From assembly GCA_019752335.1 (NCBI GenBank), contig JAIEMJ010000048.1, forward strand, positions 1 through 64,000: a DNA stretch of 64,000 nt. The letters are read 5' to 3'. Source of the DNA: Bryobacteraceae bacterium. GTDB taxonomy: Bacteria; Acidobacteriota; Terriglobia; Bryobacterales; Bryobacteraceae. The position numbers and the translations under genes were made by a program. The notes under the pieces were generated by a model. It saw nothing but the letters and a program-made list of their open reading frames with translations. It had not been told where the DNA came from and made no database searches. Below are positions 1 through 64,000 of this stretch, piece by piece; within the stretch, counting starts at the first letter, position 1, and each line of letters begins with the position of its first letter.

Positions 1-1079
<1,079 letters not shown>

Positions 1080-1191
1080 ATAAAATTAACTCTACACAGA
1101 GTTTGGTCAAATTTGTTCAATAAACGCCTTGTTGTGGCTGCCCATCAATATTCAACCAAAGATCAGTCAATTTTGGTTCTACCTCAGAACC

Positions 1192-1313
<122 letters not shown>

Positions 1314-1321
1314 GATTAATA

Positions 1322-1358
1322 AAGCCCGCTAGCTAACCCCTAGCGGGCTTTTCCTTTT
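1322..1358 (+). terminator. Rho-independent terminator of the rRNA operon
   Basis: An 11-bp perfect stem, AAGCCCGCTAG at 1322-1332 and CTAGCGGGCTT at 1340-1350, closes on a 7-nt loop and is followed by TTCCTTTTCC. It lies immediately downstream of 5S and ends the rRNA transcript before the convergent lolA/pdxH genes. Confidence 0.92.
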
Positions 1359-1369
1359 CCCCTCAATCA

Positions 1370-1387
1370 CTTCCCGGTTCGTTTCGT
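1370..1387. repeat. 18-bp intergenic repeat, copy A
   Basis: CTTCCCGGTTCGTTTCGT occurs here, between the rRNA terminator and lolA. It occurs again exactly at 30675-30692 in another intergenic region. No function is known to me. Confidence 0.5.
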
Positions 1388-1389
1388 CC

Positions 1390-1992
1390 TCACCGCTCCA
1401 CCACCTCCGCCCCCGCCGGCGCCACAAACCGAAACAGCCCCTCATTCACCGCCCCCCCCAACCGCTCCTCCCGAAAACGAAACTCCATCGTCCCCCCTTC
1501 CTGACTCGCTACCCGCACCTGCCGCAGCTCATACCCCGCCGAAATCCAAAACTCAACCTCCCGATACGGGCTCCGCGCCGACTTCGGCGTCGACCACACA
1601 TGCGTTTCCTGTCCCTCTACCGCCGCCCGCAAAATCGCAAAGTCACGCCGGAAATTCAGCTGCCCCATCAGAAACGCCAGCGGCGCCCGCACATCCTCCG
1701 ACATCTTCAACGCCGACTTCTCCACCTGATTCATCGCCGGAGAGTAAAACCACACATACCGTCCATCCGACACAAACAGCTTCCCCTCCGGATTCCGATA
1801 CTCCCACCGCATCCGACCCGGCTTCTTCAAAAACAACAGCCCACTCTCCGTCCGCGACGGCTGCCCGCCCCCACGAAAGTGCTGCTCAAACCGCATCTGC
1901 AAACTCACCGCGCCGTTGTAGCGCCGCTCCGTGCCCGACAGTAACTGGTCGAGCGAAGGCTCGTACATCAAGGCCAATGGAAGATAGATCAA
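1390..1992 (-). CDS. lolA: LolA-like outer-membrane lipoprotein carrier protein
   Basis: A 200-aa protein resembling periplasmic LolA/LolA-like chaperones, which ferry lipoproteins to the outer membrane. The order of features fits the family: a helix with LDQLLSGTERRYNG, a strand with QMRFEQHF, the KKPGRMRWEY..PEGKLFVSDG strand pair, then VWFYSPAMNQVEK. The TTG at 1992 is preferred as start because GGGAGAGG lies 8 nt upstream and TTGA overlaps the pdxH stop (translational coupling). An ATG at 1968 is the alternative. The N-terminus is only weakly hydrophobic, so export is not obvious. A longer open frame upstream is antisense coding within pdxH. Confidence 0.75.
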   Translation of the reverse strand: MIYLPLALMYEPSLDQLLSGTERRYNGAVSLQMRFEQHFRGGGQPSRTESGLLFLKKPGRMRWEYRNPEGKLFVSDGRYVWFYSPAMNQVEKSALKMSEDVRAPLAFLMGQLNFRRDFAILRAAVEGQETHVWSTPKSARSPYREVEFWISAGYELRQVRVASQEGGTMEFRFREERLGGAVNEGLFRFVAPAGAEVVER

Positions 1993-2603
1993 GGCGCCAA
2001 CCTCTCCCGCACCCACGCACCGGCGGCAAGCCGGTACCGCAGCCGGTCGTGTAGCCGGCAGGGCCGGCCCTGCCAAAACTCGAACTCCGAAACCCGTACG
2101 CGGAACCCGCCCCAATTCTCCGGCAAAGCCACCTCCCCTTCTCCCATCGAAGCCAACCGCGACTCGAGCCACGCCCGATCCGGAATCACCTGGCTCTGAG
2201 GCGAGATCGCCGCACCCATCTGGCTCCCTGGCGGCCGCGACCGGAAATACGCCAAAGTCTCCTCCCGCGATATCCTCGCGGCTGTACCGCGAATTCTCAC
2301 CTGCCGCTCCAGCTCCCGCCAAAAAAACAGCAACGCGACGCACGGGTTCGCCTCAATCTCCCGGCCCTTCGCGCTCTCGTAGTTCGTATAAAAAACGACG
2401 CCATCCGGCGAATAGCCCTTCATGAGCACAATCCGTGCATTCGGTGTCGCCGTAGCTAACGTCATCGCGTTCGGCTCCCGCAGCCCGGCGGACACCGCCT
2501 CTTGAAACCAAGACTCAAATTGCACCCAGGGGTCCGACGATGCCGCGTCCTCCAACAGGCCTCCGCGCGTGTAACTCTCCCGTAAGAGGGCGAAATTGTC
2601 CAT
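1989..2603 (-). CDS. pdxH: pyridoxamine 5'-phosphate oxidase
   Basis: A 204-aa FMN-dependent oxidase that converts pyridoxine or pyridoxamine 5'-phosphate to pyridoxal 5'-phosphate in the cytosol. Family signatures are clear: NARIVLMKGY and VFYTNYESAKGREIE (FMN and phosphate contacts), FFWRELERQVRI, RSRPPGSQMGA..SPQSQVI, and the C-terminal WGGFRV...FEFWQGRPCRLHDR block. The ATG at 2603 starts the conserved region. No Shine-Dalgarno is visible, but TAGTAT lies 8 nt upstream, so the transcript may be leaderless. The stop overlaps the lolA-like start. Length is normal to slightly short for the family. Confidence 0.93.
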   Translation of the reverse strand: MDNFALLRESYTRGGLLEDAASSDPWVQFESWFQEAVSAGLREPNAMTLATATPNARIVLMKGYSPDGVVFYTNYESAKGREIEANPCVALLFFWRELERQVRIRGTAARISREETLAYFRSRPPGSQMGAAISPQSQVIPDRAWLESRLASMGEGEVALPENWGGFRVRVSEFEFWQGRPCRLHDRLRYRLAAGAWVRERLAP

Positions 2604-2655
2604 ACTTCGATATACTAAAGGTTCCGATCCATTTGCGCGAGGAGTTCTACTTTTT
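2604..2655. promoter_or_regulatory. Divergent promoter region pdxH / PPIase
   Basis: Only 52 bp separate the divergent starts. On the minus strand TAGTAT (plus-strand 2612-2617) ends 8 nt before the pdxH ATG. The same AT-rich spot reads TATACT (2611-2616) on the plus strand, towards the PPIase gene, whose AGGAG ribosome-binding site is at 2640-2644. No clear -35 hexamers were found. Promoter assignment is an inference. Confidence 0.4.
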
Positions 2656-4593
2656 ATGTTCGATCTGTTTCGCCGGCGCGACACTGCCGTGCGGTATTTG
2701 CTAGGTGGCGTTCTGCTCATGATCGCCCTCTCGATGGTGGTCACCCTCATCCCCGGCTTCGGCTCCGCTACCCCTGGCGACGACCGCTCCGATACCGTCG
2801 CCAAGATTGGCGATGAGAAGGTGAGTGTGCGGGAAGCCATCGCCAGCATCCAGAATGTTATGCGCCGTCAAAACGTTCCGCCCGCCGCCGTCAAAAGCCT
2901 CGTCGACAATTTCATTGATTCCATGATCTCGAGCCGCGTGATGGCCCTCCAAGCCAGCAACCTGGGCCTTGGCCTCTCCGATAAGGACCTCGCCGAAACC
3001 ATCCGCTCCCGCGTGCCCCAGCTCTTTCCCAACGGCCAGTTCATGGGCCGCCAGGCATACGAAAACTTCCTCGCGCAGAACGGCATGAACGTCGCCGAAT
3101 TCGAAAGCAACGTCCGCCGCAGCATCGCCGTCGAGCGCATGGGCAAGATGATTGAAGACAGCGTCGTCGTCACCGATAACGAACTACTCGCCGAGTACCG
3201 CGCCAATAATCAGAAAGCTAAGATCGAATACATCTCCCTCGCCGAAGACGCCTACCGCGACTCCATCAAGCTCACTGACGCCGAGCTAAAGGCCGTTTAC
3301 GACAAGGAACCGTCGGCCTTCCAACATCCCGTGCGCTATAGCTACAGCGTCGTCATTCTCGATGAAGCCCGCACCGCGATGCTCTTCCCCGTGAACGACA
3401 ACGACCTCAAAAAACTCTACTCTTCCACGCAGGACAAGTACCGCTTACCCGAGCGCCTGAAGGTCCGTCACATCCTGATCAAGACCACCGAGAAGTCGCC
3501 CGCCGACCTCGCCAAGGCCCAGACCCTGGCCGCCGACGTCCTCAAGCAAGTGAAGGCCGGTGGCAACTTTGCGGAGCTCGCCAAGAAATATTCCGACGAC
3601 CCCGGCAGCAAAGCCAACGGCGGTGACCTCGGCTTCATTGTCCGCGGCCAGACCGTGAAAGATTTCGAAGCCTCGGCCTTCTCGCTCAAGCCCAACGAGA
3701 TTTCGAATCTGGTGAAGACCGAATTCGGCTACCACATTCTGCAATTGCTCGAACGGCAAGAGCCCCGGTTGCAGCCTTTCGAAGAAGTCCGCGACCAACT
3801 CAAGGCTGAATATAACAAAGACTCGGCCGGGGCCAAACTCAACGCCAACGCTGACGCCGCTCGCGCTGAATTAATCAAGTCACCCAGCCAGGCGGAAGCC
3901 ATTGCCTCGAAATATGCCGGCATCCTCATCACTGCCGACAAAACCGACCAGCGCAAACTTGTCGAAGGAGGCCTCGGGCAGAATGCGCAAGACGTCTACG
4001 GCGCCCTCACCTCACTCAAGAAAGGCGAAGTGGGATCCACCATCAATTTGCCCAACGCCCGAATCGCAATTCCGATCCTGCGCGATACCCATCCTCCGAG
4101 CGTCATGACGTTCGAAGAAGCCCGCGAAGCCATTCGGCAAAGCGAAATAACCAAGCGCAGCACCGAGATGTTCAACCAGAAATTTACGGCCTTCTCCCTG
4201 GCTGCCAAGGCCCCGAACGCCGACTTCGCCGCCCTCGCGAAGACCTACAGCGCTGAGACGAAGACTCCTGCTGAATTCGGGCGCACCGGTTTCATCGAAG
4301 GTCTCGGCTCCTCCAGTGCCTTCGTCGAGGCTTTCAGTGCTCCGCTCAATGCGGTGCAAGGGCCGGTCTCCTTAGACCGCAAGCGCGTCTTCTTCCGCGT
4401 TAAGGAACGCAACGAACCTGACATGGGTAAGTTCGCCAGCGAACGTGCTGGCCTTGTCGACAAGCTTCGTCAGAAAAAGGCTCGCGAACGCATGGACCTT
4501 TTTGAGGCCGGCCTGATCGAAGAACTCATGCGCAAGGGCAGCGTCAAGGTCTACGAAGACGCCCGTCAAAAAGTCGTCGCCGCGTTTAACTAA
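2656..4593 (+). CDS. Membrane-anchored SurA/PpiD-type peptidyl-prolyl cis-trans isomerase
   Basis: A 645-aa periplasmic foldase of the PpiD/SurA type. Residues ~14-36 form one N-terminal transmembrane anchor after a short basic cytosolic tail. A SurA_N-like helical region follows. A parvulin (PPIC) domain spans ~267-372, with the typical RHILI start, the SDDPGSKANGGDLGF core and the EFGYHILQL end. The C-terminal third looks like a degenerate second parvulin region plus helical arms. The ATG at 2656 is chosen because AGGAG lies 11 nt upstream and the anchor starts there; an earlier in-frame start would overlap pdxH. PpiD is usually the closest family for this anchor-plus-one-parvulin layout. 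Confidence 0.85.
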   Translation: MFDLFRRRDTAVRYLLGGVLLMIALSMVVTLIPGFGSATPGDDRSDTVAKIGDEKVSVREAIASIQNVMRRQNVPPAAVKSLVDNFIDSMISSRVMALQASNLGLGLSDKDLAETIRSRVPQLFPNGQFMGRQAYENFLAQNGMNVAEFESNVRRSIAVERMGKMIEDSVVVTDNELLAEYRANNQKAKIEYISLAEDAYRDSIKLTDAELKAVYDKEPSAFQHPVRYSYSVVILDEARTAMLFPVNDNDLKKLYSSTQDKYRLPERLKVRHILIKTTEKSPADLAKAQTLAADVLKQVKAGGNFAELAKKYSDDPGSKANGGDLGFIVRGQTVKDFEASAFSLKPNEISNLVKTEFGYHILQLLERQEPRLQPFEEVRDQLKAEYNKDSAGAKLNANADAARAELIKSPSQAEAIASKYAGILITADKTDQRKLVEGGLGQNAQDVYGALTSLKKGEVGSTINLPNARIAIPILRDTHPPSVMTFEEAREAIRQSEITKRSTEMFNQKFTAFSLAAKAPNADFAALAKTYSAETKTPAEFGRTGFIEGLGSSSAFVEAFSAPLNAVQGPVSLDRKRVFFRVKERNEPDMGKFASERAGLVDKLRQKKARERMDLFEAGLIEELMRKGSVKVYEDARQKVVAAFN

Positions 4594-4600
4594 ATTGCCC

Positions 4601-4622
4601 GGGCAGGCATTCAAGCCTGCCC
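4601..4622. terminator. Convergent hairpin terminator
   Basis: GGGCAGGC (4601-4608) and GCCTGCCC (4615-4622) form a perfect 8-bp stem with a 6-nt loop between two convergent genes. There is no long T tract, so termination efficiency is uncertain. It could serve both strands. Confidence 0.6.
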
Positions 4623-4626
4623 CTAC

Positions 4627-5694
4627 TTACTCCGGCACATACCGGTAAATCGGGAAATACCCCGGATTCCCGATCTCAATTCCTTCCGCCGCGGACTTCA
4701 CCCGATGCGCCGCCTCCAGATCCCGATACCGGTCGACATCCAGTACCCAGCTACCGGTATAAAACTCATGAGTGCAGGGCGAGAACTTCCGTTTGGCGTG
4801 GAAAAGAGAGTCCTCCCGGCAACCGAGTCCGCCTCCAATATGCAGGGAATGATAGCCTTGCGCCGTTCCCCACAAACGCAATCCATCCAGTAGAGCCTTA
4901 GTCGGAGAAAGACCAGGAATCTCCGGCTTGCTTCCCAGCAAGTGGGCATGCAAGTAAGGCCCATGAGCCATCACCAAACAAGCCGCCATTATGGAGCCAT
5001 TCCATTCAGTAACAAACAACCGCGCGGCTGATCCCAGGCGCTCGCGAAACTCAGCCACCCATTTACCATCCACCAGATACTCCGGCCGGCTATGTACTCG
5101 CGACATCGTATCGCTATAGAGGCGGACAAAATCCTCCAGGTGCGCCCACTCACCGTCCTCCCGAGTGCGTACCTCCGCCGAGCGGGCCCGGCGAATCTCA
5201 TTCCGCAACTGCTTCTGGTAACGTCCGAACTGCTCTGCCTCGGGCAATGTCAGATCCATCGATACCGTTGAGCCGTGCAACTTGAGCCCCTGTCCCATGG
5301 CCCTGTCACCAAAACCTTCCACTAACTCCACATTACGCAACAGCGGATGGAACCGGGTAAACGCCGACACCACTGACAAACTCCGCCAAGCCTCCCGCAA
5401 AGCCTGCCAGGCACGGCCGACGAACTCCGCGTCTCCCGACGCGACTGGTCCGCCATAGCCATAAACGGACGTTACATCAAAACCGCCCGCGCCAATCGGC
5501 ACCAGCAAATAGGGCCACAAAAATATCGACTCGCCCTCCCGATGCAGGAACACAAAGGCCTCCCCCTCCTGCCCCAAGCCGCGCACCCCGTGATACTGCG
5601 AGGTATGGTAAATGTCATGCGGCACCCGGGACAGCCACTCTCCCCAGCGAGGATCAGCGCTGCTCAAGACCTCATCATGGCTCATCACTACCAT
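4627..5694 (-). CDS. FemAB/GNAT-fold acyl or aminoacyl transferase
   Basis: A 355-aa protein resembling the BioF2-like/FemAB superfamily (double GNAT fold). Members transfer aminoacyl or acyl groups to cell-wall peptides or polysaccharides. Supporting segments are YHTSQYHGVRGL near the N-terminus, the KQLRNEIRRARSAEVR helix, and GSIMAACLVMAHG...YLHAHLLGSK leading to TKALLDGLRLWG, typical of the C-terminal GNAT half. It is the last gene of the glycan operon and its ATG overlaps the end of the PhyH gene by 7 nt (a second ATG at 5685 is possible). Location suggests glycan decoration; the substrate cannot be read from sequence. Confidence 0.7.
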   Translation of the reverse strand: MVVMSHDEVLSSADPRWGEWLSRVPHDIYHTSQYHGVRGLGQEGEAFVFLHREGESIFLWPYLLVPIGAGGFDVTSVYGYGGPVASGDAEFVGRAWQALREAWRSLSVVSAFTRFHPLLRNVELVEGFGDRAMGQGLKLHGSTVSMDLTLPEAEQFGRYQKQLRNEIRRARSAEVRTREDGEWAHLEDFVRLYSDTMSRVHSRPEYLVDGKWVAEFRERLGSAARLFVTEWNGSIMAACLVMAHGPYLHAHLLGSKPEIPGLSPTKALLDGLRLWGTAQGYHSLHIGGGLGCREDSLFHAKRKFSPCTHEFYTGSWVLDVDRYRDLEAAHRVKSAAEGIEIGNPGYFPIYRYVPE

Positions 5695-6524
5695 AGCCGG
5701 GGGAATACCTTCTCATCATGATAATCCGGCAGACCGTCGGCCGTACGACGGCAGATTCGATCATTGAAAAGCTCCACCGGCCGTCCATCCGGGCGCGTCG
5801 CTGCTCGGTAACGATTCTCGCCATCCTGCAAGTGAACCGCCAAGGCGATCCGCGCTCGATCGCTGCGATTCGGATAACTCCCATGAATCGCCCGGCAATG
5901 GTGCAGGCTGAACTGGCCAGCTTTCATCTCCATCGTTACGGGCTTGAATTCAAACCCCAACTCATTCACCGCTCGCGCCAACCCTTCCATATCCTTGCGG
6001 TGAAAGGAAAGCGCCGACCGTTCCAGCAAATGGGACCACTTATGGCTTCCATCCAGCACGACCAGCGGACCCAGTTCCGCCGGACAATCGTGCAACGGAA
6101 CCCAGGCCGTCAGCATATTCTGGGACGAGCAAGTGCCCCAATAATCCCCGTCCACATGCCATCCCACCACCGCATCGGACTGGCCACCGGGCTTGTAAAC
6201 AATCTGATCGTCAAACAATCGAATTGTCTCGGAGCCTGTCGCCGCCGCCGCTATCTCGCCAATCAGAGGTGACCAGGCCAAACGGCTCACCAACTCGTTT
6301 TGTAGCGAAATATACTCATTGTTGCGCGTGCCCACGCCATCCCCGGGCATCCAATCAGCAAAGTAAGTTCCCGCACCCTCCAGCCGGTGATCCCGATGTC
6401 CGCTCCAATGCTGCTCTAAACCGGCAAGCGTTTGCGCAATTGCTTCCTCGGGCAGCACCGGCTCCGTCATCAGCCAACCGTGCTGCTCGTAAAAATCGAT
6501 ATCCTCGTTCGTTAAACGTGCCAT
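5688..6524 (-). CDS. PhyH-family Fe(II)/2-oxoglutarate dioxygenase
   Basis: A 278-aa phytanoyl-CoA dioxygenase family protein. The iron ligands are visible as HVD in GWHVDGDYW and a distal His in HHCRAIHGSYPN, followed by the 2-oxoglutarate-binding Arg in RSDRARIALAVHLQ. The ATG at 6524 overlaps the upstream dehydratase stop as TGATG, which fixes the start and shows coupling. In other bacteria, PhyH members hydroxylate varied small molecules and are also seen in glycan or lipid clusters. Its position between sugar-nucleotide genes and a FemAB-like gene suggests modification of the glycan or a linked acyl group (inference). Confidence 0.8.
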   Translation of the reverse strand: MARLTNEDIDFYEQHGWLMTEPVLPEEAIAQTLAGLEQHWSGHRDHRLEGAGTYFADWMPGDGVGTRNNEYISLQNELVSRLAWSPLIGEIAAAATGSETIRLFDDQIVYKPGGQSDAVVGWHVDGDYWGTCSSQNMLTAWVPLHDCPAELGPLVVLDGSHKWSHLLERSALSFHRKDMEGLARAVNELGFEFKPVTMEMKAGQFSLHHCRAIHGSYPNRSDRARIALAVHLQDGENRYRAATRPDGRPVELFNDRICRRTADGLPDYHDEKVFPRLW

Positions 6525-8380
6525 CAATCACCCGCCACCGCAACACGGGGCTCCTCCGCCAACTGCCGCACCATCGCGCTCGGGCTGTACTCGGGCACAA
6601 GCTTCTGTATCGCGCGTATCACCTCAGCCGTATTCCGGCTGGTGCACAACTCTTGTAACTGCTCCATCTGCTCCACTAAGTCCTCCGCCGAAACATCCGG
6701 CCCAACAAAGATCTTCACCTTGCGATGACCGGTAGGAATGGTCGCTTCGTCGTCCAGATTCAGCTCCTCGTAAAGCTTCTCGCCCGGACGCGTTCCGGTG
6801 AACTCAATCCGAATCCCCGAATCCGGCACGCGGCCGGACAACAGAATCAACTTACGCGCAATATCGACGATCTTGATCTGCTGCCCCATGTCGAGGACAA
6901 AGATCTCGCCGCCGCGGCCCATCGCCGACGCCTGCAGAACTAACTGAGCCGCCTCCGGAATCGTCATGAAATAGCGCCGCATATCCGGATGAGTCACCGT
7001 CACCGGACCACCCATCGCTATCTGCTCTTTGAATAGCGGAATCACGCTCCCATTGCTCCCCAAAACGTTGCCGAAGCGCACCGCGACGTAGCGCGTGCTG
7101 CACTCCGGCAATGAGCGAATCAGCAACTCACAAAGCCGCTTGGTCACCCCCATCACGCTGGTCGGCCGTACGGCTTTGTCGGAAGAGACCAGGACGAACT
7201 CCCCTACCCCAAACTCAGCCGCCGCCATGGCCACGTTCCGCGTGCCCAGCACGTTATTCCCCACGGCCTCCAGAACGTTGCTCTCCATCACCGGCACGTG
7301 CTTATAAGCGGCCGCGTGATAAATCACTGCGGGCCGATGCTCCTCCATCAAAGAGCGCACCCGGCGTTCGTTCCGGATGCTGCCAATTTCGCCATGAAAC
7401 TCGACACGCGGAAAGCTACTCCGCATCTCCCTCTCCAGGTGAAATAGCGGCGTCTCCGCGACGTCGAAAGCCACCAAAGCCGCCGGCTCAAAGCGGGCGA
7501 TTTGCCGGCAAAGCTCGGAGCCGATTGAGCCCGCCGCACCGGTAACCATCACCACCTTGCCCCCCAGGCTCATCTTCACCAGGCTATGGTCTAAGTCCAC
7601 CGGATCGCGAGAAAGTAAGTCCTGCACATCCACTTCGCGGATCTGTGCGGCCATCGCCTTCCCTTCCACCGCCTCGCTAATCGCCGCCACCGTACGAAAA
7701 GGGACCCGCGCTTGCTGGCAATACTGCAGGATCTTCAACATTCGCTCCGGCTTCGCTGAAGGCATGGCGATCAACACCTCGGTAACTCCCAGGTCCATCA
7801 CGACCGCCGCCAGATTCACTCCGGCGCCTAACACCGGCGTACCTTGAATAAAGACGTTCGCCAGTTTCGGATCGTCGTCAATGAATCCCACCACCTCGTA
7901 GCCCAAGGCTGGGTTCATGCGCAGCTCCCCCGAAAGCGCCACCCCGGCGCGCCCCGCCCCGTAAATCACAATTCCCTTCCCCGGCAACCGGCGTTCCCGG
8001 TTCATCGCCTCAAAAATAATGCGGCCACTCAGAAAACGAATCGCCAGGAACAACGAGCACAAGACGAAGTCCAGGATCGGAATCGACCGCGGGAAACCGG
8101 TTGGCGCTAAGCAATAAATCGCCACCACGCTCAACGCCGAGCCCACCGCGTTGGCCCGTGCCAAGCTCACCACGTCGTCGATCGAAAAGAACCTCCACGC
8201 TCGCCGATGCAGGCGGTACCAGGCGAACACCGCCAGCTTCGTACACAGCCAAACCACAAGGGCGATGCGAATCGACGGCCAATAGAATCTTGGCAACTCG
8301 AACTCAAAGCGCAGCAAAAACGCGCAAACGCCAGCCGCGGCGATCAACAGGCCATCGATCAGGAAATGCAGCCAAGGCAT
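6524..8380 (-). CDS. UDP-sugar 4,6-dehydratase, membrane-anchored (PglF/CapD/WbpM type)
   Basis: A 618-aa polysaccharide biosynthesis dehydratase. About four N-terminal membrane helices (~1-120) come first. A CoA-binding-like Rossmann domain with VIYGAGRAGVAL follows. The SDR-type catalytic domain starts at VMVTGAAGSIGSELC and carries the SSDKAVRPTSVMGVTKR signature, with Met in place of the usual SDR Tyr, as in PglF and FlaA1-like enzymes. Expected reaction: UDP-GlcNAc to the 4-keto-6-deoxy sugar. The ATG at 8380 follows AGGAG and GGAG and is preferred to an upstream TTG. It sits next to the aminotransferase, initiating-transferase and acetyltransferase genes needed to make and use diacetylbacillosamine. 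Confidence 0.9.
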   Translation of the reverse strand: MPWLHFLIDGLLIAAAGVCAFLLRFEFELPRFYWPSIRIALVVWLCTKLAVFAWYRLHRRAWRFFSIDDVVSLARANAVGSALSVVAIYCLAPTGFPRSIPILDFVLCSLFLAIRFLSGRIIFEAMNRERRLPGKGIVIYGAGRAGVALSGELRMNPALGYEVVGFIDDDPKLANVFIQGTPVLGAGVNLAAVVMDLGVTEVLIAMPSAKPERMLKILQYCQQARVPFRTVAAISEAVEGKAMAAQIREVDVQDLLSRDPVDLDHSLVKMSLGGKVVMVTGAAGSIGSELCRQIARFEPAALVAFDVAETPLFHLEREMRSSFPRVEFHGEIGSIRNERRVRSLMEEHRPAVIYHAAAYKHVPVMESNVLEAVGNNVLGTRNVAMAAAEFGVGEFVLVSSDKAVRPTSVMGVTKRLCELLIRSLPECSTRYVAVRFGNVLGSNGSVIPLFKEQIAMGGPVTVTHPDMRRYFMTIPEAAQLVLQASAMGRGGEIFVLDMGQQIKIVDIARKLILLSGRVPDSGIRIEFTGTRPGEKLYEELNLDDEATIPTGHRKVKIFVGPDVSAEDLVEQMEQLQELCTSRNTAEVIRAIQKLVPEYSPSAMVRQLAEEPRVAVAGD

Positions 8381-8407
8381 CGGTTCTCCAGCTCCTTTCA
8401 AAGTCAG

Positions 8408-9589
8408 TTAGCGGCCAGCGGCGGCAGCAAGTTCCGGAACACTTACGACCCCGCGCGACAAACTACCAATGGCGCGCTTCAGTGACGCCACCACGGTCTC
8501 CATCTGTGCCGGACTCAGATGATTGAAGAACGGCAACGCAATCGTCCGGTCCGCAACCAACTCGGTGACCGGGAAATCGCCTCGCCGGTAGCCGAATTCT
8601 TTTTGGTAGAAATCCTGTAAGTGGATCGGCGAGAAGTAATTGTTGCAGCCGATCCCCTCGCCGCGGAGCGATTCGAGTATACGATCACGGTCCGCCCGGC
8701 TGAATTCGTCGCGTAGCCGAATCACATAGACAAACCAGCTCATCACCGTGCCTTCCTTCACCGGCGCGGGGACGATTACCTCGGGCACCTCCGCCAAACG
8801 CGCCGTGTACTCACGCGCTACACTCTCCCGCATTTGCAGGATCGAATCCAACCGAGACAACTGCCCAATACCGAGTGCGCAGTTCACATCCGAGAGGCGA
8901 TAGTTATATCCCAGGCGTTCGTGTTGTAACCAAGACCCACCGTCGCCCCGGCCCTGGTTGCGCCAACTCTTTGCCAGGCGCGCCACGCGTTCGTCGTCCG
9001 TAATCAACGCCCCGCCCTCGCCAGTAGTAATCTGCTTGTTCGGGTAAAAAGCAAAGCAGGCGCTCTGCCCAAAGCTACCCGCTAGCTTCCCGTTGATCGA
9101 CGCGCCAATCGCCTCGCACGAGTCCTCAATTACTACCCAATTCTTCCGCGCCGCTAAGTGATTGATCGTCTCCATGTCACAGGGACGGCCAAAGACGTGA
9201 ATCGGCAGTACGCCACGCGTGCGCTCATTTACCGCCCCTGGAATCAAAGCCGGGTCAATATTATAGGTCTCCGGATCGATATCCACGAAGCGCGGCATCG
9301 CGCCTTCAAAGAGTAGGCAATTTGAGGAAGCAACAAAGCTGAAGGGAGAAGTAATTACTTCGTCGCCGGCTCCCAACCCCGCCGCCTTCACGCAGAGGTG
9401 CAAGGCGCTGGTTCCCGAGTTCACGGCTACGGCGTATTGAGTTCCGGCCGCGGCGGCGAGCGCCTTCTCGAAGGCGGGTAGCATCGGCCCCAAGCTCAGC
9501 GTGGGACCGCTTAATACGTCAAGAACCAACTGGCGGTCCTGCGGCGACACATCGGGTGAAGAAAGCGGGATCGGTTGGGAATTTAACAT
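8408..9589 (-). CDS. DegT/DnrJ/EryC1-family sugar aminotransferase (PglE type)
   Basis: A 393-aa PLP-dependent nucleotide-sugar aminotransferase. Signatures: AVAVNSGTSALHLC (cofactor phosphate site), EDSCEAIGA, and the PLP lysine in FYPNKQITTGEGGA near residue 184, followed by the RLSDVNCALGIGQL helix. It should aminate C4 of the keto sugar made by the adjacent dehydratase. The ATG at 9589 has AAGGA 4 nt upstream and begins 7 nt after the preceding stop; a longer frame would overlap the sugar transferase. Family assignment is firm; sugar specificity is inferred from neighbours. Confidence 0.92.
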   Translation of the reverse strand: MLNSQPIPLSSPDVSPQDRQLVLDVLSGPTLSLGPMLPAFEKALAAAAGTQYAVAVNSGTSALHLCVKAAGLGAGDEVITSPFSFVASSNCLLFEGAMPRFVDIDPETYNIDPALIPGAVNERTRGVLPIHVFGRPCDMETINHLAARKNWVVIEDSCEAIGASINGKLAGSFGQSACFAFYPNKQITTGEGGALITDDERVARLAKSWRNQGRGDGGSWLQHERLGYNYRLSDVNCALGIGQLSRLDSILQMRESVAREYTARLAEVPEVIVPAPVKEGTVMSWFVYVIRLRDEFSRADRDRILESLRGEGIGCNNYFSPIHLQDFYQKEFGYRRGDFPVTELVADRTIALPFFNHLSPAQMETVVASLKRAIGSLSRGVVSVPELAAAAGR

Positions 9590-9596
9590 AGTGTCC

Positions 9597-10226
9597 TTAA
9601 GAGCGGGATTGATTCGACTGGGCGGTGCCCCAGAATTCATCGCAAGAAACCTGGCCTGGCCGCGCCACGCCGGAAGCTGATAGCACGCGTCCTACGGTGA
9701 GCCAAAGGATCTTGAGATCCAGCGCGAAGCTACAGTGGTCGACGTACCAGACGTCCAGCAAAAACCGTTGGTCCCAATCGAGCGCGTTGCGGCCATTCAC
9801 CTGGGCCCAGCCGGTGATTCCCGGCCGTACTAAATGTCGGCGGTTCTGTTCAGCCGTATAGCGCGGCAGATAGCGCACCTCGAGCGGCCGCGGACCCACC
9901 AGGCTCATGTCGCCCATAAGCACGGTCCATAACTGCGGCAATTCGTCCAGGCTGGTGGCTCGCAGAAAGCGGCCAAAGCTCGTCAGCCTTTCCATGTCGG
10001 GCAGTAACTCGCCTTGGCTATCGCGCCCATCGGTCATGGTGCGAAACTTCAGGCAACAAAAAACGGCTTCGTGCAGGCCCGGCCGCGGATGCCGGAAAAG
10101 CACCGGGCTACCGAGAAACACTCTGACGCAAACTGCGGTAACCAGCATGACGGGCGCGAACACCACCAACATGCTGGCGGAGACTACGATATCCAGGGCG
10201 CGTTTTGCCGCCAGGTAAATCGACAC
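9597..10226 (-). CDS. Initiating sugar-1-phosphate transferase (PglC/WcaJ family)
   Basis: A 209-aa monotopic polyprenyl-phosphate phosphoglycosyl transferase. It carries the N-terminal hydrophobic re-entrant segment (~12-35), the KFRTM motif, the catalytic Asp-Glu dyad in TSLDELPQLW, the GDMSLVGPRPL signature and a PGITGWAQVNGR segment. The enzyme moves the first sugar phosphate onto undecaprenyl phosphate at the inner face of the membrane. The small size with no polytopic N-terminal domain matches PglC. The GTG start is 1 nt after the acetyltransferase stop. Confidence 0.92.
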   Translation of the reverse strand: MSIYLAAKRALDIVVSASMLVVFAPVMLVTAVCVRVFLGSPVLFRHPRPGLHEAVFCCLKFRTMTDGRDSQGELLPDMERLTSFGRFLRATSLDELPQLWTVLMGDMSLVGPRPLEVRYLPRYTAEQNRRHLVRPGITGWAQVNGRNALDWDQRFLLDVWYVDHCSFALDLKILWLTVGRVLSASGVARPGQVSCDEFWGTAQSNQSRS

Positions 10227-10227
10227 C

Positions 10228-10941
10228 TTACTTCGCCTGACCCGCCGTCATATGAATATCGCCGAGATATCGCTCGCCAACCACACGTGGCCGGATGACG
10301 CGCGCGGGTACACCGTAAGCTACGACACGATCCGGCAACGAATGCAAGACCACCGCCCCCGCGCCGATGACCGTGTGCTCACCAACCACGATCTCCTGCA
10401 CGACGGTGGCGCCAATACCAATATTCGAGTAACTTCCCAGCCGGACTCCGCCACCAGTAGTCGCGGCCGGACCCAGACTCGAATACTCACTCATCACCGA
10501 GTCGTGGTCCAACGAAGCGCGGGTATTGACGATGCAAAACTCTCCCACACTCGCGCCCGGGTTCACCACGGCGCCAGCCATGATCACCGCGCCATCGCCC
10601 ACACAGGCATCCATCGCGATCTGCGCCGAAGGGTGAATGGCTCTGACAAACTGAATCGCCGGGAAAGTTGCTCGAATCTCACTTACCACACGCCCGCGCA
10701 CCCAGTTATCGCCAATCGCGACTACCATGCCCAGGTTCTCGTGTTCGCGCGCAAGCTGCGGCAGCTCGCCCAGGCGGCCAATCACTACGTGCGCGCCACA
10801 AGTGCTGCCGAGCGGCTTATAGTTATCCAGCAAGCCGACAATCTCGAAAGAACCTGCCCGATGCAATATGTCCAGGACCACCTTTGCATGGCCCGATGCC
10901 CCGAAAACGACTAAGTTTCTACGGCGAGTATAAAGTGGCAC
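10228..10941 (-). CDS. Sugar O/N-acetyltransferase, left-handed beta-helix (PglD/NeuD family)
   Basis: A 237-aa acyltransferase with an N-terminal PglD-type Rossmann-like domain (NLVVFGASGHAKVVLDIL, then LLDN) and C-terminal hexapeptide repeats. Repeats are visible in VGDGAVIMAGAVVNPGASVG and VVGEHTVIGAGAVVLHSLPD. The active His is probably in the RASLDHDSV segment. It should acetylate the 4-amino group of the amino sugar using acetyl-CoA. The GTG at 10941 is the only start ahead of the Rossmann motif; ribosome-binding support is weak. Confidence 0.88.
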   Translation of the reverse strand: MPLYTRRRNLVVFGASGHAKVVLDILHRAGSFEIVGLLDNYKPLGSTCGAHVVIGRLGELPQLAREHENLGMVVAIGDNWVRGRVVSEIRATFPAIQFVRAIHPSAQIAMDACVGDGAVIMAGAVVNPGASVGEFCIVNTRASLDHDSVMSEYSSLGPAATTGGGVRLGSYSNIGIGATVVQEIVVGEHTVIGAGAVVLHSLPDRVVAYGVPARVIRPRVVGERYLGDIHMTAGQAK

Positions 10942-10949
10942 CGAACGCG

Positions 10950-12950
10950 CTACTGCCTTCCCCTAGATTGAGCATTCGCGGCTACCGTGCTCTCCACTGC
11001 CACCACCCGCAAGTCATAAGGCGGCACCCTGACGGGTATCGCCACTTCGCGGCGAGACAGGCGGAACTCGATGGGCTGATCCGCGAGATACTCCATGACG
11101 CCAATAAATCCCACCGGCCGGCGCACCACGACTTCGCCGGACCACTCGGTTCTCGCATGATTCAGGAGCGTCACCACCAGCTTTCCGGCTGCTTCGCTCA
11201 CCACATACTCCACCGGCGGGCCGTTCACGCGGACCGGCGAAAAGCGCAGCATCATCGAGTCAAGCAGTTGCTCCCCCACGGTGAGAATCTGCTGCCGGGC
11301 TTTGTTCTGTAGATGGTCCGGCGTGGTAAGCAACACTTCCCCGCCACCAAAGCGGCGGTAAGTCACCAGCGGGTCATTCGCCTCATTTACCGCCAGTACA
11401 TCGGCACTCATTAGCCGCACGACGCGGTAGTCGTAGGGCGCTTCCGTCACGGCCGCCGTCGAAGGCAACCAGCGTGAAGCCGTGGCGCTGCGGGTGGTGT
11501 TGGTCAGGCTGACTCCGAGTAAATCCTCATCGGCCGCGACGGCTTGCGAGGCATTCATGACAAGTACTCCGCCCTGATTCACCCACTCGCGCAAATCGCC
11601 GCGCAGGCGGGCGTCTACCGGCACATCGCCGATGAGGATGATCGTCTTGTAAAAGCTCAGGACGCTGGCCGCCGCGCGATTGGTGATCACGTCAAAGTTA
11701 TCGCCCCAGCGAGTGGTGGCCATCGGCTCATAAGGGCGCGGGTCTCCTCCAGCAGCGAGGTACGCGCGGAACCTTGCTTCATCGGGGACGCCATTGCGAT
11801 CAGCGAATGGCGCTTGCGGAGTGAGGCCGTGCAGCCAATGGTTCGGGAAAGCGAGACGGAAGAAGTTATCCATCATATAGTCGCCTTCGGAATAGAGAAT
11901 GTCCTGGTACCACACGGCGCTGCTTTGGTTGTGTAACCCGTGCTTCGGATCGAAGCCGGAATTGTGGTCAATCAAGATCGCCGTGCTTACCAAGGGCTGG
12001 GCAACTTCGGGATGCCGCCGCAAAGCGTAGTCAGCGAATTCCTGGTTGGCTACTCCAAACGGATTCAGGGCGCCATTCGAGTAGCGATAGTTCACGGCTT
12101 GGTTCTGAATGGTTCGCGCACCGGCGGCGAAAGCCGCAAAGTAATTGCGCCGGAAATAACTGGCGGACCAACCTCCCAGCAGCGTCCCCGCGTCGTTGTA
12201 GCGCGTGGCGCTATTCGTCGTCGTGCGCCAACTGGCGAAGTCGACGCCCCATTCCCGGCCAAACTGGCGCGCGGCGCCACGTATGAAGGCCAGGCCTGTA
12301 GACAAGTCGCCCAACTCGTCGATCCCACGTTCGAGTAACTGCCGGTCAACGCCGAATTCATAGGTCCGGTAGACATTCGGCGCATAGTCGGTGACGGCTG
12401 CCAGCAAATAATTGCGTTCCGCAGCCGGTTGCCGTAGATAGCCGAAAAGCGTCGGGTAAGTGCTTTGGTAGTAATTCAGAAATCTCGCACTGGCCGCAGT
12501 GCGAGAGAGGCCGTTGTAGCGCGGCCTTCCGGCGGGCACCCACGCACCGCCGGACTGGTCCCACTCCGGGAGTAAGTTCCAATGAAAGCGCCGCGCTCCC
12601 CCGGCGTTCGCAATCCGGTTGAACTCGCTACGCTGCAACTCGATCGCCGCTTCCGAAATTCCCGCCGGCGCAGACGCCCCGGCCAGGTGCAGCATCAGTC
12701 CCGCGTTGTAAGTGCCAGTAATCTGAGTGACGGCGTCTTCCACGGGCGGTGAGAACGTCAAGCCGTTCATCATGCCCAAGCGCAGATTCAACTCCGCCTG
12801 CGGATCCGTGTATCCGCGACGGCCGAAGAACTCATGGTAGAAAGCGACGTCAGGCACAGCTGACTGCGCCGCCGCCGGCGCAGAAAGCGTGAGCCAATAG
12901 CCGGCGCCCGCGAGAGCCAGTCCGCCAAGCGTGAGTTGCGAGATCCGCAT
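10950..12950 (-). CDS. Secreted glycoside-hydrolase-like protein of the glycan operon
   Basis: A 666-aa exported protein with a signal peptide at ~1-28 (hydrophobic core then APAAAQ). I do not recognise a named family. The first half looks like a TIM-barrel-type region (HWNLLPEWDQ, REWGVDFASWR). The second half resembles the GATase1-like trimerisation domain of some glycosidases (VSTAILIDHNSG, FYKTIILIGDVPVD, EWVNQGGVLVMNA, FGGGEVLLTTPDH). The C-terminus looks like a beta sandwich. The ATG at 12950 overlaps the upstream glycosyltransferase stop as TGATG, so it is coexpressed with glycan assembly. Trimming or release of the exported polymer is an inference; no catalytic acid pair was identified. 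Confidence 0.55.
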   Translation of the reverse strand: MRISQLTLGGLALAGAGYWLTLSAPAAAQSAVPDVAFYHEFFGRRGYTDPQAELNLRLGMMNGLTFSPPVEDAVTQITGTYNAGLMLHLAGASAPAGISEAAIELQRSEFNRIANAGGARRFHWNLLPEWDQSGGAWVPAGRPRYNGLSRTAASARFLNYYQSTYPTLFGYLRQPAAERNYLLAAVTDYAPNVYRTYEFGVDRQLLERGIDELGDLSTGLAFIRGAARQFGREWGVDFASWRTTTNSATRYNDAGTLLGGWSASYFRRNYFAAFAAGARTIQNQAVNYRYSNGALNPFGVANQEFADYALRRHPEVAQPLVSTAILIDHNSGFDPKHGLHNQSSAVWYQDILYSEGDYMMDNFFRLAFPNHWLHGLTPQAPFADRNGVPDEARFRAYLAAGGDPRPYEPMATTRWGDNFDVITNRAAASVLSFYKTIILIGDVPVDARLRGDLREWVNQGGVLVMNASQAVAADEDLLGVSLTNTTRSATASRWLPSTAAVTEAPYDYRVVRLMSADVLAVNEANDPLVTYRRFGGGEVLLTTPDHLQNKARQQILTVGEQLLDSMMLRFSPVRVNGPPVEYVVSEAAGKLVVTLLNHARTEWSGEVVVRRPVGFIGVMEYLADQPIEFRLSRREVAIPVRVPPYDLRVVAVESTVAANAQSRGRQ

Positions 12951-14152
12951 CAAACGCCACTCCTTGCCGCCATCGCCTTGGGCAGCCCCGCAGGGTGTAC
13001 AACGGCGGCTAACTCGCGATACTCATTCATCCACAACTCATTTACGCGACGGTCAGTGAACTTAGTCCTTACGTGGCTGATCGCCGCGCGGCCCAACGCT
13101 TTTCGCAGGGCTGGCTGCCCGGCTAGATCGATCACGGCCTGGGCCAGCGCACCGGCGTCGTGCGGCGGCACCAGGATGCCGGTTACGCCGTCGCGCACCG
13201 CATCGACGACGCCGGTAACGCGGGTGGAGACGACAGGCACGCCCATGGCACCGGCTTCTAAGGCTACTTGCGAAAGGCCCTCACGGAATGTAGGGAGCAC
13301 GAAGACGTCGGTGGCGGCAAGGATGGACGGCACTCGTTCGTTTCCGACACTTCCGGGCAAATGAATGCGCGCGTCGTGCCGCAGGCGATGCAAGATGTCT
13401 GGCGCGAACTGATCCGTCGCGTCGAACTCGCCGGCTAAGAGTAAGTGCGCCTCTGGCAACTCCCGCGCCATCGCCGGCCAAGCTTCCGCCAGCACGCCAA
13501 TCCCTTTGTCGCGCGCTAAGCGCCCCACGAAGGAAATGAGTAACTCGTTCTCCCCGACCCCCAGCGAGGCGCGGACCTCCGCGCGCGTGGCACGCCAATC
13601 GGCGTCACCGTCGAAGCGATCCACTTCAATGCCCGCGCAGGAGCCGTCACCTAAGGTGAAGAGTTTCTCCGCCGCGCACAGCCGTAGGTTGAGCGCCAGC
13701 TTCCGCAGCGACGGGCTGATGGTGTAAGTCCGCGTGCTCAAGGCGCAGCTAAGTTGTTCAGCCGATCTCAGCACCTTCCGCCACAGGCCCGTACGCGTTT
13801 CGAGCGGCAAACCGTGGATCGTGTAGAGCCGAAGCGGTACGCCAGCGAGTTTAGCGGCCGCCATGCCTAATAACCCAGCCTTGGGAGTGTGGGCATGTAC
13901 GATATGGGGCCGAATCCGTCGCAGTAGTCGAGTAAGTGCCAAGAGAGATACCATGTCGCGTCGCGGACTGGGTTGACGCTCCATCGAGATGCCATGGATC
14001 TGGACTTCCGGGATCTCGCCCATGCCTGGCGAGGAGATCGCATGAACCTCGAAGCCCTGCTGCGCGAGCGCGCGCAACTGGCCCGGAAAAAACGCGGCGA
14101 GCGTTTCGGCCACCGTGGTGATGACAGCGATTCGCAAAGGGGCTTCGCTCAT
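12950..14152 (-). CDS. Glycosyltransferase family 4
   Basis: A 400-aa GT-B fold retaining glycosyltransferase. The N-terminal half contains PHIVHAHTPKAGLLG. The C-terminal nucleotide-sugar-binding half begins near LLISFVGRLARDKG and contains FREGLSQVALEAGAMGVPVV, the GT4 donor-binding signature. It is related to EPS transferases and to PglA-type enzymes that add the second sugar to an undecaprenyl-linked amino sugar; which role applies is unknown. ATGA overlap with the GT2 gene upstream. Confidence 0.88.
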   Translation of the reverse strand: MSEAPLRIAVITTVAETLAAFFPGQLRALAQQGFEVHAISSPGMGEIPEVQIHGISMERQPSPRRDMVSLLALTRLLRRIRPHIVHAHTPKAGLLGMAAAKLAGVPLRLYTIHGLPLETRTGLWRKVLRSAEQLSCALSTRTYTISPSLRKLALNLRLCAAEKLFTLGDGSCAGIEVDRFDGDADWRATRAEVRASLGVGENELLISFVGRLARDKGIGVLAEAWPAMARELPEAHLLLAGEFDATDQFAPDILHRLRHDARIHLPGSVGNERVPSILAATDVFVLPTFREGLSQVALEAGAMGVPVVSTRVTGVVDAVRDGVTGILVPPHDAGALAQAVIDLAGQPALRKALGRAAISHVRTKFTDRRVNELWMNEYRELAAVVHPAGLPKAMAARSGV

Positions 14153-15033
14153 GCTTGGGCAACCTTAGCTAGTGACGGCGTGGCCGGTCGCTCAGTCAGC
14201 TCCAGCAGCAGATTCTTCCATTCCGCTAATTCGGCGCTGGAGAGCGGATTCTCGCGACGGCGCAACATGGCGTAACGGGTACCGGTAGCGCAGATGAGCG
14301 CGTCAGCGGCTACTTTCGCGGCCTCCACCAGCGCGGCGCGAGGAAAGTTCTCCGAAGGGTGCGCGCGAAGATAGCGCACGCGGCCCAGCCTGGTCTTCAG
14401 GCGCTTCCGGAAGCCCCCGGGCATCTCGCGGTAACCGTAAAGAATCTCTGGCAAGTTAGCGAAGTGGCTAGTAGGATAGGCGCGGTAGAGTAACTCGACG
14501 TCTTCGAAGCGCAAAGCCGTCGGGTCGTATTGATGGCGGCGATACCAGGCGGCCCGCGCCATCCAAGTCGGATGAGCGAGCTCGAAGCCCGTGGCGGGGT
14601 GCGCGACGATAGCCGCATGATTGGTTGGCAGCGGCCGTGTTCCAAGCGCCGAGTTATCTTCGCCGCAGATCAGCATACGGCAACCGACTAAGTCGATATC
14701 TGGATGCGCTTGGAGATAAGTTACCTGCCGCTCCAAACGAGCCGGGTAACTAATGTCGTCGGCGTCCATACGGGCGATGAGAGAACCGCTGGCTTTTGCC
14801 AGGCATTCGTTCAAGCGCGCCGCGAGACCTTTGGTCTTCCCGTCGGACCACACGACGACGCGCGGATCCTGCAGACTGCGCGCTAACTCGAGACTGCCGT
14901 CGCGCGAGCCGTCATCGCACAGGAGTAACTCCCAATTCGTGTAAGTCTGCCGCAAGATGGAGCGCAGAGCCGGCGTAAACGCGGCTCCGCCATTCAAGAA
15001 AGGAAGAATTACACTAACCAGCGGAGAGTTCAT
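14149..15033 (-). CDS. Glycosyltransferase family 2
   Basis: A 294-aa GT-A inverting glycosyltransferase. VSVILPFLNGG opens the Rossmann-like core. SILRQTYTNWELLLCDDGSRDGS and the ARMDADDIS segment give the DXD metal site. The C-terminal ~60 residues are helical and basic and may contact the membrane. The ATG abuts the stop of the upstream GT4 gene. Acceptor and donor sugars are unknown. Confidence 0.88.
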   Translation of the reverse strand: MNSPLVSVILPFLNGGAAFTPALRSILRQTYTNWELLLCDDGSRDGSLELARSLQDPRVVVWSDGKTKGLAARLNECLAKASGSLIARMDADDISYPARLERQVTYLQAHPDIDLVGCRMLICGEDNSALGTRPLPTNHAAIVAHPATGFELAHPTWMARAAWYRRHQYDPTALRFEDVELLYRAYPTSHFANLPEILYGYREMPGGFRKRLKTRLGRVRYLRAHPSENFPRAALVEAAKVAADALICATGTRYAMLRRRENPLSSAELAEWKNLLLELTERPATPSLAKVAQA

Positions 15034-16158
15034 TTAGGCTTGGCCGTACACTAATGCGAGATCGGAAGAGATCGTTTCCCAGGCGAAGCGCCGGGCATTT
15101 ACTACCGCGGCGGCGGAGAAGCGTTGCTGCAAAGCGGGGTCGTCCATCAGGGTGCGAATCTGGCGCGCCAGATCGTCGACATCACCGGTGCGGAAAAGCA
15201 GGCCGCTGGCGGCGTTCACCACTTCCGGCAACCCGCCGTGGTTACTGCAGACGACGGGCCGTCCGCAGGCCTGGGCTTCAATCGCGGCCATGCCGAACAT
15301 TTCGCAGGTGCGCGTCGGCAGCACGAAGAGGTCCGCCATGTTGTAGACAGAGGGTAGAATCGCTTCGTCCACTGGGCCCAGGTAAATGCCGTCGTGTTGC
15401 TGCAGCTTGTCCGTGATGGAGTGGGACCCTTCGTGGCCGAACTGGCCGATGGGTCCGGCGACAACTAAGCGCACACGACGGCCTTCGGCGCGGAGTTGCG
15501 CATAGGCATCGACGAGTAAGTCAGTCCCTTTTTGTTCGCAAACGCGGCCGACGTAGAGCAGGACGAACTCATCGGTGAGGCCGATGGCGGCGCGCCGTTC
15601 GGCGGCGGCGCGCGAGTCGGGAGTAAACTGCTGCAGGCTAACGCCGTTATAAAGGACGCGCATGCGATCAGCGGGGATTGACCAATAAGAGGCGGATTCC
15701 TGCCGGCAATAGTCCGATACGGGAAGCAAGGAAGTAAAAGACTTCAGGGCGCGGCGGTACCAAGGAAAGAATGGGTTCTCCTTGCCACGGCGGAAGACAA
15801 AGTAGTCGAAGGAGAGGACCGTTTTAGCGGACAGTCCTCTGGCGAAGATGCGCGCGAAAGCAGCCCCTTCGGGCAGGGCATGAAAATGAATGATGTCTGG
15901 CGCAACGGAGCGCGCATCGCGCAGACTTTTCATCAGGAACTCGGCGGCGCGCAGTAGGCCTTGGCGCTGGCAATGAAGCGAACGAATTTCCGCGCCGCGA
16001 TACGTCTCCGTTTTCGTTTCCTGGTCCGCCGAGTAAACAATCACGCGCGAACCGGCGGCCGCTTGTTGTGCGGCCACTTCGCGGATGCGGCGCTCCGTCG
16101 CTCCGCCAAGCGTGTAGAGGACCGGTAAGTGCGGCGGTCCGATGTGGACGATGGTCAT
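15034..16158 (-). CDS. Glycosyltransferase family 4
   Basis: A 374-aa GT-B glycosyltransferase. It has the N-terminal glycine-rich LGGATERRIREVA motif, PDIIHFHALPEG, and the GT4 donor half with VLLYVGRVCEQKGTDLLV, LFVLPTRTCEMFGMAAIEAQ and GRPVVCSNHGGLPEVV. The ATG overlaps the next upstream stop as ATGA. It is the second of three GT4 genes in the operon, consistent with an oligosaccharide repeat of at least four or five sugars counting the initiating sugar. Confidence 0.88.
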   Translation of the reverse strand: MTIVHIGPPHLPVLYTLGGATERRIREVAAQQAAAGSRVIVYSADQETKTETYRGAEIRSLHCQRQGLLRAAEFLMKSLRDARSVAPDIIHFHALPEGAAFARIFARGLSAKTVLSFDYFVFRRGKENPFFPWYRRALKSFTSLLPVSDYCRQESASYWSIPADRMRVLYNGVSLQQFTPDSRAAAERRAAIGLTDEFVLLYVGRVCEQKGTDLLVDAYAQLRAEGRRVRLVVAGPIGQFGHEGSHSITDKLQQHDGIYLGPVDEAILPSVYNMADLFVLPTRTCEMFGMAAIEAQACGRPVVCSNHGGLPEVVNAASGLLFRTGDVDDLARQIRTLMDDPALQQRFSAAAVVNARRFAWETISSDLALVYGQA

Positions 16159-17261
16159 AGTCTCTCCGCCGAAGTAACGGGGGGAATGAAGGGTGAACCG
16201 GCGCGGCCAAAGCGGTGTACGGCGGCGCGGATCACGGCGTTTGTCAGCGTGCCTTTCGCCCGGCGAGGTTTCCGTCCGGCCAGCGAGCGATAAAGCTCGA
16301 GGTGGGAGGCAATCATTTGCGGAATCGAGTAAGTACGGCGCGCGTAGTCGCTCATCTCCGCCGATCTATCCGCGAAGTGTGCGTAGTTTTCGAGAACGTC
16401 AGAAATCTCGTGAGCCAAAGCCTCGGCAGAACGTTCCTGGAGAATGCGTCCGAAGCCAGCCGTCTGTTCCACCACGCCGCCCACCGGCCGCGCGATGAAG
16501 GGTAGGCCGGACAGCATCGACTCTGTAATGACGGAGGGCAGCGCTTCGGTATCGCTGGGCAGGACGAATAGGTCGCTGGTTTGATAGAGCTCAGCGAGTT
16601 GGGCCGGGCTCTGTTTACCGGCGAACTTCACGCGCTTGGAGATATTCAAGGTGGCGGCGAGTTCGCGTAAGGCCGGCTCCATGGCGCCATTCTGATAGGC
16701 GAACGTGAGTTCGGCGTCCTGCGGCAAGCGGGCCAAGGCGTGTAGCATTAAATCGCAGCCCTTGATCGGAATGAGCTGGGCAACGAAGAGCAATTGCCAA
16801 GGCTTGCCCTCGCGGTTGGCGGCATTGCGGCGAGCGTAAGGAAACTGCACGGCATCGATTCCATTCGGGATCGAGACATGCTCGGCGCCATCCAGGCGAT
16901 AGGTGCGGCGCTGGAAATCGGCTTCGGAGCGGGACAAAGCGACGACGGCATCGGCCCGCGAGATGACGTAGCGCATGGCGAGCTCTCGTGCGACGCCCAT
17001 TGGCACGCCGGACATATGGTCACCGTTGTGGGCCGTAAACACGAACGGGGTGCCCGTCGGGTCGCTGGCGAGGCGAGGGGCGCCATAACTGAGGTGGTGG
17101 ACGTGAACCACGTCGAAGGCCGAGAAGTCAGCCTCCTCGTAGTGACTTAGTGGGGTTACCGTGTGTCCGGCTTCCCGCAAACCGGCTTCGAGCGTCGTTT
17201 CGGGAGTGAGCTTGATGTAACCTGGTTGGCCATAAATGCCACCAATCAGCGCGATTTTCAT
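16155..17261 (-). CDS. Glycosyltransferase family 4
   Basis: A 368-aa GT-B glycosyltransferase. KIALIGGIYGQPGY starts the first Rossmann domain, VVHVHHLSYG follows, and the donor domain has QLLFVAQLIPIKGCDLML and LFVLPSDTEALPSVITESM. The ATG at 17261 has AGGAG 7 nt upstream and overlaps the polymerase stop as ATGA, so a longer N-terminal extension is rejected. The basic C-terminal tail after ~330 is unusual for GT4 and of unknown role. Confidence 0.87.
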   Translation of the reverse strand: MKIALIGGIYGQPGYIKLTPETTLEAGLREAGHTVTPLSHYEEADFSAFDVVHVHHLSYGAPRLASDPTGTPFVFTAHNGDHMSGVPMGVARELAMRYVISRADAVVALSRSEADFQRRTYRLDGAEHVSIPNGIDAVQFPYARRNAANREGKPWQLLFVAQLIPIKGCDLMLHALARLPQDAELTFAYQNGAMEPALRELAATLNISKRVKFAGKQSPAQLAELYQTSDLFVLPSDTEALPSVITESMLSGLPFIARPVGGVVEQTAGFGRILQERSAEALAHEISDVLENYAHFADRSAEMSDYARRTYSIPQMIASHLELYRSLAGRKPRRAKGTLTNAVIRAAVHRFGRAGSPFIPPVTSAERL

Positions 17262-18691
17262 GAGATAGCTCCTAAGGGCGAGCGGCGGTTGAAGGACTTC
17301 AGCCAAGTCAACGCACCGAGGTAGCCCAAGTAAAAATAAATTGGCAGAAAGAAGTAGATCAAAATTTGCGAATAGATCGCCGCGCTCCAGGCCGCGAGCA
17401 TCGCGGCCCAAAGGGCGGCGTACTGAATCGCGAAGGCGGTGAAGGTGGAGCGGGCCGCACTGAACCAAAGCTCAGCCTGGCTGAGTAAGTAGGCGAGTAA
17501 CGCGAAGCCGGCGATCACACCCGGTAAATGGAAGTTGGCGAAGAGTTCGGTAGCGAAGGGAATGATCTGATCCTCCACGCCCGGCCCACGGTCCAAGGCG
17601 GCGTTAAATAGAGCGGGTCCACTGGATTCGCGAAAGCCCTTACCGAGCACGGGCACGGGCGACATCACAGATGCCAACAGGGTGCTGCCGCCGAAGGGCC
17701 GTTCGGACCAGCCGATGCGGTCATAGAAGAGGCCGGTAAACTGCGGGCCGCCGCCATAGGCCTGTAGGTTCTCGGAGATCTCGATGAAGGATGAAGCCTG
17801 AGTAGCCGTGTTGCTGGTGTTCTCGCCGGAACGATACGCGCCGATGGCGATCAGCACCGGCAGTAGCATCGCCAGGCCTGCGGTGGTGAAGCCGAAGGGA
17901 ATGCGCCGGATGCGGGCGTTGTAGACCGCGGCCAGGCAGAGTAACGGGAACATGAAAGCCGCGCGATTGAAGCTGAAGGTAATGTTGGCGAGCGTGATGC
18001 CCAAGGCCGCCACGAACCCGGTAAGCGCGGGACGCAACGCACCGCTGGCGTGATCTGCGGTGCGGGCCCACCACGCGATGAGCGAAAAGGCAAAGAACGG
18101 ACGCAGCACCGTACCCAGCAAGCCCTGCCACGTACCCTCAAGATCCTGCTGAGTAATCGCCGACTGCGCGGGGTCCACGAAGTATTCCACTAAGCGCGGG
18201 ATGCTATCGAAAGCGGAGACGAAGCCGAAGATGCCCACCACGGCGAAGAGCCAGATAAACGATTGGCTGGGGCTGTGCAGCAGGGCTGAGGACAACGCAG
18301 ACGAACGCGGCATCCGAAACTCGCGGGGCGCGTAAGTGAGGCCGAGGCAGAAGGCGACGTAAGCGATCACGTCGATCAGAATCGCGCCCTGCATGGTGGA
18401 GTAAGTGGGCAGAATACTCAAGACGCTGCTCTCCGGCCCCGTCAGCATAATCAGGATGGGCCCAACCACCAGCTTCAAGAGGAATAAACCAAGCGCGACA
18501 TTCACCGGGCAGAAGTAGTGTTCTCTTCGCCAGCGGCAACGCGGGAAAAGCCAGGTCATCAACGCATAGACAGAAGATGAGAGCAGGGCGATGGGTAAGC
18601 GCCGCTCAGCCGGACCGGCGATGAGCGCGGTGAGCGCGAAGAACGGCAAGGCGAGGGTCAGCGCCGGATGGAAGTACTTACCGGACGGCAT
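17258..18691 (-). CDS. wzy: O-antigen/EPS polymerase-like membrane protein (Wzy type)
   Basis: A 477-aa polytopic protein with roughly a dozen hydrophobic segments and one larger hydrophilic loop (~290-385, with GGGPQFTGLFYDRIG). This layout is typical of Wzy polymerases that join lipid-linked repeat units at the periplasmic face. Sequence identity is always low in this group, so the call rests on topology and on its place between the flippase and the glycosyltransferases. The start overlaps the flippase stop by 14 nt. Confidence 0.72.
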   Translation of the reverse strand: MPSGKYFHPALTLALPFFALTALIAGPAERRLPIALLSSSVYALMTWLFPRCRWRREHYFCPVNVALGLFLLKLVVGPILIMLTGPESSVLSILPTYSTMQGAILIDVIAYVAFCLGLTYAPREFRMPRSSALSSALLHSPSQSFIWLFAVVGIFGFVSAFDSIPRLVEYFVDPAQSAITQQDLEGTWQGLLGTVLRPFFAFSLIAWWARTADHASGALRPALTGFVAALGITLANITFSFNRAAFMFPLLCLAAVYNARIRRIPFGFTTAGLAMLLPVLIAIGAYRSGENTSNTATQASSFIEISENLQAYGGGPQFTGLFYDRIGWSERPFGGSTLLASVMSPVPVLGKGFRESSGPALFNAALDRGPGVEDQIIPFATELFANFHLPGVIAGFALLAYLLSQAELWFSAARSTFTAFAIQYAALWAAMLAAWSAAIYSQILIYFFLPIYFYLGYLGALTWLKSFNRRSPLGAIS

Positions 18692-19988
18692 GGGGCCTCC
18701 GGAGGAAGATGGCCAACATCAAACAGGCCGTGGAGTACGAGATGGCGAACGATAGCGCGAGTCCGGTGGCCTGCCAAAGGGGGACGAAGAACCAGGCGCT
18801 CCCCAGAAAGACGACGGCCAGTACGACGTCGGCGCTGGCGCGCGCCCAGGCGTGTCCGTTGCTTAAGAGCGCCGCTCCAAGTTGTGTATTCATCACGGTG
18901 GGGATCGCCGAAAGCGCGAGGATCGCGAGCACGGGCCAGCCGCGGCGAAAGGCCTCGCCGAAGAGCGCCATCAACGGCTGCGAGAGCACCAGGCAGACCA
19001 GGGCGGCGGGCAGCGTTGCGAGCAAACCAAACGCCAAGTTCCAACGGAAGACGTTCTGATACCCATCCTGGTCCCCGGTGGCGCGAGAGCGCGAGAGGGC
19101 AGGTACGGCGATTCGGGAGACGGCCAGAGGCAGGAAGATGAGCAGGAAACGGAAACGGTCCGCGGCGCTGAAGAGCGCCATTTCGGCGAAGCCGCCAGGC
19201 TGATGCACCAGCCAACTGCTGCTGAGCCAGGTTACCGGCGCGACGATGATGCCGGAGAGGTAGGAGGGCAGGCTGAATGCAAATAACATGCCGCGCTCGG
19301 CGTTGGCGCCGGTGAACGTAGGACGGATGCCCCACTTGCGGCATTCAGCCCGCAGCACCACGGCGTTGAGCAGGCAGGAGAGAATCACCGCTAGAGTCAG
19401 CCCGGCAATGGCGCCGCTGGCCCCGTAGAAGTAAGCCAGAAACGAGACGCTGGGAATCGAGAGCAGGCCGTTCCAAACACTGAGGCGAGCGAGGCGTGGG
19501 AAGGCTTCAAGGCCGGTAAGGACGCCGGTCTGCACGGCTTCAAAGACGCCGAAGGCGAGCAGACCGGAGGCTTGAATCAACTGGCTGGAGAGATTCGACG
19601 CGGCAAAGCCGTAGGTGGCCAGCGCCGGCGCGAGCAGGATCAGGACGCCCGTGAGCAAGAGTCCGGCGGCGCCGGCCGCGGCGAGCGACAGCGCCAGAAT
19701 GCGGCCCGCGCGCGCCGGATCGGTATCGCGATACTCGGCCAGGAATTTCGTAGTCGTCGTGGCGAGTCCCAGGCCCGCGAGTGGCCCGAACATGCCGACG
19801 GTGCTTTGAATCAAGGCCACTTGGCCGAATTCTTCTTGCGAGAGAACGCGCGCGCAGATGACGACCGCCGCCAGGTTCGAGCCGCGTCCGATGGCGGCCG
19901 CCAGAAAGGACCACGCAGCGGTGCCGGCCAGCGCGCGCTGCGCGGCGAAAGATGGCGAGAGTAAGTTCGCGGCAGTCAAGAAACGCAA
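18678..19988 (-). CDS. wzx: Oligosaccharide flippase (Wzx/MATE-like)
   Basis: A 436-aa membrane protein with about 12-14 helices of the polysaccharide transporter family. The N-terminal pattern (WSFLAAAIGRGSNLAAVVI, RVLSQEEFGQVALIQS, GLGLATTTTKFLAEY) is characteristic of Wzx-type lipid-linked oligosaccharide flippases. The likely start is the TTG at 19988, 4 nt after the preceding stop; no ribosome-binding site is evident and a TTG at 19979 is also possible. It should move undecaprenyl-linked repeat units across the inner membrane. Confidence 0.85.
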   Translation of the reverse strand: MRFLTAANLLSPSFAAQRALAGTAAWSFLAAAIGRGSNLAAVVICARVLSQEEFGQVALIQSTVGMFGPLAGLGLATTTTKFLAEYRDTDPARAGRILALSLAAAGAAGLLLTGVLILLAPALATYGFAASNLSSQLIQASGLLAFGVFEAVQTGVLTGLEAFPRLARLSVWNGLLSIPSVSFLAYFYGASGAIAGLTLAVILSCLLNAVVLRAECRKWGIRPTFTGANAERGMLFAFSLPSYLSGIIVAPVTWLSSSWLVHQPGGFAEMALFSAADRFRFLLIFLPLAVSRIAVPALSRSRATGDQDGYQNVFRWNLAFGLLATLPAALVCLVLSQPLMALFGEAFRRGWPVLAILALSAIPTVMNTQLGAALLSNGHAWARASADVVLAVVFLGSAWFFVPLWQATGLALSFAISYSTACLMLAIFLRRPHAVR

Positions 19989-19992
19989 CCGT

Positions 19993-22155
19993 CTAAAGCG
20001 ATTGATTCAGCACCGTCCCCAGCAGGACAGTGCCGTCATCTTGCAAGCGCGACGCGGCGGCTTGCGCGGCGTCGCGGGTAGTTTCCCCCGCGCGCACAAC
20101 GAGAATGACGCCGTCGGCCAGGCGGCCGAAGACGCGAGCATCGGGCAGTTCGTGGATCGACGGAGCGTCGATCAGGAGGACATCGTAGGCTCGGCGCAGG
20201 TCGCTGAGCAGGGGGGACATGGCATAGAGCAGATCGAGCGCGCTGCCTTCGCGCGGACCGCTAGCGACGAGCGAAACACCCGGGATCGGCGTCGCGTGCG
20301 TGACGTAGGAGAGCAGGCTGGGATTGACTTCGGGCAGGTCCATCAGGTCGCTGAGGCCGTAGTTGTCGCTCAGGCCGAAGACTTCGTGCAGGCCGCGTTC
20401 GCGCGAGCCATCGATCAGCAGCACGCTGCGCTGCATCTGCGCGAGCGCGGCAGCCAGGTTCGTCACCAGCGTGGTCTTGCCATCGCCGCTTTGCGGGCTG
20501 GTGACGACGATCACCTGCGGCACACGCCCGGCGGCGGGGGAGAAGAGGATGGACGTCAACACGGAGCGATAGGCGTCTGCTTCGCGGGAGACGCGATGAT
20601 TCCACGTGGTGAGCGCGAGGTGCGCGGGCCCGTGGGGATTGGCGTCCACGCGGATCAGGCCGGCTTCAGCGTGTAAGCGCGGCCGGAAGCGGGGGATGAC
20701 GCCGAGTTGCGGAACGGCGGAGACGAAGTCGCGCGTTGAGTGAATGCGCTGGTCCGCGCGGTTGCGCACCGTGACGAAGACGAGTCCGCCAAGGAAGCCC
20801 GCGGTCGCGCCCCAGATCAGATTGAGCAGTAAACTGGGCCGCGCGCGACGGTAAGGAACGGTGGCGGGATCCACCAGGCGGCCGCTGCTGGCGCGGAGCG
20901 CGGAGGCGACTTTGGCCTCGGCCGCGCGCTGCATCAGCGTGTTGTAGAGCTGCCGGTTGGTGTCCACTTCGCGTTTGAGGATATCGTACTGAATCGCGAT
21001 TTCGCCCTGCTTGGTCACCTCTCCCACCTGCTCCTGGTAGCTGTCGCGCAACAGGCGCTCGCGCGCCACGGAGTCCTGATAGTCGTTCTTCACGCTTTGC
21101 AGGAGGGCCGTGGCTTCGTTGCGCCAAGCGGTTTCAAGCGTGTTGATCTGCGCGTCCAAGCGCTTAATGCCGTCGAAGTTTGGCGTGTAGATGGTGTTGA
21201 GGTCGGCGCGTTGGCGGCGCAGTTCGGCGAGCTTGGTCTGGTGATCGCGCAGCGGACTGCCCACCGGCGGATCGAGCGAATCGAGCGGCGCGGCCAGCAA
21301 TGTTTCCAGGCGCGCCTGGCGGATGGAACGATTCTCTTGCGCCTTCGAAAGACTATCCTGAATCTGACGCAGCTTCTCCTCGTCCGGGCGGCGTTCCGCG
21401 TTGAGGACGACGAGCCCGGAGGCGCGCGCGTACTGCTGGAGGCGGGTTTCGGAGACGTTCAGCTTGCCGCGGAGCTCGGCCATTTGGCGCTCCAGCCATT
21501 GGCTGGTGCCGCGCGAAATCTCCAGGCGAGACTCGACGCTCTGGCTGATGTACTGCTGCGCCAGTTGATTCACGAAAGCCGCCGCGTAGTTGGCGTCGGG
21601 ACTTTCGAACGCGACCTCCACCATGCGCGTCCCGCGCGAGTCGCGCACCTGCAGATTCTGCGCGGCGGACTCGACGCGGCTCAACAGCGTCGGTGCGCTG
21701 GGCGCGCGGTTGAGCCACTTCATCACGCCCGCAGGCGGCGGAATCCGCTCCGGCGGTACTTGCGCCACGACGCGTTCGAGCAACGTGCGGCTTTGCAGCA
21801 ACCGTAGCTGTGTCGGCAACTCGCTGACGTTGGTGGGGGCGTCTTTCGAGACCGGCGAAACGTCGCGCAAGTTGACGAACTTCTCGCTGACGTCCTGGAT
21901 TTCGAGTAAGGCAGCCGCGCGGAAGATGGGCGGGACGCTACGCGTATAGACGAAGGCCAGGGCCATGCCCAGCGCCGTCGCCAGGAGCAGCGCCAGACCG
22001 TGCTGGCGCAGAAACGATCCCAGATGCGTCGCAGGATCTTCAGGTGTTGGCTCGACGGTGGCGCGGACGGTCCGCGTCGGAATCACCAACGGCGGTGCGG
22101 TCATCCGCTTGGCGGATGACGGACGGACGACCGTGACTGGTTCCAGTGGCGCCAT
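19993..22155 (-). CDS. wzc: Wzc-like polysaccharide copolymerase / BY-kinase
   Basis: A 720-aa inner-membrane chain-length regulator fused to a BY-kinase-like ATPase. TM1 is at ~53-70 and TM2 at ~437-458, with a long coiled-coil periplasmic domain between. The cytosolic part has Walker A SPQSGDGKTTL (~550) and Walker B VLLIDAPS. Two features are odd. The Walker A' reads LLIDGSRE where active BY-kinases normally have an Asp-x-Asp type motif. The C-terminus (ends LGTVLNQSL) lacks the tyrosine cluster that such kinases phosphorylate. It may therefore act as a copolymerase with reduced or altered kinase function. No Wza-type outer-membrane exporter is encoded nearby. Confidence 0.88.
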   Translation of the reverse strand: MAPLEPVTVVRPSSAKRMTAPPLVIPTRTVRATVEPTPEDPATHLGSFLRQHGLALLLATALGMALAFVYTRSVPPIFRAAALLEIQDVSEKFVNLRDVSPVSKDAPTNVSELPTQLRLLQSRTLLERVVAQVPPERIPPPAGVMKWLNRAPSAPTLLSRVESAAQNLQVRDSRGTRMVEVAFESPDANYAAAFVNQLAQQYISQSVESRLEISRGTSQWLERQMAELRGKLNVSETRLQQYARASGLVVLNAERRPDEEKLRQIQDSLSKAQENRSIRQARLETLLAAPLDSLDPPVGSPLRDHQTKLAELRRQRADLNTIYTPNFDGIKRLDAQINTLETAWRNEATALLQSVKNDYQDSVARERLLRDSYQEQVGEVTKQGEIAIQYDILKREVDTNRQLYNTLMQRAAEAKVASALRASSGRLVDPATVPYRRARPSLLLNLIWGATAGFLGGLVFVTVRNRADQRIHSTRDFVSAVPQLGVIPRFRPRLHAEAGLIRVDANPHGPAHLALTTWNHRVSREADAYRSVLTSILFSPAAGRVPQVIVVTSPQSGDGKTTLVTNLAAALAQMQRSVLLIDGSRERGLHEVFGLSDNYGLSDLMDLPEVNPSLLSYVTHATPIPGVSLVASGPREGSALDLLYAMSPLLSDLRRAYDVLLIDAPSIHELPDARVFGRLADGVILVVRAGETTRDAAQAAASRLQDDGTVLLGTVLNQSL

Positions 22156-22160
22156 GGGGG

Positions 22161-22709
22161 TTATGCAGCGGAAATGACTTGGTTGGCTTCGGCCGGCGCC
22201 GGCGTCCAGAGTGGCTCCAGAATGGCTTCGTCGATTTCGACGGCGACAGAGCGTTGTAGCAGCGTGACGGAGACCACCAGACGGAAGCGATTCTTCACTT
22301 CCACCACGACGCCGCGGGTCCCCGCGAGTGCGCCGTGCTTGACGGAGACGAACTTACCCACGCCGAAGAACGGGGCGCGGTAGATGTCGAGTCCGGAGCC
22401 GAGGACTCGGCGGATGGAGTCGATTTCGAAGTCGTCGACGGGGCAACAGTGATCGCTGAAGTGAACGATGCAGGCGACGCCGGCGGTCCGCTCGATTTCG
22501 ATTCGCTGCTTGGGATCGAAACGCGCGAAAATATAGCCGGGAAAGAGCGGCATTTCGACGGTGCGCACGCGGTCCACCCAGACGCGGCGTTGCGGGGCAA
22601 CCGCTGCCAGCACTTCGAAGCCACGCGCCGTTAAAGCCGCCGCTGCGAGCTTCTCGCAACGCGAACGAACGCGCACCGCATACCATCGATTTTGCTCTAC
22701 GTTCGCCAT
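22161..22709 (-). CDS. NusG-like transcription antiterminator (UpxY/RfaH/LoaP type)
   Basis: A 182-aa NusG paralog. The N-terminal NGN domain shows RWYAVRVRSRCEKLAAAAL, the FPGYIFARFDP turn and a region contacting RNA polymerase. A C-terminal KOW-like segment has KFVSVKHGALAGTRGVVVEV. Specialised NusG paralogs at the head of long polysaccharide operons prevent premature termination; this one heads an 18-kb leftward operon, which fits. The ATG at 22709 has GGAGAG directly adjacent, closer than usual. Its own leader carries two direct repeats that could be recruitment elements. Confidence 0.87.
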   Translation of the reverse strand: MANVEQNRWYAVRVRSRCEKLAAAALTARGFEVLAAVAPQRRVWVDRVRTVEMPLFPGYIFARFDPKQRIEIERTAGVACIVHFSDHCCPVDDFEIDSIRRVLGSGLDIYRAPFFGVGKFVSVKHGALAGTRGVVVEVKNRFRLVVSVTLLQRSVAVEIDEAILEPLWTPAPAEANQVISAA

Positions 22710-22753
22710 CTCTCCGAAGACAGGCTCCCGCCCTTTCAGTCCACCTTACCCCT

Positions 22754-22788
22754 CTTTGAGGGTATTCGAGTGACCTTTGAGGGTATTC
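22754..22788 (-). repeat. Tandem 14-bp direct repeat in the glycan-operon leader
   Basis: CTTTGAGGGTATTC occurs twice on the plus strand (22754-22767 and 22775-22788), 21 bp apart. On the transcript it reads GAATACCCTCAAAG. It lies between a predicted promoter and the antiterminator ATG. The two-helical-turn spacing fits a protein-binding site, and the position fits a leader RNA element; both are inferences. Confidence 0.55.
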
Positions 22789-22800
22789 CCCTAGCTATTT

Positions 22801-22829
22801 AGTGTCGCGGTAAGCGGCGGGAGTGTCAA
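22801..22829 (-). promoter_or_regulatory. Candidate promoter of the glycan operon
   Basis: A perfect -35 TTGACA reads leftward at 22829-22824. At 17-bp spacing a weak -10 (GACACT, plus-strand 22801-22806) follows. A start near 22795 would give a leader of about 85 nt holding the tandem repeats. The weak -10 suggests dependence on an activator or a different start site. Confidence 0.4.
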
Positions 22830-22919
22830 CGTCAGAATCCGAAAATCACCATCTAACGGTTATGGTTTCGGCACGGTACTTAGTAAGTTGTGGCTCAGTA
22901 ACCAAGGCGTCATGATTGA

Positions 22920-22943
22920 TAGTACCGTTAGTACTTATAGTAC
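22920..22943. repeat. Triple TAGTAC tandem motif
   Basis: TAGTAC occurs three times at exact 9-bp spacing (22920-22925, 22929-22934, 22938-22943). The last two flank TTA, giving the dyad GTACTTATAGTAC at 22931-22943. It lies in the 267-bp gap between the antiterminator gene and the stop of the YHYH gene, upstream of the leftward promoter. A regulator binding site is plausible. Confidence 0.45.
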
Positions 22944-22976
22944 GTTCTTAAATTCCACAGATGATGGCTGCCAGCA

Positions 22977-24956
22977 TTAATTTTTCTCGCTGCCGATGAC
23001 TAAGCTGCCGCGATACATTCCCATGCCACAGGAAAAGCTAAGTGCGCCTTGGGCATGGGGCGGTAACTCGATCAGGATTGTAGCTCCGAGAGGTAAGTCG
23101 CGAGAGATACCCAGCGCGGGGATCACTATCGTATTCCCGCAGTTCGGCGCGGAGGATCGCGTCAGAGCGAGAGTGAACGCCTTGCCCGGAGGAGCGGTGA
23201 CGCGCGCGGGAACGAAACCTTCCGGAGTCACCTGAACGCGGATGGCGCCCGGCGGAATGACGGTCGACACCGGCGTCTTGGCCTGCGCGGCGCTCACCTC
23301 GATCTCGAACGGAATCGCCAACACCGTCCCGGCGCTTTGCGTCTGCAACCAAAGCTTGTAACGGCCGGCGCGCGGGAGTACCGCGGCTACGCTGACTTCG
23401 CGCGGTGGCGGGCCGAGAGCTTCGCGGGTGTGAATATGCGCTTCGCTGGGCGCAATCGGTGACGCTTCCAAAGGATGCGCGTGCAGGAAGCTCGACAGCC
23501 CCTCGCCAACGATGACGACATGCGCCCAGGCGCCGAGGTAGGGCTCGAGCCCAGGCAGATTCAGGGTGAAGCGTAACTGCGTATCTTCCCCGGCGCGCCA
23601 GGGGCGCGTGCGGTCCAGCTCGACGCCCGCGGGTATGCTGGCTTTGGCTGGCCGCGTTGGCTTACCCGGAATGAGTAAGTCAAATTGCGTCACACGCTGC
23701 GCGCCGCCAGGCGGCGTGAAGTCAGCGTAAAGTCGATAGCGGCCGGGGCGCGGAAACGAGTAAGTGGTTTCCCAAGTGCCTTGGGGATTTACTTCCGGAT
23801 GCAAATGGGCGAAATCCTGTAAGTCCTCAGAAATGATGAGTAAGTGCAGCGGACGCTCGTGAACGAATTCCAGATAACGAATCGGCGTGGGTGAATCGAT
23901 CTGGAAACGTAAAGAGTCGTTTTTCTTCTCGAGCGATACGATGCCAGCGGTCGCGGAGGGGCGAAAAGTCTCTGAAGCATACTCGCCCTGATATTCGTGG
24001 GCGAGTAAGTAAGGGAAAGCCAGCTTACCGCCTTCCGTACTCAGATAGTAGGCATAAGTGCCTTGGGGATACTCCGGCGTAGCGGCGAAGCGCCCGTTGT
24101 AGCGATCAAGCGCTCCAGCTCCGGCGACATAGACGTAATCCTCGACGAAGGTCCCCAGCGGATACTCGTCGCTGACGGGAGGGCCTGCTTGGCCGGGGGC
24201 CATTACCGTCCCATCGGGCCACACTTCACGGACGGTGATGTCGCGCAGGCGATAGCCGGAACGCACGGGGCCTTGCGTGGTGCAGGGTCCGTAGATGGGG
24301 TAGCCGTCGAAGGCGAAGCCGATGAGGGGGGAGTGCTTGCCCCCGGCGCAGACGGCCAACCGCTCCAGCAGACCCGGCGCCGTGGGATGCGTGAGGTCAG
24401 CCCGCTTGCGTCCCGCTACGGTCGACGTGCCGTCGTCATTGCGCGCGACCAGGTCATAATGCCAGAGGTTCTGGCCCCGGTAAGAAGCGGCCTCGAAGTG
24501 ATTGTAGACGGGAACGCCATTCACGAAGACGCCCGTGGCATCGGAGGGAACGTGGGCATGGCGGCCCGCGGCGGGTTGCGGCTGGCGAGGGATGCGGAAG
24601 GCGTAGCCGGTGACCGCGGGCGGTGCGGGCGGCGACGCCAGCAGTCCGAGCGGGGCGAGGGAGAAGCCGTGGGAGCGCACGACGACTTCGCGTTCCGTCA
24701 CTTCCACCGCGTGGACATCGGGACGCCGGCTCACGTTCGCGGGTAACTGAGTGCGGATCCAGACGGTGCTGACTGGTTGCGCCAGCAAGCACCCCGCGCT
24801 GAGCAGTCCAGAACAAAACCGCAGCCATGCCCACGCAACGAACCCTGACCGTAAGGGAGGGGATCGCTTTGCCAGCCCTCGTCGGCTCGCAGGCCAACCA
24901 TCCCCTCCCTTACGGTCGGGGTTCGTCAGCGAGGCGCAGGACCGCAGGCGTCTCAT
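22977..24956 (-). CDS. YHYH-domain protein with C-terminal cupredoxin-like domain
   Basis: A 659-aa exported protein. A YHYH domain (~125-330) contains NLWHYDLVARND, FAFDGYPIYGPC and TYAYYLS. Two middle segments carry HxHP-type motifs (FAHLHPEV, FLHAHPLEA). The C-terminus resembles a cupredoxin with NCGNTIVIPALG and SFSCGMGMYRG, suggesting Cys/Met metal ligands. The ATG at 24956 overlaps the upstream gene's stop as ATGA, but residues ~11-38 are encoded by a palindromic REP element placed before the hydrophobic signal core. Export may thus be altered. Metal (perhaps copper) handling is inferred from motifs and the nearby DUF411 gene. Confidence 0.72.
   Translation of the reverse strand: MRRLRSCASLTNPDRKGGDGWPASRRGLAKRSPPLRSGFVAWAWLRFCSGLLSAGCLLAQPVSTVWIRTQLPANVSRRPDVHAVEVTEREVVVRSHGFSLAPLGLLASPPAPPAVTGYAFRIPRQPQPAAGRHAHVPSDATGVFVNGVPVYNHFEAASYRGQNLWHYDLVARNDDGTSTVAGRKRADLTHPTAPGLLERLAVCAGGKHSPLIGFAFDGYPIYGPCTTQGPVRSGYRLRDITVREVWPDGTVMAPGQAGPPVSDEYPLGTFVEDYVYVAGAGALDRYNGRFAATPEYPQGTYAYYLSTEGGKLAFPYLLAHEYQGEYASETFRPSATAGIVSLEKKNDSLRFQIDSPTPIRYLEFVHERPLHLLIISEDLQDFAHLHPEVNPQGTWETTYSFPRPGRYRLYADFTPPGGAQRVTQFDLLIPGKPTRPAKASIPAGVELDRTRPWRAGEDTQLRFTLNLPGLEPYLGAWAHVVIVGEGLSSFLHAHPLEASPIAPSEAHIHTREALGPPPREVSVAAVLPRAGRYKLWLQTQSAGTVLAIPFEIEVSAAQAKTPVSTVIPPGAIRVQVTPEGFVPARVTAPPGKAFTLALTRSSAPNCGNTIVIPALGISRDLPLGATILIELPPHAQGALSFSCGMGMYRGSLVIGSEKN
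24838..24926. repeat. REP-like palindromic element, copy 1 (inside the YHYH gene)
   Basis: Two 26-bp arms, 24838-24863 and 24901-24926, are inverted copies with one mismatch and flank a 37-bp loop. The shared core is GACCGTAAGGGAGGGGA. The element is in frame within the 5' end of the YHYH gene on the minus strand. It matches copy 2 at 38346-38483 in arms but not in loop. Confidence 0.88.
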
Positions 24957-26842
24957 CGCAACGTAATGTAAACCGGATTCGATACCTTGCCTCCCGCCGT
25001 CACTACGATCTCGACGCGTCCGCGACCGGCCAGGCTGCTGGGCAGCGGCAGATTGATCTGGTCAAGACCGCTAAAGACGCCCTGCGGCCCCGCGTAGGCC
25101 ACCGGGGCATTCACCCCGCCGATCGTCGCCGTGACGTCTTTCGCCCCATTGAGACCCGTGCCGTACAGGATCAATGTCGCCTGCTCGGCGGGCGGGCCGA
25201 GCGTGACCGGCCCGCCGATGCTCTCGTAAGTCACTCGTCCGCCCACCAGCCGGGCGATTTGCGCCGCGGCGTCGCCGGCCAGGTTCGTCTTAAACAAACC
25301 GGGGTAAGTTGCCACTAAGTGAATCGCACCCGGTACGGTGACGCCGCCGGCGTTGATGCGGACCGTCGCGATGCCGAGCGCGGCGTTGTCGGGGATACGG
25401 TAGTTCACTTGCGTGGGCGACGCGTAGCTGATGACGGCGGGCAACGACGTGCCGGTGGAGTCCACGACGGTCACCGTGGCGCCGCCCAGCGTCACCGGCC
25501 AGTTCGCGCTGCTGGCTTGCTGCGTGCTGGTGGCGAGCTTGGCCTCGAACTGCGCGTACGCGGTAACCAGCGCGCCGGGCGTGAGGGGTCCGCCTTCCAG
25601 CGACGCCGAGGACCAGTGCAGCGCGTTCGAGACGACGATCCCGCCGCCCGCGTCGTCGTTGCTGGCGTTGCGATAGGACGCGCCGTCGGCGGCATTAAAG
25701 ACGGCGACGCCGTTCACCCACACCCCGATGGCGCCCAGGCCGGTGCTGGTCTTCGTCGCCGCCACCGCCGGCGCACGCGGCACCTGCGTCAGCGAGTTAA
25801 TCGACGCAGCGAAGTTCATGAAGACGCCGCCGTTCATGCCGCCGGCGAACCAGGGGCCGATCACATAGCTCGGTAAGTTATTCGAATTCACGTAAACCGT
25901 GCTGGCCGTCGTGCGGATGCGTTGGATGTCGGCGTTGGCCGGCGCCGTCACTCCGCCCATCACGGGGCGTGCGCCCGCGGGTTGCGTGCCCGGCCAGGTG
26001 GTTTGCGGCCCGGCGGACGGATCCCAACCAACGATGGCGCGGGCGATGGTCTGCGAGTTACTCGTCAGCCAGGAGCGCAATAGCGAATCCGTGCTGGGTG
26101 CCGGTGTTTGGCCGCTCACAAAGTAATCCGCCGCGTCCGACGGTACGGCCGCTTGTCCGCGCGTCACGGTGCCGTAATACTGCGGCCCCAGGATATAGGG
26201 GAAGGCCGGTGAGCCGTCGTCGTTCAGTGTAATGAAGTAAGCGTAAGTGCCGTTCGGAAACTCCGGCGTGACGGCGGTGCGGCCGTTGTAAGCGTCCAGG
26301 TCGCCCAGGCCCGCGACGAATTCGTTGTCTTCGATGTATCTACCCAAGGGAAACCGGTCATTCAGCGGCGGACCCTGTTGCGCGGCCGGCAATTGCTGTG
26401 GCACGCCCGGATGATACGCCAGCGCCCAATCCGGCAACGACGTCCGCTGCGTCATCGTGCGCAAGCGGTAGCCGGAGCGCATGCGCTTCACCGGGCTGGC
26501 CGGATTGCGCGCATCGCTGTAGCCGTAAGGGCCATAGATCGGGTACCCGTCGAGGGCCCAGCCGAGGATCGGCGAGTGCTTCCAGCCGCCGGCCTTCTCG
26601 CGATACGTCGCGCCGGTGCGGCCACTGGCCACCAGTTCGACATTGTCATCCAACTGCGCGCGCAGGCAAATCGGCTGCACGTGGTTGTGATACTGTCCCT
26701 GGCCGGGCTGATGGGCGAGACAAGCGTCAAAGGTGTCGCGCTCTCCGAAGAGGGCGTCCCGCAGCCAGACGCCGTCGCCGGACTGCATGGGCGGCTGCGC
26801 CATCAGTGTGCTGGCAAAGGCGATCCAAGTAAGCTTCTTCAT
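24953..26842 (-). CDS. YHYH-domain protein with TIGR03437-like C-terminus
   Basis: A 629-aa secreted protein with a short signal peptide (KKLTWIAFASTLMAQ). The YHYH domain (~40-215) shows GQYHNHVQPICL, GWALDGYPIYGPYGY and GTYAYFITLND. The C-terminal ~220 residues match the Solibacter-type TIGR03437 extension: LTPGALVTAYAQ, SYASPTQVNYRIP, ATLILYGTGLNGA, LDQINLPLPSSLAGRG. That extension is common on surface or secreted proteins of this lineage; its function is unknown. The ATG at 26842 precedes the signal peptide. Cotranscribed with the second YHYH gene by ATGA overlap. Confidence 0.8.
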   Translation of the reverse strand: MKKLTWIAFASTLMAQPPMQSGDGVWLRDALFGERDTFDACLAHQPGQGQYHNHVQPICLRAQLDDNVELVASGRTGATYREKAGGWKHSPILGWALDGYPIYGPYGYSDARNPASPVKRMRSGYRLRTMTQRTSLPDWALAYHPGVPQQLPAAQQGPPLNDRFPLGRYIEDNEFVAGLGDLDAYNGRTAVTPEFPNGTYAYFITLNDDGSPAFPYILGPQYYGTVTRGQAAVPSDAADYFVSGQTPAPSTDSLLRSWLTSNSQTIARAIVGWDPSAGPQTTWPGTQPAGARPVMGGVTAPANADIQRIRTTASTVYVNSNNLPSYVIGPWFAGGMNGGVFMNFAASINSLTQVPRAPAVAATKTSTGLGAIGVWVNGVAVFNAADGASYRNASNDDAGGGIVVSNALHWSSASLEGGPLTPGALVTAYAQFEAKLATSTQQASSANWPVTLGGATVTVVDSTGTSLPAVISYASPTQVNYRIPDNAALGIATVRINAGGVTVPGAIHLVATYPGLFKTNLAGDAAAQIARLVGGRVTYESIGGPVTLGPPAEQATLILYGTGLNGAKDVTATIGGVNAPVAYAGPQGVFSGLDQINLPLPSSLAGRGRVEIVVTAGGKVSNPVYITLR

Positions 26843-26871
26843 AGCCCTATCGAACCATAGCAATGTAAAGG

Positions 26872-26900
26872 TTTTGTGTGGGCAACATACCCGCTAGACT
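26872..26900 (+). promoter_or_regulatory. Candidate promoter of the DUF411 gene
   Basis: TTTTGT (26872-26877) and TAGACT (26895-26900) are 17 bp apart and precede the DUF411 ATG by 20 nt with a GGAG ribosome-binding site in between. The hexamers are weak matches to consensus. Confidence 0.3.
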
Positions 26901-26920
26901 GGAAGTGGAGTTATTTACAA

Positions 26921-27382
26921 ATGATTACCAAACGCCTCATTTCCTTTGCCGCCAGCCTAGCGTTGCTCACTGGCGGATTGGTGGCCGCCGAGCCGCCCGT
27001 CGCGCAACCCATGACCGTCTATAAAACGCCCACCTGCGGCTGCTGCGGCAAATGGGTGGACCACATGCGCGCCAACGGCTTCACCGTCGTGGTGAAGGAA
27101 GTGGACAGCACCGAACCGATTCGCAAGCAGTTCGGCGTGCCGGAGAAGCTGGCCTCCTGCCATACGGGCATCATCGCCGGCTATGCGGTGGAAGGCCATG
27201 TGCCCGCCGCCGAAGTGCGCCGGATGTTGAAAGAAAAGCCGAAGGGCAAGGGCATCGCCGTGCCGGGGATGCCGCTGGGCTCGCCGGGCATGGAGCAGGG
27301 CAGCACGAAGCAGACCTATTGGGTGCTGCTGTTCGATGGCGAAGGCGCCACGAAAGAGTATCAGCGATATCCGCTGCCTTAG
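26921..27382 (+). CDS. DUF411 family periplasmic metal-associated protein
   Basis: A 153-aa protein with a signal peptide (~1-23) and the full DUF411 pattern: MTVYKTPTCGCCGKWVDHM (CxCC cluster), SCHTGIIAGYAVEGHVPA and GIAVPGMPLGSPGME. Members are periplasmic and are often found with copper-resistance genes; the Cys cluster is the presumed metal site. The ATG at 26921 has GGAG 10 nt upstream. It is divergent from the two YHYH genes, and together these suggest a small metal-handling locus. Confidence 0.88.
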   Translation: MITKRLISFAASLALLTGGLVAAEPPVAQPMTVYKTPTCGCCGKWVDHMRANGFTVVVKEVDSTEPIRKQFGVPEKLASCHTGIIAGYAVEGHVPAAEVRRMLKEKPKGKGIAVPGMPLGSPGMEQGSTKQTYWVLLFDGEGATKEYQRYPLP

Positions 27383-27424
27383 TTTACTTTTGCCGGCGCG
27401 CCGATCCCGTATACTGCTGGTTTG

Positions 27425-30400
27425 ATGCGCTGTTTTCTTATCTTCGCTCTTGCATTGCCCGGCTTCGGCCAGACGTACTCGCCGCCCTATTACGCGATCA
27501 CTACCCTGGCCGGCGCCCGACCCACGGGTGACGGCGGCCCCGCCACCGACGCCCTGCTGCTGAATCCCGAGTTCCTGCTGAGTGACGCCAGCGGCAATCA
27601 CTACGTAGTGGACTCGGGGCAGCATCGCATCCGCCGTTTTTCTACCGGCGGCACGATCACCACGATCGCTGGCAACGGCATCGCGGGCTACTCCGGCGAC
27701 AATGGCTTGGCCACCGCCGCTCAGTTGAACACGCCCACCACGTTGGCCCTGGACGCCTCGGCGGGCCTCCTCTATATTGCGGACTCCGGCAATCACGCCA
27801 TTCGCGTCCTCACCCTCAGTACCGGCGTCATCCGTACCCTGGCTGGCGGCACACCTGGCTTTGCCGATGGCGCGCTGGCGCAGGCCCGTTTCACTTCGCC
27901 CTACGGACTCGCGCTGGACGCGTCGAACAACATCGTCATCACCGACAGCGGCAACCACCGCTTGCGGCGCATCGCGGGCGGACAGGTGTCGACGATTTCG
28001 GGCACCGGCGTGGCTGGTTTCTTCGGCGACGACACGAACGCCCTGGTGGCGCGCATGACGCTGCCCCGGGCCATCGTGTTGGGGGCCGATAACGCGCTCT
28101 ATTTTACCGACAGCGGCAATCGCCTCATTAGGCGCATTCTCCCCAATGGCACCATCCAAACCTACGCCGGCAAAGGCGCCGAAGTGAACACGGGCAACGG
28201 CGACGGCGGCCCGGCGCTCACTTCGCTGGTGGACGCCGCGGGCCTCGCGGCCGATACCAATGGCGACCTGCTCATCGCCGATGCCGAGGGCAACCGTCTG
28301 CGGCGCATCGCTTCGCGGACCGGCCTGATCTCCACCATCGTCGGCAACGGCGAGATCGGCTTTGCGGGCGACGGGCAGGCGGCGATTCTGGCGCGGCTGC
28401 AGTCGCCGAGCTCGATTTTTGTGGATGCGCGGGGCAATCTGAACTTCGTTGACCGCGGCAATCATCGCATCCGCCGCGTGATCAACAGCTCGGACGCCAC
28501 CGGTGGCCGCACGGAGACGATCGCCGGCCGCGGCTATTCCGGCGGCGACGGCGGCCCGGCTACCACGGCGCAACTGCTCTTTCCCGAAGCGGCCATTGCG
28601 GGCCCCGGCAACGCCATTTTCATCGCCGACACCGGCAACCATTGTGTGCGTCGCGTCGCGCTCGATGGCACCATCAGCACCTTCGCCGGGCGCTGCGGCC
28701 TGCCCGGCAACACGGGCGACGGCGGCACAGCGACCGGCGCGTTGCTGAATCAGCCCGCGGGCCTCGTTTTCGATAACGAGAACAGCCTCTTCATCGCGGA
28801 CCGCGGGAATGACCGGATTCGCCGCGTGCAGGCCAACGGCACCATTACGACGCTGGTGGGCGCCAATAACAACGTGCGGCGGCCGCAAGGCTTGGCGCTC
28901 GATCCCATCGTGCCGCGCTACGTTTACTTCACCAACGAATTCGGCGGAACGCGGCTTTCGCGGCTCGACATTGTGCGGCAGGATGTGGCGACGATGGCCG
29001 GGGGAACGAACAACGAATCCGGCTCGTCGGGCGACGGCGGCGCGGCCGGCGTGGCGCTGCTCAATGGCCCCTCCGACGTCGCCACCGACGCGCGCGGCAA
29101 CATCTTCATCGCGGACCGCAACAATGGCCGCGTGCGCCGCATCGACGCCGCCAGCGGACTCATCAATACCGTGCTCACCGCAAGCGGCCTCGCCCGCGTC
29201 GCCGTCGATTCGTCCGGCGCGCTCTTCGTCACCCAGGCCGCGGCGGACCAACACCGCCTACGCCGGGGCGCGGAGACCTTGGCCGGCGGCAGCCTGCCCG
29301 GCTTCGGCGGCGATGGCCTCTTCAGCGCCGCCGCCGCGCTCGACACGCCCGCCGGGGTCAGCGTCTTGCCCGACGGACGGCTGCTCCTGGCGGATCGCGC
29401 CAATCAGCGCGTGCGCGTCCTCACGCCGCGCGCCTTGCAGGTGATCGAGGTGCAGGCCGGCAACGGACAGACGGCCGCGCCCGGCGCCGTGCTGCCGAAC
29501 CCGCTGGCCGCGCGCGTCCTGCTCACCGGCGGCATCGCGGTGCCGGGCGTGACGGTGGGTTTCGCCGTGGAGAGCGGCCAAGCGGCTTTGGCCGCCACCT
29601 CGGCCGTCACGGATGCGAACGGCATCGCGACGATGCAATTGACGTTCGGCCCGGTGGCGGGTCCCGTAATAGTCGTGGCGACCGTTCCCGGTCTCACACC
29701 CGCGCGCTTCACGCTCACCGCCAGCGGACCCATCGGCGCCGTCCGGCCGCGCATCAACCCGGGCGGCATTGTCGGCGTGGGGCTCAGTGTGCCCCGGATC
29801 TCGGCGGCGAGTCCGAATGCGCTCGTGAGCATCTTCGGCAGCAATTTCCTGGCCACCGGCACCGGACGCCGCGTCAATGCGGACGAACTGGTGGGCGGCC
29901 GTCTGCCCGGCGCGTTGCTGGGCGTCTGCGTCACGTTTGACGGCGTCCGCGCGGCGATGTTGGACGTCTTTCCGTCGCAGTTGACCGTGCAGGTGCCCCC
30001 GCTCCTCACGGCGGCGGCGACTACGGTAGTGCGCGTGCAGACCTCTTGCGGCACGGCCAACGAACTGTCGTCGGACGGCGAACCGATGCCGTTCGCGCTG
30101 GCCTCGCCCGAGTTTCTCTTCTTTGTGACGAACACGAACGGCATCAATCCGGTGGCGGCGGTAGATGCAGCGACGGGTGGCCTGGTGGGCCCCACCGATG
30201 TGCTGGGTGGCGCGCTCACGCCGGCGCGACCGGGCGACGTCGTGACGGTGTATATGAGCGGTTTGGGTCCGGTGACTCCGGCGCTCGCGACCGGCGAGAT
30301 TCCCCGCGCGGCGGCGCCGGTGACGAGTCCGGTGGTGGTGCGCCTGGGCGATCTCACCCTCGCCCCGAGCGACGTCTTATACGCCGGCGCCTCGCCGTCG

Positions 30401-30526
30401 CTGGTCATCTACCAGGTGAACTTCCGTATCCCGGCCCAAGCGCCCGCAGGTAACTTGCCGCTGTCGGTGAGCGTCGGCGGAGCTCTCACGCCGCCGGGCG
30501 GCTACCTGGCCGTCCGGCGCTTCTAG
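27425..30526 (+). CDS. NHL-repeat surface protein with Big_1-like and TIGR03437-like domains
   Basis: A 1033-aa exported protein with a short signal peptide (MRCFLIFALALPGFGQ). Residues ~20-665 are NHL beta-propeller repeats, with many copies of the pattern GDGGPAT, then LFIADRGNDRIRRV-like and ITTLVG-like strands, enough for two propellers. An Ig-like Big_1-type domain (~675-770) follows. The last ~260 residues match TIGR03437 (SIFGSNFL, YMSGLGPVTP, YQVNFRIPAQAPAG). The ATG at 27425 has no Shine-Dalgarno, but TATACT ends 9 nt upstream, so it may be leaderless. Role unknown, probably binding at the cell surface. Confidence 0.85.
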   Translation: MRCFLIFALALPGFGQTYSPPYYAITTLAGARPTGDGGPATDALLLNPEFLLSDASGNHYVVDSGQHRIRRFSTGGTITTIAGNGIAGYSGDNGLATAAQLNTPTTLALDASAGLLYIADSGNHAIRVLTLSTGVIRTLAGGTPGFADGALAQARFTSPYGLALDASNNIVITDSGNHRLRRIAGGQVSTISGTGVAGFFGDDTNALVARMTLPRAIVLGADNALYFTDSGNRLIRRILPNGTIQTYAGKGAEVNTGNGDGGPALTSLVDAAGLAADTNGDLLIADAEGNRLRRIASRTGLISTIVGNGEIGFAGDGQAAILARLQSPSSIFVDARGNLNFVDRGNHRIRRVINSSDATGGRTETIAGRGYSGGDGGPATTAQLLFPEAAIAGPGNAIFIADTGNHCVRRVALDGTISTFAGRCGLPGNTGDGGTATGALLNQPAGLVFDNENSLFIADRGNDRIRRVQANGTITTLVGANNNVRRPQGLALDPIVPRYVYFTNEFGGTRLSRLDIVRQDVATMAGGTNNESGSSGDGGAAGVALLNGPSDVATDARGNIFIADRNNGRVRRIDAASGLINTVLTASGLARVAVDSSGALFVTQAAADQHRLRRGAETLAGGSLPGFGGDGLFSAAAALDTPAGVSVLPDGRLLLADRANQRVRVLTPRALQVIEVQAGNGQTAAPGAVLPNPLAARVLLTGGIAVPGVTVGFAVESGQAALAATSAVTDANGIATMQLTFGPVAGPVIVVATVPGLTPARFTLTASGPIGAVRPRINPGGIVGVGLSVPRISAASPNALVSIFGSNFLATGTGRRVNADELVGGRLPGALLGVCVTFDGVRAAMLDVFPSQLTVQVPPLLTAAATTVVRVQTSCGTANELSSDGEPMPFALASPEFLFFVTNTNGINPVAAVDAATGGLVGPTDVLGGALTPARPGDVVTVYMSGLGPVTPALATGEIPRAAAPVTSPVVVRLGDLTLAPSDVLYAGASPSLVIYQVNFRIPAQAPAGNLPLSVSVGGALTPPGGYLAVRRF

Positions 30527-30844
30527 ACGGTTCCAACAATCTCCCCTAATCCCGTCTATCACTTAGCTGAAATCCCTTGCTTTCGCCTGCTACTCTTGAG
30601 GCATAGGCTTCGCCCTCAAATTGAAGCTAGTCTGTCCCGCTCGCTGACGCGGCCAGACCGAATGGAATCAACGTCTTCCCGGTTCGTTTCGTTCCCCAGC
30701 CCCGCGAAAGCCATTTTGGGGAACACTCTTGCTCACCTTCGCGTAGTAGTTCCCAAGGAATCTAACTGGTGCTGACTTAACAATCGATGGATTGCGATCC
30801 TCCCGGTGATGATGGCGGTGAGCGTCGTCCCCCGGTCCCGGCGC
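30527..30844. other. 318-bp convergent intergenic region
   Basis: No gene was found. It holds a short stem TTGAGG/CCTCAA (30596-30601 / 30614-30619), the 18-bp repeat copy B, and a 7-bp inverted repeat GTTCCCC/GGGGAAC (30691-30697 / 30718-30724). None has a T tract. Termination for the convergent NHL and MFS genes may occur here. Confidence 0.5.
30675..30692. repeat. 18-bp intergenic repeat, copy B
   Basis: An exact second copy of CTTCCCGGTTCGTTTCGT (see 1370-1387), in the same orientation, again in a non-coding gap. Confidence 0.5.
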
Positions 30845-32110
30845 CTAGTAGCGTAGCGGCTTGCGGCTGTCCACCAGCATCGACATCGACCCCAGCAGCA
30901 CAAAGCCCCCGGCGCAGATCCAGAAGATCTCCCGCCAGTCGGCGAAGTGGAGCGACGTCCCCAGGACGAACGGGATCAACTTCGCCACCGCCGACGCGCC
31001 GAAGTTGCCCCACATGTTGCTCCACGCCAGCGTCGACGCCACGTGGCTGCCGCCGATGTCCTGGCCGATGGCCCACACCGCGGCGCTCATGCTGTCTGTC
31101 GCGAAGGCGACCAGGCCGGCCGCCACCGCGATCGCCACCGGCGACTCCAGGAACGGGCACAGCAGATAGGCCACCACGCCGACGGTGCTGCCGGTGAGGA
31201 ACGGCAGGCGGCGGCCCCAGGTGCGACCGTAGCGGCGAGTGAGGAAGTCGCACCACCAGCCGCCGAAGAGCATCCCGGCCAAGCCGCCCAGCAGGGCGAT
31301 GGAGACGTAGCGATTCGCCGTAATGCGGTCCAGCCCGCGCACCTCCTGCAGGTACGTGGGCAGCCAGGTGATGAGAAACGCCCAGCCGATGTTCATGCCG
31401 ATGGTGCCCAGGTTCAAACACCACAAGCCGGGATGACGAATCAAAGCCATCCACGGTGCCTTCGGGGCGGGCGGCACGGGCGGCGCGCCTGCCAGAATCA
31501 ACTCGCGTTCGCCCGAGTTCACCCAGGGGTGCTCTGACGGCTGATCGCGAAAGATCACCTGCGTGGCGAAGGCGAGCGCGATGCCGATGGCGCCGTAGAT
31601 CCACAGCACGGGGCGCCAGGAGCCCAGCGCGACGATCGCCGCGGTTGTAAGCCACGGCGCCAGCGAGTTGCCCATGCGGCCCCCGAAGGCCACCATGCTG
31701 TTGGCGCGGCCCCGATAAGCCACCGGGAACCAACGCGTGACGAGCAGCGCGCTGGCCGGATAAGCTCCGGCTTCGGCGAGTCCGCAGGCGGCGCGCACGA
31801 CGATGAGACCAAACAGCCCGCCGATGAAGCCCGTCAGCGCCGTACATAAGGACCAGACGAGGATGTAGATCACGAGCATGCGCCGCGGCCCGAAGCGGTC
31901 CGCCAGATAGCCGGCGGGAGTTTGGCCCAGTGCGTAGGCGAAGAAGAAGATCGCGAGGACATCGCCCACTTGCGACTTGTCCAGGCCCAGTTCCTGCTGA
32001 AAGCTCGCCGACTGCACCACGGCGCCCATGCAGATGCGGTCTAAATACAGAATGAAGGCGTTGGCCGTCGCGACGCCGAGCACGGCGTAGCGGACGCCGC
32101 TGGGCTTCAC
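30845..32110 (-). CDS. MFS transporter (ACS family-like)
   Basis: A 421-aa major facilitator with about 12 helices. The loop 2-3 motif reads GYLADRFGPRRM, the N-terminal segment LYLDRICMGAVVQ fits the anion:cation symporter (hexuronate/tartrate/glucarate) group, and GLAEAGAYPAS is the family's TM4 signature. Substrate is probably an organic or sugar acid (inference). The GTG start overlaps the dipeptidase stop as GTGA, so the two are coupled. Confidence 0.85.
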   Translation of the reverse strand: MKPSGVRYAVLGVATANAFILYLDRICMGAVVQSASFQQELGLDKSQVGDVLAIFFFAYALGQTPAGYLADRFGPRRMLVIYILVWSLCTALTGFIGGLFGLIVVRAACGLAEAGAYPASALLVTRWFPVAYRGRANSMVAFGGRMGNSLAPWLTTAAIVALGSWRPVLWIYGAIGIALAFATQVIFRDQPSEHPWVNSGERELILAGAPPVPPAPKAPWMALIRHPGLWCLNLGTIGMNIGWAFLITWLPTYLQEVRGLDRITANRYVSIALLGGLAGMLFGGWWCDFLTRRYGRTWGRRLPFLTGSTVGVVAYLLCPFLESPVAIAVAAGLVAFATDSMSAAVWAIGQDIGGSHVASTLAWSNMWGNFGASAVAKLIPFVLGTSLHFADWREIFWICAGGFVLLGSMSMLVDSRKPLRY

Positions 32111-33189
32111 TTCAGGTTCTCGCGCAGAAAGCGCAGAAAGTTGCCCTGGTAGATGCCGTCGATGTCGGCGGGCGTGTAGCCGCGCTTGGCGAGCGGGCCG
32201 GCCAGAGTAACCAGGTCGGCGATGCTGTCGAGGTCCATGGGCGTTTGCTCGGTGCCGTAGCCGCCGTCGAGGTCCGTGCCGATGCCCACGTGGCGGGCGT
32301 TGCCGGCGATCTGGCAGATGTGGTCAATGTGCTCGCAGATCTTCTCCATCTTCAGGCCGAAGTCCTGCGGCGTGGAGCGTTTGTGGACCCAGCCATGCAC
32401 CATCATGATCGCGTCGAAGGCCATGCCGATCACCGCGCCGCGTTCCACCAGGGCCTTGATCTGGTCATCGGCCAATTGGCGATTCCAGTCGGCCAGCGCA
32501 CGGCAGTTGTGATGGCTCGCCCAGACGGGGCCGTGGAAGCGGCCGAGCGCGTCCCAGAAGCTCTCGTCGCAAAGATGGGTGACGTCGAGGATAATGCCCA
32601 GGCGCTCCATCTCCTTCAGTAACTCTTGCCCCTTGGCTGTGAGCGGACCTTCGTCGTCGGTGCCGTGGCCATAGATGCCGGGGCCGTAGTGGACCGGGCC
32701 CATCGCGATCAAGCCGTCGGCGCGGGTCTTTTCGAGATGCCGCCAACTCAGAATGGAGTCCGCGCCCTCCAGGCTCAGCAGATAGCCGATGGGCAGTTTG
32801 TCGGTAACCGTGGCTTCGCTCCACAGTTTGGCGTGGGCTTCCACTTCGGGCCAGGTGCGCAGTTGCTTGAGTTCGCCGCACTCCTCCATGGTGCGATACC
32901 AGGCGAGTTGACCCTGCGTCTGCGCCCAGGCCTGTTCGGGGCTGCGCCAACCGGGCAGCGTGCTGAAGCGCGCGGAGTAGCGCGCGATCTGCGTGGCGAC
33001 GCAAAGCCCAATGCGGCCACGGCGCATTTCGGGGAAGCAGACGGTGTTCCGCGTGCGGTCCACCAGGTCCTTCATGCCGAGTTCGCGGCGGCGGATTTCC
33101 ACTTGGGGCAGGCGTATGTCGCGGTTCCACTCCATGGCGTTCATGGAGAGGTCGAGGTGGGCGTCGAAAATCAGGGGGACGTTCGGCAT
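32107..33189 (-). CDS. M19-family (renal-type) dipeptidase
   Basis: A 360-aa zinc dipeptidase of the membrane dipeptidase family. The metal-binding HxD is in FDAHLDLS (H11, D13), the bridging Glu in SLEGAD, and the further His ligands in LDVTHLCD and WASHHNCRA; GIGTDLDGG closes the active site. No signal peptide is visible, so it is likely cytosolic. Members hydrolyse dipeptides, including D-amino-acid-containing ones. Coupling to an MFS transporter suggests uptake and breakdown of a small peptide or amide. Confidence 0.88.
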   Translation of the reverse strand: MPNVPLIFDAHLDLSMNAMEWNRDIRLPQVEIRRRELGMKDLVDRTRNTVCFPEMRRGRIGLCVATQIARYSARFSTLPGWRSPEQAWAQTQGQLAWYRTMEECGELKQLRTWPEVEAHAKLWSEATVTDKLPIGYLLSLEGADSILSWRHLEKTRADGLIAMGPVHYGPGIYGHGTDDEGPLTAKGQELLKEMERLGIILDVTHLCDESFWDALGRFHGPVWASHHNCRALADWNRQLADDQIKALVERGAVIGMAFDAIMMVHGWVHKRSTPQDFGLKMEKICEHIDHICQIAGNARHVGIGTDLDGGYGTEQTPMDLDSIADLVTLAGPLAKRGYTPADIDGIYQGNFLRFLRENLK

Positions 33190-33191
33190 GA

Positions 33192-34463
33192 TTAGCGTAA
33201 TGCTACCAGCAAAGTGCCGCTCCAGCGCAGCAGGGCGACCTTGGCGCGTTCGAGCTGATGCTGCGTGTCGTAGTAGACGATCCAGCGTTCGCCCTCGGCG
33301 AAGCGCGCTTGCTCCACTTCGGCCAGAGTAGCGCGGCCGCCCTCCTGCCGGGCCAGCGTCACGGCGACGTTCTCACGTTGCACCTCAAGTTCCAGGCGCG
33401 CCAGTTCCCGGGCATGCTCCGCGTTGTTCACGGCCTGGTAAGCGCGCTGTGTCTCATAGCTGGTGCGGTTGCGTAGCTTGCCCACTTCGGTGCGCAAACG
33501 GCTGATCTCCGCTTGCGCCGTCGCCGCGGCGGCGGAGGGCGCGGTGCCGCCCAGCACGGGCAGTTGGAAGGACATGCCGAGTTGGCCGTTGTTCTTCTGG
33601 AAGCGATTGAAGTACTGGTCGAAGTTGTTGAAGCGTGCGAAGAGGCCGTATTGCGCCACCAGCTCGATCTTCGGTAAACGGGCGGCGCGCTCGGTTTGCA
33701 GGCTGAAGCCCTGCGCCAGCATGGTGGACTGCAGGCGCTTCAATTCGGTGGAGTTTTCGAGCGCCTGCCGCACCGCCACAGCCTCGCTATCGGGTAGGCC
33801 GGTGAGGGGCGCAAGATCGGCGCTGGTCTCAATCCGGTCGTCGGCGGTGCCGCCGATCAGCAACGAAAGCTGCGTCTGCGCGAAGCGGGCGTCACTCTCG
33901 AGCAGGCGGGCACGCTCCCGGGCGCGCTCGCGTTCGAGGCTGGCGCGCATCTCGTCGAGGCGAATGGCGCGGCCTTCGCTGACGCGGATCTTCGCGGTTT
34001 CGAGCACCTGCGTCAGGGCGTCGATCTGCTTGGCGGCGACGCGCGCCAGCCGCGCGGCCCGGTCGGCGTCGAGGTAGGCCAGCGCGACCCGCTCGGCCAC
34101 CTCTTCGCGTCGCGCGTCCGTGCCAATGCGCGCCGTCCGGGCATTCTCGCGCTCCTCCGCCACCTTGAGGCTCTTCGACTTGTCGAAGATAGTGGCGGCG
34201 GCGCGAGCCTGCACCAAGGAAGGCGCGGAGCCGTCGATGCTCATGGGAAAGCCGTAGGTATAGGCGAGTCCGCTCCCCACGTAGATCTTGGGAATGTAGG
34301 GGTCGCGCGCGGCGCGGATGGCTTGGTTGGCCTTGATCTCGTCGAGACGCGCGAGAATCATTTCGGGGTTCTGTTCGAGGGCCAGGTCGACGGCTTGTTT
34401 CAGGCTGAGCGTCCGGGTCTCGGCGAGACAGGAGAGGGCGGCGAGGAAGAGAATCAGTCGCAT
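33192..34463 (-). CDS. TolC-family outer-membrane efflux protein
   Basis: A 423-aa protein with a signal peptide (MRLILFLAALSCLAE) and two internally similar long helical repeats (LSLKQAVDLALEQNPEMILARL near the start; EAVAVRQALENSTELKRLQ at mid-protein), typical of TolC channels. The gene stands 2 nt before the dipeptidase but no membrane-fusion or pump gene is adjacent, so it may be an orphan channel. The ATG at 34463 is preferred over the preceding TTG. Confidence 0.85.
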   Translation of the reverse strand: MRLILFLAALSCLAETRTLSLKQAVDLALEQNPEMILARLDEIKANQAIRAARDPYIPKIYVGSGLAYTYGFPMSIDGSAPSLVQARAAATIFDKSKSLKVAEERENARTARIGTDARREEVAERVALAYLDADRAARLARVAAKQIDALTQVLETAKIRVSEGRAIRLDEMRASLERERARERARLLESDARFAQTQLSLLIGGTADDRIETSADLAPLTGLPDSEAVAVRQALENSTELKRLQSTMLAQGFSLQTERAARLPKIELVAQYGLFARFNNFDQYFNRFQKNNGQLGMSFQLPVLGGTAPSAAAATAQAEISRLRTEVGKLRNRTSYETQRAYQAVNNAEHARELARLELEVQRENVAVTLARQEGGRATLAEVEQARFAEGERWIVYYDTQHQLERAKVALLRWSGTLLVALR

Positions 34464-34496
34464 CAATTCTGAGCGTAGCGCGGTATTATGGTGCCC

Positions 34497-34853
34497 ATGA
34501 TCAACCTCCTGTTGGGCTGGCTGGCGAGCGCCCTCAGTCTGCTCATCGTCGCCTACTTCGTCCCCGGCTTTCGCGTCAATTCCTTCGTCACGGCACTGAT
34601 CGCGGCCGTGGTGATCGGCCTGGTAAACGGCACGCTCGGCTTTGTGGTGCGGCTACTCACCTTCCCGCTGCGGCTCCTCACCTTGGGCTTGCTCTCCCTG
34701 GTGATTAACGCCGTGATGCTGTGGATCGCGAGCTACTTCGTCGACGGCTTTCACATTGACAGCTTCGTGACGGCCCTGATTGGCTCCATTTGCTTGAGCA
34801 TTGTGAATTGGCTACTGCGCCTGGTGTTGCACAAGAGCGACAAGAAGGATTAA
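34497..34853 (+). CDS. Four-helix membrane protein, phage holin superfamily IV type
   Basis: A 118-aa protein of the PF04020-like group with four hydrophobic segments and the duplicated FVPGFRVNSFVTALIAA / FVDGFHIDSFVTALIGS motif. These small proteins are widespread in bacterial chromosomes and are not evidence for a prophage; their role is unknown. The ATG at 34497 is chosen because TATTAT ends 7 nt upstream, implying a leaderless transcript; an in-frame ATG at 34488 overlaps that hexamer. Confidence 0.85.
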   Translation: MINLLLGWLASALSLLIVAYFVPGFRVNSFVTALIAAVVIGLVNGTLGFVVRLLTFPLRLLTLGLLSLVINAVMLWIASYFVDGFHIDSFVTALIGSICLSIVNWLLRLVLHKSDKKD

Positions 34854-34897
34854 TGCGGATTCATGCATTCGCAAATGAGTAACTGATATGCTGAAGC

Positions 34898-37855
34898 ATG
34901 CAGCTCTCGCGGGTTACCACCCTCCTACTTGCTTCCTCTCTGTTTCTTTCCGCGCAGTCCGAAATCGGTAGCGCTTCCCTATCCGGCACAGTTTCCGACC
35001 CCAGCGGCGCCATCGTTTCCGGGGCCAAAGTAACGGTCTCCAACGTAGCCACTGGACTTATCCGGTCCATGAACACCACGGAGGCTGGGCTCTTCACTTT
35101 CGTGCGCCTTCCCGTGGGCACTTACAATCTGGAAGTCGCCCAGAATGGTTTTGCGCCATTGAAGATCGAGAATCTACCGTTGACGGTGGGTGGACAAACC
35201 AGCCTGGACCTGAAGCTCCAAGTAACATCGGCCACCAGTTCCGTTAACGTCTCGAGCGAGATTCCGCTCGTCGAAACCACGCGCGCCAATGTCGCGACGG
35301 CCGTGAATGAAAAGGCCGTACGCGACCTGCCGATCAATGGCCGCAATTTCCTGGACTTCACCGTGCTCACGCCGGGCGTCGTGCGCGATCCGCGTGGCGG
35401 CGATCTTAGTTTCGGCGGCCAACGCGGCACGGCAAATTCTCTGCTGATCGACGGCGGCGATTCGAATAACCTCTTCTTCGGCCAAGCCTCCGGCCGCGCC
35501 GGCACCCGCAATCCGTATACGTTCTCGCAGGACGCGGTACAAGAGTTTCAAGTGAATACCAATGGCTACGCGCCCGAGATCGGCCGCGCCGGCGGCGGCG
35601 TCATCAACGTCGTCACCAAGAGCGGCACCAACGCCCTGCACGGCACGGCGTTCTGGTTTTTCCGCGATAAGGCGATGAACGCGAACACGTTCATCAATAA
35701 CTCCGTGGGCCGCCCCCGCCAGCCGTATCACTTCAATCAATTCGGCGGCAATCTCGGCGGGCCTATTAAGAAGGACAAACTCTTCTTCTTCTATAACTAC
35801 GACGGCCAAAGGAACACCTTGCCGAACGCCGTCTTCTTCCCGCCCAACGTGACGATCCCGAGTGACGCGGTATCGCAACAGACAGCGCAGGAATTAACCC
35901 GCTTCCAAACACCCTACACGACGGGCCTGGTGAATAATATTCACACCGTGAAGATCGACTACAACATTTCTCCTTCGCAGCTCTTGAATGTGCGTTACAA
36001 CTTACACCGCTTCACGGGACGGAATTTTGAGAATGCGGGCAACCAATCCGCCGCGGAGCGTACGGGAAACTCGAAGAACGTTACGGACAACCTCGCCGCC
36101 AATTACACGAAGATCTTCGGCGCTACGACCGTCTGGGATTCTCGCTTTATCTTCCTGCGTGACGATGCACCCGGCGAAGCGAACTCCACCAATCCCGAAG
36201 CGCAAATCCGCCAGGGCGGCAATTTGATGATCGCCATCGGCCGCAATAGCTTCTCGCCTCGCTATACGAATTCGAAGAAGTATCAGATTATCAATTCGGT
36301 ATCGCTGACGCGCGGCAAGCACAGTTACAAGATGGGTGGCGACTTGAATTTCGAGCGCATTGCCAACTTCTTCCCAGGCAACTTCAGCGGCGCTTTCATC
36401 TTCGATTCGTTGATTGACTTTGCCAACCGCCGCCCCTCTTCCTTCACGCAGGGCTTCGCGGGAGCGGGCACCAACGGGGCGACGACTTACCCGAATGCCA
36501 ACGAAGTGGCCTTCTTCGCCCAGGACCAATGGCGCGTGAGCGACCGCCTGACCCTGACTTACGGCGGCCGCTACGACTTATTCACTTACGCCCAGAATCC
36601 CATCCGCAACCCGGATCCGGGCCTGGCCGCAATGCGCCTGGATACTTCGCGCTTTAACCGCGACACCAATAACCTGGCCGGCCGCTTTGGCTTCGCCTAC
36701 AAGTTGGATAAGGAAGGCAAGCAAGTCCTGCGCGGCGGCTACGGCATGTTTTATGGCCGCACGGCCTCGATTCTGCTCGGCACCACCCATTCGCAGAACG
36801 GTATCCAAGTGCAGACTTACTCGCTCAACGGCGGCATTCCCGCGCAGGCGGCCTTGATTCCGCGGTATCCCGCCATCCTCTCCGCGCCGCCGGCCTTGCT
36901 CCGCACGCCCGATATCTATGTCGCGGCGCCGGACTATGTGCAGCCGCTCACCCATCAGATGAACCTGAGCTACGAAATGCAGTTGAGCCGCGATGTCGCG
37001 ATTACGTTCGGTTACCTCGGCGTGCGCGGCGTCCATCTCTCGCGCGCGCGTGACATCAATCACTTCCCGCTCGAATTCACGACGGCTACGTTTACCAACG
37101 GCAACCCGTCCGTGCAAGTGGGGCGGCGTCCGAACACTCGCCCCAATCCGAACTTCGGCCGCATCACGCTGAACGATTCGGGCGGCGACTCAATTTACCA
37201 TGCGGGCTTCATCCAGGTCTCGAAGCGCTACGCACGCAATTTCCAGTTCCTGGCTAGCTACACCTGGTCCAAGGTGATCGACACCCTGCCGGACCAGACT
37301 TCGGTGGTGCCGAACAACGCCGGCGATGACGCCAAGGTCGCCTTCGATACGCTGCAACCCAACGCGGACCGCGCCCTCGGCGACGCGCACATTCCCTTCC
37401 GCTTCGTGCTCTCGGGCGTGTGGGACCTTAACTACTTCACGAACGCGAAACCGCTCGTCAAGCACGTGCTGGGCGGTTGGCAGGTATCGGCGATTTCCAC
37501 GTCGCAATCCGGCCGTTACTTCACCGCGCGTTCGAACGTGGATCTGAACAACGACGGCAATCGCTTTAGTGACCGTTCGCCCGGCTTCGGCCGCAACACC
37601 ATCGAGGGCCCCGGCCTCTTCTCGGTGGACATGCGCGTCTCGAAGGAAATTCCGCTGGTGGGTGAGCGCATGAAATTGCGCATCATCGGCGAAGCGTTTA
37701 ATACCTTCAACCACACTAACTTCAATGCGCTGCAGTTAGTACCGTTCAACTACAACGCCACGACGCGGGTATTCACTCCCACGACGAACTTCCTGGCGCC
37801 AACGAACACCAGTGATCCGCGCATTCTGCAGATCGCGGCGCGCATCACTTTCTAA
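34898..37855 (+). CDS. Oar-like TonB-dependent receptor with carboxypeptidase-regulatory domain
   Basis: A 985-aa outer-membrane protein. A signal peptide (~1-20) is followed by a CarboxypepD_reg-like beta domain (~25-105; SGTVSDPSGAIVSGAKVTV). A plug domain contains LPINGRNFLDFTVLTPGV and the GGGVINVVTKSGTN segment. A large beta-barrel ends in ITF, the aromatic C-terminus expected for BAM-dependent insertion. Acidobacteria carry many such paralogs; ligands are mostly unknown and often presumed to be polysaccharide or peptide. The ATG follows TATGCT by only 5 nt. Confidence 0.9.
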   Translation: MQLSRVTTLLLASSLFLSAQSEIGSASLSGTVSDPSGAIVSGAKVTVSNVATGLIRSMNTTEAGLFTFVRLPVGTYNLEVAQNGFAPLKIENLPLTVGGQTSLDLKLQVTSATSSVNVSSEIPLVETTRANVATAVNEKAVRDLPINGRNFLDFTVLTPGVVRDPRGGDLSFGGQRGTANSLLIDGGDSNNLFFGQASGRAGTRNPYTFSQDAVQEFQVNTNGYAPEIGRAGGGVINVVTKSGTNALHGTAFWFFRDKAMNANTFINNSVGRPRQPYHFNQFGGNLGGPIKKDKLFFFYNYDGQRNTLPNAVFFPPNVTIPSDAVSQQTAQELTRFQTPYTTGLVNNIHTVKIDYNISPSQLLNVRYNLHRFTGRNFENAGNQSAAERTGNSKNVTDNLAANYTKIFGATTVWDSRFIFLRDDAPGEANSTNPEAQIRQGGNLMIAIGRNSFSPRYTNSKKYQIINSVSLTRGKHSYKMGGDLNFERIANFFPGNFSGAFIFDSLIDFANRRPSSFTQGFAGAGTNGATTYPNANEVAFFAQDQWRVSDRLTLTYGGRYDLFTYAQNPIRNPDPGLAAMRLDTSRFNRDTNNLAGRFGFAYKLDKEGKQVLRGGYGMFYGRTASILLGTTHSQNGIQVQTYSLNGGIPAQAALIPRYPAILSAPPALLRTPDIYVAAPDYVQPLTHQMNLSYEMQLSRDVAITFGYLGVRGVHLSRARDINHFPLEFTTATFTNGNPSVQVGRRPNTRPNPNFGRITLNDSGGDSIYHAGFIQVSKRYARNFQFLASYTWSKVIDTLPDQTSVVPNNAGDDAKVAFDTLQPNADRALGDAHIPFRFVLSGVWDLNYFTNAKPLVKHVLGGWQVSAISTSQSGRYFTARSNVDLNNDGNRFSDRSPGFGRNTIEGPGLFSVDMRVSKEIPLVGERMKLRIIGEAFNTFNHTNFNALQLVPFNYNATTRVFTPTTNFLAPTNTSDPRILQIAARITF

Positions 37856-37858
37856 GCG

Positions 37859-38278
37859 ATGCTGACCGTGAATTCCTCGGCGTGGCGCGTCATGACGAGC
37901 CACGCCGAGGCCACTTATCCACGAGAGTGTTGCGGCGTCATGCTAGGGACGGTGGAGGGCGACGACAAGCAGGTCACCCTTGCTTACGCCCTCGACAACG
38001 CCTACGAAGGCGGACAAGAGGACCGCTACGAGATCCGCCCCACCGACTTGCTGCGCGTGGAGCGCGAAGCCCGCGCGCAAAAGCTGTCGGTGATCGGCAT
38101 CTTCCATTCGCACCCCGACTGCGACGCCTATTTTTCGAAGACCGACCTGGAACACAGTTGCCCCTGGTACAGCTTCGTCGTCCTCAGCGTCCAACGCGGC
38201 CACTACCATCACGCCAACAGCTTCCTCCCCAACGCGGACCAAACCCACGCCGAGCCAGAGCCACTGCGCGTACCGTAA
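37859..38278 (+). CDS. JAMM/MPN+ metalloprotease (Mov34 family)
   Basis: A 139-aa zinc isopeptidase-like protein with a complete JAMM motif: E23 (PRECCG), H83-S-H85, then S93 and D96 in HSHPDCDAYFSKTD. Bacterial members remove ubiquitin-like carrier proteins such as ThiS/MoaD/CysO-type partners. No ubiquitin-like or E1-like gene is nearby, so the partner is unknown. The ATG is 3 nt after the TonB receptor stop, suggesting cotranscription without an obvious functional link. Confidence 0.87.
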   Translation: MLTVNSSAWRVMTSHAEATYPRECCGVMLGTVEGDDKQVTLAYALDNAYEGGQEDRYEIRPTDLLRVEREARAQKLSVIGIFHSHPDCDAYFSKTDLEHSCPWYSFVVLSVQRGHYHHANSFLPNADQTHAEPEPLRVP

Positions 38279-38323
38279 GTGGCAACCCTTGGTACTCCGC
38301 TTTTCTGGCGAAAACGCCACTTA
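38276..38323 (+). terminator. Possible hairpin after the JAMM gene
   Basis: TAAGTGGC (38276-38283, including the JAMM gene's stop codon) and GCCACTTA (38316-38323) form an 8-bp inverted repeat with a 32-nt loop. There is no T tract, so it is a weak terminator candidate. Confidence 0.3.
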
Positions 38324-38345
38324 GAAGCTCAGAAATGCGGCCCCC

Positions 38346-38483
38346 TAACGAACCCCGACCGTCAGGGAGGGGATGCTTGGCCTGCGGGCATGTTCCTGTG
38401 TTTTCCTGTGTATCGCTATTCTATGTGCCTTTTGGCCGATGGGCTTGCAAGCCTGTCCCCTCCCTGACGGTCGGGGTTCGTTA
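38346..38483. repeat. REP-like palindromic element, copy 2
   Basis: Perfect 28-bp inverted arms at 38346-38373 and 38456-38483 (core CGACCGTCAGGGAGGGGA) flank an 82-bp AT-richer loop. The outermost TTA at 38481-38483 is the stop codon of the leftward decarboxylase gene. The arms share most of their sequence with copy 1 at 24838-24926, with TCAGGG in place of TAAGGG. Confidence 0.9.
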
Positions 38484-39804
38484 AGGCGCCGCCAGCATTG
38501 CGGCCAGACTGGCTTCGACATCGGCGCTCGTCGTGGCCCAGGACGAGACGCTGATGCGCATCGCCGTGCGACCGTGCCACTCCGTGCCGCCGCACCAGCA
38601 GACACCGCCGCCCTGCAAGCGCGCGATCACCGCCCGCGTGCGCTCCGGCGTTCCAAACGACACCAGCACCTGGTTGATGACAACGTCATTTAGCACCTCG
38701 TACCCTGCCGCCCGCAGACCGGAGGCGAACCGCTGGGCATGCCCGCAGGTGCGGTCAATCAGCTCCGCCATACCGGACCGGCCCAAGGACTTCAGCGCCG
38801 CCCAAAGTTCCACGCCGCGCGCGCGGCGGGACATGTCCGGCGTATAGTTACGGCTCGCGCTGGCCACTGTCCTTCAAATAGGCGGCCGTGATCGAGAGCG
38901 CGGCGCGCATCGCGGCGGCGTCGCGGACGAAGGCGAGGCCACAATCGTAGCCGGTATTGGGCCACTTATGGCCGTCAGTAGCCCAACTGTCGGCGTCGCC
39001 GAAGCCTGCGGTGAGATGCCGGTAGCGGGGCGAGGCGGCGGCCCAGAGTCCGAAGGCGCCATCGACGTGGACCCAGGCGCCCGCCGCACGAGCCCGGGCA
39101 CAGACTTCCTGGGCTGGATCGAACGCGCCGGTATTGACGTTACCGGCTTGCAGGCAAACGATGGTGCGCTCGTCGAGCGCGGGTAATTCCGAGGCGCGCA
39201 TCCGGCCTTGCTCGTCGGTGGGCACCCGAACGACGCGGTTCCGGCCGAGGCCCAAGAGACCCAAGGCCTTCAACAAGGAGATGTGGACCTCATCACTGAC
39301 GATCACCCGCAACGACGGCGCGCCGAAGAGCCCGTCAGCTTCGACATCCCACCCCTGCCGCGTCAGCAGCGAGTGCCGAGCCGCCGCCAGCGCGCTCAAG
39401 TTGGCCATGGTGGCGCCGGTGGTGAGTGCCCCGGCACAATCGCCGGGAAGGCCGAGCAAGTCTCGCGACCAGGCCAAGGAAATGTCTTCCAGAGTCGCGG
39501 CAACGGGCGACATCGCACGGAGTGCCGCGTTTTGGTTCCAAGCGCTGGCCAGCCAACTCGCGGCCAGCGAGGCAGGCAGCGTACCACCCGTGACGAAGCC
39601 AAAGAAGCGCCCACCAGCCGAGGCGACCGTGCCTGGCGTGCCATGGTCATCCAGGAGAGACACTACCGCCGCCGGATCCGTAGGTCCATCGGGCAAGAGC
39701 CCCCCGAGGGCGGCCAAGTCGCAGGGCGACGAAACGGGACGCTCGTCGAGCGTTTCCAAGTAATGGCGCGCCCGGCGCGCCGCGCTCTCTAGAGCGGATT
39801 CCAA
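38481..39804 (-). pseudogene. PLP-dependent group II decarboxylase, frameshifted
   Basis: A pyridoxal-5'-phosphate decarboxylase related to DOPA/glutamate/2,4-diaminobutyrate decarboxylases. Features: ALTTGATMANLSALAAAR (cofactor phosphate site), GAWVHVDGAFGLWAAA, and the PLP lysine in ATDGHKWPNTGYDCG. The frame ends at TAA (38848-38850) after KDSGQREP. The expected continuation NYTPDMSRRARGVELWA is intact one base out of frame and runs to 38481. A single extra base near 38850 explains this; no homopolymer is present. Start is probably the TTG at 39804. It is either a recent pseudogene or a sequencing error. The stop codon lies in REP copy 2. Confidence 0.8.
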
Positions 39805-39805
39805 G

Positions 39806-40573
39806 CTAACGGCCGCGACCACCGCCGCCACGTCCACCGCCGCCACCGGGACCTCGTCCACCACCGCCACCGGGACCACGTCCTCCGCGGAAACCACCAC
39901 CACCGCCGCCACCGCCACGCCGGTCGCCATCACGGCCACCGCGGAAGCCACCGCGGCCACGGTCGCCGCGATCTTCAGCGGGAGGCTCGGGCTTCCAACC
40001 GGGCGTTGCCGTCGCGGCAAAGCCCCGGATGGGCGGCGGCCGGAAGGCGGGGGCGGGCGGGGCGGCCGGGAGCGGCGCGTCCTTAGGCAGCACCACCACC
40101 TGGCGCGTCGCGCCGGTGCCGATGCTTTCGCTGCGCAGTTCCGTCTCTTCGCGCATCGCCAGATGCAGAATGCGGCGCTCGCGGCTGTTCATCGACGAGA
40201 AGACGAAAGGCTGGCCGCTCTTCTTCACGCGCTCCGCGGCGGAGGCGGCGCTCATACGCAGTTCTTCGATGCGCAGACGGCGATAATCGTTCGTGTCGAA
40301 GCAGATCAGGGAGTGATCCTCGGGTGGCACGCGCAGCATTTCCATGGTGAGGTGTTCGAGGGCCAGCAAGAGCTCGGCCTTGTTTTCGAGGAGCATCTCG
40401 GCGTCGTCCCCGATGAAGTCCACCACCAGTTCGGGGTTTTCGAAGTATTGGATGCTCTGATCAGGATCCGCAAAGTCGGCATCCAGGTCGAGGCCCATGT
40501 TGTCGACGGTCTGGTCTAAAAAGGCGAGGATCTGCTCCCGCGCCGTGTCATTCGCATATTTTTTCTCGGACAT
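39806..40573 (-). CDS. khpB: KhpB/Jag-type RNA-binding protein with Gly/Arg-rich tail
   Basis: A 255-aa RNA-binding protein in the classic position after yidC. A KH-like region (~45-80; NPELVVDFIGDDAEMLLENK) and an R3H domain (~125-165; MNSRERRILHLAMREETEL) fit KhpB/Jag. The last ~55 residues are almost entirely Gly and Arg with repeated FRGG, GRGPGGGG and RGGGGRGR units, like eukaryotic RGG boxes and cyanobacterial Rbp tails. This tail is not standard in KhpB and may add non-specific RNA binding or condensate formation. The N-terminal Jag domain typical of Firmicutes is not evident. Confidence 0.82.
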   Translation of the reverse strand: MSEKKYANDTAREQILAFLDQTVDNMGLDLDADFADPDQSIQYFENPELVVDFIGDDAEMLLENKAELLLALEHLTMEMLRVPPEDHSLICFDTNDYRRLRIEELRMSAASAAERVKKSGQPFVFSSMNSRERRILHLAMREETELRSESIGTGATRQVVVLPKDAPLPAAPPAPAFRPPPIRGFAATATPGWKPEPPAEDRGDRGRGGFRGGRDGDRRGGGGGGGGFRGGRGPGGGGGRGPGGGGGRGGGGRGR

Positions 40574-40608
40574 TGGACCTCGAACTTCTGAATTCAGTCT
40601 GCGCGCGC

Positions 40609-42312
40609 TTACAGAAAGCGGTTAAAGAACCACTGCTGGGCGATCGCGATAATATTGCCAATAAGCCAATATAGTACCAAGCCGCTGGACGCGCTGTAGA
40701 AGAAGAACAGGAACATCAGCGGCATGAACATCATCATCTTCGCCTGCGCCGGATCCATGCCGGGGCTGGTGGGCGTCATTTTTTGCAACAGAAACTGGGT
40801 GCCTACCATCATCAGGGGCAGCAGACGTACCGGGATGGTTTCGGGCCGGGATAGGTCCGTCACCCAGAGAAACTGGGCGCCGCGCATCTGAATCGCGACG
40901 TTCAAAACGGTGAGAAAAGCGAAAAGAAACGGCATCTGGATCAGCAGCGGAATGCAGCCGCCGGCCGGATTGACGCCGTGCCGCTTGTAGAGCGCCATCA
41001 CCTCTTCGTTCTTCTGGGTCATGCGGGGATCGTTCATGCCGAGCCCCTCGTATTTCTTGTTGATCTTCTGGAACTCGGGCTGAATGGCCTGCATCTTCTT
41101 GGCCGATTTCAGGCTGGTGATCTTCAAGGGCAGCAGGGCCATGTTGATCATCACGGTGACGATGACAATCGCCCAGCCGTAGGAGTAATTGGGCGCGACA
41201 CCCTTCACCCAGTTGTGGACGATGACGAGGCCGGCGAAAAGCGGTTTGGCCAGCCAGCCGAGCCAGGCGCCCCAGTCGATGATGCGCTCGAGGTTCGGGT
41301 CAGTCGCGCGGAGGATGTCGACGTCTTTGGGGCCGACGAAGAAGGTGAAGTCGTTGGCGGGGTTGCCGCCGACGGAGACACCGGCGTGGGGTTCGGAGTT
41401 GCCGTCGCTTACTTGCTTCACGCTGTCGGAGTAGGTGCGCAGTTCGATCGGCTGGCCGGCGAGTTTGGGGAAGAACACGGCGGCGAAGTAGGAGTCCTCG
41501 ACGCCGGCGAAGGCGAATTGGCCGCGCTCCACCATGGTGCCGCTGGAGGCGGCCTTGCCGTCGCGGACGATCAGTTGTCCACGCGGATCGCGCAGGCTGC
41601 CGAGGATGCCCTCGCCCTTGGTGGCGTCGGGGCCGGTCATGTGGATGGAGTGGACGTAACCGGAGGGCGCGTTGACGGTAGCGTCACCGAAGCCGCCGCG
41701 CCAGGTGAGATTGTGCGGCGCCGGTTGGCCGGCGACATAGGCCTCGCTTGAAACCTGCACGCGGTAGTCGGACTTCTCAAAGACGAACTTCTTCTTGCCG
41801 CGGAAATTGGCGTCGGCGTATTCGAACTCAATCGTCTGGAAACCTTCCGTGGGGAAGCGATGGGCGTAGATGACCTGGTTGGCGTCAATGCCCGGGAACT
41901 TGTCGGTGAAGGCGAAGCGCAGGGGGTAGCCAATCGCTGGATTGGCGGCGCCGTTGGGCTGCACGAGTTCCAGCGGTTTACCGTTGGTGTCTTTGTACTT
42001 CTTCAACTGCCAGGAGATGACGACGCCGCCGCGCGTGGAGAAGCGGACCTTGTGGACATCGGTGTCGACGTCGAGGAACTCCTCCTTCGCGCCCACGACG
42101 GCTGCCGGAGCGGGCATGCCGGGCTTTACCGCTGGTGCCGCGGGAGGCGAGGGAACGGGCGAGGGCGCCTGCGCGATTTCCTTCCGCGCGGGAGGCTTCG
42201 GAGGCGTGGCGGTGGGGAAGAGAGTCGACGAGAAGTATAGAATGCTGCCCGCGATGACGAAAAACAGGAGCAGGTTGCGCTCCATGGAAAATTCTTGCTT
42301 GTTATCGGCCAT
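40609..42312 (-). CDS. yidC: Membrane protein insertase YidC
   Basis: A 567-aa inner-membrane insertase of the long Gram-negative type. The N-terminal TM ([19 protein letters not shown]) is followed by a Pro-rich linker, then a large periplasmic beta-sandwich (~75-340), then the conserved five-helix core with [21 protein letters not shown], the cytosolic hairpin [17 protein letters not shown] and [19 protein letters not shown]. It assists Sec-dependent and independent insertion. The start overlaps yidD by 11 nt. Confidence 0.96.
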
Positions 42313-42649
42313 GCAACTCAGTTCTTTGTGGAGGAGGCACCGGGTCCATACCGCCCGGATGCCAAGGGTGACACTTCAACAATCGTCGCACGCCGAGGTA
42401 CACGCCGCGCCCGGGGCCGTGAGCGGCGATGGCATCATGCATGTAGCAGGAGCAGGTGGGGTAGAACCGGCAGGCGGACGGCAGCAGCGGCGAGATCAAG
42501 AGCTTGTAGCCTCGGAGGCAGAAGAGGAGTGCCGCGCTAACCGGGCGAAAAGCTTTTCCACTTCCTGTTGTAGCTGCAGCGGCGAGACGTTGTCCGCCGC
42601 GCGGCGGGGATTGATGACAATGCTCCAGCGCGGACTCAGCGTCGGCCAT
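42302..42649 (-). CDS. yidD: Membrane protein insertion efficiency factor YidD
   Basis: The YidD core is clear: [26 protein letters not shown] and [15 protein letters not shown], with the family's conserved Cys residues. No ATG, GTG or TTG lies just upstream of the core in this frame. The nearest standard start is the ATG at 42649, which gives 115 aa and a 154-nt overlap with rnpA. A non-standard start closer to [15 protein letters not shown] (~42545) is an alternative. The stop overlaps yidC. YidD supports YidC-dependent membrane insertion at the inner leaflet. Confidence 0.82.
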
Positions 42650-42879
42650 CGAAGGCGAATCTGTTCCCGAATCCGGCGCCGTAAGCGATTGCGGAAGACG
42701 GCTTTGCCGAGGCCCCGCGGCGTGGTGAAGCCGATGCGCGCTCCGCTGGGGTCTCCCGACAGGCAGAACGCCGCGAAGGACGTCGACTGGTGCCGGAATC
42801 CCTGTTCGTAGACCTGTTTGAATTGAGCCGGCCGGAGGAGGCGGCATGATTTTGGGAAGCCCCATAAGTCTGGGACCAC
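42496..42879 (-). CDS. rnpA: Ribonuclease P protein component
   Basis: A 127-aa basic protein with [20 protein letters not shown] at the N-terminus, [19 protein letters not shown] and the RNR motif [10 protein letters not shown] that binds precursor tRNA and RNase P RNA. The GTG at 42879 gives the usual length, with AAGGGG 10 nt upstream. Gene order after rpmH is the conserved one. The C-terminus overlaps yidD in another frame. Confidence 0.94.
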
Positions 42880-42894
42880 AGCTTTCAGTCCCCT

Positions 42895-43071
42895 TTAGCG
42901 GACTTGGCCAGCCCAGCGCACATTGCGCTCGTCGCTGACGGTAAGCTTCCAGCGGCCACGGGCGCGGCGGCGGGCGAGGACGTTGCGTCCGTCCTTCGTT
43001 TCCATACGCTTACGGAATCCGTGGACCTTAGCCCGGCGGCGATTATTGGGCTGAAATGTTCTTTTTGGCAT
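42895..43071 (-). CDS. rpmH: Large ribosomal subunit protein bL34
   Basis: A 58-aa protein starting [15 protein letters not shown] with the bL34 core HGFRKRM...[13 protein letters not shown]. It is about 10 residues longer than the usual 44-50 because of a tail ending [12 protein letters not shown]. The ATG at 43071 is preceded by AAGGAAA. No dnaA gene lies upstream; instead there is a secreted protein gene, so the common dnaA-rpmH junction and any adjacent oriC are not found here. Confidence 0.95.
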
Positions 43072-43212
43072 AGTAGTATTTCCTTCGCGCCGGCTTTGGA
43101 GTTGCCTTTTGAGGGGGTCCGGACGCCAAACAGGCCGCACAGGGCCCTTGGGACAAGGCTGTCCCCAAAACTCAAGTATAAGGACCTGGGGGCGCTGCTG
43201 TCAAATCAGGCG

Positions 43213-44217
43213 CTACAGGCGTCCGGCTCCCAGGCCACCTAGACGGCAGGAACGGCAGACGCCAAAGCCAGAACCATTGGAGCCGATGAAGTTGCAGAGT
43301 TGGCGCAGGCGGTCCGCCTCACCGGGGCTCAACTGCCCTCCAGAGAAGGGGACTTCGGTGGTCGCCAAGGTGCCCGGCGTAGCGCCAGCGTGGACCTTGG
43401 TACCCCAAGCGGTGATGCTGCGGGAGAAGGTGGCCAGCGCCGCGGCCGAGCCTTGGCAGGAGCCAGCCACGGGCGGCGAAGCCACCAGCTTCACGACGAT
43501 CGACGTCGGTACGGCTGGTGTAAGCGTGTTGCTGATCAGGTCGCGTTGAACGGAAAGCGAAACCAGTCCGTTGGGGGTGACCGGGCAGGAGCAGCAGGAG
43601 ACCATCTGCTCATCCGGCGAGAAAGCATAAACGTTAGCGCAGATGGCGCCGGTGGTAGCGGCCGTGGTGCCGGCGGCGAGTCCGGCGCCGTCGCTGCCGG
43701 GGTTCGTGAGGTTGATGACGCTATCGGCGACGTTCAGGTTGGGGAAATAGCTCACGAGAAACGGGGCTGGATCCGTGATGGTGATGGTTGCGGCGGCGGC
43801 GGCGCCCGGCGCGGTGTTGTTCGCGGTGATCGTCGAGGTGGTGTTGACTTTCACGCCCGGCGTAGCGGACACGACGTTCACCGTGATGGTGCAGGTCACC
43901 CCTCCACCCAAAGTCCCGATCAGCACGCTGATGTTGGTAGCGCCCGCCGCGGCAGTCACTGCGCTGAGGCACGAGGAGGTAACTCCGGGCGGATTGGCCA
44001 CGCTCATGCCCGCGGGTAATGGGTCACTGAAAGAAACGTTGGTGAGGGCGAACCCCTGGTTTGGGTTGAAGGCCCGGAAGGTGAGCACCGTCACCGCGCC
44101 AACGGGCGCCGTGAGTGTGCCAAAGCCTTTGGTCAGTTGTGGACTTTCGACGTTGCTACCGAAGCACAGCGAGGGCAGTGCGACGAGGAACAGAACGGCT
44201 TGATGGCGTTTGCGCAT
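43213..44217 (-). CDS. Secreted DUF11-like repeat protein
   Basis: A 334-aa exported protein with a signal peptide (~1-20). Residues ~25-150 resemble the DUF11/conserved-repeat beta domain often found in bacterial surface proteins (LTFRAFNPNQGFALTNVSFSDPLPAGM). The middle is Ala/Thr-rich. The C-terminal part has several Cys residues (MVSCCSCPVTPNG, GSCQGS, CNFIGSNGSGFGVCRSC) that could form disulfides or bind metal. No enzyme domain was recognised. The ATG at 44217 precedes the signal peptide; upstream frames are spurious. Confidence 0.65.
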   Translation of the reverse strand: MRKRHQAVLFLVALPSLCFGSNVESPQLTKGFGTLTAPVGAVTVLTFRAFNPNQGFALTNVSFSDPLPAGMSVANPPGVTSSCLSAVTAAAGATNISVLIGTLGGGVTCTITVNVVSATPGVKVNTTSTITANNTAPGAAAAATITITDPAPFLVSYFPNLNVADSVINLTNPGSDGAGLAAGTTAATTGAICANVYAFSPDEQMVSCCSCPVTPNGLVSLSVQRDLISNTLTPAVPTSIVVKLVASPPVAGSCQGSAAALATFSRSITAWGTKVHAGATPGTLATTEVPFSGGQLSPGEADRLRQLCNFIGSNGSGFGVCRSCRLGGLGAGRL

Positions 44218-44490
44218 ATTTTTTCCAGTCCCCGCAGTATGCCCGAGGCTTAGCAATTTTCGTAGGCCCAATTTCAGCAGAAATAGTACCTGTAGCCCGA
44301 GCCCTGAGGATGATTTCGTTCCTGGCCGTCCTGGAGCCTTCGATGCGACGGCGCAAGGCGGAAGTTCCAGTCGCAGTGTGGCCGTTTCCAAGTCCCTTTC
44401 GCGCTAAGGAACACGAGGGTGCTAATTCGTGTAAGCTTAGGCTGTTCTTGATTGGCGCCCGAACCATGCTTGTTCCAGGAGAAGTTTTCC
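44218..44490. other. 273-bp divergent intergenic region
   Basis: This gap separates the DUF11-like gene (leftward) from the cytochrome/ankyrin gene (rightward). Beyond the AGGAG ribosome-binding site at ~44477 for the rightward gene, I see no convincing promoter, riboswitch or repeat. The leftward leader is long (>150 nt) and contains several short complementary stretches; a structured leader is possible but not shown. Confidence 0.35.
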
Positions 44491-46713
44491 ATGCGCTTGA
44501 CGATTCTGCCCCTGTGGGGCGCTCTCGCTTTGGCCCAGAGTACGCCTCGGGTCGACTTTGAAAAAGAGGTCCAGCCGATTCTGGCGGAAAAGTGCCACTC
44601 CTGCCACGGAGCCGAAGTACAGCAGAGCGGCCTGCGGCTCGACAAGCGCCAGAACGCGCTGCGAGGCGGCGATTACGGACCCGTCATCGTCCCCGGCAAA
44701 AGCGCCGAAAGCAAACTGATCAAGCGCCTGGTGAATGGCGACGGTGGCCTGCAGATGCCCCCGAGTGGAGCCTTATCTGACGAGGAAATCGCCAAGCTGC
44801 GCACCTGGATTGACCAGGGGGCGGACTTCCGCATCACGGTGACGGACGAAGCTCCCGCCGCGCCGGTGGACCCGCAGCTAGCGGCCTTCATCGCCGCCAC
44901 GCGCGCCAGCAATCTGACGGTGATGCGTCAGATGATCGCCGCGCAGCCTAAGCTCGTTTCGGCGCGCGATAGCGCCCAATCGACGGCATTGCATCATGCG
45001 GCAGGCTTCGGTACGTTAGCGGCGGTGAAACTGCTGCTGGAGAGCGGCGCCGAGGTGAATGCCACGAATCAGCGGCGATCCACGGCACTGCATTGGGCGT
45101 TACCGGACGAAGCCAAGGTCCGCCTACTGGTGGCGCACGGGGCGAAGCTGAATGCGCTAACTTCCGATGGACGGTCACTCGTCTATCAGGCTGCTTCGAT
45201 GGCCAACGCGACGCCGCTGCTGCGCTATCTGCTGGAACAGGGCGTCGCCGCCGATGGCAAGACCGCCAATGGCGGCACGCCGCTGATGGTGGCGGCGCGC
45301 CGCGCGGATTTGTCCGCGATGCGCGCTTTGCTTGAGAAAAACGCCAACGTCAACGCGAAGAATGCGGCGGGCGGCACGGCTTTGATGGCCGCGGCTGCAA
45401 CGGGCAATCCGGCCGCCGTCCGGTTGTTGCTGGAAAAGGGCGCGGCGGTGAACGAGCGCACCAAACGCAACGAGACGGCGCTGGCCGACGCCGCTACCGC
45501 GGGCAACGAAGAGACGGTGAAGCTGCTGCTGGATGCGGGCGCCGAAGTGAATGTGCGGGATGTGCGGGGCTATTCGCCGCTGCTCTACGCCGCCGCTTCC
45601 GACACCATGCCTACCGGTGTGGTGAAGATGCTGCTGGCCAAGGGCGCCGACGTAGAGGCGAAGGGCGACGGCGAAACGGCGCGTCAACTGGCCGCCAAAC
45701 GTGGTGACTCCGAGGTCGCGCGCCTTTTGGGAGTGCCGGCGGAGGAGCGTCGCCGCTTGGGCGTCGCAGCGTTGCCGGAGGGCAGCGGCCAAGCGCGAGC
45801 CATACCGATGGCGGTGACCCCGGCTCTGGGGTTGCTCGAAAAGCAGAGCCATAACTTCATCCGCATCGGCGGCTGCAACGCCTGCCACGCGCAGGACCTG
45901 CCTTCGGCCGCCGCCGCCGTGGCGCGCGACCGCGGCATTCCCGCGCCGCGGACGATTCCGCAGCTTTCCGCCCAGATGCAGGGCAGCAGCGCGGAGCGGC
46001 TGATGGACCTGAATAGCTTCGGCGTCGCCAGTTTGGGTTGGGAGCTCTTCGACTTCGGGATGAACCGCATCCCGCGCGATGCCTACACGGATGCGGTGGT
46101 GCGCTTCGTGCAGGTCTCGCAGTCGGCCGAGGGACATTGGGTGGCGCTCGAAAGCCGCCGGCCGCCGATGAATTCCGGTTCGTTCCAAAGCACGGCGCTG
46201 GCGGTGTATATGCTCAAACACTACGGCCGCCCGGAAGAGTCCGCGGCCAACGCCGCCCGCATCGCCAGGGCTGCGGCGTGGCTCGAAGGAAACCGGGCCA
46301 GCCAGACGCAAGATATGGCCTTTCGCCTGCTGGGACTCGCATGGTCGGGCGGCAACGTCGCGCCGGCCGCGAAGGATCTCGCCGCCGCGCAACGCGCCGA
46401 CGGCGGATGGAGCCAACTCGCCACCATGGGCTCGGACGCCTATGCCACCGGCGAAGCGCTCTACGCCCTGAATGCGGCGGGAGGCCTGCCCGTGACAGGC
46501 GCGGTGTATCAGAAGGGCGTGAAGTACCTGCTACGGACGCAAGCCCCGGACGGCAGTTGGCACGTGGCGTCGCGCTCTATCTGGGTGCAGCCTTACTTCG
46601 AAAGCGGCTTCCCCTACGGACACAACCAGTGGATCTCGGCGGCGGGCACAAGTTGGGCCGCGATGGCGCTATCCCTCGCAGTGGAGCCCCGGCGTCTGAG
46701 CCTGGTGCGTTAG
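44491..46713 (+). CDS. Cytochrome c / ankyrin / terpenoid-cyclase-like fusion protein
   Basis: A 740-aa exported protein. A short signal peptide is followed by a planctomycete-type cytochrome c domain (~15-110) with CHSCH (haem CxxCH) and LQMPPSGALSDEEIAKL. Residues ~130-425 form eight or so ankyrin repeats (TALHHAAGFGTLAAVKLLLESGAEVN-like units). A second haem motif, GGCNACH, lies near residue 467. The last ~230 residues look like an alpha/alpha-barrel of the prenyltransferase/squalene-cyclase fold, with QW-like motifs AQRADGGWSQL and QAPDGSWHV but no DxDD acid motif. AGGAG lies 9 nt before the ATG. Function is unknown; probably a periplasmic redox scaffold. Confidence 0.8.
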   Translation: MRLTILPLWGALALAQSTPRVDFEKEVQPILAEKCHSCHGAEVQQSGLRLDKRQNALRGGDYGPVIVPGKSAESKLIKRLVNGDGGLQMPPSGALSDEEIAKLRTWIDQGADFRITVTDEAPAAPVDPQLAAFIAATRASNLTVMRQMIAAQPKLVSARDSAQSTALHHAAGFGTLAAVKLLLESGAEVNATNQRRSTALHWALPDEAKVRLLVAHGAKLNALTSDGRSLVYQAASMANATPLLRYLLEQGVAADGKTANGGTPLMVAARRADLSAMRALLEKNANVNAKNAAGGTALMAAAATGNPAAVRLLLEKGAAVNERTKRNETALADAATAGNEETVKLLLDAGAEVNVRDVRGYSPLLYAAASDTMPTGVVKMLLAKGADVEAKGDGETARQLAAKRGDSEVARLLGVPAEERRRLGVAALPEGSGQARAIPMAVTPALGLLEKQSHNFIRIGGCNACHAQDLPSAAAAVARDRGIPAPRTIPQLSAQMQGSSAERLMDLNSFGVASLGWELFDFGMNRIPRDAYTDAVVRFVQVSQSAEGHWVALESRRPPMNSGSFQSTALAVYMLKHYGRPEESAANAARIARAAAWLEGNRASQTQDMAFRLLGLAWSGGNVAPAAKDLAAAQRADGGWSQLATMGSDAYATGEALYALNAAGGLPVTGAVYQKGVKYLLRTQAPDGSWHVASRSIWVQPYFESGFPYGHNQWISAAGTSWAAMALSLAVEPRRLSLVR

Positions 46714-46769
46714 CGGAGGCGACGGTCGCAACGCCGCAGAGACGGTAGGCGCTTTCATGGACTCGAAAG

Positions 46770-47453
46770 CTAGCCGCCAAAGCCTTTCATGTCGAAGTGG
46801 GCGTCGGCGAAGCGGATGAAGCCGCCTTCGACGGCGTTCATGCCGCGCACGCTGATGGAGAAGTTGCCGGCGTCGGAGACGCGAATGAGGTCGTTCTCTT
46901 TGAGATACCAGAGGCTGGCCTCCAGATCGCTGACGGTGAGTTCCAGGCCATCTTCGAGTTGCTTCATGCTGAGGGCGGGTTGGCGTGGCTTCAGGATGCG
47001 TTGGCGGTAGCAGACTTCGACGAGCCCGGCGCGGCGGCGCTTCTCTTCGTTGATGTCCAGGCCTTGCATGAAGCGGCCAGGGTCCAGATTCGCCGCGGGC
47101 GGCGCCCCGGTAGCGGGAGTTTCGGTAGCGGATGCTTCAGGGGTGGGTAAGGTATCCTCCAGTACTTTTGCTGTCGAAACGGCGGCGGGCGGTGGCGCAT
47201 CTGTTCGAGTAACCGGTGTTTGAGCAACTGGCTGGGCGAGCCGAAGCTGGTCGTAGGCTGCCCGGCGTTCCGGGTCCAGGAGCGTGGCCGCGGCTTCTTG
47301 GAGCTGAGAAAAGACGCCGGTGGGGTTATTATCTGTAGCCGCCAATTGGTACTTCAGCGATAGGATCTGATGGACGCGTTTGATGGTTTCCATTTCCGCT
47401 TTGGGGCTGACTTGTAAAACTTCATAAAAATCGACAAATTCGACGGCAGGCAT
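46770..47453 (-). CDS. Degenerate J-domain protein with C-terminal winged-helix-like region
   Basis: A 227-aa cytosolic protein. Residues 1-70 resemble a DnaJ J-domain (FVDFYEVLQVSPKAEMETIKR..., LLDPERRAAYDQLR) but the essential HPD tripeptide is replaced (LKYQLAATDNNPTG), so it should not stimulate DnaK in the normal way. A Pro/Ala/Thr linker (~75-120) leads to a C-terminal domain (LVEVCYRQRILKPRQP, LELTVSDLEASLWYLKENDLI) that looks like a winged helix. The ATG at 47453 is preferred over an upstream TTG; GATACT lies about 10 nt before it. Role unknown. Confidence 0.68.
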   Translation of the reverse strand: MPAVEFVDFYEVLQVSPKAEMETIKRVHQILSLKYQLAATDNNPTGVFSQLQEAAATLLDPERRAAYDQLRLAQPVAQTPVTRTDAPPPAAVSTAKVLEDTLPTPEASATETPATGAPPAANLDPGRFMQGLDINEEKRRRAGLVEVCYRQRILKPRQPALSMKQLEDGLELTVSDLEASLWYLKENDLIRVSDAGNFSISVRGMNAVEGGFIRFADAHFDMKGFGG

Positions 47454-47628
47454 GTTAATCAAGAGTATCGGCAGGTTTGGCCCTAAAGATTAACCTGAGG
47501 TATGACGTAGGGACACGCCGTTTGTTCGCCTGTGCGAAAAGAGTAATTCGCCGCCACCGGAGCGGCCAGTTCGCCGTGTGCGCATTTCGGTACTAATACT
47601 ATTTCTCCCGTCTTGTCAAGGGTTTTGC

Positions 47629-47658
47629 TTGACCCTATACCCACTTTCGTCTTAGATT
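47629..47658 (+). promoter_or_regulatory. Promoter of the PilZ gene
   Basis: TTGACC (47629-47634) and TAGATT (47653-47658) are 18 bp apart. The -10 ends only 9 nt before the GTG start at 47668, and no Shine-Dalgarno is present, so the mRNA is predicted to begin at or within 2-3 nt of the start codon. Confidence 0.6.
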
Positions 47659-47667
47659 AACAACACA

Positions 47668-48015
47668 GTGAACGATCAGAGACGCAGCAAACGATTCGAC
47701 CTGAAACTTCCCGTGGAAGTTATCCGGCCCCACCACTCCCCAGCTCATCTGGTTGGCGAGACGTGTAACATCAGCTCCAATGGCGTCCTCTTCAAGACTG
47801 ACCACCCCGTCGAGGTCGGTGAATCGCTCGAATACTACGTAACTCTGCCCACTGCTCCCTCACCCACTGAACGTCTCCGGTTACGCTGTGTCGGCAAAGT
47901 AGTGCGCATCGCTCCCACCAGCCTTTTGTCTTTCGATGACTATGCTTTCGGCGTCACGATGGAACGATACGAATTTATGCGGCAGCGCGTCGCGGCCAAA
48001 GCCACGGCCCTTTAA
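47668..48015 (+). CDS. PilZ-domain c-di-GMP effector
   Basis: A 115-aa single-domain PilZ protein. The c-di-GMP-binding RxxxR is in QRRSKRFDLKLP near the N-terminus and the (D/N)xSxxG motif is NISSNGV. No partner domain is fused. It starts at GTG directly behind a strong leaderless-type promoter. The target is unknown; the glycan operon elsewhere in the window is a possible but unproven client. Confidence 0.85.
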   Translation: MNDQRRSKRFDLKLPVEVIRPHHSPAHLVGETCNISSNGVLFKTDHPVEVGESLEYYVTLPTAPSPTERLRLRCVGKVVRIAPTSLLSFDDYAFGVTMERYEFMRQRVAAKATAL

Positions 48016-48027
48016 GGCCTAAGCGAC

Positions 48028-49206
48028 TTAGCGCAAGAAGCGGGTGAGCCTACCGAGGGCTGCTTCGAGGATGGACAGATCCGAAGCATAACAAAGCCGC
48101 ACCGAGCCTTCGCCACCCGCACCAAACGCCACGCCCGGCGCCATTCCCACCCGAGTCTCTTCGAGTAACTTCCGGCAAAAAGAAAAAGAGTCTTTCAGTC
48201 CGTCGATGCGCGGAAACAGGTAGAACGCACCTTCCGGCCGGGGCACCGTGAGGCCGGGGATTTTCTGTAACTCGCGCAGACAGTAGTCGCGGTTGGTTTG
48301 CAGTTGGCGCAGGATGGCGTCGACGACGGGTTCGCCTTCGCGGAGCGCCGTTTCGGCGGCGCGTTGCGTGAAACTGGCCGCGTGCGAGACGACGAACTCG
48401 TTCAACTCGGCGGCGCGCTGGGCCAGGTCCTGGCGGGCGACGATCCAGCCCAGGCGCCAGCCGGTCATGCAGTAGGTCTTCGAGAAGCTCTGGATGGCGA
48501 TCACGGCGTCTTCACGGGTGGCCAGCCTGAGGATGCTGGGTACGGGCGTACCCAGCGGATCGGCGTAGTTGAGGCGTTCGTAGACTTCGTCCGCCATCAG
48601 CCATAGGCCGTGGCGGCGCGTAAAGTCGAGCAGGCGGCGCTGATCGGCCTCGGTAGCGACCCAGCCTAGGGGATTCGACGGCGATGTGTACAGGAGCAAT
48701 CTGGTGCGATGGGTGACGGCCGCCTCCAGCGCGTCGAAGTCGATGGTGTAGCGGTCGCCGGCGAGAGGCTGCGCGACTTGCACCGCGCGGGCGGAGCACA
48801 TTTCGACGATGGCGCTACCGTTGGGCCAGGCGGGAGTGAGAATCAGGGCCTCGTCGCCGGGGTTCAACACGCAGCGAATCGCGACGTTGAGCGCCTGCAC
48901 GCCGCTGGCGGTGATGACGACCTCGGTGCGGGGATCGAGCGTAACTCGATGATGCGTTTGATAGTAAGTGGCCAGGGCGGCGCGCAGCGAGGGCAAACCG
49001 GCGTTTTCGCTATAGAACGTATAGCCCTCCGCCATGGCGCGTCGCGCGGCGTCCTGAATCAACGTGGGCGTGGGTAAGTTACTTTCGCCAAAATAAAGGC
49101 GAAGCAAAGGCTGCTCCGGATCGGGCGGCAAGGACATCGCCAATTCAGCGATTTCGCGAATCCGCGAGTAAGGGACGGCGGCGGCCGACGAAGCTACCTG
49201 GGCCAC
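48028..49206 (-). CDS. PLP-dependent class I/II aminotransferase
   Basis: A 392-aa fold-type I aminotransferase. NAGLPSLRAALATYY precedes the cofactor-binding ITASGVQALNVAIRCV segment; LMADEVYERLNY and the PLP lysine in SFSKTYCMTGWRLGW follow; the C-terminal GEGSVRLCYA contains the carboxylate-binding Arg. It is closest to AspC/ArAT-like aspartate or aromatic aminotransferases. Its GTG directly follows the purF stop (TAA then GTG), so it is cotranscribed with the purine genes, perhaps supplying aspartate or glutamate (inference). Confidence 0.88.
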   Translation of the reverse strand: MAQVASSAAAVPYSRIREIAELAMSLPPDPEQPLLRLYFGESNLPTPTLIQDAARRAMAEGYTFYSENAGLPSLRAALATYYQTHHRVTLDPRTEVVITASGVQALNVAIRCVLNPGDEALILTPAWPNGSAIVEMCSARAVQVAQPLAGDRYTIDFDALEAAVTHRTRLLLYTSPSNPLGWVATEADQRRLLDFTRRHGLWLMADEVYERLNYADPLGTPVPSILRLATREDAVIAIQSFSKTYCMTGWRLGWIVARQDLAQRAAELNEFVVSHAASFTQRAAETALREGEPVVDAILRQLQTNRDYCLRELQKIPGLTVPRPEGAFYLFPRIDGLKDSFSFCRKLLEETRVGMAPGVAFGAGGEGSVRLCYASDLSILEAALGRLTRFLR

Positions 49207-50614
49207 TTACTTACCGCGCTTCGGTTTCGAAGCCATTAACTCTTCAATATTCACGAGCTGCGTCGGGTAGTTTCCGGTGTAGCAGGCGTAGCAGTAATTC
49301 AGGTTCTGATCGTCGACGGATTCGCGTAATGCGCCGATGGGCAGGTAGGCTAGCGAGTCGGCGCCGATGAATTTGCGTGTCTCCTCAACGCTGCTATTGG
49401 CGGCGATGAGGTCGCCTTTGTTCGGTGTGTCGACGCCGTAGAAGCACGGCGAGATGGTGGGCGGGCAGGAGATGCGCATGTGTACCTCGCGCGCGCCGGC
49501 TTCGCGCACCATGCGGACGATCTTGCGCGAGGTGGTGCCGCGGACGATGGAGTCGTCAATCAGGACGACGCTCTTGCCTTCGAGCAAGTGCCGCACGGGA
49601 TTCAGCTTCAGCTTGACGCTGAGGTCGCGGATGGCTTGGGAGGGCTCAATGAACGTCCGGCCAACGTAGTGATTGCGAATGAGGCCGTGGCGGAAGGGGA
49701 TGTTGGCTTCGGCGGCGAAGCCGAGGGCGGCGAAGACGCCGGAGTCCGGCACGGGGACCACGACATCGGCGGGGGCGGGCGTGTGGCGGGCGAGCAAGCG
49801 CCCCATCATCTCGCGGGACTGGGCGACGGGACGGCCGAAGACGGTGGAATCGGGGCGCGAGAAGTAGACGTGTTCGAAGACGCAATGGGCGGTGTCCCGC
49901 ACCGGCGTATAGTGCTCGCGCGTGACACCCTCCGGCCCGACGATGACCATTTCGCCCGGCTCGACGTCGTTGACGTAGGTGGCGCCGATCAGGTCAAAGG
50001 CGCAGGTTTCGGAGGCAAAGACGTGCGCGGTGGTGCCGTTTTCGAGCTCCATCTGTCCCATGGCCAGCGGGCGGAAGCCATGCGGATCGCGCGCGACGAG
50101 CACGCGGTCGCCGGCGAGCATCACCAGGGAGAACGCGCCTTCCAGCGCCAGCAGCGCCTCGCGCAGCGCGCCGGCCAGCGTCTTTTCCCGCGAGCGGGCG
50201 ACGAGGTGCAGGATCACTTCGGTGTCGGAGGTGGCCTGAAAGATAGAGCCTTCGTCTTCCAACATCTCGCGCAGGGCGGCGGCGTTCGTGATGTTACCGT
50301 TGTGCGCCACGGCGATGGGCCCCTTGTTGCAGATGACGTTGAAGGGTTGAGCGTTCAGCAGGACGGTGTCGCCGGCGGTGGAATAGCGGGTGTGACCGAT
50401 GGCGCTCGAACCGGACAATTGCGCCAGCACGGAAGGCGTGAAGATGGAGCTAACTTCGCCCATGCTCTTCTTGCAGGTGATGTCGCCGTGATTCGCCACG
50501 GCAATGCCCGCGGACTCCTGCCCGCGATGCTGCAACGCATAGAGGCCGTAGTAAGTACACTGGGCGGCGTCGGGCTGGCCGTAGATGGCGAAGACGCCAC
50601 ATTCGTCTTTAAAC

Positions 50615-50625
<11 letters not shown>
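49207..50625 (-). CDS. purF: Amidophosphoribosyltransferase
   Basis: A 472-aa enzyme for the first step of purine synthesis (PRPP + glutamine to phosphoribosylamine). A short propeptide MLDKFKDE precedes the nucleophile Cys9 (CGVFAIYG), an Ntn-hydrolase arrangement. PRPP binding is at [16 protein letters not shown]. Cys residues in ETCAFD and [12 protein letters not shown] match the [4Fe-4S] Bacillus-type enzyme, implying oxygen-sensitive regulation. The ATG at 50625 has AGGAG 8 nt upstream and overlaps the purL end by 11 nt; the longer upstream frame is spurious. Confidence 0.96.
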
Positions 50626-52815
<2,190 letters not shown>

Positions 52816-52819
<4 letters not shown>

Positions 52820-53481
52820 GCTTTGGTGCTCCGCAGCATGGACTCGAAAATGACCCGGCCATCGGTGGAGCCCATGAGAGGGTCGCAGGCGCGCTCCGGG
52901 TGCGGCATCATGCCCATGACGTTGCGCCCGGCGTTGAGGATGCCGGCGATGTCGCGGGCGGAGCCGTTGACGGGCTCAGCGTAGCGGACCACGACGCGGT
53001 CCTCAGCTTCGAGCATGTCGAGCGTGCGCGTGTCGGCGGTGAAGTTGCCTTCGCCGTGCGCGACGGGCAGTCGCAGGTGCTGGCCCAGGGTCGCTGCGGA
53101 GGTGAAGGGCGACTGGGTGGTGGCGACGGTGAGCCGGGGTTGGGCGCAAACGAATTTGAGGCCGGCGTTGCGGAGGAGGGCGCCGGGGAGGAGTCCGCTT
53201 TCGACGAGGATTTGGAAGCCGTTGCAGAAGCCGGCGACGGGTCCGCCGGCGAGGGCGAAGTCTTTGACGGATTGCATGACGGGGGAGAATTTGGCGATGG
53301 CGCCACAGCGGAGATAGTCGCCGTAGGAGAATCCGCCGGGGAGGATGACGGCGTCGACCTGGCGGAGGGTCCGCTCGTCGTGCCATAGGAATTCGGCATG
53401 CTGGCCCAGGTTCGCGGAGGCCGCGTACCAGGCGTCATGATCACAGTTGGAACCGGGGAAAACGACAACACCAAAGCGCAT
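52816..53481 (-). CDS. purQ: Phosphoribosylformylglycinamidine synthase, glutaminase subunit
   Basis: A 221-aa class I glutamine amidotransferase that feeds ammonia to PurL. The catalytic Cys is in [13 protein letters not shown] and the His/Glu pair in [20 protein letters not shown] starts the fold. It is the first gene of the purQ-purL-purF-aminotransferase operon. purS, normally just upstream, is absent, so the small subunit must be encoded elsewhere. Confidence 0.95.
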
Positions 53482-53509
53482 AGTTGGGGATTTAAGAACC
53501 GGAGCCTCG

Positions 53510-53515
53510 ATTGTA
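53510..53515 (-). promoter_or_regulatory. Candidate -10 of the pur operon
   Basis: Reading leftward, TACAAT lies 28 nt before the purQ ATG. A good -35 is not evident (TTGGGG at 15-bp spacing is the best). No purine riboswitch or PurR-type palindrome was recognised in the 226-bp gap 53482-53707. Confidence 0.35.
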
Positions 53516-53707
53516 GCAAGACACTAACAACCCCAACCCACCTCTTTTGGTTGGCTTGTCCGACGCGCCAACAAAACATTCGTAATCAGAGGGTTACGGC
53601 GGAGGGGCATCCTTGGGAGGCCGATTGGCGTAGGGTTAGCCTCGACTTTCTACATTTTCTTTGAAAATAAGTGAGAATTTTCCCGCCGGAAACCCACTAT
53701 TCATTGG

Positions 53708-54451
53708 ATGCCGAACGCACCCAAACCCAAAGCCCGACTGTCCGCCGCCCCGCCCCGGAAGCGCGACTGGGTGATCGGGCGTTGTTACCACGTGTACCAG
53801 CGCGGATCCCGCAAGCAGAACGTTTTTAGCACGCAAGCTGAGCTCGTCGGCTACCTCAACCAATTCGACCGCCTCGCTCGGCGCTGCCAAGTGCACGTCC
53901 ATGCCTTCTGCTTGATGTCGAACCACGTCCACTTCCTGCTGGAGCCCCGCCAAACGTGGGGCATTTCGCGCTTGATGCAGCAGCTGCAGTCGCACTACGC
54001 GCGCGGGGTCCATCGAGGGATGAACGTCACCGGGCACCTATGGCGCAATCACTTCCACGCCAAACCCATCAAAGGCGACGCCCAATACCGGGCGACCCTC
54101 CTCTATATCGAGCAGAATCCGACCGCCGCCGGCATCGCTAAACGCGCCCATCGCTACGAGTATTCGAGCGCCCCCGCCCACACCGCCAACGACCCCGTCT
54201 ATCGGCTCGCCTTTAAGCACCACCGCGCCACGGTCCGCCTCTATCTCACCGATTGGCGCAAGAAATTCCCCGGCCACGCCGACTGGCCCGCGCACCTGCG
54301 CAGTCCCCAAGACGAAGACTTTGCTGACATCGAACGCGTCCTCGGCCAGGATCGCCTCCACCCGCTCGACCCGAAGGCTTTACCCGAGTGTCAGCCTCTC
54401 ACGAAAGCGGCCGGGGCCAATCCAACCCCAGCCGCTCCCAATGATTCATGA
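53708..54451 (+). mobile_element. REP-associated tyrosine transposase (RAYT, Y1/HUH type)
   Basis: A 247-aa Y1 transposase of the RAYT group related to IS200/IS605 TnpA. It has the N-terminal RCYHVYQRGSRKQNVF strand, the HUH motif in CLMSNHVHFLLEP, and the likely catalytic Tyr in MQQLQSHYARGVHRG, followed by WRNHFHAKPI and LLYIEQNPTAAG. RAYTs are single-copy domesticated enzymes that spread palindromic REP sequences. No exact copy of the window's REP arms flanks the gene, so the link is inference. The C-terminal ~70 residues extend beyond the core. Confidence 0.88.
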
Positions 54452-54610
54452 GACCTTCGAAGGGTCAGTAGGCAGCTTTCGGGAGGCCAGCGTGCGTGTC
54501 CTCCGGAAGTGGTCACCTGTGCGCCGGCCTTCGCCAAAACTTGGTCAGGGCTGGCCGGCGCCTCAAGGAGTTGTGTAAGGCCGCGCTATACTCACTGGCA
54601 GCAACTCAGC

Positions 54611-55255
54611 ATGCTCCATCAACTCATCAAGATCTGGTTCGAATGGTCCCGCGACATGGGCTATGTGGGAGTTTTCCTCATGATGGCGCTCGAGAGCACG
54701 ATCGTCCCGGTGCCGTCGGAAATCATCATGCCACCGGCCGGCTACTGGGCAGCGCAAGGGCAGATGTCACTGGTGGGGGTGATCCTGGCCGGGGGGCTCG
54801 GCTCGACTTTCGGTTCCGCGCTCTGCTATTGGTTCTCCCGCACGGTCGGCCGCGCCGTATTGCTCCGCTACGGCAAGTGGCTCCTGCTGCCGCCCGAGCG
54901 CCTGGAACTCGCCGAACGCTGGCTAAACGACTTCGCCACGGGCGGCGTCTTCCTCGCCCGCCTGCTACCGGTGGTCCGCCACCTGATCGGCTTCCCGGCT
55001 GGCCTGGTGCGGATGCCGTTCCTGCCCTTCCTGCTCGTTACTTTCGTGGGCTCGACGTTGTGGTGCTCGATCCTCGCTGTCTTTGGCGCCCGCACGATCG
55101 GCAGCCAACCGGGCCTGATTGACGATCCCGAAGCCCTGATGCAAGCCGTGAAGGGCAATCTCTTTTGGTTCATTCTGCTTGTGGCGGGTCTGGGAGCCGG
55201 TTGGCTCTTCGTGAAGTGGTTCGGCCAACGGGGTCGCACTGCGGGCGCTCGTTAG
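54611..55255 (+). CDS. DedA/VTT-family membrane protein
   Basis: A 214-aa protein with about five hydrophobic segments. Family motifs: ALESTIVPVPSEIIMPPAGY (re-entrant acidic segment), GSTFGSALCYWFSRTVGR, and FLARLLPVVRHLIGFPAGLV...FLLVTFVGSTLW. Some DedA proteins flip undecaprenyl phosphate or phospholipids and protect membrane potential. The ATG at 54611 is chosen at the start of the first amphipathic helix; TATACT at 54587-54592 may be the -10 of a short leader. Confidence 0.87.
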   Translation: MLHQLIKIWFEWSRDMGYVGVFLMMALESTIVPVPSEIIMPPAGYWAAQGQMSLVGVILAGGLGSTFGSALCYWFSRTVGRAVLLRYGKWLLLPPERLELAERWLNDFATGGVFLARLLPVVRHLIGFPAGLVRMPFLPFLLVTFVGSTLWCSILAVFGARTIGSQPGLIDDPEALMQAVKGNLFWFILLVAGLGAGWLFVKWFGQRGRTAGAR

Positions 55256-55342
55256 CGTTTTCGTAAACGTAATCTTATCATTTGCTTACGATGCCGAGCG
55301 GCGCAAAACCACCGCCAATCGATGGTTTTTCGAGTCTCCTCC

Positions 55343-55376
55343 TTCTATCTTATAGATAGAAATGACTTTATAGTCA
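55343..55376. promoter_or_regulatory. Paired inverted repeats upstream of a secreted protein gene
   Basis: Two adjacent AT-rich dyads: TTCTATC/GATAGAA (55343-55349 / 55355-55361, 5-nt spacer) and TGACT/AGTCA (55363-55367 / 55372-55376, 4-nt spacer). They lie about 75 bp upstream of the start at 55449 and may be operator sites. Confidence 0.4.
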
Positions 55377-55448
55377 CGTCGGACAAACAGAAACAGACAA
55401 GCAGAAACAGGGTGGCATCGCGGGCGCACAAGGTATACAATGCCCGGC

Positions 55449-56003
55449 ATGAGAAAAACTTGGGGTCTGCTTTTCTTGCTCTGTCTTTTTTCGTCCGATG
55501 CCACCGCGCAAAGGCGTGTCGTCGTGCGACCAGCCCGGGGAGGACGCGTGGTCGTTCATCCGGGGCATCCGTTGCGGCGGCCGCTGCCCGCCGCGATCGT
55601 GGTGCGTCCGGCCAGGACGCGCGTGGTAGTTCCCGGCGCCTTAGTCTTCCTGCCCGTTGCGGTCTTTGCGGGCGTGGCCATGACTCTGCCGGCGCGGGAC
55701 CGGTTAGTGTGGCAGGACTCGGAGTCCTTCAAGAAGAGTGAAGGCTGGGTGGAGTCGAACTTCGGCGTCAACGCTAAGGGCAACGCGCTCTACTTCGATT
55801 TGGATGGCCGCGCGGAGCTTAACTACGCCGACGTCACCTTTAGCAACGGCGAGGTACAAACCGTCGACTTTGAGGAGAAAGCGCGCGCTCCGGGCACTTA
55901 TCGACTGCTCGACTTCGCCGACGGGCGGCACGTCCAAACCGTGAAGATCCTGGCCCGCGCTCGCACCGAGCATGCCAAGCTTACCGTCTACATTGCAAAA
56001 TAG
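55449..56003 (+). CDS. Secreted protein of unknown function
   Basis: A 184-aa exported protein with a clear signal peptide (KTWGLLFLLCLFSSDATAQ). An Arg/Val/Pro-rich region (~22-60; RRVVVRPARGGRVVV) is followed by a hydrophobic stretch (~64-78, possible membrane anchor). The C-terminal soluble domain contains NFGVNAKGNALYFDLDGRAE, LNYADVTFSNGEVQTVDF and a beta-strand-rich end. I do not recognise the family. The ATG at 55449 is 9 nt after TATACA, suggesting a leaderless transcript; an ATG at 55440 overlaps that hexamer. Confidence 0.7.
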   Translation: MRKTWGLLFLLCLFSSDATAQRRVVVRPARGGRVVVHPGHPLRRPLPAAIVVRPARTRVVVPGALVFLPVAVFAGVAMTLPARDRLVWQDSESFKKSEGWVESNFGVNAKGNALYFDLDGRAELNYADVTFSNGEVQTVDFEEKARAPGTYRLLDFADGRHVQTVKILARARTEHAKLTVYIAK

Positions 56004-56006
56004 GGC

Positions 56007-56522
56007 ATGGGCCAATCTTATTGCGCGGCGGTTCGTCAGGGTATGGACGAATGGAACACCCGTTACCACGACGAGGAGTACGGCTTCCCGCTCGCCACCG
56101 ACGATGAACTCTTCGAGCGCCTGGTGCTCGAGATCAATCAGGCTGGGCTTTCCTGGCTCACCATCCTGAAGAAACGCGACGCCTTTACGCGCGCCTACGA
56201 CGGCTTCGCCGTGACCAAGGTGGCCGCCTACGGCGACGAGCAACGCGCCCGTCTGCTGGCGGACGCGGGCGTCATACGGAATCGTCTCAAGGTGAACGCG
56301 GCGATTGAAAACGCGCGGCGCATTCAGGCTCTGGGTTCCTTCGGCGGCTGGCTGGAGCAACGTCGCGGCCTGGACTTGGCCGCCTGGGTAAAGGAGTTCA
56401 AGCGCACCTTCGTCTTTACGGGTGGCGAGATCGTGAATGAGTTCCTGGTGAGCACCGGCTATCTTCCTGGCGCCCATGATCACGATTGCCCGGTGTACCG
56501 GCGGCTGAAAAAGCTAAACTAG
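56007..56522 (+). CDS. tag: DNA-3-methyladenine glycosylase I
   Basis: A 171-aa helix-hairpin-helix DNA glycosylase that removes 3-methyladenine. RYHDEEYGFPLATDDELFERLVLE and QAGLSWLTILKKRDAFTRAYDGF are the diagnostic segments, with Tyr in place of Trp in the usual HDxEWG. Zn-binding candidates are Cys6 (SYCAAV) and the C-terminal HDHDCP cluster. It starts 4 nt after the preceding gene and so is probably cotranscribed. Confidence 0.93.
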   Translation: MGQSYCAAVRQGMDEWNTRYHDEEYGFPLATDDELFERLVLEINQAGLSWLTILKKRDAFTRAYDGFAVTKVAAYGDEQRARLLADAGVIRNRLKVNAAIENARRIQALGSFGGWLEQRRGLDLAAWVKEFKRTFVFTGGEIVNEFLVSTGYLPGAHDHDCPVYRRLKKLN

Positions 56523-56529
56523 TGCGGGT

Positions 56530-57366
56530 ATGCGTCTTCTCCTGTTCATTCTCCCTGCTCTGCTGCTCGCAGCCAACGATCCCAAAAAAGAAAGCTGGCT
56601 TCGCCTCTTCAATGGCAAGAACCTGAAGGGGTGGACACCGAAGATTACCGGCTATGCGCCTGGCGAGAATTTTGGGAAGACCTTTCGGGTCGAGGACGGC
56701 ATTCTGAAGGTCCGCTACGACGCCTACGATGCCTTCAATGAGCGCTTTGGCCATCTTTTCTACAAGGACAATTTTTCCTACTACGTCATCGCCGTGGAGT
56801 ACCGCTTTACGGGCGAACAAGCCAAGGGCGGGCCCAATTGGGCGCTGCGCAATAGCGGCATCATGATCCACGGCCAGCCCGCGGCCAGCATGACCAAGGC
56901 GCAGGACTTTCCCGTCTCTATCGAGGTCCAGCTACTCGGCGGCAATGGCAAGGATCCTCGCACCACGGCGAACCTGTGCACGCCGGGTACGAATGTCGTG
57001 CGCAATGGCCAGCTCTTCACGCCTCATTGTCTGAATTCGACGTCGCAGACCTATGCGGGTGAGCAGTGGGTACGGGCCGAGGTCCGCGTGTTGGGCAATG
57101 AGCGTATCGAGCATCGCATCAATGGTGAGCTAGTGCTCGCTTATGAGCGGCCCCAACTCGGCGGGGGAAATGTGAAAAACGCGCTGCCGGCCTATACGGA
57201 AGCCGGTAAGTTACTCAGCGAAGGTTCTATTTCTTTGCAGAGCGAAAGTCATCCGGTAGAATTTCGCAAAGTCGAGTTACTCAATTTGAAGGGCTGCATG
57301 GACCCGAAGGCGAAGAACTTCAAGAGCTACTTCGTCAAAGCCGACAACACTGCCTGTAAGTTCTAG
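56530..57366 (+). CDS. DUF1080 (3-keto-disaccharide hydrolase-like) secreted protein
   Basis: A 278-aa exported protein with a short signal peptide (MRLLLFILPALLLAAND). The DUF1080 fold, a concanavalin-like beta sandwich, is shown by WLRLFNGKNLKGWTPK at the start, FRVEDGILKVRY, ALRNSGIMIHGQ, and the end strand VEFRKVELLNLKGC. Such proteins are common in Acidobacteria and Planctomycetes and some hydrolyse 3-keto-glycosides. The ~15-residue C-terminal extension with two Cys (GCMDPKAKNFKSYFVKADNT then ACKF) may form a disulfide. Confidence 0.87.
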   Translation: MRLLLFILPALLLAANDPKKESWLRLFNGKNLKGWTPKITGYAPGENFGKTFRVEDGILKVRYDAYDAFNERFGHLFYKDNFSYYVIAVEYRFTGEQAKGGPNWALRNSGIMIHGQPAASMTKAQDFPVSIEVQLLGGNGKDPRTTANLCTPGTNVVRNGQLFTPHCLNSTSQTYAGEQWVRAEVRVLGNERIEHRINGELVLAYERPQLGGGNVKNALPAYTEAGKLLSEGSISLQSESHPVEFRKVELLNLKGCMDPKAKNFKSYFVKADNTACKF

Positions 57367-57369
57367 CGC

Positions 57370-58098
57370 ATGAATCCTTTTGACCAGATTGCCGACGGCT
57401 ATGCGCGGCACCGGCCGCCCGTGCATGGACACATTTTGCGGCGCGCTCTGGCTGGCTGGCCCACGCCGGTTGGTCGCGCGCTCGACGTCGGCTGCGGCTC
57501 CGGCGTTTCGACGCTCGCCCTGACGGAGTTTGCCCGGGAACGCATCGGTGTGGAACCCGCCGCCTCCATGGTGGCGATGGCGAGCGAAGTGGACCCCGGC
57601 GCGCGCTTCCTGCAGGGCACGGCGGAAGAAGTCCCCTGGCCCGATGGCGCCGCCGACCTGATCACCGCGGCCGGTGCGCTCAACTATGCGAATCTGGGCC
57701 GTTTCTTCCCGGAAGCTCTGCGCCTGTTGGCGCCGGGTGGGGCCTTACTGGTGTATGACTTCAGCACCGGCAACCGCCGCGACAGCGATTGGTTGTCTCG
57801 CTTTATCGGGCGCTACCCCTGGGCGCCGAGCGAAGCCCGCCACCTCGATCCGGAGATTCTCGCCCGCGAGGCCAATGGCTTTACGCTGCACTCTGCCGAG
57901 CAATTCGCCGTTTCCCTCACCCTGAGCCGTGCCTTCTACCTCGACTACATGCTGACGGAGACGAACGTCGCTTACGCGGTGCGGCAAGGCGGATCCTTGG
58001 CGGAAGTCCGCGCCTGGTGCGACGAGTCGCTGTGGCCGGATACGGAGGCCGAGATCCTTTTTCCCGGCTACTATGCGCTTTTTCAGCGAAGCGTTTAG
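57370..58098 (+). CDS. Class I SAM-dependent methyltransferase
   Basis: A 242-aa methyltransferase of the Methyltransf_11 type. Motif I is ALDVGCGSGVSTLAL, motif II is RIGVEPAASMVAMA, followed by FLQGTAEEVPWPDGAADLI and LLAPGGALLVYDFS. Substrate unknown. The start is 3 nt after the DUF1080 stop; the group of four genes 55449-58098 is compact and probably cotranscribed. Confidence 0.88.
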   Translation: MNPFDQIADGYARHRPPVHGHILRRALAGWPTPVGRALDVGCGSGVSTLALTEFARERIGVEPAASMVAMASEVDPGARFLQGTAEEVPWPDGAADLITAAGALNYANLGRFFPEALRLLAPGGALLVYDFSTGNRRDSDWLSRFIGRYPWAPSEARHLDPEILAREANGFTLHSAEQFAVSLTLSRAFYLDYMLTETNVAYAVRQGGSLAEVRAWCDESLWPDTEAEILFPGYYALFQRSV

Positions 58099-58146
58099 CT
58101 AACGCCTGAATCAGTTGGTGAAGCGAGAGCAACGCCCCAACAATCT

Positions 58147-59505
58147 CTAGAGCGACAAATGTTCGATGCGGCCGGTGGAGTCGCCGATGGTTTCGGGCTT
58201 TACTCCCATGCGATCCAGCAACGACAGGTAGAGGTTCGTCATCGGGGTGCGCGAGGCGTACTTAATGTGGCGGCCGCCTTGCAGAGTGCCACCGCCGCCG
58301 CCGGCGACCAGCACCGGGAGGTCGTGATGATCGTGCCGGTTGCCGTCCGAGAGACCGCTGCCGTACACCACCATCGAATGATCCAGGAGGGTGCCATCGC
58401 CGTCCGGCGTCTTGGCGAGTTGGCCCAGGAAGTAAGCGAAGAGCTCCGCGTGCAGGACGTTGATCTTGGTGATCTTCTCAATCTTCTCCTCGGCGTTCAA
58501 GTGGTGCGAGAGGCCGTGGTGCGCTTCGGAGACGCCGATGGAACGGTAGGTGCGGTTAGAGCCTTCGCGGCCGATCATGAAGGTCATCACGCGGGTGAGG
58601 TCGGCGCGCATGGCGGCTACCTGCAGGTCAAACATGAGCTTGGCGTGCTCTTCGAACGTGACCGGGATCCCGGCGGGCTTGTCGAGGGAAGGAGTCTGGT
58701 CCCGGCCGCCGCTGGCCGCTTGCTTCTCCGCGTCAGTGATGCGGCGTTCAATCTCGCGCAATGAGTAGAGGTACTCTTCGAGCTTGCGCTTGTCAGCGCC
58801 ACCGAGATTGGCTTGCAAGCCGCTGGCGTCGCCGCGGATGGCGTCGAGGATGCTCTTATCCTGGCGCGCCATCACGGCGCGGGTGTGCGGATCGAAGCTT
58901 TCGCCATCGCCGAAGAGGCGCTCAAAGACGGCGCGCGGATTGATCTCGGGAGGCAGCGGCGTGGTGGCGCTGCGCCAGGCGATTGAATTCGAGTAAGCGC
59001 AGGAGTAGCCGGAGTCGCAGTTGCCTACCATCCCGGAGCTTTCGAGGCCCAACTCAAGCGACGCGAAGCGCGTCTGCCGGCCGATCGCCTCGGCGGCGAC
59101 CTGATCCACGGACGGCGCCAGCAGGATGTCCGCGCCTTCGGTCTTCTTGGGATGCACGCCGGTGAGGAAGGAGGCGGCGGCGCGAGCATGGTCACCGGGG
59201 CCATCGCCGAGGGCTTGGCCGTTCTTGTGCGCCAAACCGGAGAGCACCAACATCTGCTGGCGATAGGCGGCCAGCGGCTGCATCACGCGCGAAAGTTCGT
59301 AGCTCTTGCCTTCGCCGGTGGGCGTCCAGGCGGGCATGATGATGCCGTTGGGGACGTAACAGAAGGCGAGGCGGCGCGGGGCGGCGGCGGTCACCTTGTT
59401 GGCCGCGAAAGCGGGCGTCATCGCGTCGAGCATCGGGAGGGCGACGCCCAGGCCGAGGCCGCGCAAGAGGGTCCGGCGATCAAGTGACTTACGGGTGACG
59501 AACAT
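58147..59505 (-). CDS. DUF1552 protein (exported, Tat-type)
   Basis: A 452-aa protein of the DUF1552 family, relatives of sulfatase/phosphatase-fold DUF1501 proteins. The N-terminus RRTLLRGLGLGVALPMLDAM is Tat-like, and the body has AFCYVPNGIIMPAWTPTG, VLSGLAHKNG, HARAAASFLTGVHPKKT and DHSMVVYGSGLSDGNRHDHH. It nearly always pairs with a DUF1592 cytochrome, as here, where the two overlap by 17 nt. The biochemical role of the pair is unknown. Confidence 0.9.
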   Translation of the reverse strand: MFVTRKSLDRRTLLRGLGLGVALPMLDAMTPAFAANKVTAAAPRRLAFCYVPNGIIMPAWTPTGEGKSYELSRVMQPLAAYRQQMLVLSGLAHKNGQALGDGPGDHARAAASFLTGVHPKKTEGADILLAPSVDQVAAEAIGRQTRFASLELGLESSGMVGNCDSGYSCAYSNSIAWRSATTPLPPEINPRAVFERLFGDGESFDPHTRAVMARQDKSILDAIRGDASGLQANLGGADKRKLEEYLYSLREIERRITDAEKQAASGGRDQTPSLDKPAGIPVTFEEHAKLMFDLQVAAMRADLTRVMTFMIGREGSNRTYRSIGVSEAHHGLSHHLNAEEKIEKITKINVLHAELFAYFLGQLAKTPDGDGTLLDHSMVVYGSGLSDGNRHDHHDLPVLVAGGGGGTLQGGRHIKYASRTPMTNLYLSLLDRMGVKPETIGDSTGRIEHLSL

Positions 59506-61792
59506 TCTTTACCTCGCTTGAACTAACGGTAACCGCCCGCCGCATTTGAAACGGCAGGCTTTCAACAATACCGAGTACCAGGCTCGAGAAACGGTAGTCT
59601 TCCCGAGACAGATTTCGACTTATTAATCTTACTACGGGCTTGTCCGCCCGTTCCAAACCCCGGCCCAGCGCATAAGTGAGCAGCTTTTCGGTGAGACAAC
59701 CGACGAACTCTTCTTCGCGCCCGCGCAGCAGAGCCTTCAGGTCGGCGGCGCCATTGAGCGGCTGGCCGTTCAGCGTGCCTGAAGGGTCAATGGGGAACTT
59801 ACCGTCGTGCGTGCGCCAGCGGCCGATGGCGTCGTAGTTTTCGAGCGCGAAGCCGATCGCGTCCATGCGCGTGTGGCAGGAGGCGCAAGCCGGGTTACTC
59901 CGGTGTTGCTCCAACTGTTGCCGCATGGAGGCGGTGGCGCCGATCTCTTCGGTCTTAAGTTCGGGCACATTCGGCGGCGGCGGTGGTGGCGGCGCGGCCA
60001 GGAAATTCTCCAGAATCCATTTGCCGCGAATTACGGGCGACGTCCGCGTAGGATAAGAGGAGACCGTGAGGATGCTGCCCTGCGTGAGTACGCCGCTGCG
60101 CTGATTGCCCGTTAAGGCGACTTTCCGGAAACGCGATCCAGTCACTCCGGGGATGCCGTAATACTTGGCGAGCCGCTCGTTTAAGTAAGAGAAGGGCCCG
60201 TCGAGAAAGTCGAGTACGCTGCGGTCTTCGCGAACCACGGCTTCAAAGAATAACTCGGTTTCTCGCCCCAGGCTTTCCCGTAACTCGGTGTCGAATTCGG
60301 GGAATTTATCCGGGTCCGGCTTCATTTGCGGCAGATTGCGTAAGTGCAGCCATTGTCCGGCGAAGTTACTCACCAGCGCCCGGGACTTACTATCGGCGAG
60401 CATCCGCTTCACTTGCGCGCGCAAGATACTGGGCTCGTGCAATTTCTTTTGGATGGCCAGCGTGAGTAACTCGTCGTCCGGCAGGCTACTCCACAGGAAG
60501 AACGAGAGGCGAGAAGCCAGATCCAAATCCGCCACCCTTTCCATCGCGACTTCGCCCACCTTCATCGGCGTACCGGCGCGCTCCGAGCGAAAGAGGAAAT
60601 TCGGCGACACCAGCATCGACTTCAGCGCTAGCTGCACGCCGGCATCGAACGTACCGCCGTCCTGGCGGCCCATGCGGAAGAAGCGCATCAGCGAGGCCGT
60701 GTCGGCGGGCGTCACTGGCCGGCGATAGGCTTTGCGCGCTAAGTTCGACAGCAGCGATTGCGCGCACGCCTCGGTCTGCGCTTGGCAGGTAAAGATGCGT
60801 TGGCGGCTGGGACTGTTGAGATTTGGCTTGGGATTGAAGGGTCCGCCGATCTCGACAAAGTCGACATTCAGCAGCTTCGGCGCGGCGTCCTCGGTCTTCC
60901 AGGTCTCTTCCAGAAACGTGATTGCGACCTCATGGCGGCCGGCGGTGACGGGCACGCGCAGTTCGAAACGGCGCTTCTCTTCTTCCTCTTCCTCCATGCT
61001 GATCGGCGTCTCGAAGAGCTTCAGGCGCGCACCGTCCAGGCGCAGATCCAGCAGGGGGGCGGGGATCGTCTTGTCGAACTGGCCCGAGAGCCGGATGCGC
61101 AGTAGATACTCGCCGTCGGCCGGGAAGCGATGCTTCACCACCAAGCCGCCGCGCGTACCGAAGGGAAGGTCGTCGCTGATGCGGCCCCGTTGCGAACGGC
61201 GCTTATCGGCGGAGTATCTGTCGAGCGCGGGCGTGATCTTCACCAGGCCCAGCGCCTGGCGCGAAACTTTACCGGCCGCGCTGAGATACTTCTCCATCAA
61301 CAGTGGCGGCAACGAAAGCACGTCGGCAATGTTGTCGAAACCATAGCCGGCATCGTCGGCGGGGAAATCGTCGGCGGGAGTGAAGTCCACGGCGAGCAGG
61401 TCGCGTACGGCGTGGTTGTATTCGGTGCGATTCAGGCGGTGGATGGTGATGCGGCCCGGGTCGGGCCGCAGGGCGGCCAAGCGGTCCAACTCGGTTTCGG
61501 TCCAAGTGGTGAAGACGTTGCGTGCGGCGGGAGCGGGCTTGGGAAAGCCGGTAGGCGGCATCTCGCCGGTCTTGACCTTGTGCAGAATCTTCTCCCAGGC
61601 GTCGGCGTTGGTGGTGAGCGAGGCGGCCGAAGTAAGTGGCTCCACGGAAATGCCACCGGTTTTATTCTGCGCGTTGTGGCAGCCCTGGCAATTACGCGTC
61701 AAGAAAGGGCGAATGGAAGACGAAAAGGGGTCGCCTTGCTGTGCCAGCAGCCAGCTTCCACTGACAAGAATCAAACTAAGGTAACGTTTCAT
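59489..61792 (-). CDS. DUF1587/1592/1588/1585 multidomain cytochrome-like protein
   Basis: A 767-aa exported protein with a signal peptide (~1-18). A cytochrome-c-like segment has NCQGCH (one haem motif) and KVKTGEMPPTGFP. Then come DUF1587 (IHRLNRTEYNHAVRDLLAVD), DUF1595, DUF1592 (LASRLSFFLWSSLPDDELL), DUF1588 (QRSGVLTQGSILTVSSYPTR, CASCHTRMDAIGFALENYDA) and DUF1585 at the C-terminus. The CASCH motif may bind a second haem. This architecture is typical of Planctomycetes, Verrucomicrobia and Acidobacteria. The ATG at 61792 lies 24 bp from the divergent ankyrin gene start. Confidence 0.92.
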   Translation of the reverse strand: MKRYLSLILVSGSWLLAQQGDPFSSSIRPFLTRNCQGCHNAQNKTGGISVEPLTSAASLTTNADAWEKILHKVKTGEMPPTGFPKPAPAARNVFTTWTETELDRLAALRPDPGRITIHRLNRTEYNHAVRDLLAVDFTPADDFPADDAGYGFDNIADVLSLPPLLMEKYLSAAGKVSRQALGLVKITPALDRYSADKRRSQRGRISDDLPFGTRGGLVVKHRFPADGEYLLRIRLSGQFDKTIPAPLLDLRLDGARLKLFETPISMEEEEEEKRRFELRVPVTAGRHEVAITFLEETWKTEDAAPKLLNVDFVEIGGPFNPKPNLNSPSRQRIFTCQAQTEACAQSLLSNLARKAYRRPVTPADTASLMRFFRMGRQDGGTFDAGVQLALKSMLVSPNFLFRSERAGTPMKVGEVAMERVADLDLASRLSFFLWSSLPDDELLTLAIQKKLHEPSILRAQVKRMLADSKSRALVSNFAGQWLHLRNLPQMKPDPDKFPEFDTELRESLGRETELFFEAVVREDRSVLDFLDGPFSYLNERLAKYYGIPGVTGSRFRKVALTGNQRSGVLTQGSILTVSSYPTRTSPVIRGKWILENFLAAPPPPPPPNVPELKTEEIGATASMRQQLEQHRSNPACASCHTRMDAIGFALENYDAIGRWRTHDGKFPIDPSGTLNGQPLNGAADLKALLRGREEEFVGCLTEKLLTYALGRGLERADKPVVRLISRNLSREDYRFSSLVLGIVESLPFQMRRAVTVSSSEVKNVRHP

Positions 61793-61816
61793 CACGCGTA
61801 AACTATCTTATAGATG
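61793..61816. promoter_or_regulatory. 24-bp divergent start region with two overlapping -10 elements
   Basis: Rightward TATCTT (61804-61809) ends 7 nt before the ATG at 61817. Leftward TAGTTT (plus-strand 61800-61805) ends 7 nt before the ATG at 61792. Both transcripts would have to be leaderless or nearly so, and both -35 regions would lie inside the opposite coding sequence. Confidence 0.45.
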
Positions 61817-63133
61817 ATGACGTTCGCACGTACGCTGCTGGTTATTCTCCTCGCGATTATTTCCTTGGATGCCGCCGAATTACTAGACGCGGCCAGGGAA
61901 GGCGACGCGGCGAAGGTGAAAATCCTACTGGCGAAGCAGGCTGCGGCGAACGAGAGCCTGCCGGACGGCACCACGGCACTTTCCTGGGCGGCGCATGAGG
62001 GCCACTTGGCGGTGGTTGAGCTATTGCTCGCCGCCGGGGCCGACGCCAAGAAGCAGACGGAAAACGGCGACACGCCTCTGACGCTCGCGGCCCTGCGCGG
62101 CCACGGGGCGGTGGTGGAACGACTGCTGAAAGCCGGCGCCTCCGCCACCACGACGCGTTGGAACGGCGAAACCGCCCTGATGACCGCGGTGCGAGGTGGT
62201 AGCCGGGTGGCCGTTGACGCGTTGCTCGCGGCCGGCGCGGACGTGAAGCCGCGCGAGAACCGGCTCGGCCAGTCCGCGTTGATGTGGGCCGCCGCCGATG
62301 GCCGCGTGGAGATTCTGCAGAGTCTCGTGCGCGCTGGTGCGCCGCTCGAAGAGCGTTCCAAGGCCGGCGCCACAGCGCTGATGATGGCCGCGCGGCATGG
62401 CCAGGCCAAAGCCGTCAGCGCGCTGCTGAAGGCGGGGGCGGCGGTCAGCGCCGCGACCCCGGAGGGCCGCGATGGCCTCTTTCTCGCAGCAAATTACGGC
62501 CACGCCGCCGCGGCGATTGCGCTGATTGAGGCGGGCGCGAACATCCAGAGCCAGGACGAAAAGGGCACCACGATTCTGCATTTGGCGGCTCGCAGCGGCA
62601 AGGCGGACCTGGTAAGTCTGCTGATCGCCAAGGGTGCGCCCGTCAATGCCCGGCTGAAGCCCGCGTCGCTCGACGCGAATCCCGCCCGCCGTTTCACCTA
62701 TGGCCGGGACCTCGCCACGCCCCTTTTCGAAGCCGCCGAGACGGGCAACGAGGCCGTGGTGCTAGCGTTGCTGAAGGGCGGCGCCGATCCGAACCTCGCC
62801 ACCGCCGACGGCGCCACGCCGTTGCTACCCGCGGCTTTCGGCAACTTCCTCTTGAATAACCAGCTCTTTCCGAAGTTGGCCAACGCGCAGTTGCCGGTGG
62901 TGAAGGCGCTGGTGGAGGCCGGGGCCAACGTCAACGCCGCCACGCAACGCGGCATGACGGCGCTGCATCTGGCCGCTTCGCGCGCCGGTGACGATGTGGT
63001 CCGCTACCTGGTCGAGCACGGCGCGAAGCTCGACGCAAAGGATGCTCGGGGGTCGACACCGCAGGCTACAGCGGAGAGTCGCGGCGCGAAGGTCACGGCG
63101 GCGCTGTTGCGGGAGTTGGCGGCGAAACGCTAG
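61817..63133 (+). CDS. Exported ankyrin-repeat protein
   Basis: A 438-aa protein with a signal peptide (~1-19) and about eleven ankyrin repeats covering nearly all the mature chain, with the usual GDTPLTLAALRGHGAVVERLL and TALHLAASRAGDDVVRYLV patterns. It should form a solenoid for protein binding in the periplasm. It is divergent from, and possibly coregulated with, the DUF1552/DUF1592 pair. An ATG at 61814 is an alternative start. Confidence 0.88.
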   Translation: MTFARTLLVILLAIISLDAAELLDAAREGDAAKVKILLAKQAAANESLPDGTTALSWAAHEGHLAVVELLLAAGADAKKQTENGDTPLTLAALRGHGAVVERLLKAGASATTTRWNGETALMTAVRGGSRVAVDALLAAGADVKPRENRLGQSALMWAAADGRVEILQSLVRAGAPLEERSKAGATALMMAARHGQAKAVSALLKAGAAVSAATPEGRDGLFLAANYGHAAAAIALIEAGANIQSQDEKGTTILHLAARSGKADLVSLLIAKGAPVNARLKPASLDANPARRFTYGRDLATPLFEAAETGNEAVVLALLKGGADPNLATADGATPLLPAAFGNFLLNNQLFPKLANAQLPVVKALVEAGANVNAATQRGMTALHLAASRAGDDVVRYLVEHGAKLDAKDARGSTPQATAESRGAKVTAALLRELAAKR

Positions 63134-63185
63134 TCTTTCGGTCACGTTGCTTACGCCTTTGGGGAAACGATAAACTACGGCGCAG

Positions 63186-64000
63186 ATGCTCAGCCGCCGT
63201 AGTTTCCTCTTTACCGCCTCCACCTTGCTCGCGCAAAAGCGCCGCCCCAACGTCCTCTTCATCGCGACCGATGACCTGAATAACGCGCTCGCCTGCTATG
63301 GCCATCCCGTGGTGAAGACGCCCAATCTGGACCGTCTGGCGGCGCGCGGCGTCCGTTTCGACCGCGCTTACACCCAATTCGCCTTGTGCAGCCCGTCGCG
63401 CAGTTCGCTGATGACGGGCCTGGGCCCCGACACCACGCAGGTCTACAACCTCACCAAGCACTTCCGCAGCGTGCTGCCCGACGTGGTGACGCTCGGCCAG
63501 TGCGCCCAGAAGAATGGCTACTTCACCGCGCGCGTCGGCAAGATCTACCATTACGGTAACCCCGGACAAATCGGCACGAACGGACTCGACGACGAGCCGA
63601 CCTGGAATCAGCGCATCAATCCTAAGGGCATCGACAAAGCGGAAGAGCCGAAGGTGACCAACCATACGCCCGGCAAGGGCCTGGGCTCTTCGATTAGCTT
63701 CTACGCGTCGCCCGCCCCGGACGAAGAACACACCGACGGTATGGTTGCCGCGGAGACAATCCAGTTACTCGAAAAACACCAGAAGGAACCTTTCTTTTTA
63801 GCCGCTGGATTTTACCGTCCACACTGCCCGTATATCGCGCCGAAAAAATACTTTGACTTATATCCTCCCGAGAAGCTGGAACCCATTCCGTTCACCGAAG
63901 GCGAGGACACCATCGCTCCACCCTGGGCTTACTGGACAAAGCCGCCCAACTGGAATATGACGCGCCGCCAGCAGCAGGAGGACTTGCAGGCTTACTATGC
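63186..64000 (+). CDS. Sulfatase, iduronate-2-sulfatase-like (partial)
   Basis: The first ~271 residues of a formylglycine-dependent sulfatase, cut by the window end. A Tat-like signal (LSRRSFLFTASTLLAQ) leads to RPNVLFIATDDLNNALACYG (metal Asp residues) and the FGly motif CSPSR with Cys68, which needs a formylglycine-generating enzyme. HGMVAAE-like TDGMVAAETI and FYRPHCPYIAPKKYFDLYP are typical of the iduronate-2-sulfatase subgroup. TAAACT ends 9 nt before the ATG, with TTGCTT 18 bp further upstream. Confidence 0.9.
   Translation, partial: MLSRRSFLFTASTLLAQKRRPNVLFIATDDLNNALACYGHPVVKTPNLDRLAARGVRFDRAYTQFALCSPSRSSLMTGLGPDTTQVYNLTKHFRSVLPDVVTLGQCAQKNGYFTARVGKIYHYGNPGQIGTNGLDDEPTWNQRINPKGIDKAEEPKVTNHTPGKGLGSSISFYASPAPDEEHTDGMVAAETIQLLEKHQKEPFFLAAGFYRPHCPYIAPKKYFDLYPPEKLEPIPFTEGEDTIAPPWAYWTKPPNWNMTRRQQQEDLQAYY

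Follow-up and report, generated by a model that had tools for sequence, protein, structure and literature searches.

Introduction

In dihaem proteins such as CcpA and MauG, one haem serves as a relay and the other, with an open site, as the reaction haem. RoxA is described as a two-haem c dioxygenase of polyisoprene that binds oxygen at one of its haems and whose structure relates it to bacterial cytochrome c peroxidases (PMC6797691). An ankyrin-like protein of the periplasm, AnkB of Pseudomonas aeruginosa, is reported to be needed for optimal activity of the catalase KatB (PMC3091734). The main text of PMC5615132 states that nothing is known about the functions of PSCyt genes, for which it suggests carbohydrate metabolism; in this main text the words ankyrin and squalene do not occur, and a pairing of ankyrin with a haem-barrel is not mentioned.

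Here we describe a gene within a 64,000-nucleotide stretch of a Bryobacteraceae genome (contig JAIEMJ010000048.1 of assembly GCA_019752335.1), hereafter the window, whose product joins a PSCyt1 cytochrome c domain and ankyrin repeats to a terpenoid-cyclase-like barrel bearing a second haem c motif. An earlier sequence-only reading had singled out this combination, for which it knew of no described function. Our literature search, at the level of titles and abstracts, likewise found no published description of a PSCyt1-ankyrin-CxxCH-barrel architecture. Because relatives keep these parts together even where they are divided between two neighbouring genes, the protein appears to be a redox machine of a type not yet described.

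Domain organization of the window protein

The open reading frame at 44491-46713 on the forward strand is intact and encodes 740 residues counted from the ATG, or 753 residues from an alternative in-frame TTG start at 44452. It contains the following features:

44491..46713, + strand: whole gene, PSCyt1 - ankyrin - CxxCH-barrel, 740 residues (open frame and Pfam)
44491..44538, + strand: probable Sec signal peptide, residues 1-16 (MRLTILPLWGALALAQ) (hydropathy; the cleavage site is a reading of the sequence)
44548..44826, + strand: PSCyt1 cytochrome c domain, residues about 20-112 (PF07635, E 3.9e-17, residues 35-93)
44593..44607, + strand: first haem c motif CHSCH, residues 35-39 (family alignment)
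44755..44757, + strand: M89 of MPP, likely the sixth ligand of haem 1, judging from the alignment
44872..45762, + strand: eight to nine ankyrin repeats, residues 128-424 (Pfam, AlphaFold2 model and fold match)
45802..46680, + strand: terpenoid-cyclase-like alpha/alpha barrel, residues about 438-730 (model, fold searches and profile)
45874..45888, + strand: second haem c motif, residues 462-466 (CNACH), between the first and second helix of the barrel (conservation and model helices)
46120..46140, + strand: QW motif 1, Q544-W550 (alignment)
46159..46167, + strand: conserved R557-P558-P559 loop (R557 in 66/72 rows, P559 in 70/72)
46312..46314, + strand: conserved acid (D/E) at D608, which may correspond to the cyclase motif (hhalign and alignment)
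46390..46410, + strand: QW motif 2, Q634-W640 (alignment)
46435..46437, + strand: conserved D649 (61/72)
46540..46560, + strand: QW motif 3, Q684-W690 (alignment)
46573..46638, + strand: conserved loop R695...Q700-P-Y...SGFP...(D/N)QxIS, residues 695-716 (R695 in 68/72 rows, Q700 in 64/72, Y702 in 63/72, Q713 in 67/72, S716 in 67/72)

The window protein is probably exported, judging from the hydropathy of its short hydrophobic N-terminus alone. The N-terminal cytochrome c domain expected by the sequence-only reading proved to be a PSCyt1 domain, which scores 63 bits against a cut-off of 22 in the Pfam scan and possesses both the CxxCH and an MPP motif. Within the family alignment of the first motif, C35 is found in 33/34, C38 in 34/34 and H39 in 32/32 rows, and M89 is present in all 32 aligned PSCyt1 parts. 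The genome contains 46 PSCyt1 matches, all above the cut-off.

The predicted "about eight" ankyrin repeats were recovered as eight to nine, with ankyrin families matching in Pfam at E-values down to 7.1e-42. In the AlphaFold2 model of the whole protein, ankyrin helices are paired from residue 128 to about residue 412, and residues 128-424 of the model match ankyrin structures (6mol, Z 26.9, rmsd 1.9, 285 aligned residues); ankyrin structures also took up the results of the fold search with the full model. Our structure predictions used 6 sequences only, a shallow alignment, and the whole-protein model has a mean pLDDT of 72.5 with a poorly modelled cytochrome part. The protein has 4 cysteines in all, every one of which lies inside the two CxxCH motifs (35-39 and 462-466) that the earlier reading had recognized in the one polypeptide. 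When the residues were shuffled 20000 times, at least one CxxCH arose in 11 shuffles and two in 0. The scan for promoters and terminators returned 0.

The barrel domain is predicted to share the fold of type II terpene cyclases

Structure prediction of the barrel alone (307 residues) gave an alpha/alpha barrel of the beta-domain type with a pLDDT of 78.2 and a pTM of 0.82, as anticipated from the sequence. Along its entire length, the model aligns with type II terpene cyclases (8zgv, Z 22.6, rmsd 3.2, 259 aligned residues), with further matches to 8pak (Z 22.3, rmsd 3.5, 268 aligned) and 2sqc (Z 22.2, rmsd 3.3, 264 aligned). Terpene cyclases were also at the top of the Foldseek results (8pak, E 1.9e-6), with query-length TM-scores of 0.51-0.60 among the first 25 rows. 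As for the primary structure, the window protein scores 17.7 and 17.8 bits for the Pfam families SQHop_cyclase_C and SQHop_cyclase_N, under their cut-offs of 26.1 and 26.2, and the barrel of its paralogue L002 exceeds the SQHop_cyclase_N cut-off (39.8 vs 26.2 bits). A single-sequence query found solved terpene cyclases weakly (best E 1.2e-6), and a profile of 14 relatives found squalene-hopene cyclase among the solved chains at E 2.6e-24.

Lower-ranked matches of the barrel model (Z 18 to 20.4) comprise a complement C4 fragment and glycosidase barrels, including 3k11 (Z 20.4), 3pmm (Z 19.8) and 4xuv (Z 19.1). The latter would suit a sugar- or glycan-oxidizing or -cleaving module akin to other PSCyt proteins, in which the barrel binds a saccharide like GH105 and GH76 barrels and the haems accept electrons. 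The carbohydrate metabolism proposed for PSCyt genes (PMC5615132) and a 3-keto-disaccharide hydrolase encoded at 56530-57366 of the window point the same way. Nevertheless, such a module is quite unlikely, as both the sequence profile and the best fold scores favour terpene cyclases over glycosidases, and no cluster of neighbouring proteins recurs next to the fused gene in 4 or more of the 24 loci plus the window.

In the numbering of the barrel model, helices extend over residues 5-26, 36-47, 68-73, 79-91, 98-109, 131-145, 148-167, 173-186, 191-199, 217-229, 238-249 and 284-296. The CxxCH occupies model residues 29-33, between helices 5-26 and 36-47. The pLDDT drops below 50 at model residues 25-33, 59-69, 122-128, 262-278 and 302-307; the loops of the candidate site are the least confident stretch of the barrel model, and the predicted pocket geometry is hence highly uncertain. 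The low loop pLDDT could stem from a missing cofactor or, equally well, from the shallow alignment. Among 44 non-redundant rows, the three QW motifs (each QxxxGxW), D649, R557-P-P, R695, Q700-P-Y, SGFP and Q713-x-I-S are largely or almost fully conserved. With the helices taken alternately as outer and inner, a naming that we infer, the CxxCH, the RPP loop, D649 and the R695-S716 loops would share one end of the barrel, at the turns from outer to inner helices. In the cyclases, the catalytic acid lies at that end, where the substrate cavity opens.

The D.DD motif is absent from the window protein, which the sequence-only reading had described as lacking DxDD, and from 80/80 barrel rows, a set cropped around a CxxCH with duplicates included and L045 dropped. 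A true squalene-hopene cyclase is encoded elsewhere in the genome (C10:150334-152220, 594 bits vs a cut-off of 431.1). In hhalign, the DIDD of this cyclase aligned to TQD of the barrel family (prob 97.3, E 2.7e-11). The acid D/E608 is found in 70/73 aligned rows, and the position of the middle acid is occupied by Q in 44/73, the window protein included. D/E608 is thus a possible stand-in at a place analogous to the cyclase motif, although, judging from the succession of QW repeats, the lost motif would sit one or two helices ahead of where hhalign puts it. The alignment of DIDD to TQD, the prevalence of D/E608, the three retained QW motifs and the score of the L002 barrel could together be taken as signs of an active type II terpene cyclase whose acid motif has changed and to which the haem would be incidental. 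We consider this highly improbable in view of the missing D.DD in all 80 rows, the frequent Q at the middle acid, the probable export and the separate true cyclase.

Relatives and gene architectures

Barrel matches at E 1e-3 or better were found in 193/257 genomes of the order, though the weakest of these matches (E about 1e-4) could represent different barrel proteins. A hand count gave 44/257 genomes in which the match reaches E 1e-80 or better and lies within an open frame of at least 650 residues. A spread of the phylum yielded 20/297 genomes at E 1e-3 and 19/396 with the profile at E 1e-20, and the phylum of a Verrucomicrobiota-labelled MAG (L024) yielded 2/288 genomes, that of L024 included. 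The named relatives are Bryobacter, Bryobacterales, Terriglobia, "Acidobacteria" MAGs and a Pedosphaera MAG, the latter being L024; no relative was found on viral contigs. The same domain order, for which the earlier reading had suggested a search, recurs in many genomes of the order and a few elsewhere in the phylum. This identical order across many genomes rules out that the fusion is an artefact of assembly or frame.

Four architectures were found: (A) PSCyt1-Ank-CxxCH-barrel, (B) adjacent genes for PSCyt1-Ank and CxxCH-barrel, (C) Ank-CxxCH-barrel and (D) CxxCH-barrel-Ank. A survey of 98 barrel frames, taken as distinct with the window gene in twice (L106, among the 5'-cut frames, is the window's own gene) and with ankyrin repeats counted by a simple pattern, comprised 40 full fusions, 20 ankyrin-barrel frames, 11 barrels with a separate upstream PSCyt1 gene, 4 reversed barrel-ankyrin frames, 9 barrels alone, 6 others and 8 frames cut at the 5' end. 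The 9 barrels alone consist of 5 fragments, 2 divergent rows, L140 and L142, which has 53 bases upstream only.

Among the close relatives, 11 of the 12 assessable barrel-only genes (L085-L091, L093-L095 and L141) lie directly 3' of a PSCyt1+Ank gene on the same strand, where "assessable" omits L092 and L142, which lack upstream room, as well as the divergent L063, L064 and L125-L129. The two genes either overlap slightly or lie up to a few tens of bases apart, as in the L087 pair (2200-3492, then 3502-4482, read by eye). Pfam identified PSCyt1 and ankyrin in 9/9 upstream partners scanned, with PSCyt1 E-values from 5.6e-12 to 2e-17; the partner of L141 was assigned by our own profile and pattern. 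The twelfth gene, L140, is preceded by an ankyrin gene whose product has a signal-like N-terminus but lacks PSCyt1.

The most divergent relatives (L063, L064 and L125-L129) keep the CxxCH and only part of the pocket: no stretch like QPYFESGFP was seen by eye, and they have neither ankyrin nor a cytochrome gene in the 0.7-1.3 kb upstream, which speaks against pairing as a universal feature. R557 is absent from 6/72 rows and R695 from 4/72. A second copy in the window's own genome, L002, lacks PSCyt1; this and the other PSCyt1-less relatives of architectures C and D indicate that the barrel can do without the relay domain.

In a tree of 92 rows, midpoint-rooted beside the divergent rows, the split L085-L087 and L088/L089 fall just outside a fused clade of 37 rows (100/97) and within a clade of 42 rows (100/100). 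The split L091/L141 lie outside a second clade, of 13 rows (99/91), which is fused where this can be judged. Rows L106, L024, L114, L142, L054 and L092 are truncated or have no assigned architecture, which makes the counts of changes too high; of these, L106, L024, L114, L054 and L142 lie in the clades named. As read from these sequences, fusion or its reversal occurred at least twice, and the window gene represents such a gene pair in its fused form. When two genes are joined more than once, this is usually a sign that their products cooperate, and because of the repeated switches PSCyt1-Ank and the CxxCH-barrel are probably functionally coupled. The combination noted earlier is real in its order; far from being a one-off, it is one arrangement of recurring parts that also exist as a two-gene pair.

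No other protein cluster occurs in at least 4 of the 24 loci plus the window (E 1e-15, half coverage), where L023's own copy fell out of the family cluster, leaving 23 loci plus the window in it. This neighbour clustering rules out a conserved operon around the fused gene.

The second haem motif belongs to the barrel

The sequence-only reading had located the second CxxCH exactly at the junction with the barrel. In the model, however, the motif follows barrel helix 1, and its presence in barrels without preceding ankyrin repeats rules it out as an ankyrin-barrel linker. It accompanies the barrel in every architecture found. The two cysteines and the histidine occur in 72/72 distinct rows spanning the site, a count based on loci fetched by similarity only but with a profile from 14 rows that all bear the motif and a source list that required CxxCH. 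Left out were 8/80 distinct rows without coverage of the motif, three of which are pieces of the genome's true cyclase (L105). A later relative, L156, has CX3CH in its place and retains C, C and H.

When a profile of the CxxCH segment was searched against solved chains, the best match was a threefold-linked cytochrome c555 (chain E 3.8e-7; each copy 11.6 bits, E 1.6). Weaker matches included a dihaem peroxidase (E 0.0052) and other c-type haem sites, with EGFR (0.18) in the same list. Cytochrome c peroxidase (CCP) chains matched weakly and to the CxxCH segment only (E 0.0052 and worse); the C-terminal domain is modelled as a terpene-cyclase barrel. The segment of the window row matched no Pfam family. 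The genome has three Cytochrom_C_asm matches above the cut-off, one of them within a 698-residue frame, and ResB was not found in it; we infer that the maturation genes fit a CcmF/CcmC-type system. The CxxCH, a probable export judged from hydropathy and maturation genes in the genome, as expected for a c-type cytochrome, were found.

We judge it very probable that the barrel binds haem. The matches of the segment to solved haem c sites are weak, with 11.6 bits and E 1.6 for the c555 copies and EGFR alongside, as might be expected if the second CxxCH were a metal or thiol site and the barrel a ligand-binding domain behind one electron-carrying haem. This is improbable given a histidine fixed together with both cysteines in every row, the conservation of all three residues in the CX3CH variant, the probable export and a cytochrome domain that is fused or adjacent.

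The axial ligands of the putative barrel haem were considered in the 68 of the 72 rows having R695. H466 is the only histidine column reaching at least 60%, methionine reaches 0.60 at position 646 and 0.72 at 725, and Y702 reaches 0.93; across the barrel family as a whole, there is no additional conserved His or Met. Within the fused subfamily of close relatives (36 rows), H454 (0.89), M496 (0.97), M560 (0.94), M646 (0.89), M725 (0.92), K675 (0.94) and Y702 (1.00) are conserved, and one of them might provide a sixth ligand there. These candidate ligands would be in line with a relay, or a gas or redox sensor, without chemistry of its own, in which both haems bind and pass on electrons or a signal ligand, the barrel is a scaffold and the ankyrin repeats dock a partner enzyme. 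That ankyrin lies within or beside the barrel gene in close relatives, and that no enzyme gene is conserved beside the fused gene in 24 loci plus the window, would also fit. Against it, the barrel loops are conserved far beyond the needs of a scaffold, and the wider set of 68 rows conserves no His or Met ligand. We regard a pure relay or sensor as unlikely.

A possible mechanism

We tentatively propose that the window protein is an exported two-haem redox protein, in which the barrel haem acts on a bound substrate and PSCyt1 serves as the electron relay. The haem of PSCyt1, with His39 and Met89 as ligands, would be a low-spin relay, and the ankyrin stack both a spacer and a docking arm. The second haem would be held by C462, C465 and H466 at the barrel end where the inner helices begin, which would be the mouth of the old cyclase cavity. 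Because no second His or Met is conserved throughout the family, its sixth site is probably open or weakly held. The barrel haem may then oxidize, oxygenate or reduce a molecule gripped by R557-P-P, D649, R695, QPY, SGFP and Q713, exchanging electrons with the PSCyt1 haem in either direction. In relatives, the relay would be a separate adjacent subunit, or be absent and supplied from elsewhere.

Chemistry is preferred over a plain relay because only H466 is fixed as a histidine while many polar loop residues at the same end are nearly fixed, and an enzymatic use of the barrel haem appears quite possible from the sequences, if somewhat short of probable. Since D.DD is lacking and a true cyclase is encoded elsewhere, the protein is not the hopanoid cyclase of the genome. 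The redox-linked non-cyclase role put forward earlier remains the most likely reading, with the second CxxCH as an integral part of the barrel rather than of a joint. It is somewhat doubtful, but conceivable, that the family constitutes a new class of haem c enzymes, in which a cyclase barrel has turned from acid catalysis to haem redox chemistry through a CxxCH placed at its cavity mouth, with a PSCyt1 relay over an ankyrin arm, in standalone, split, fused and reversed forms across several families of Acidobacteriota.

If the barrel carries haem, a fold of acid cyclization turned into a redox domain would provide haem chemistry with a new scaffold. The barrel would also offer a handle on the PSCyt proteins, an abundant group, as the small barrel-only gene is separable from its cytochrome partner. 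The occurrence as a split or fused gene pair strengthens the case and makes it testable.

Comparison with known systems

The N-terminal domain of the window protein is a clear member of PSCyt1 (planctomycete cytochrome c, PF07635). Unlike PSCyt1 proteins in general, which usually pair this domain with other PSCyt and PSD1-5 domains (PMC5615132), it carries ankyrin repeats and a candidate haem-barrel. With type II terpene cyclases such as squalene-hopene cyclase, drimenyl diphosphate synthase and MstE, the barrel shares the predicted fold of the whole domain, QW motifs and homology at the profile level. In contrast to them, the window protein lacks DxDD, is probably exported and has a CxxCH added before the first inner helix.

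The AnkB-KatB system resembles the role proposed for the window protein in that an ankyrin protein serves a haem enzyme; AnkB and KatB are, however, separate proteins and the enzyme is a catalase, whereas here the ankyrin repeats and the candidate haem-barrel are in one chain. With the dihaem oxygenases and peroxidases (RoxA/RoxB, CcpA and MauG), the window protein may share a scheme of a relay haem combined with a reaction haem at an open site. RoxA is related to CCP, and the second haem motif of the window protein resides in what is predicted to be an unrelated alpha/alpha barrel. We hypothesize that RoxA is the closest working model for a relay and a reaction haem in one protein, as a functional analogy that implies no homology to the barrel.

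Genomic context of the fusion gene

The fusion gene of PSCyt1, ankyrin and CxxCH-barrel segments is preceded by a divergently oriented gene, whose cluster was not common to at least four of the relatives' loci when the neighbouring proteins were clustered.

43213-44391, minus strand, DUF7933 protein gene, the first gene upstream of the fusion gene

The PSCyt1 domain itself is abundant in the source genome (7.2 Mb), where we found 46 matches, every one above the Pfam cut-off, and none were found among the 14 control genomes. Besides the fusion gene, the window holds another instance of neighbouring cytochrome and ankyrin genes at 58147-63133, in which the two minus-strand genes overlap each other and lie back to back with the ankyrin-only gene.

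58147-59505, minus strand, DUF1552 (HXXSHH) gene
59489-61795, minus strand, PSCyt1/PSD2-5/PSCyt3 gene
61814-63133, plus strand, ankyrin-only protein gene

Barrel relatives within and possibly beyond the phylum

The source genome, G000, encodes a second barrel protein, of ankyrin-CxxCH-barrel architecture without PSCyt1, whose barrel exceeds the SQHop_cyclase_N cut-off of Pfam.

G000:C23:20097-21353 (locus L002:1483-2838), second barrel protein

The order is reversed at four loci (L059/L102, L062, L121 and L156, all on the plus strand), with the CxxCH-barrel N-terminal to the ankyrin repeats. These four form one group in the barrel tree with branch supports of 99/99, and the L156 barrel carries CX3CH in place of CxxCH. 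Very divergent CxxCH-barrel proteins from other families of the Acidobacteriota (L063, L064 and L125-L129) lack ankyrin and keep CxSCH or CxGCH.

A Pedosphaera-labelled MAG assigned to the Verrucomicrobiota (L024) encodes a close subfamily member with a barrel identity of 59%, and L160 is a match within the phylum of this MAG. The L024 barrel gene sits near the contig start, and its occurrence in a Verrucomicrobiota-labelled MAG may reflect either transfer or mis-binning.
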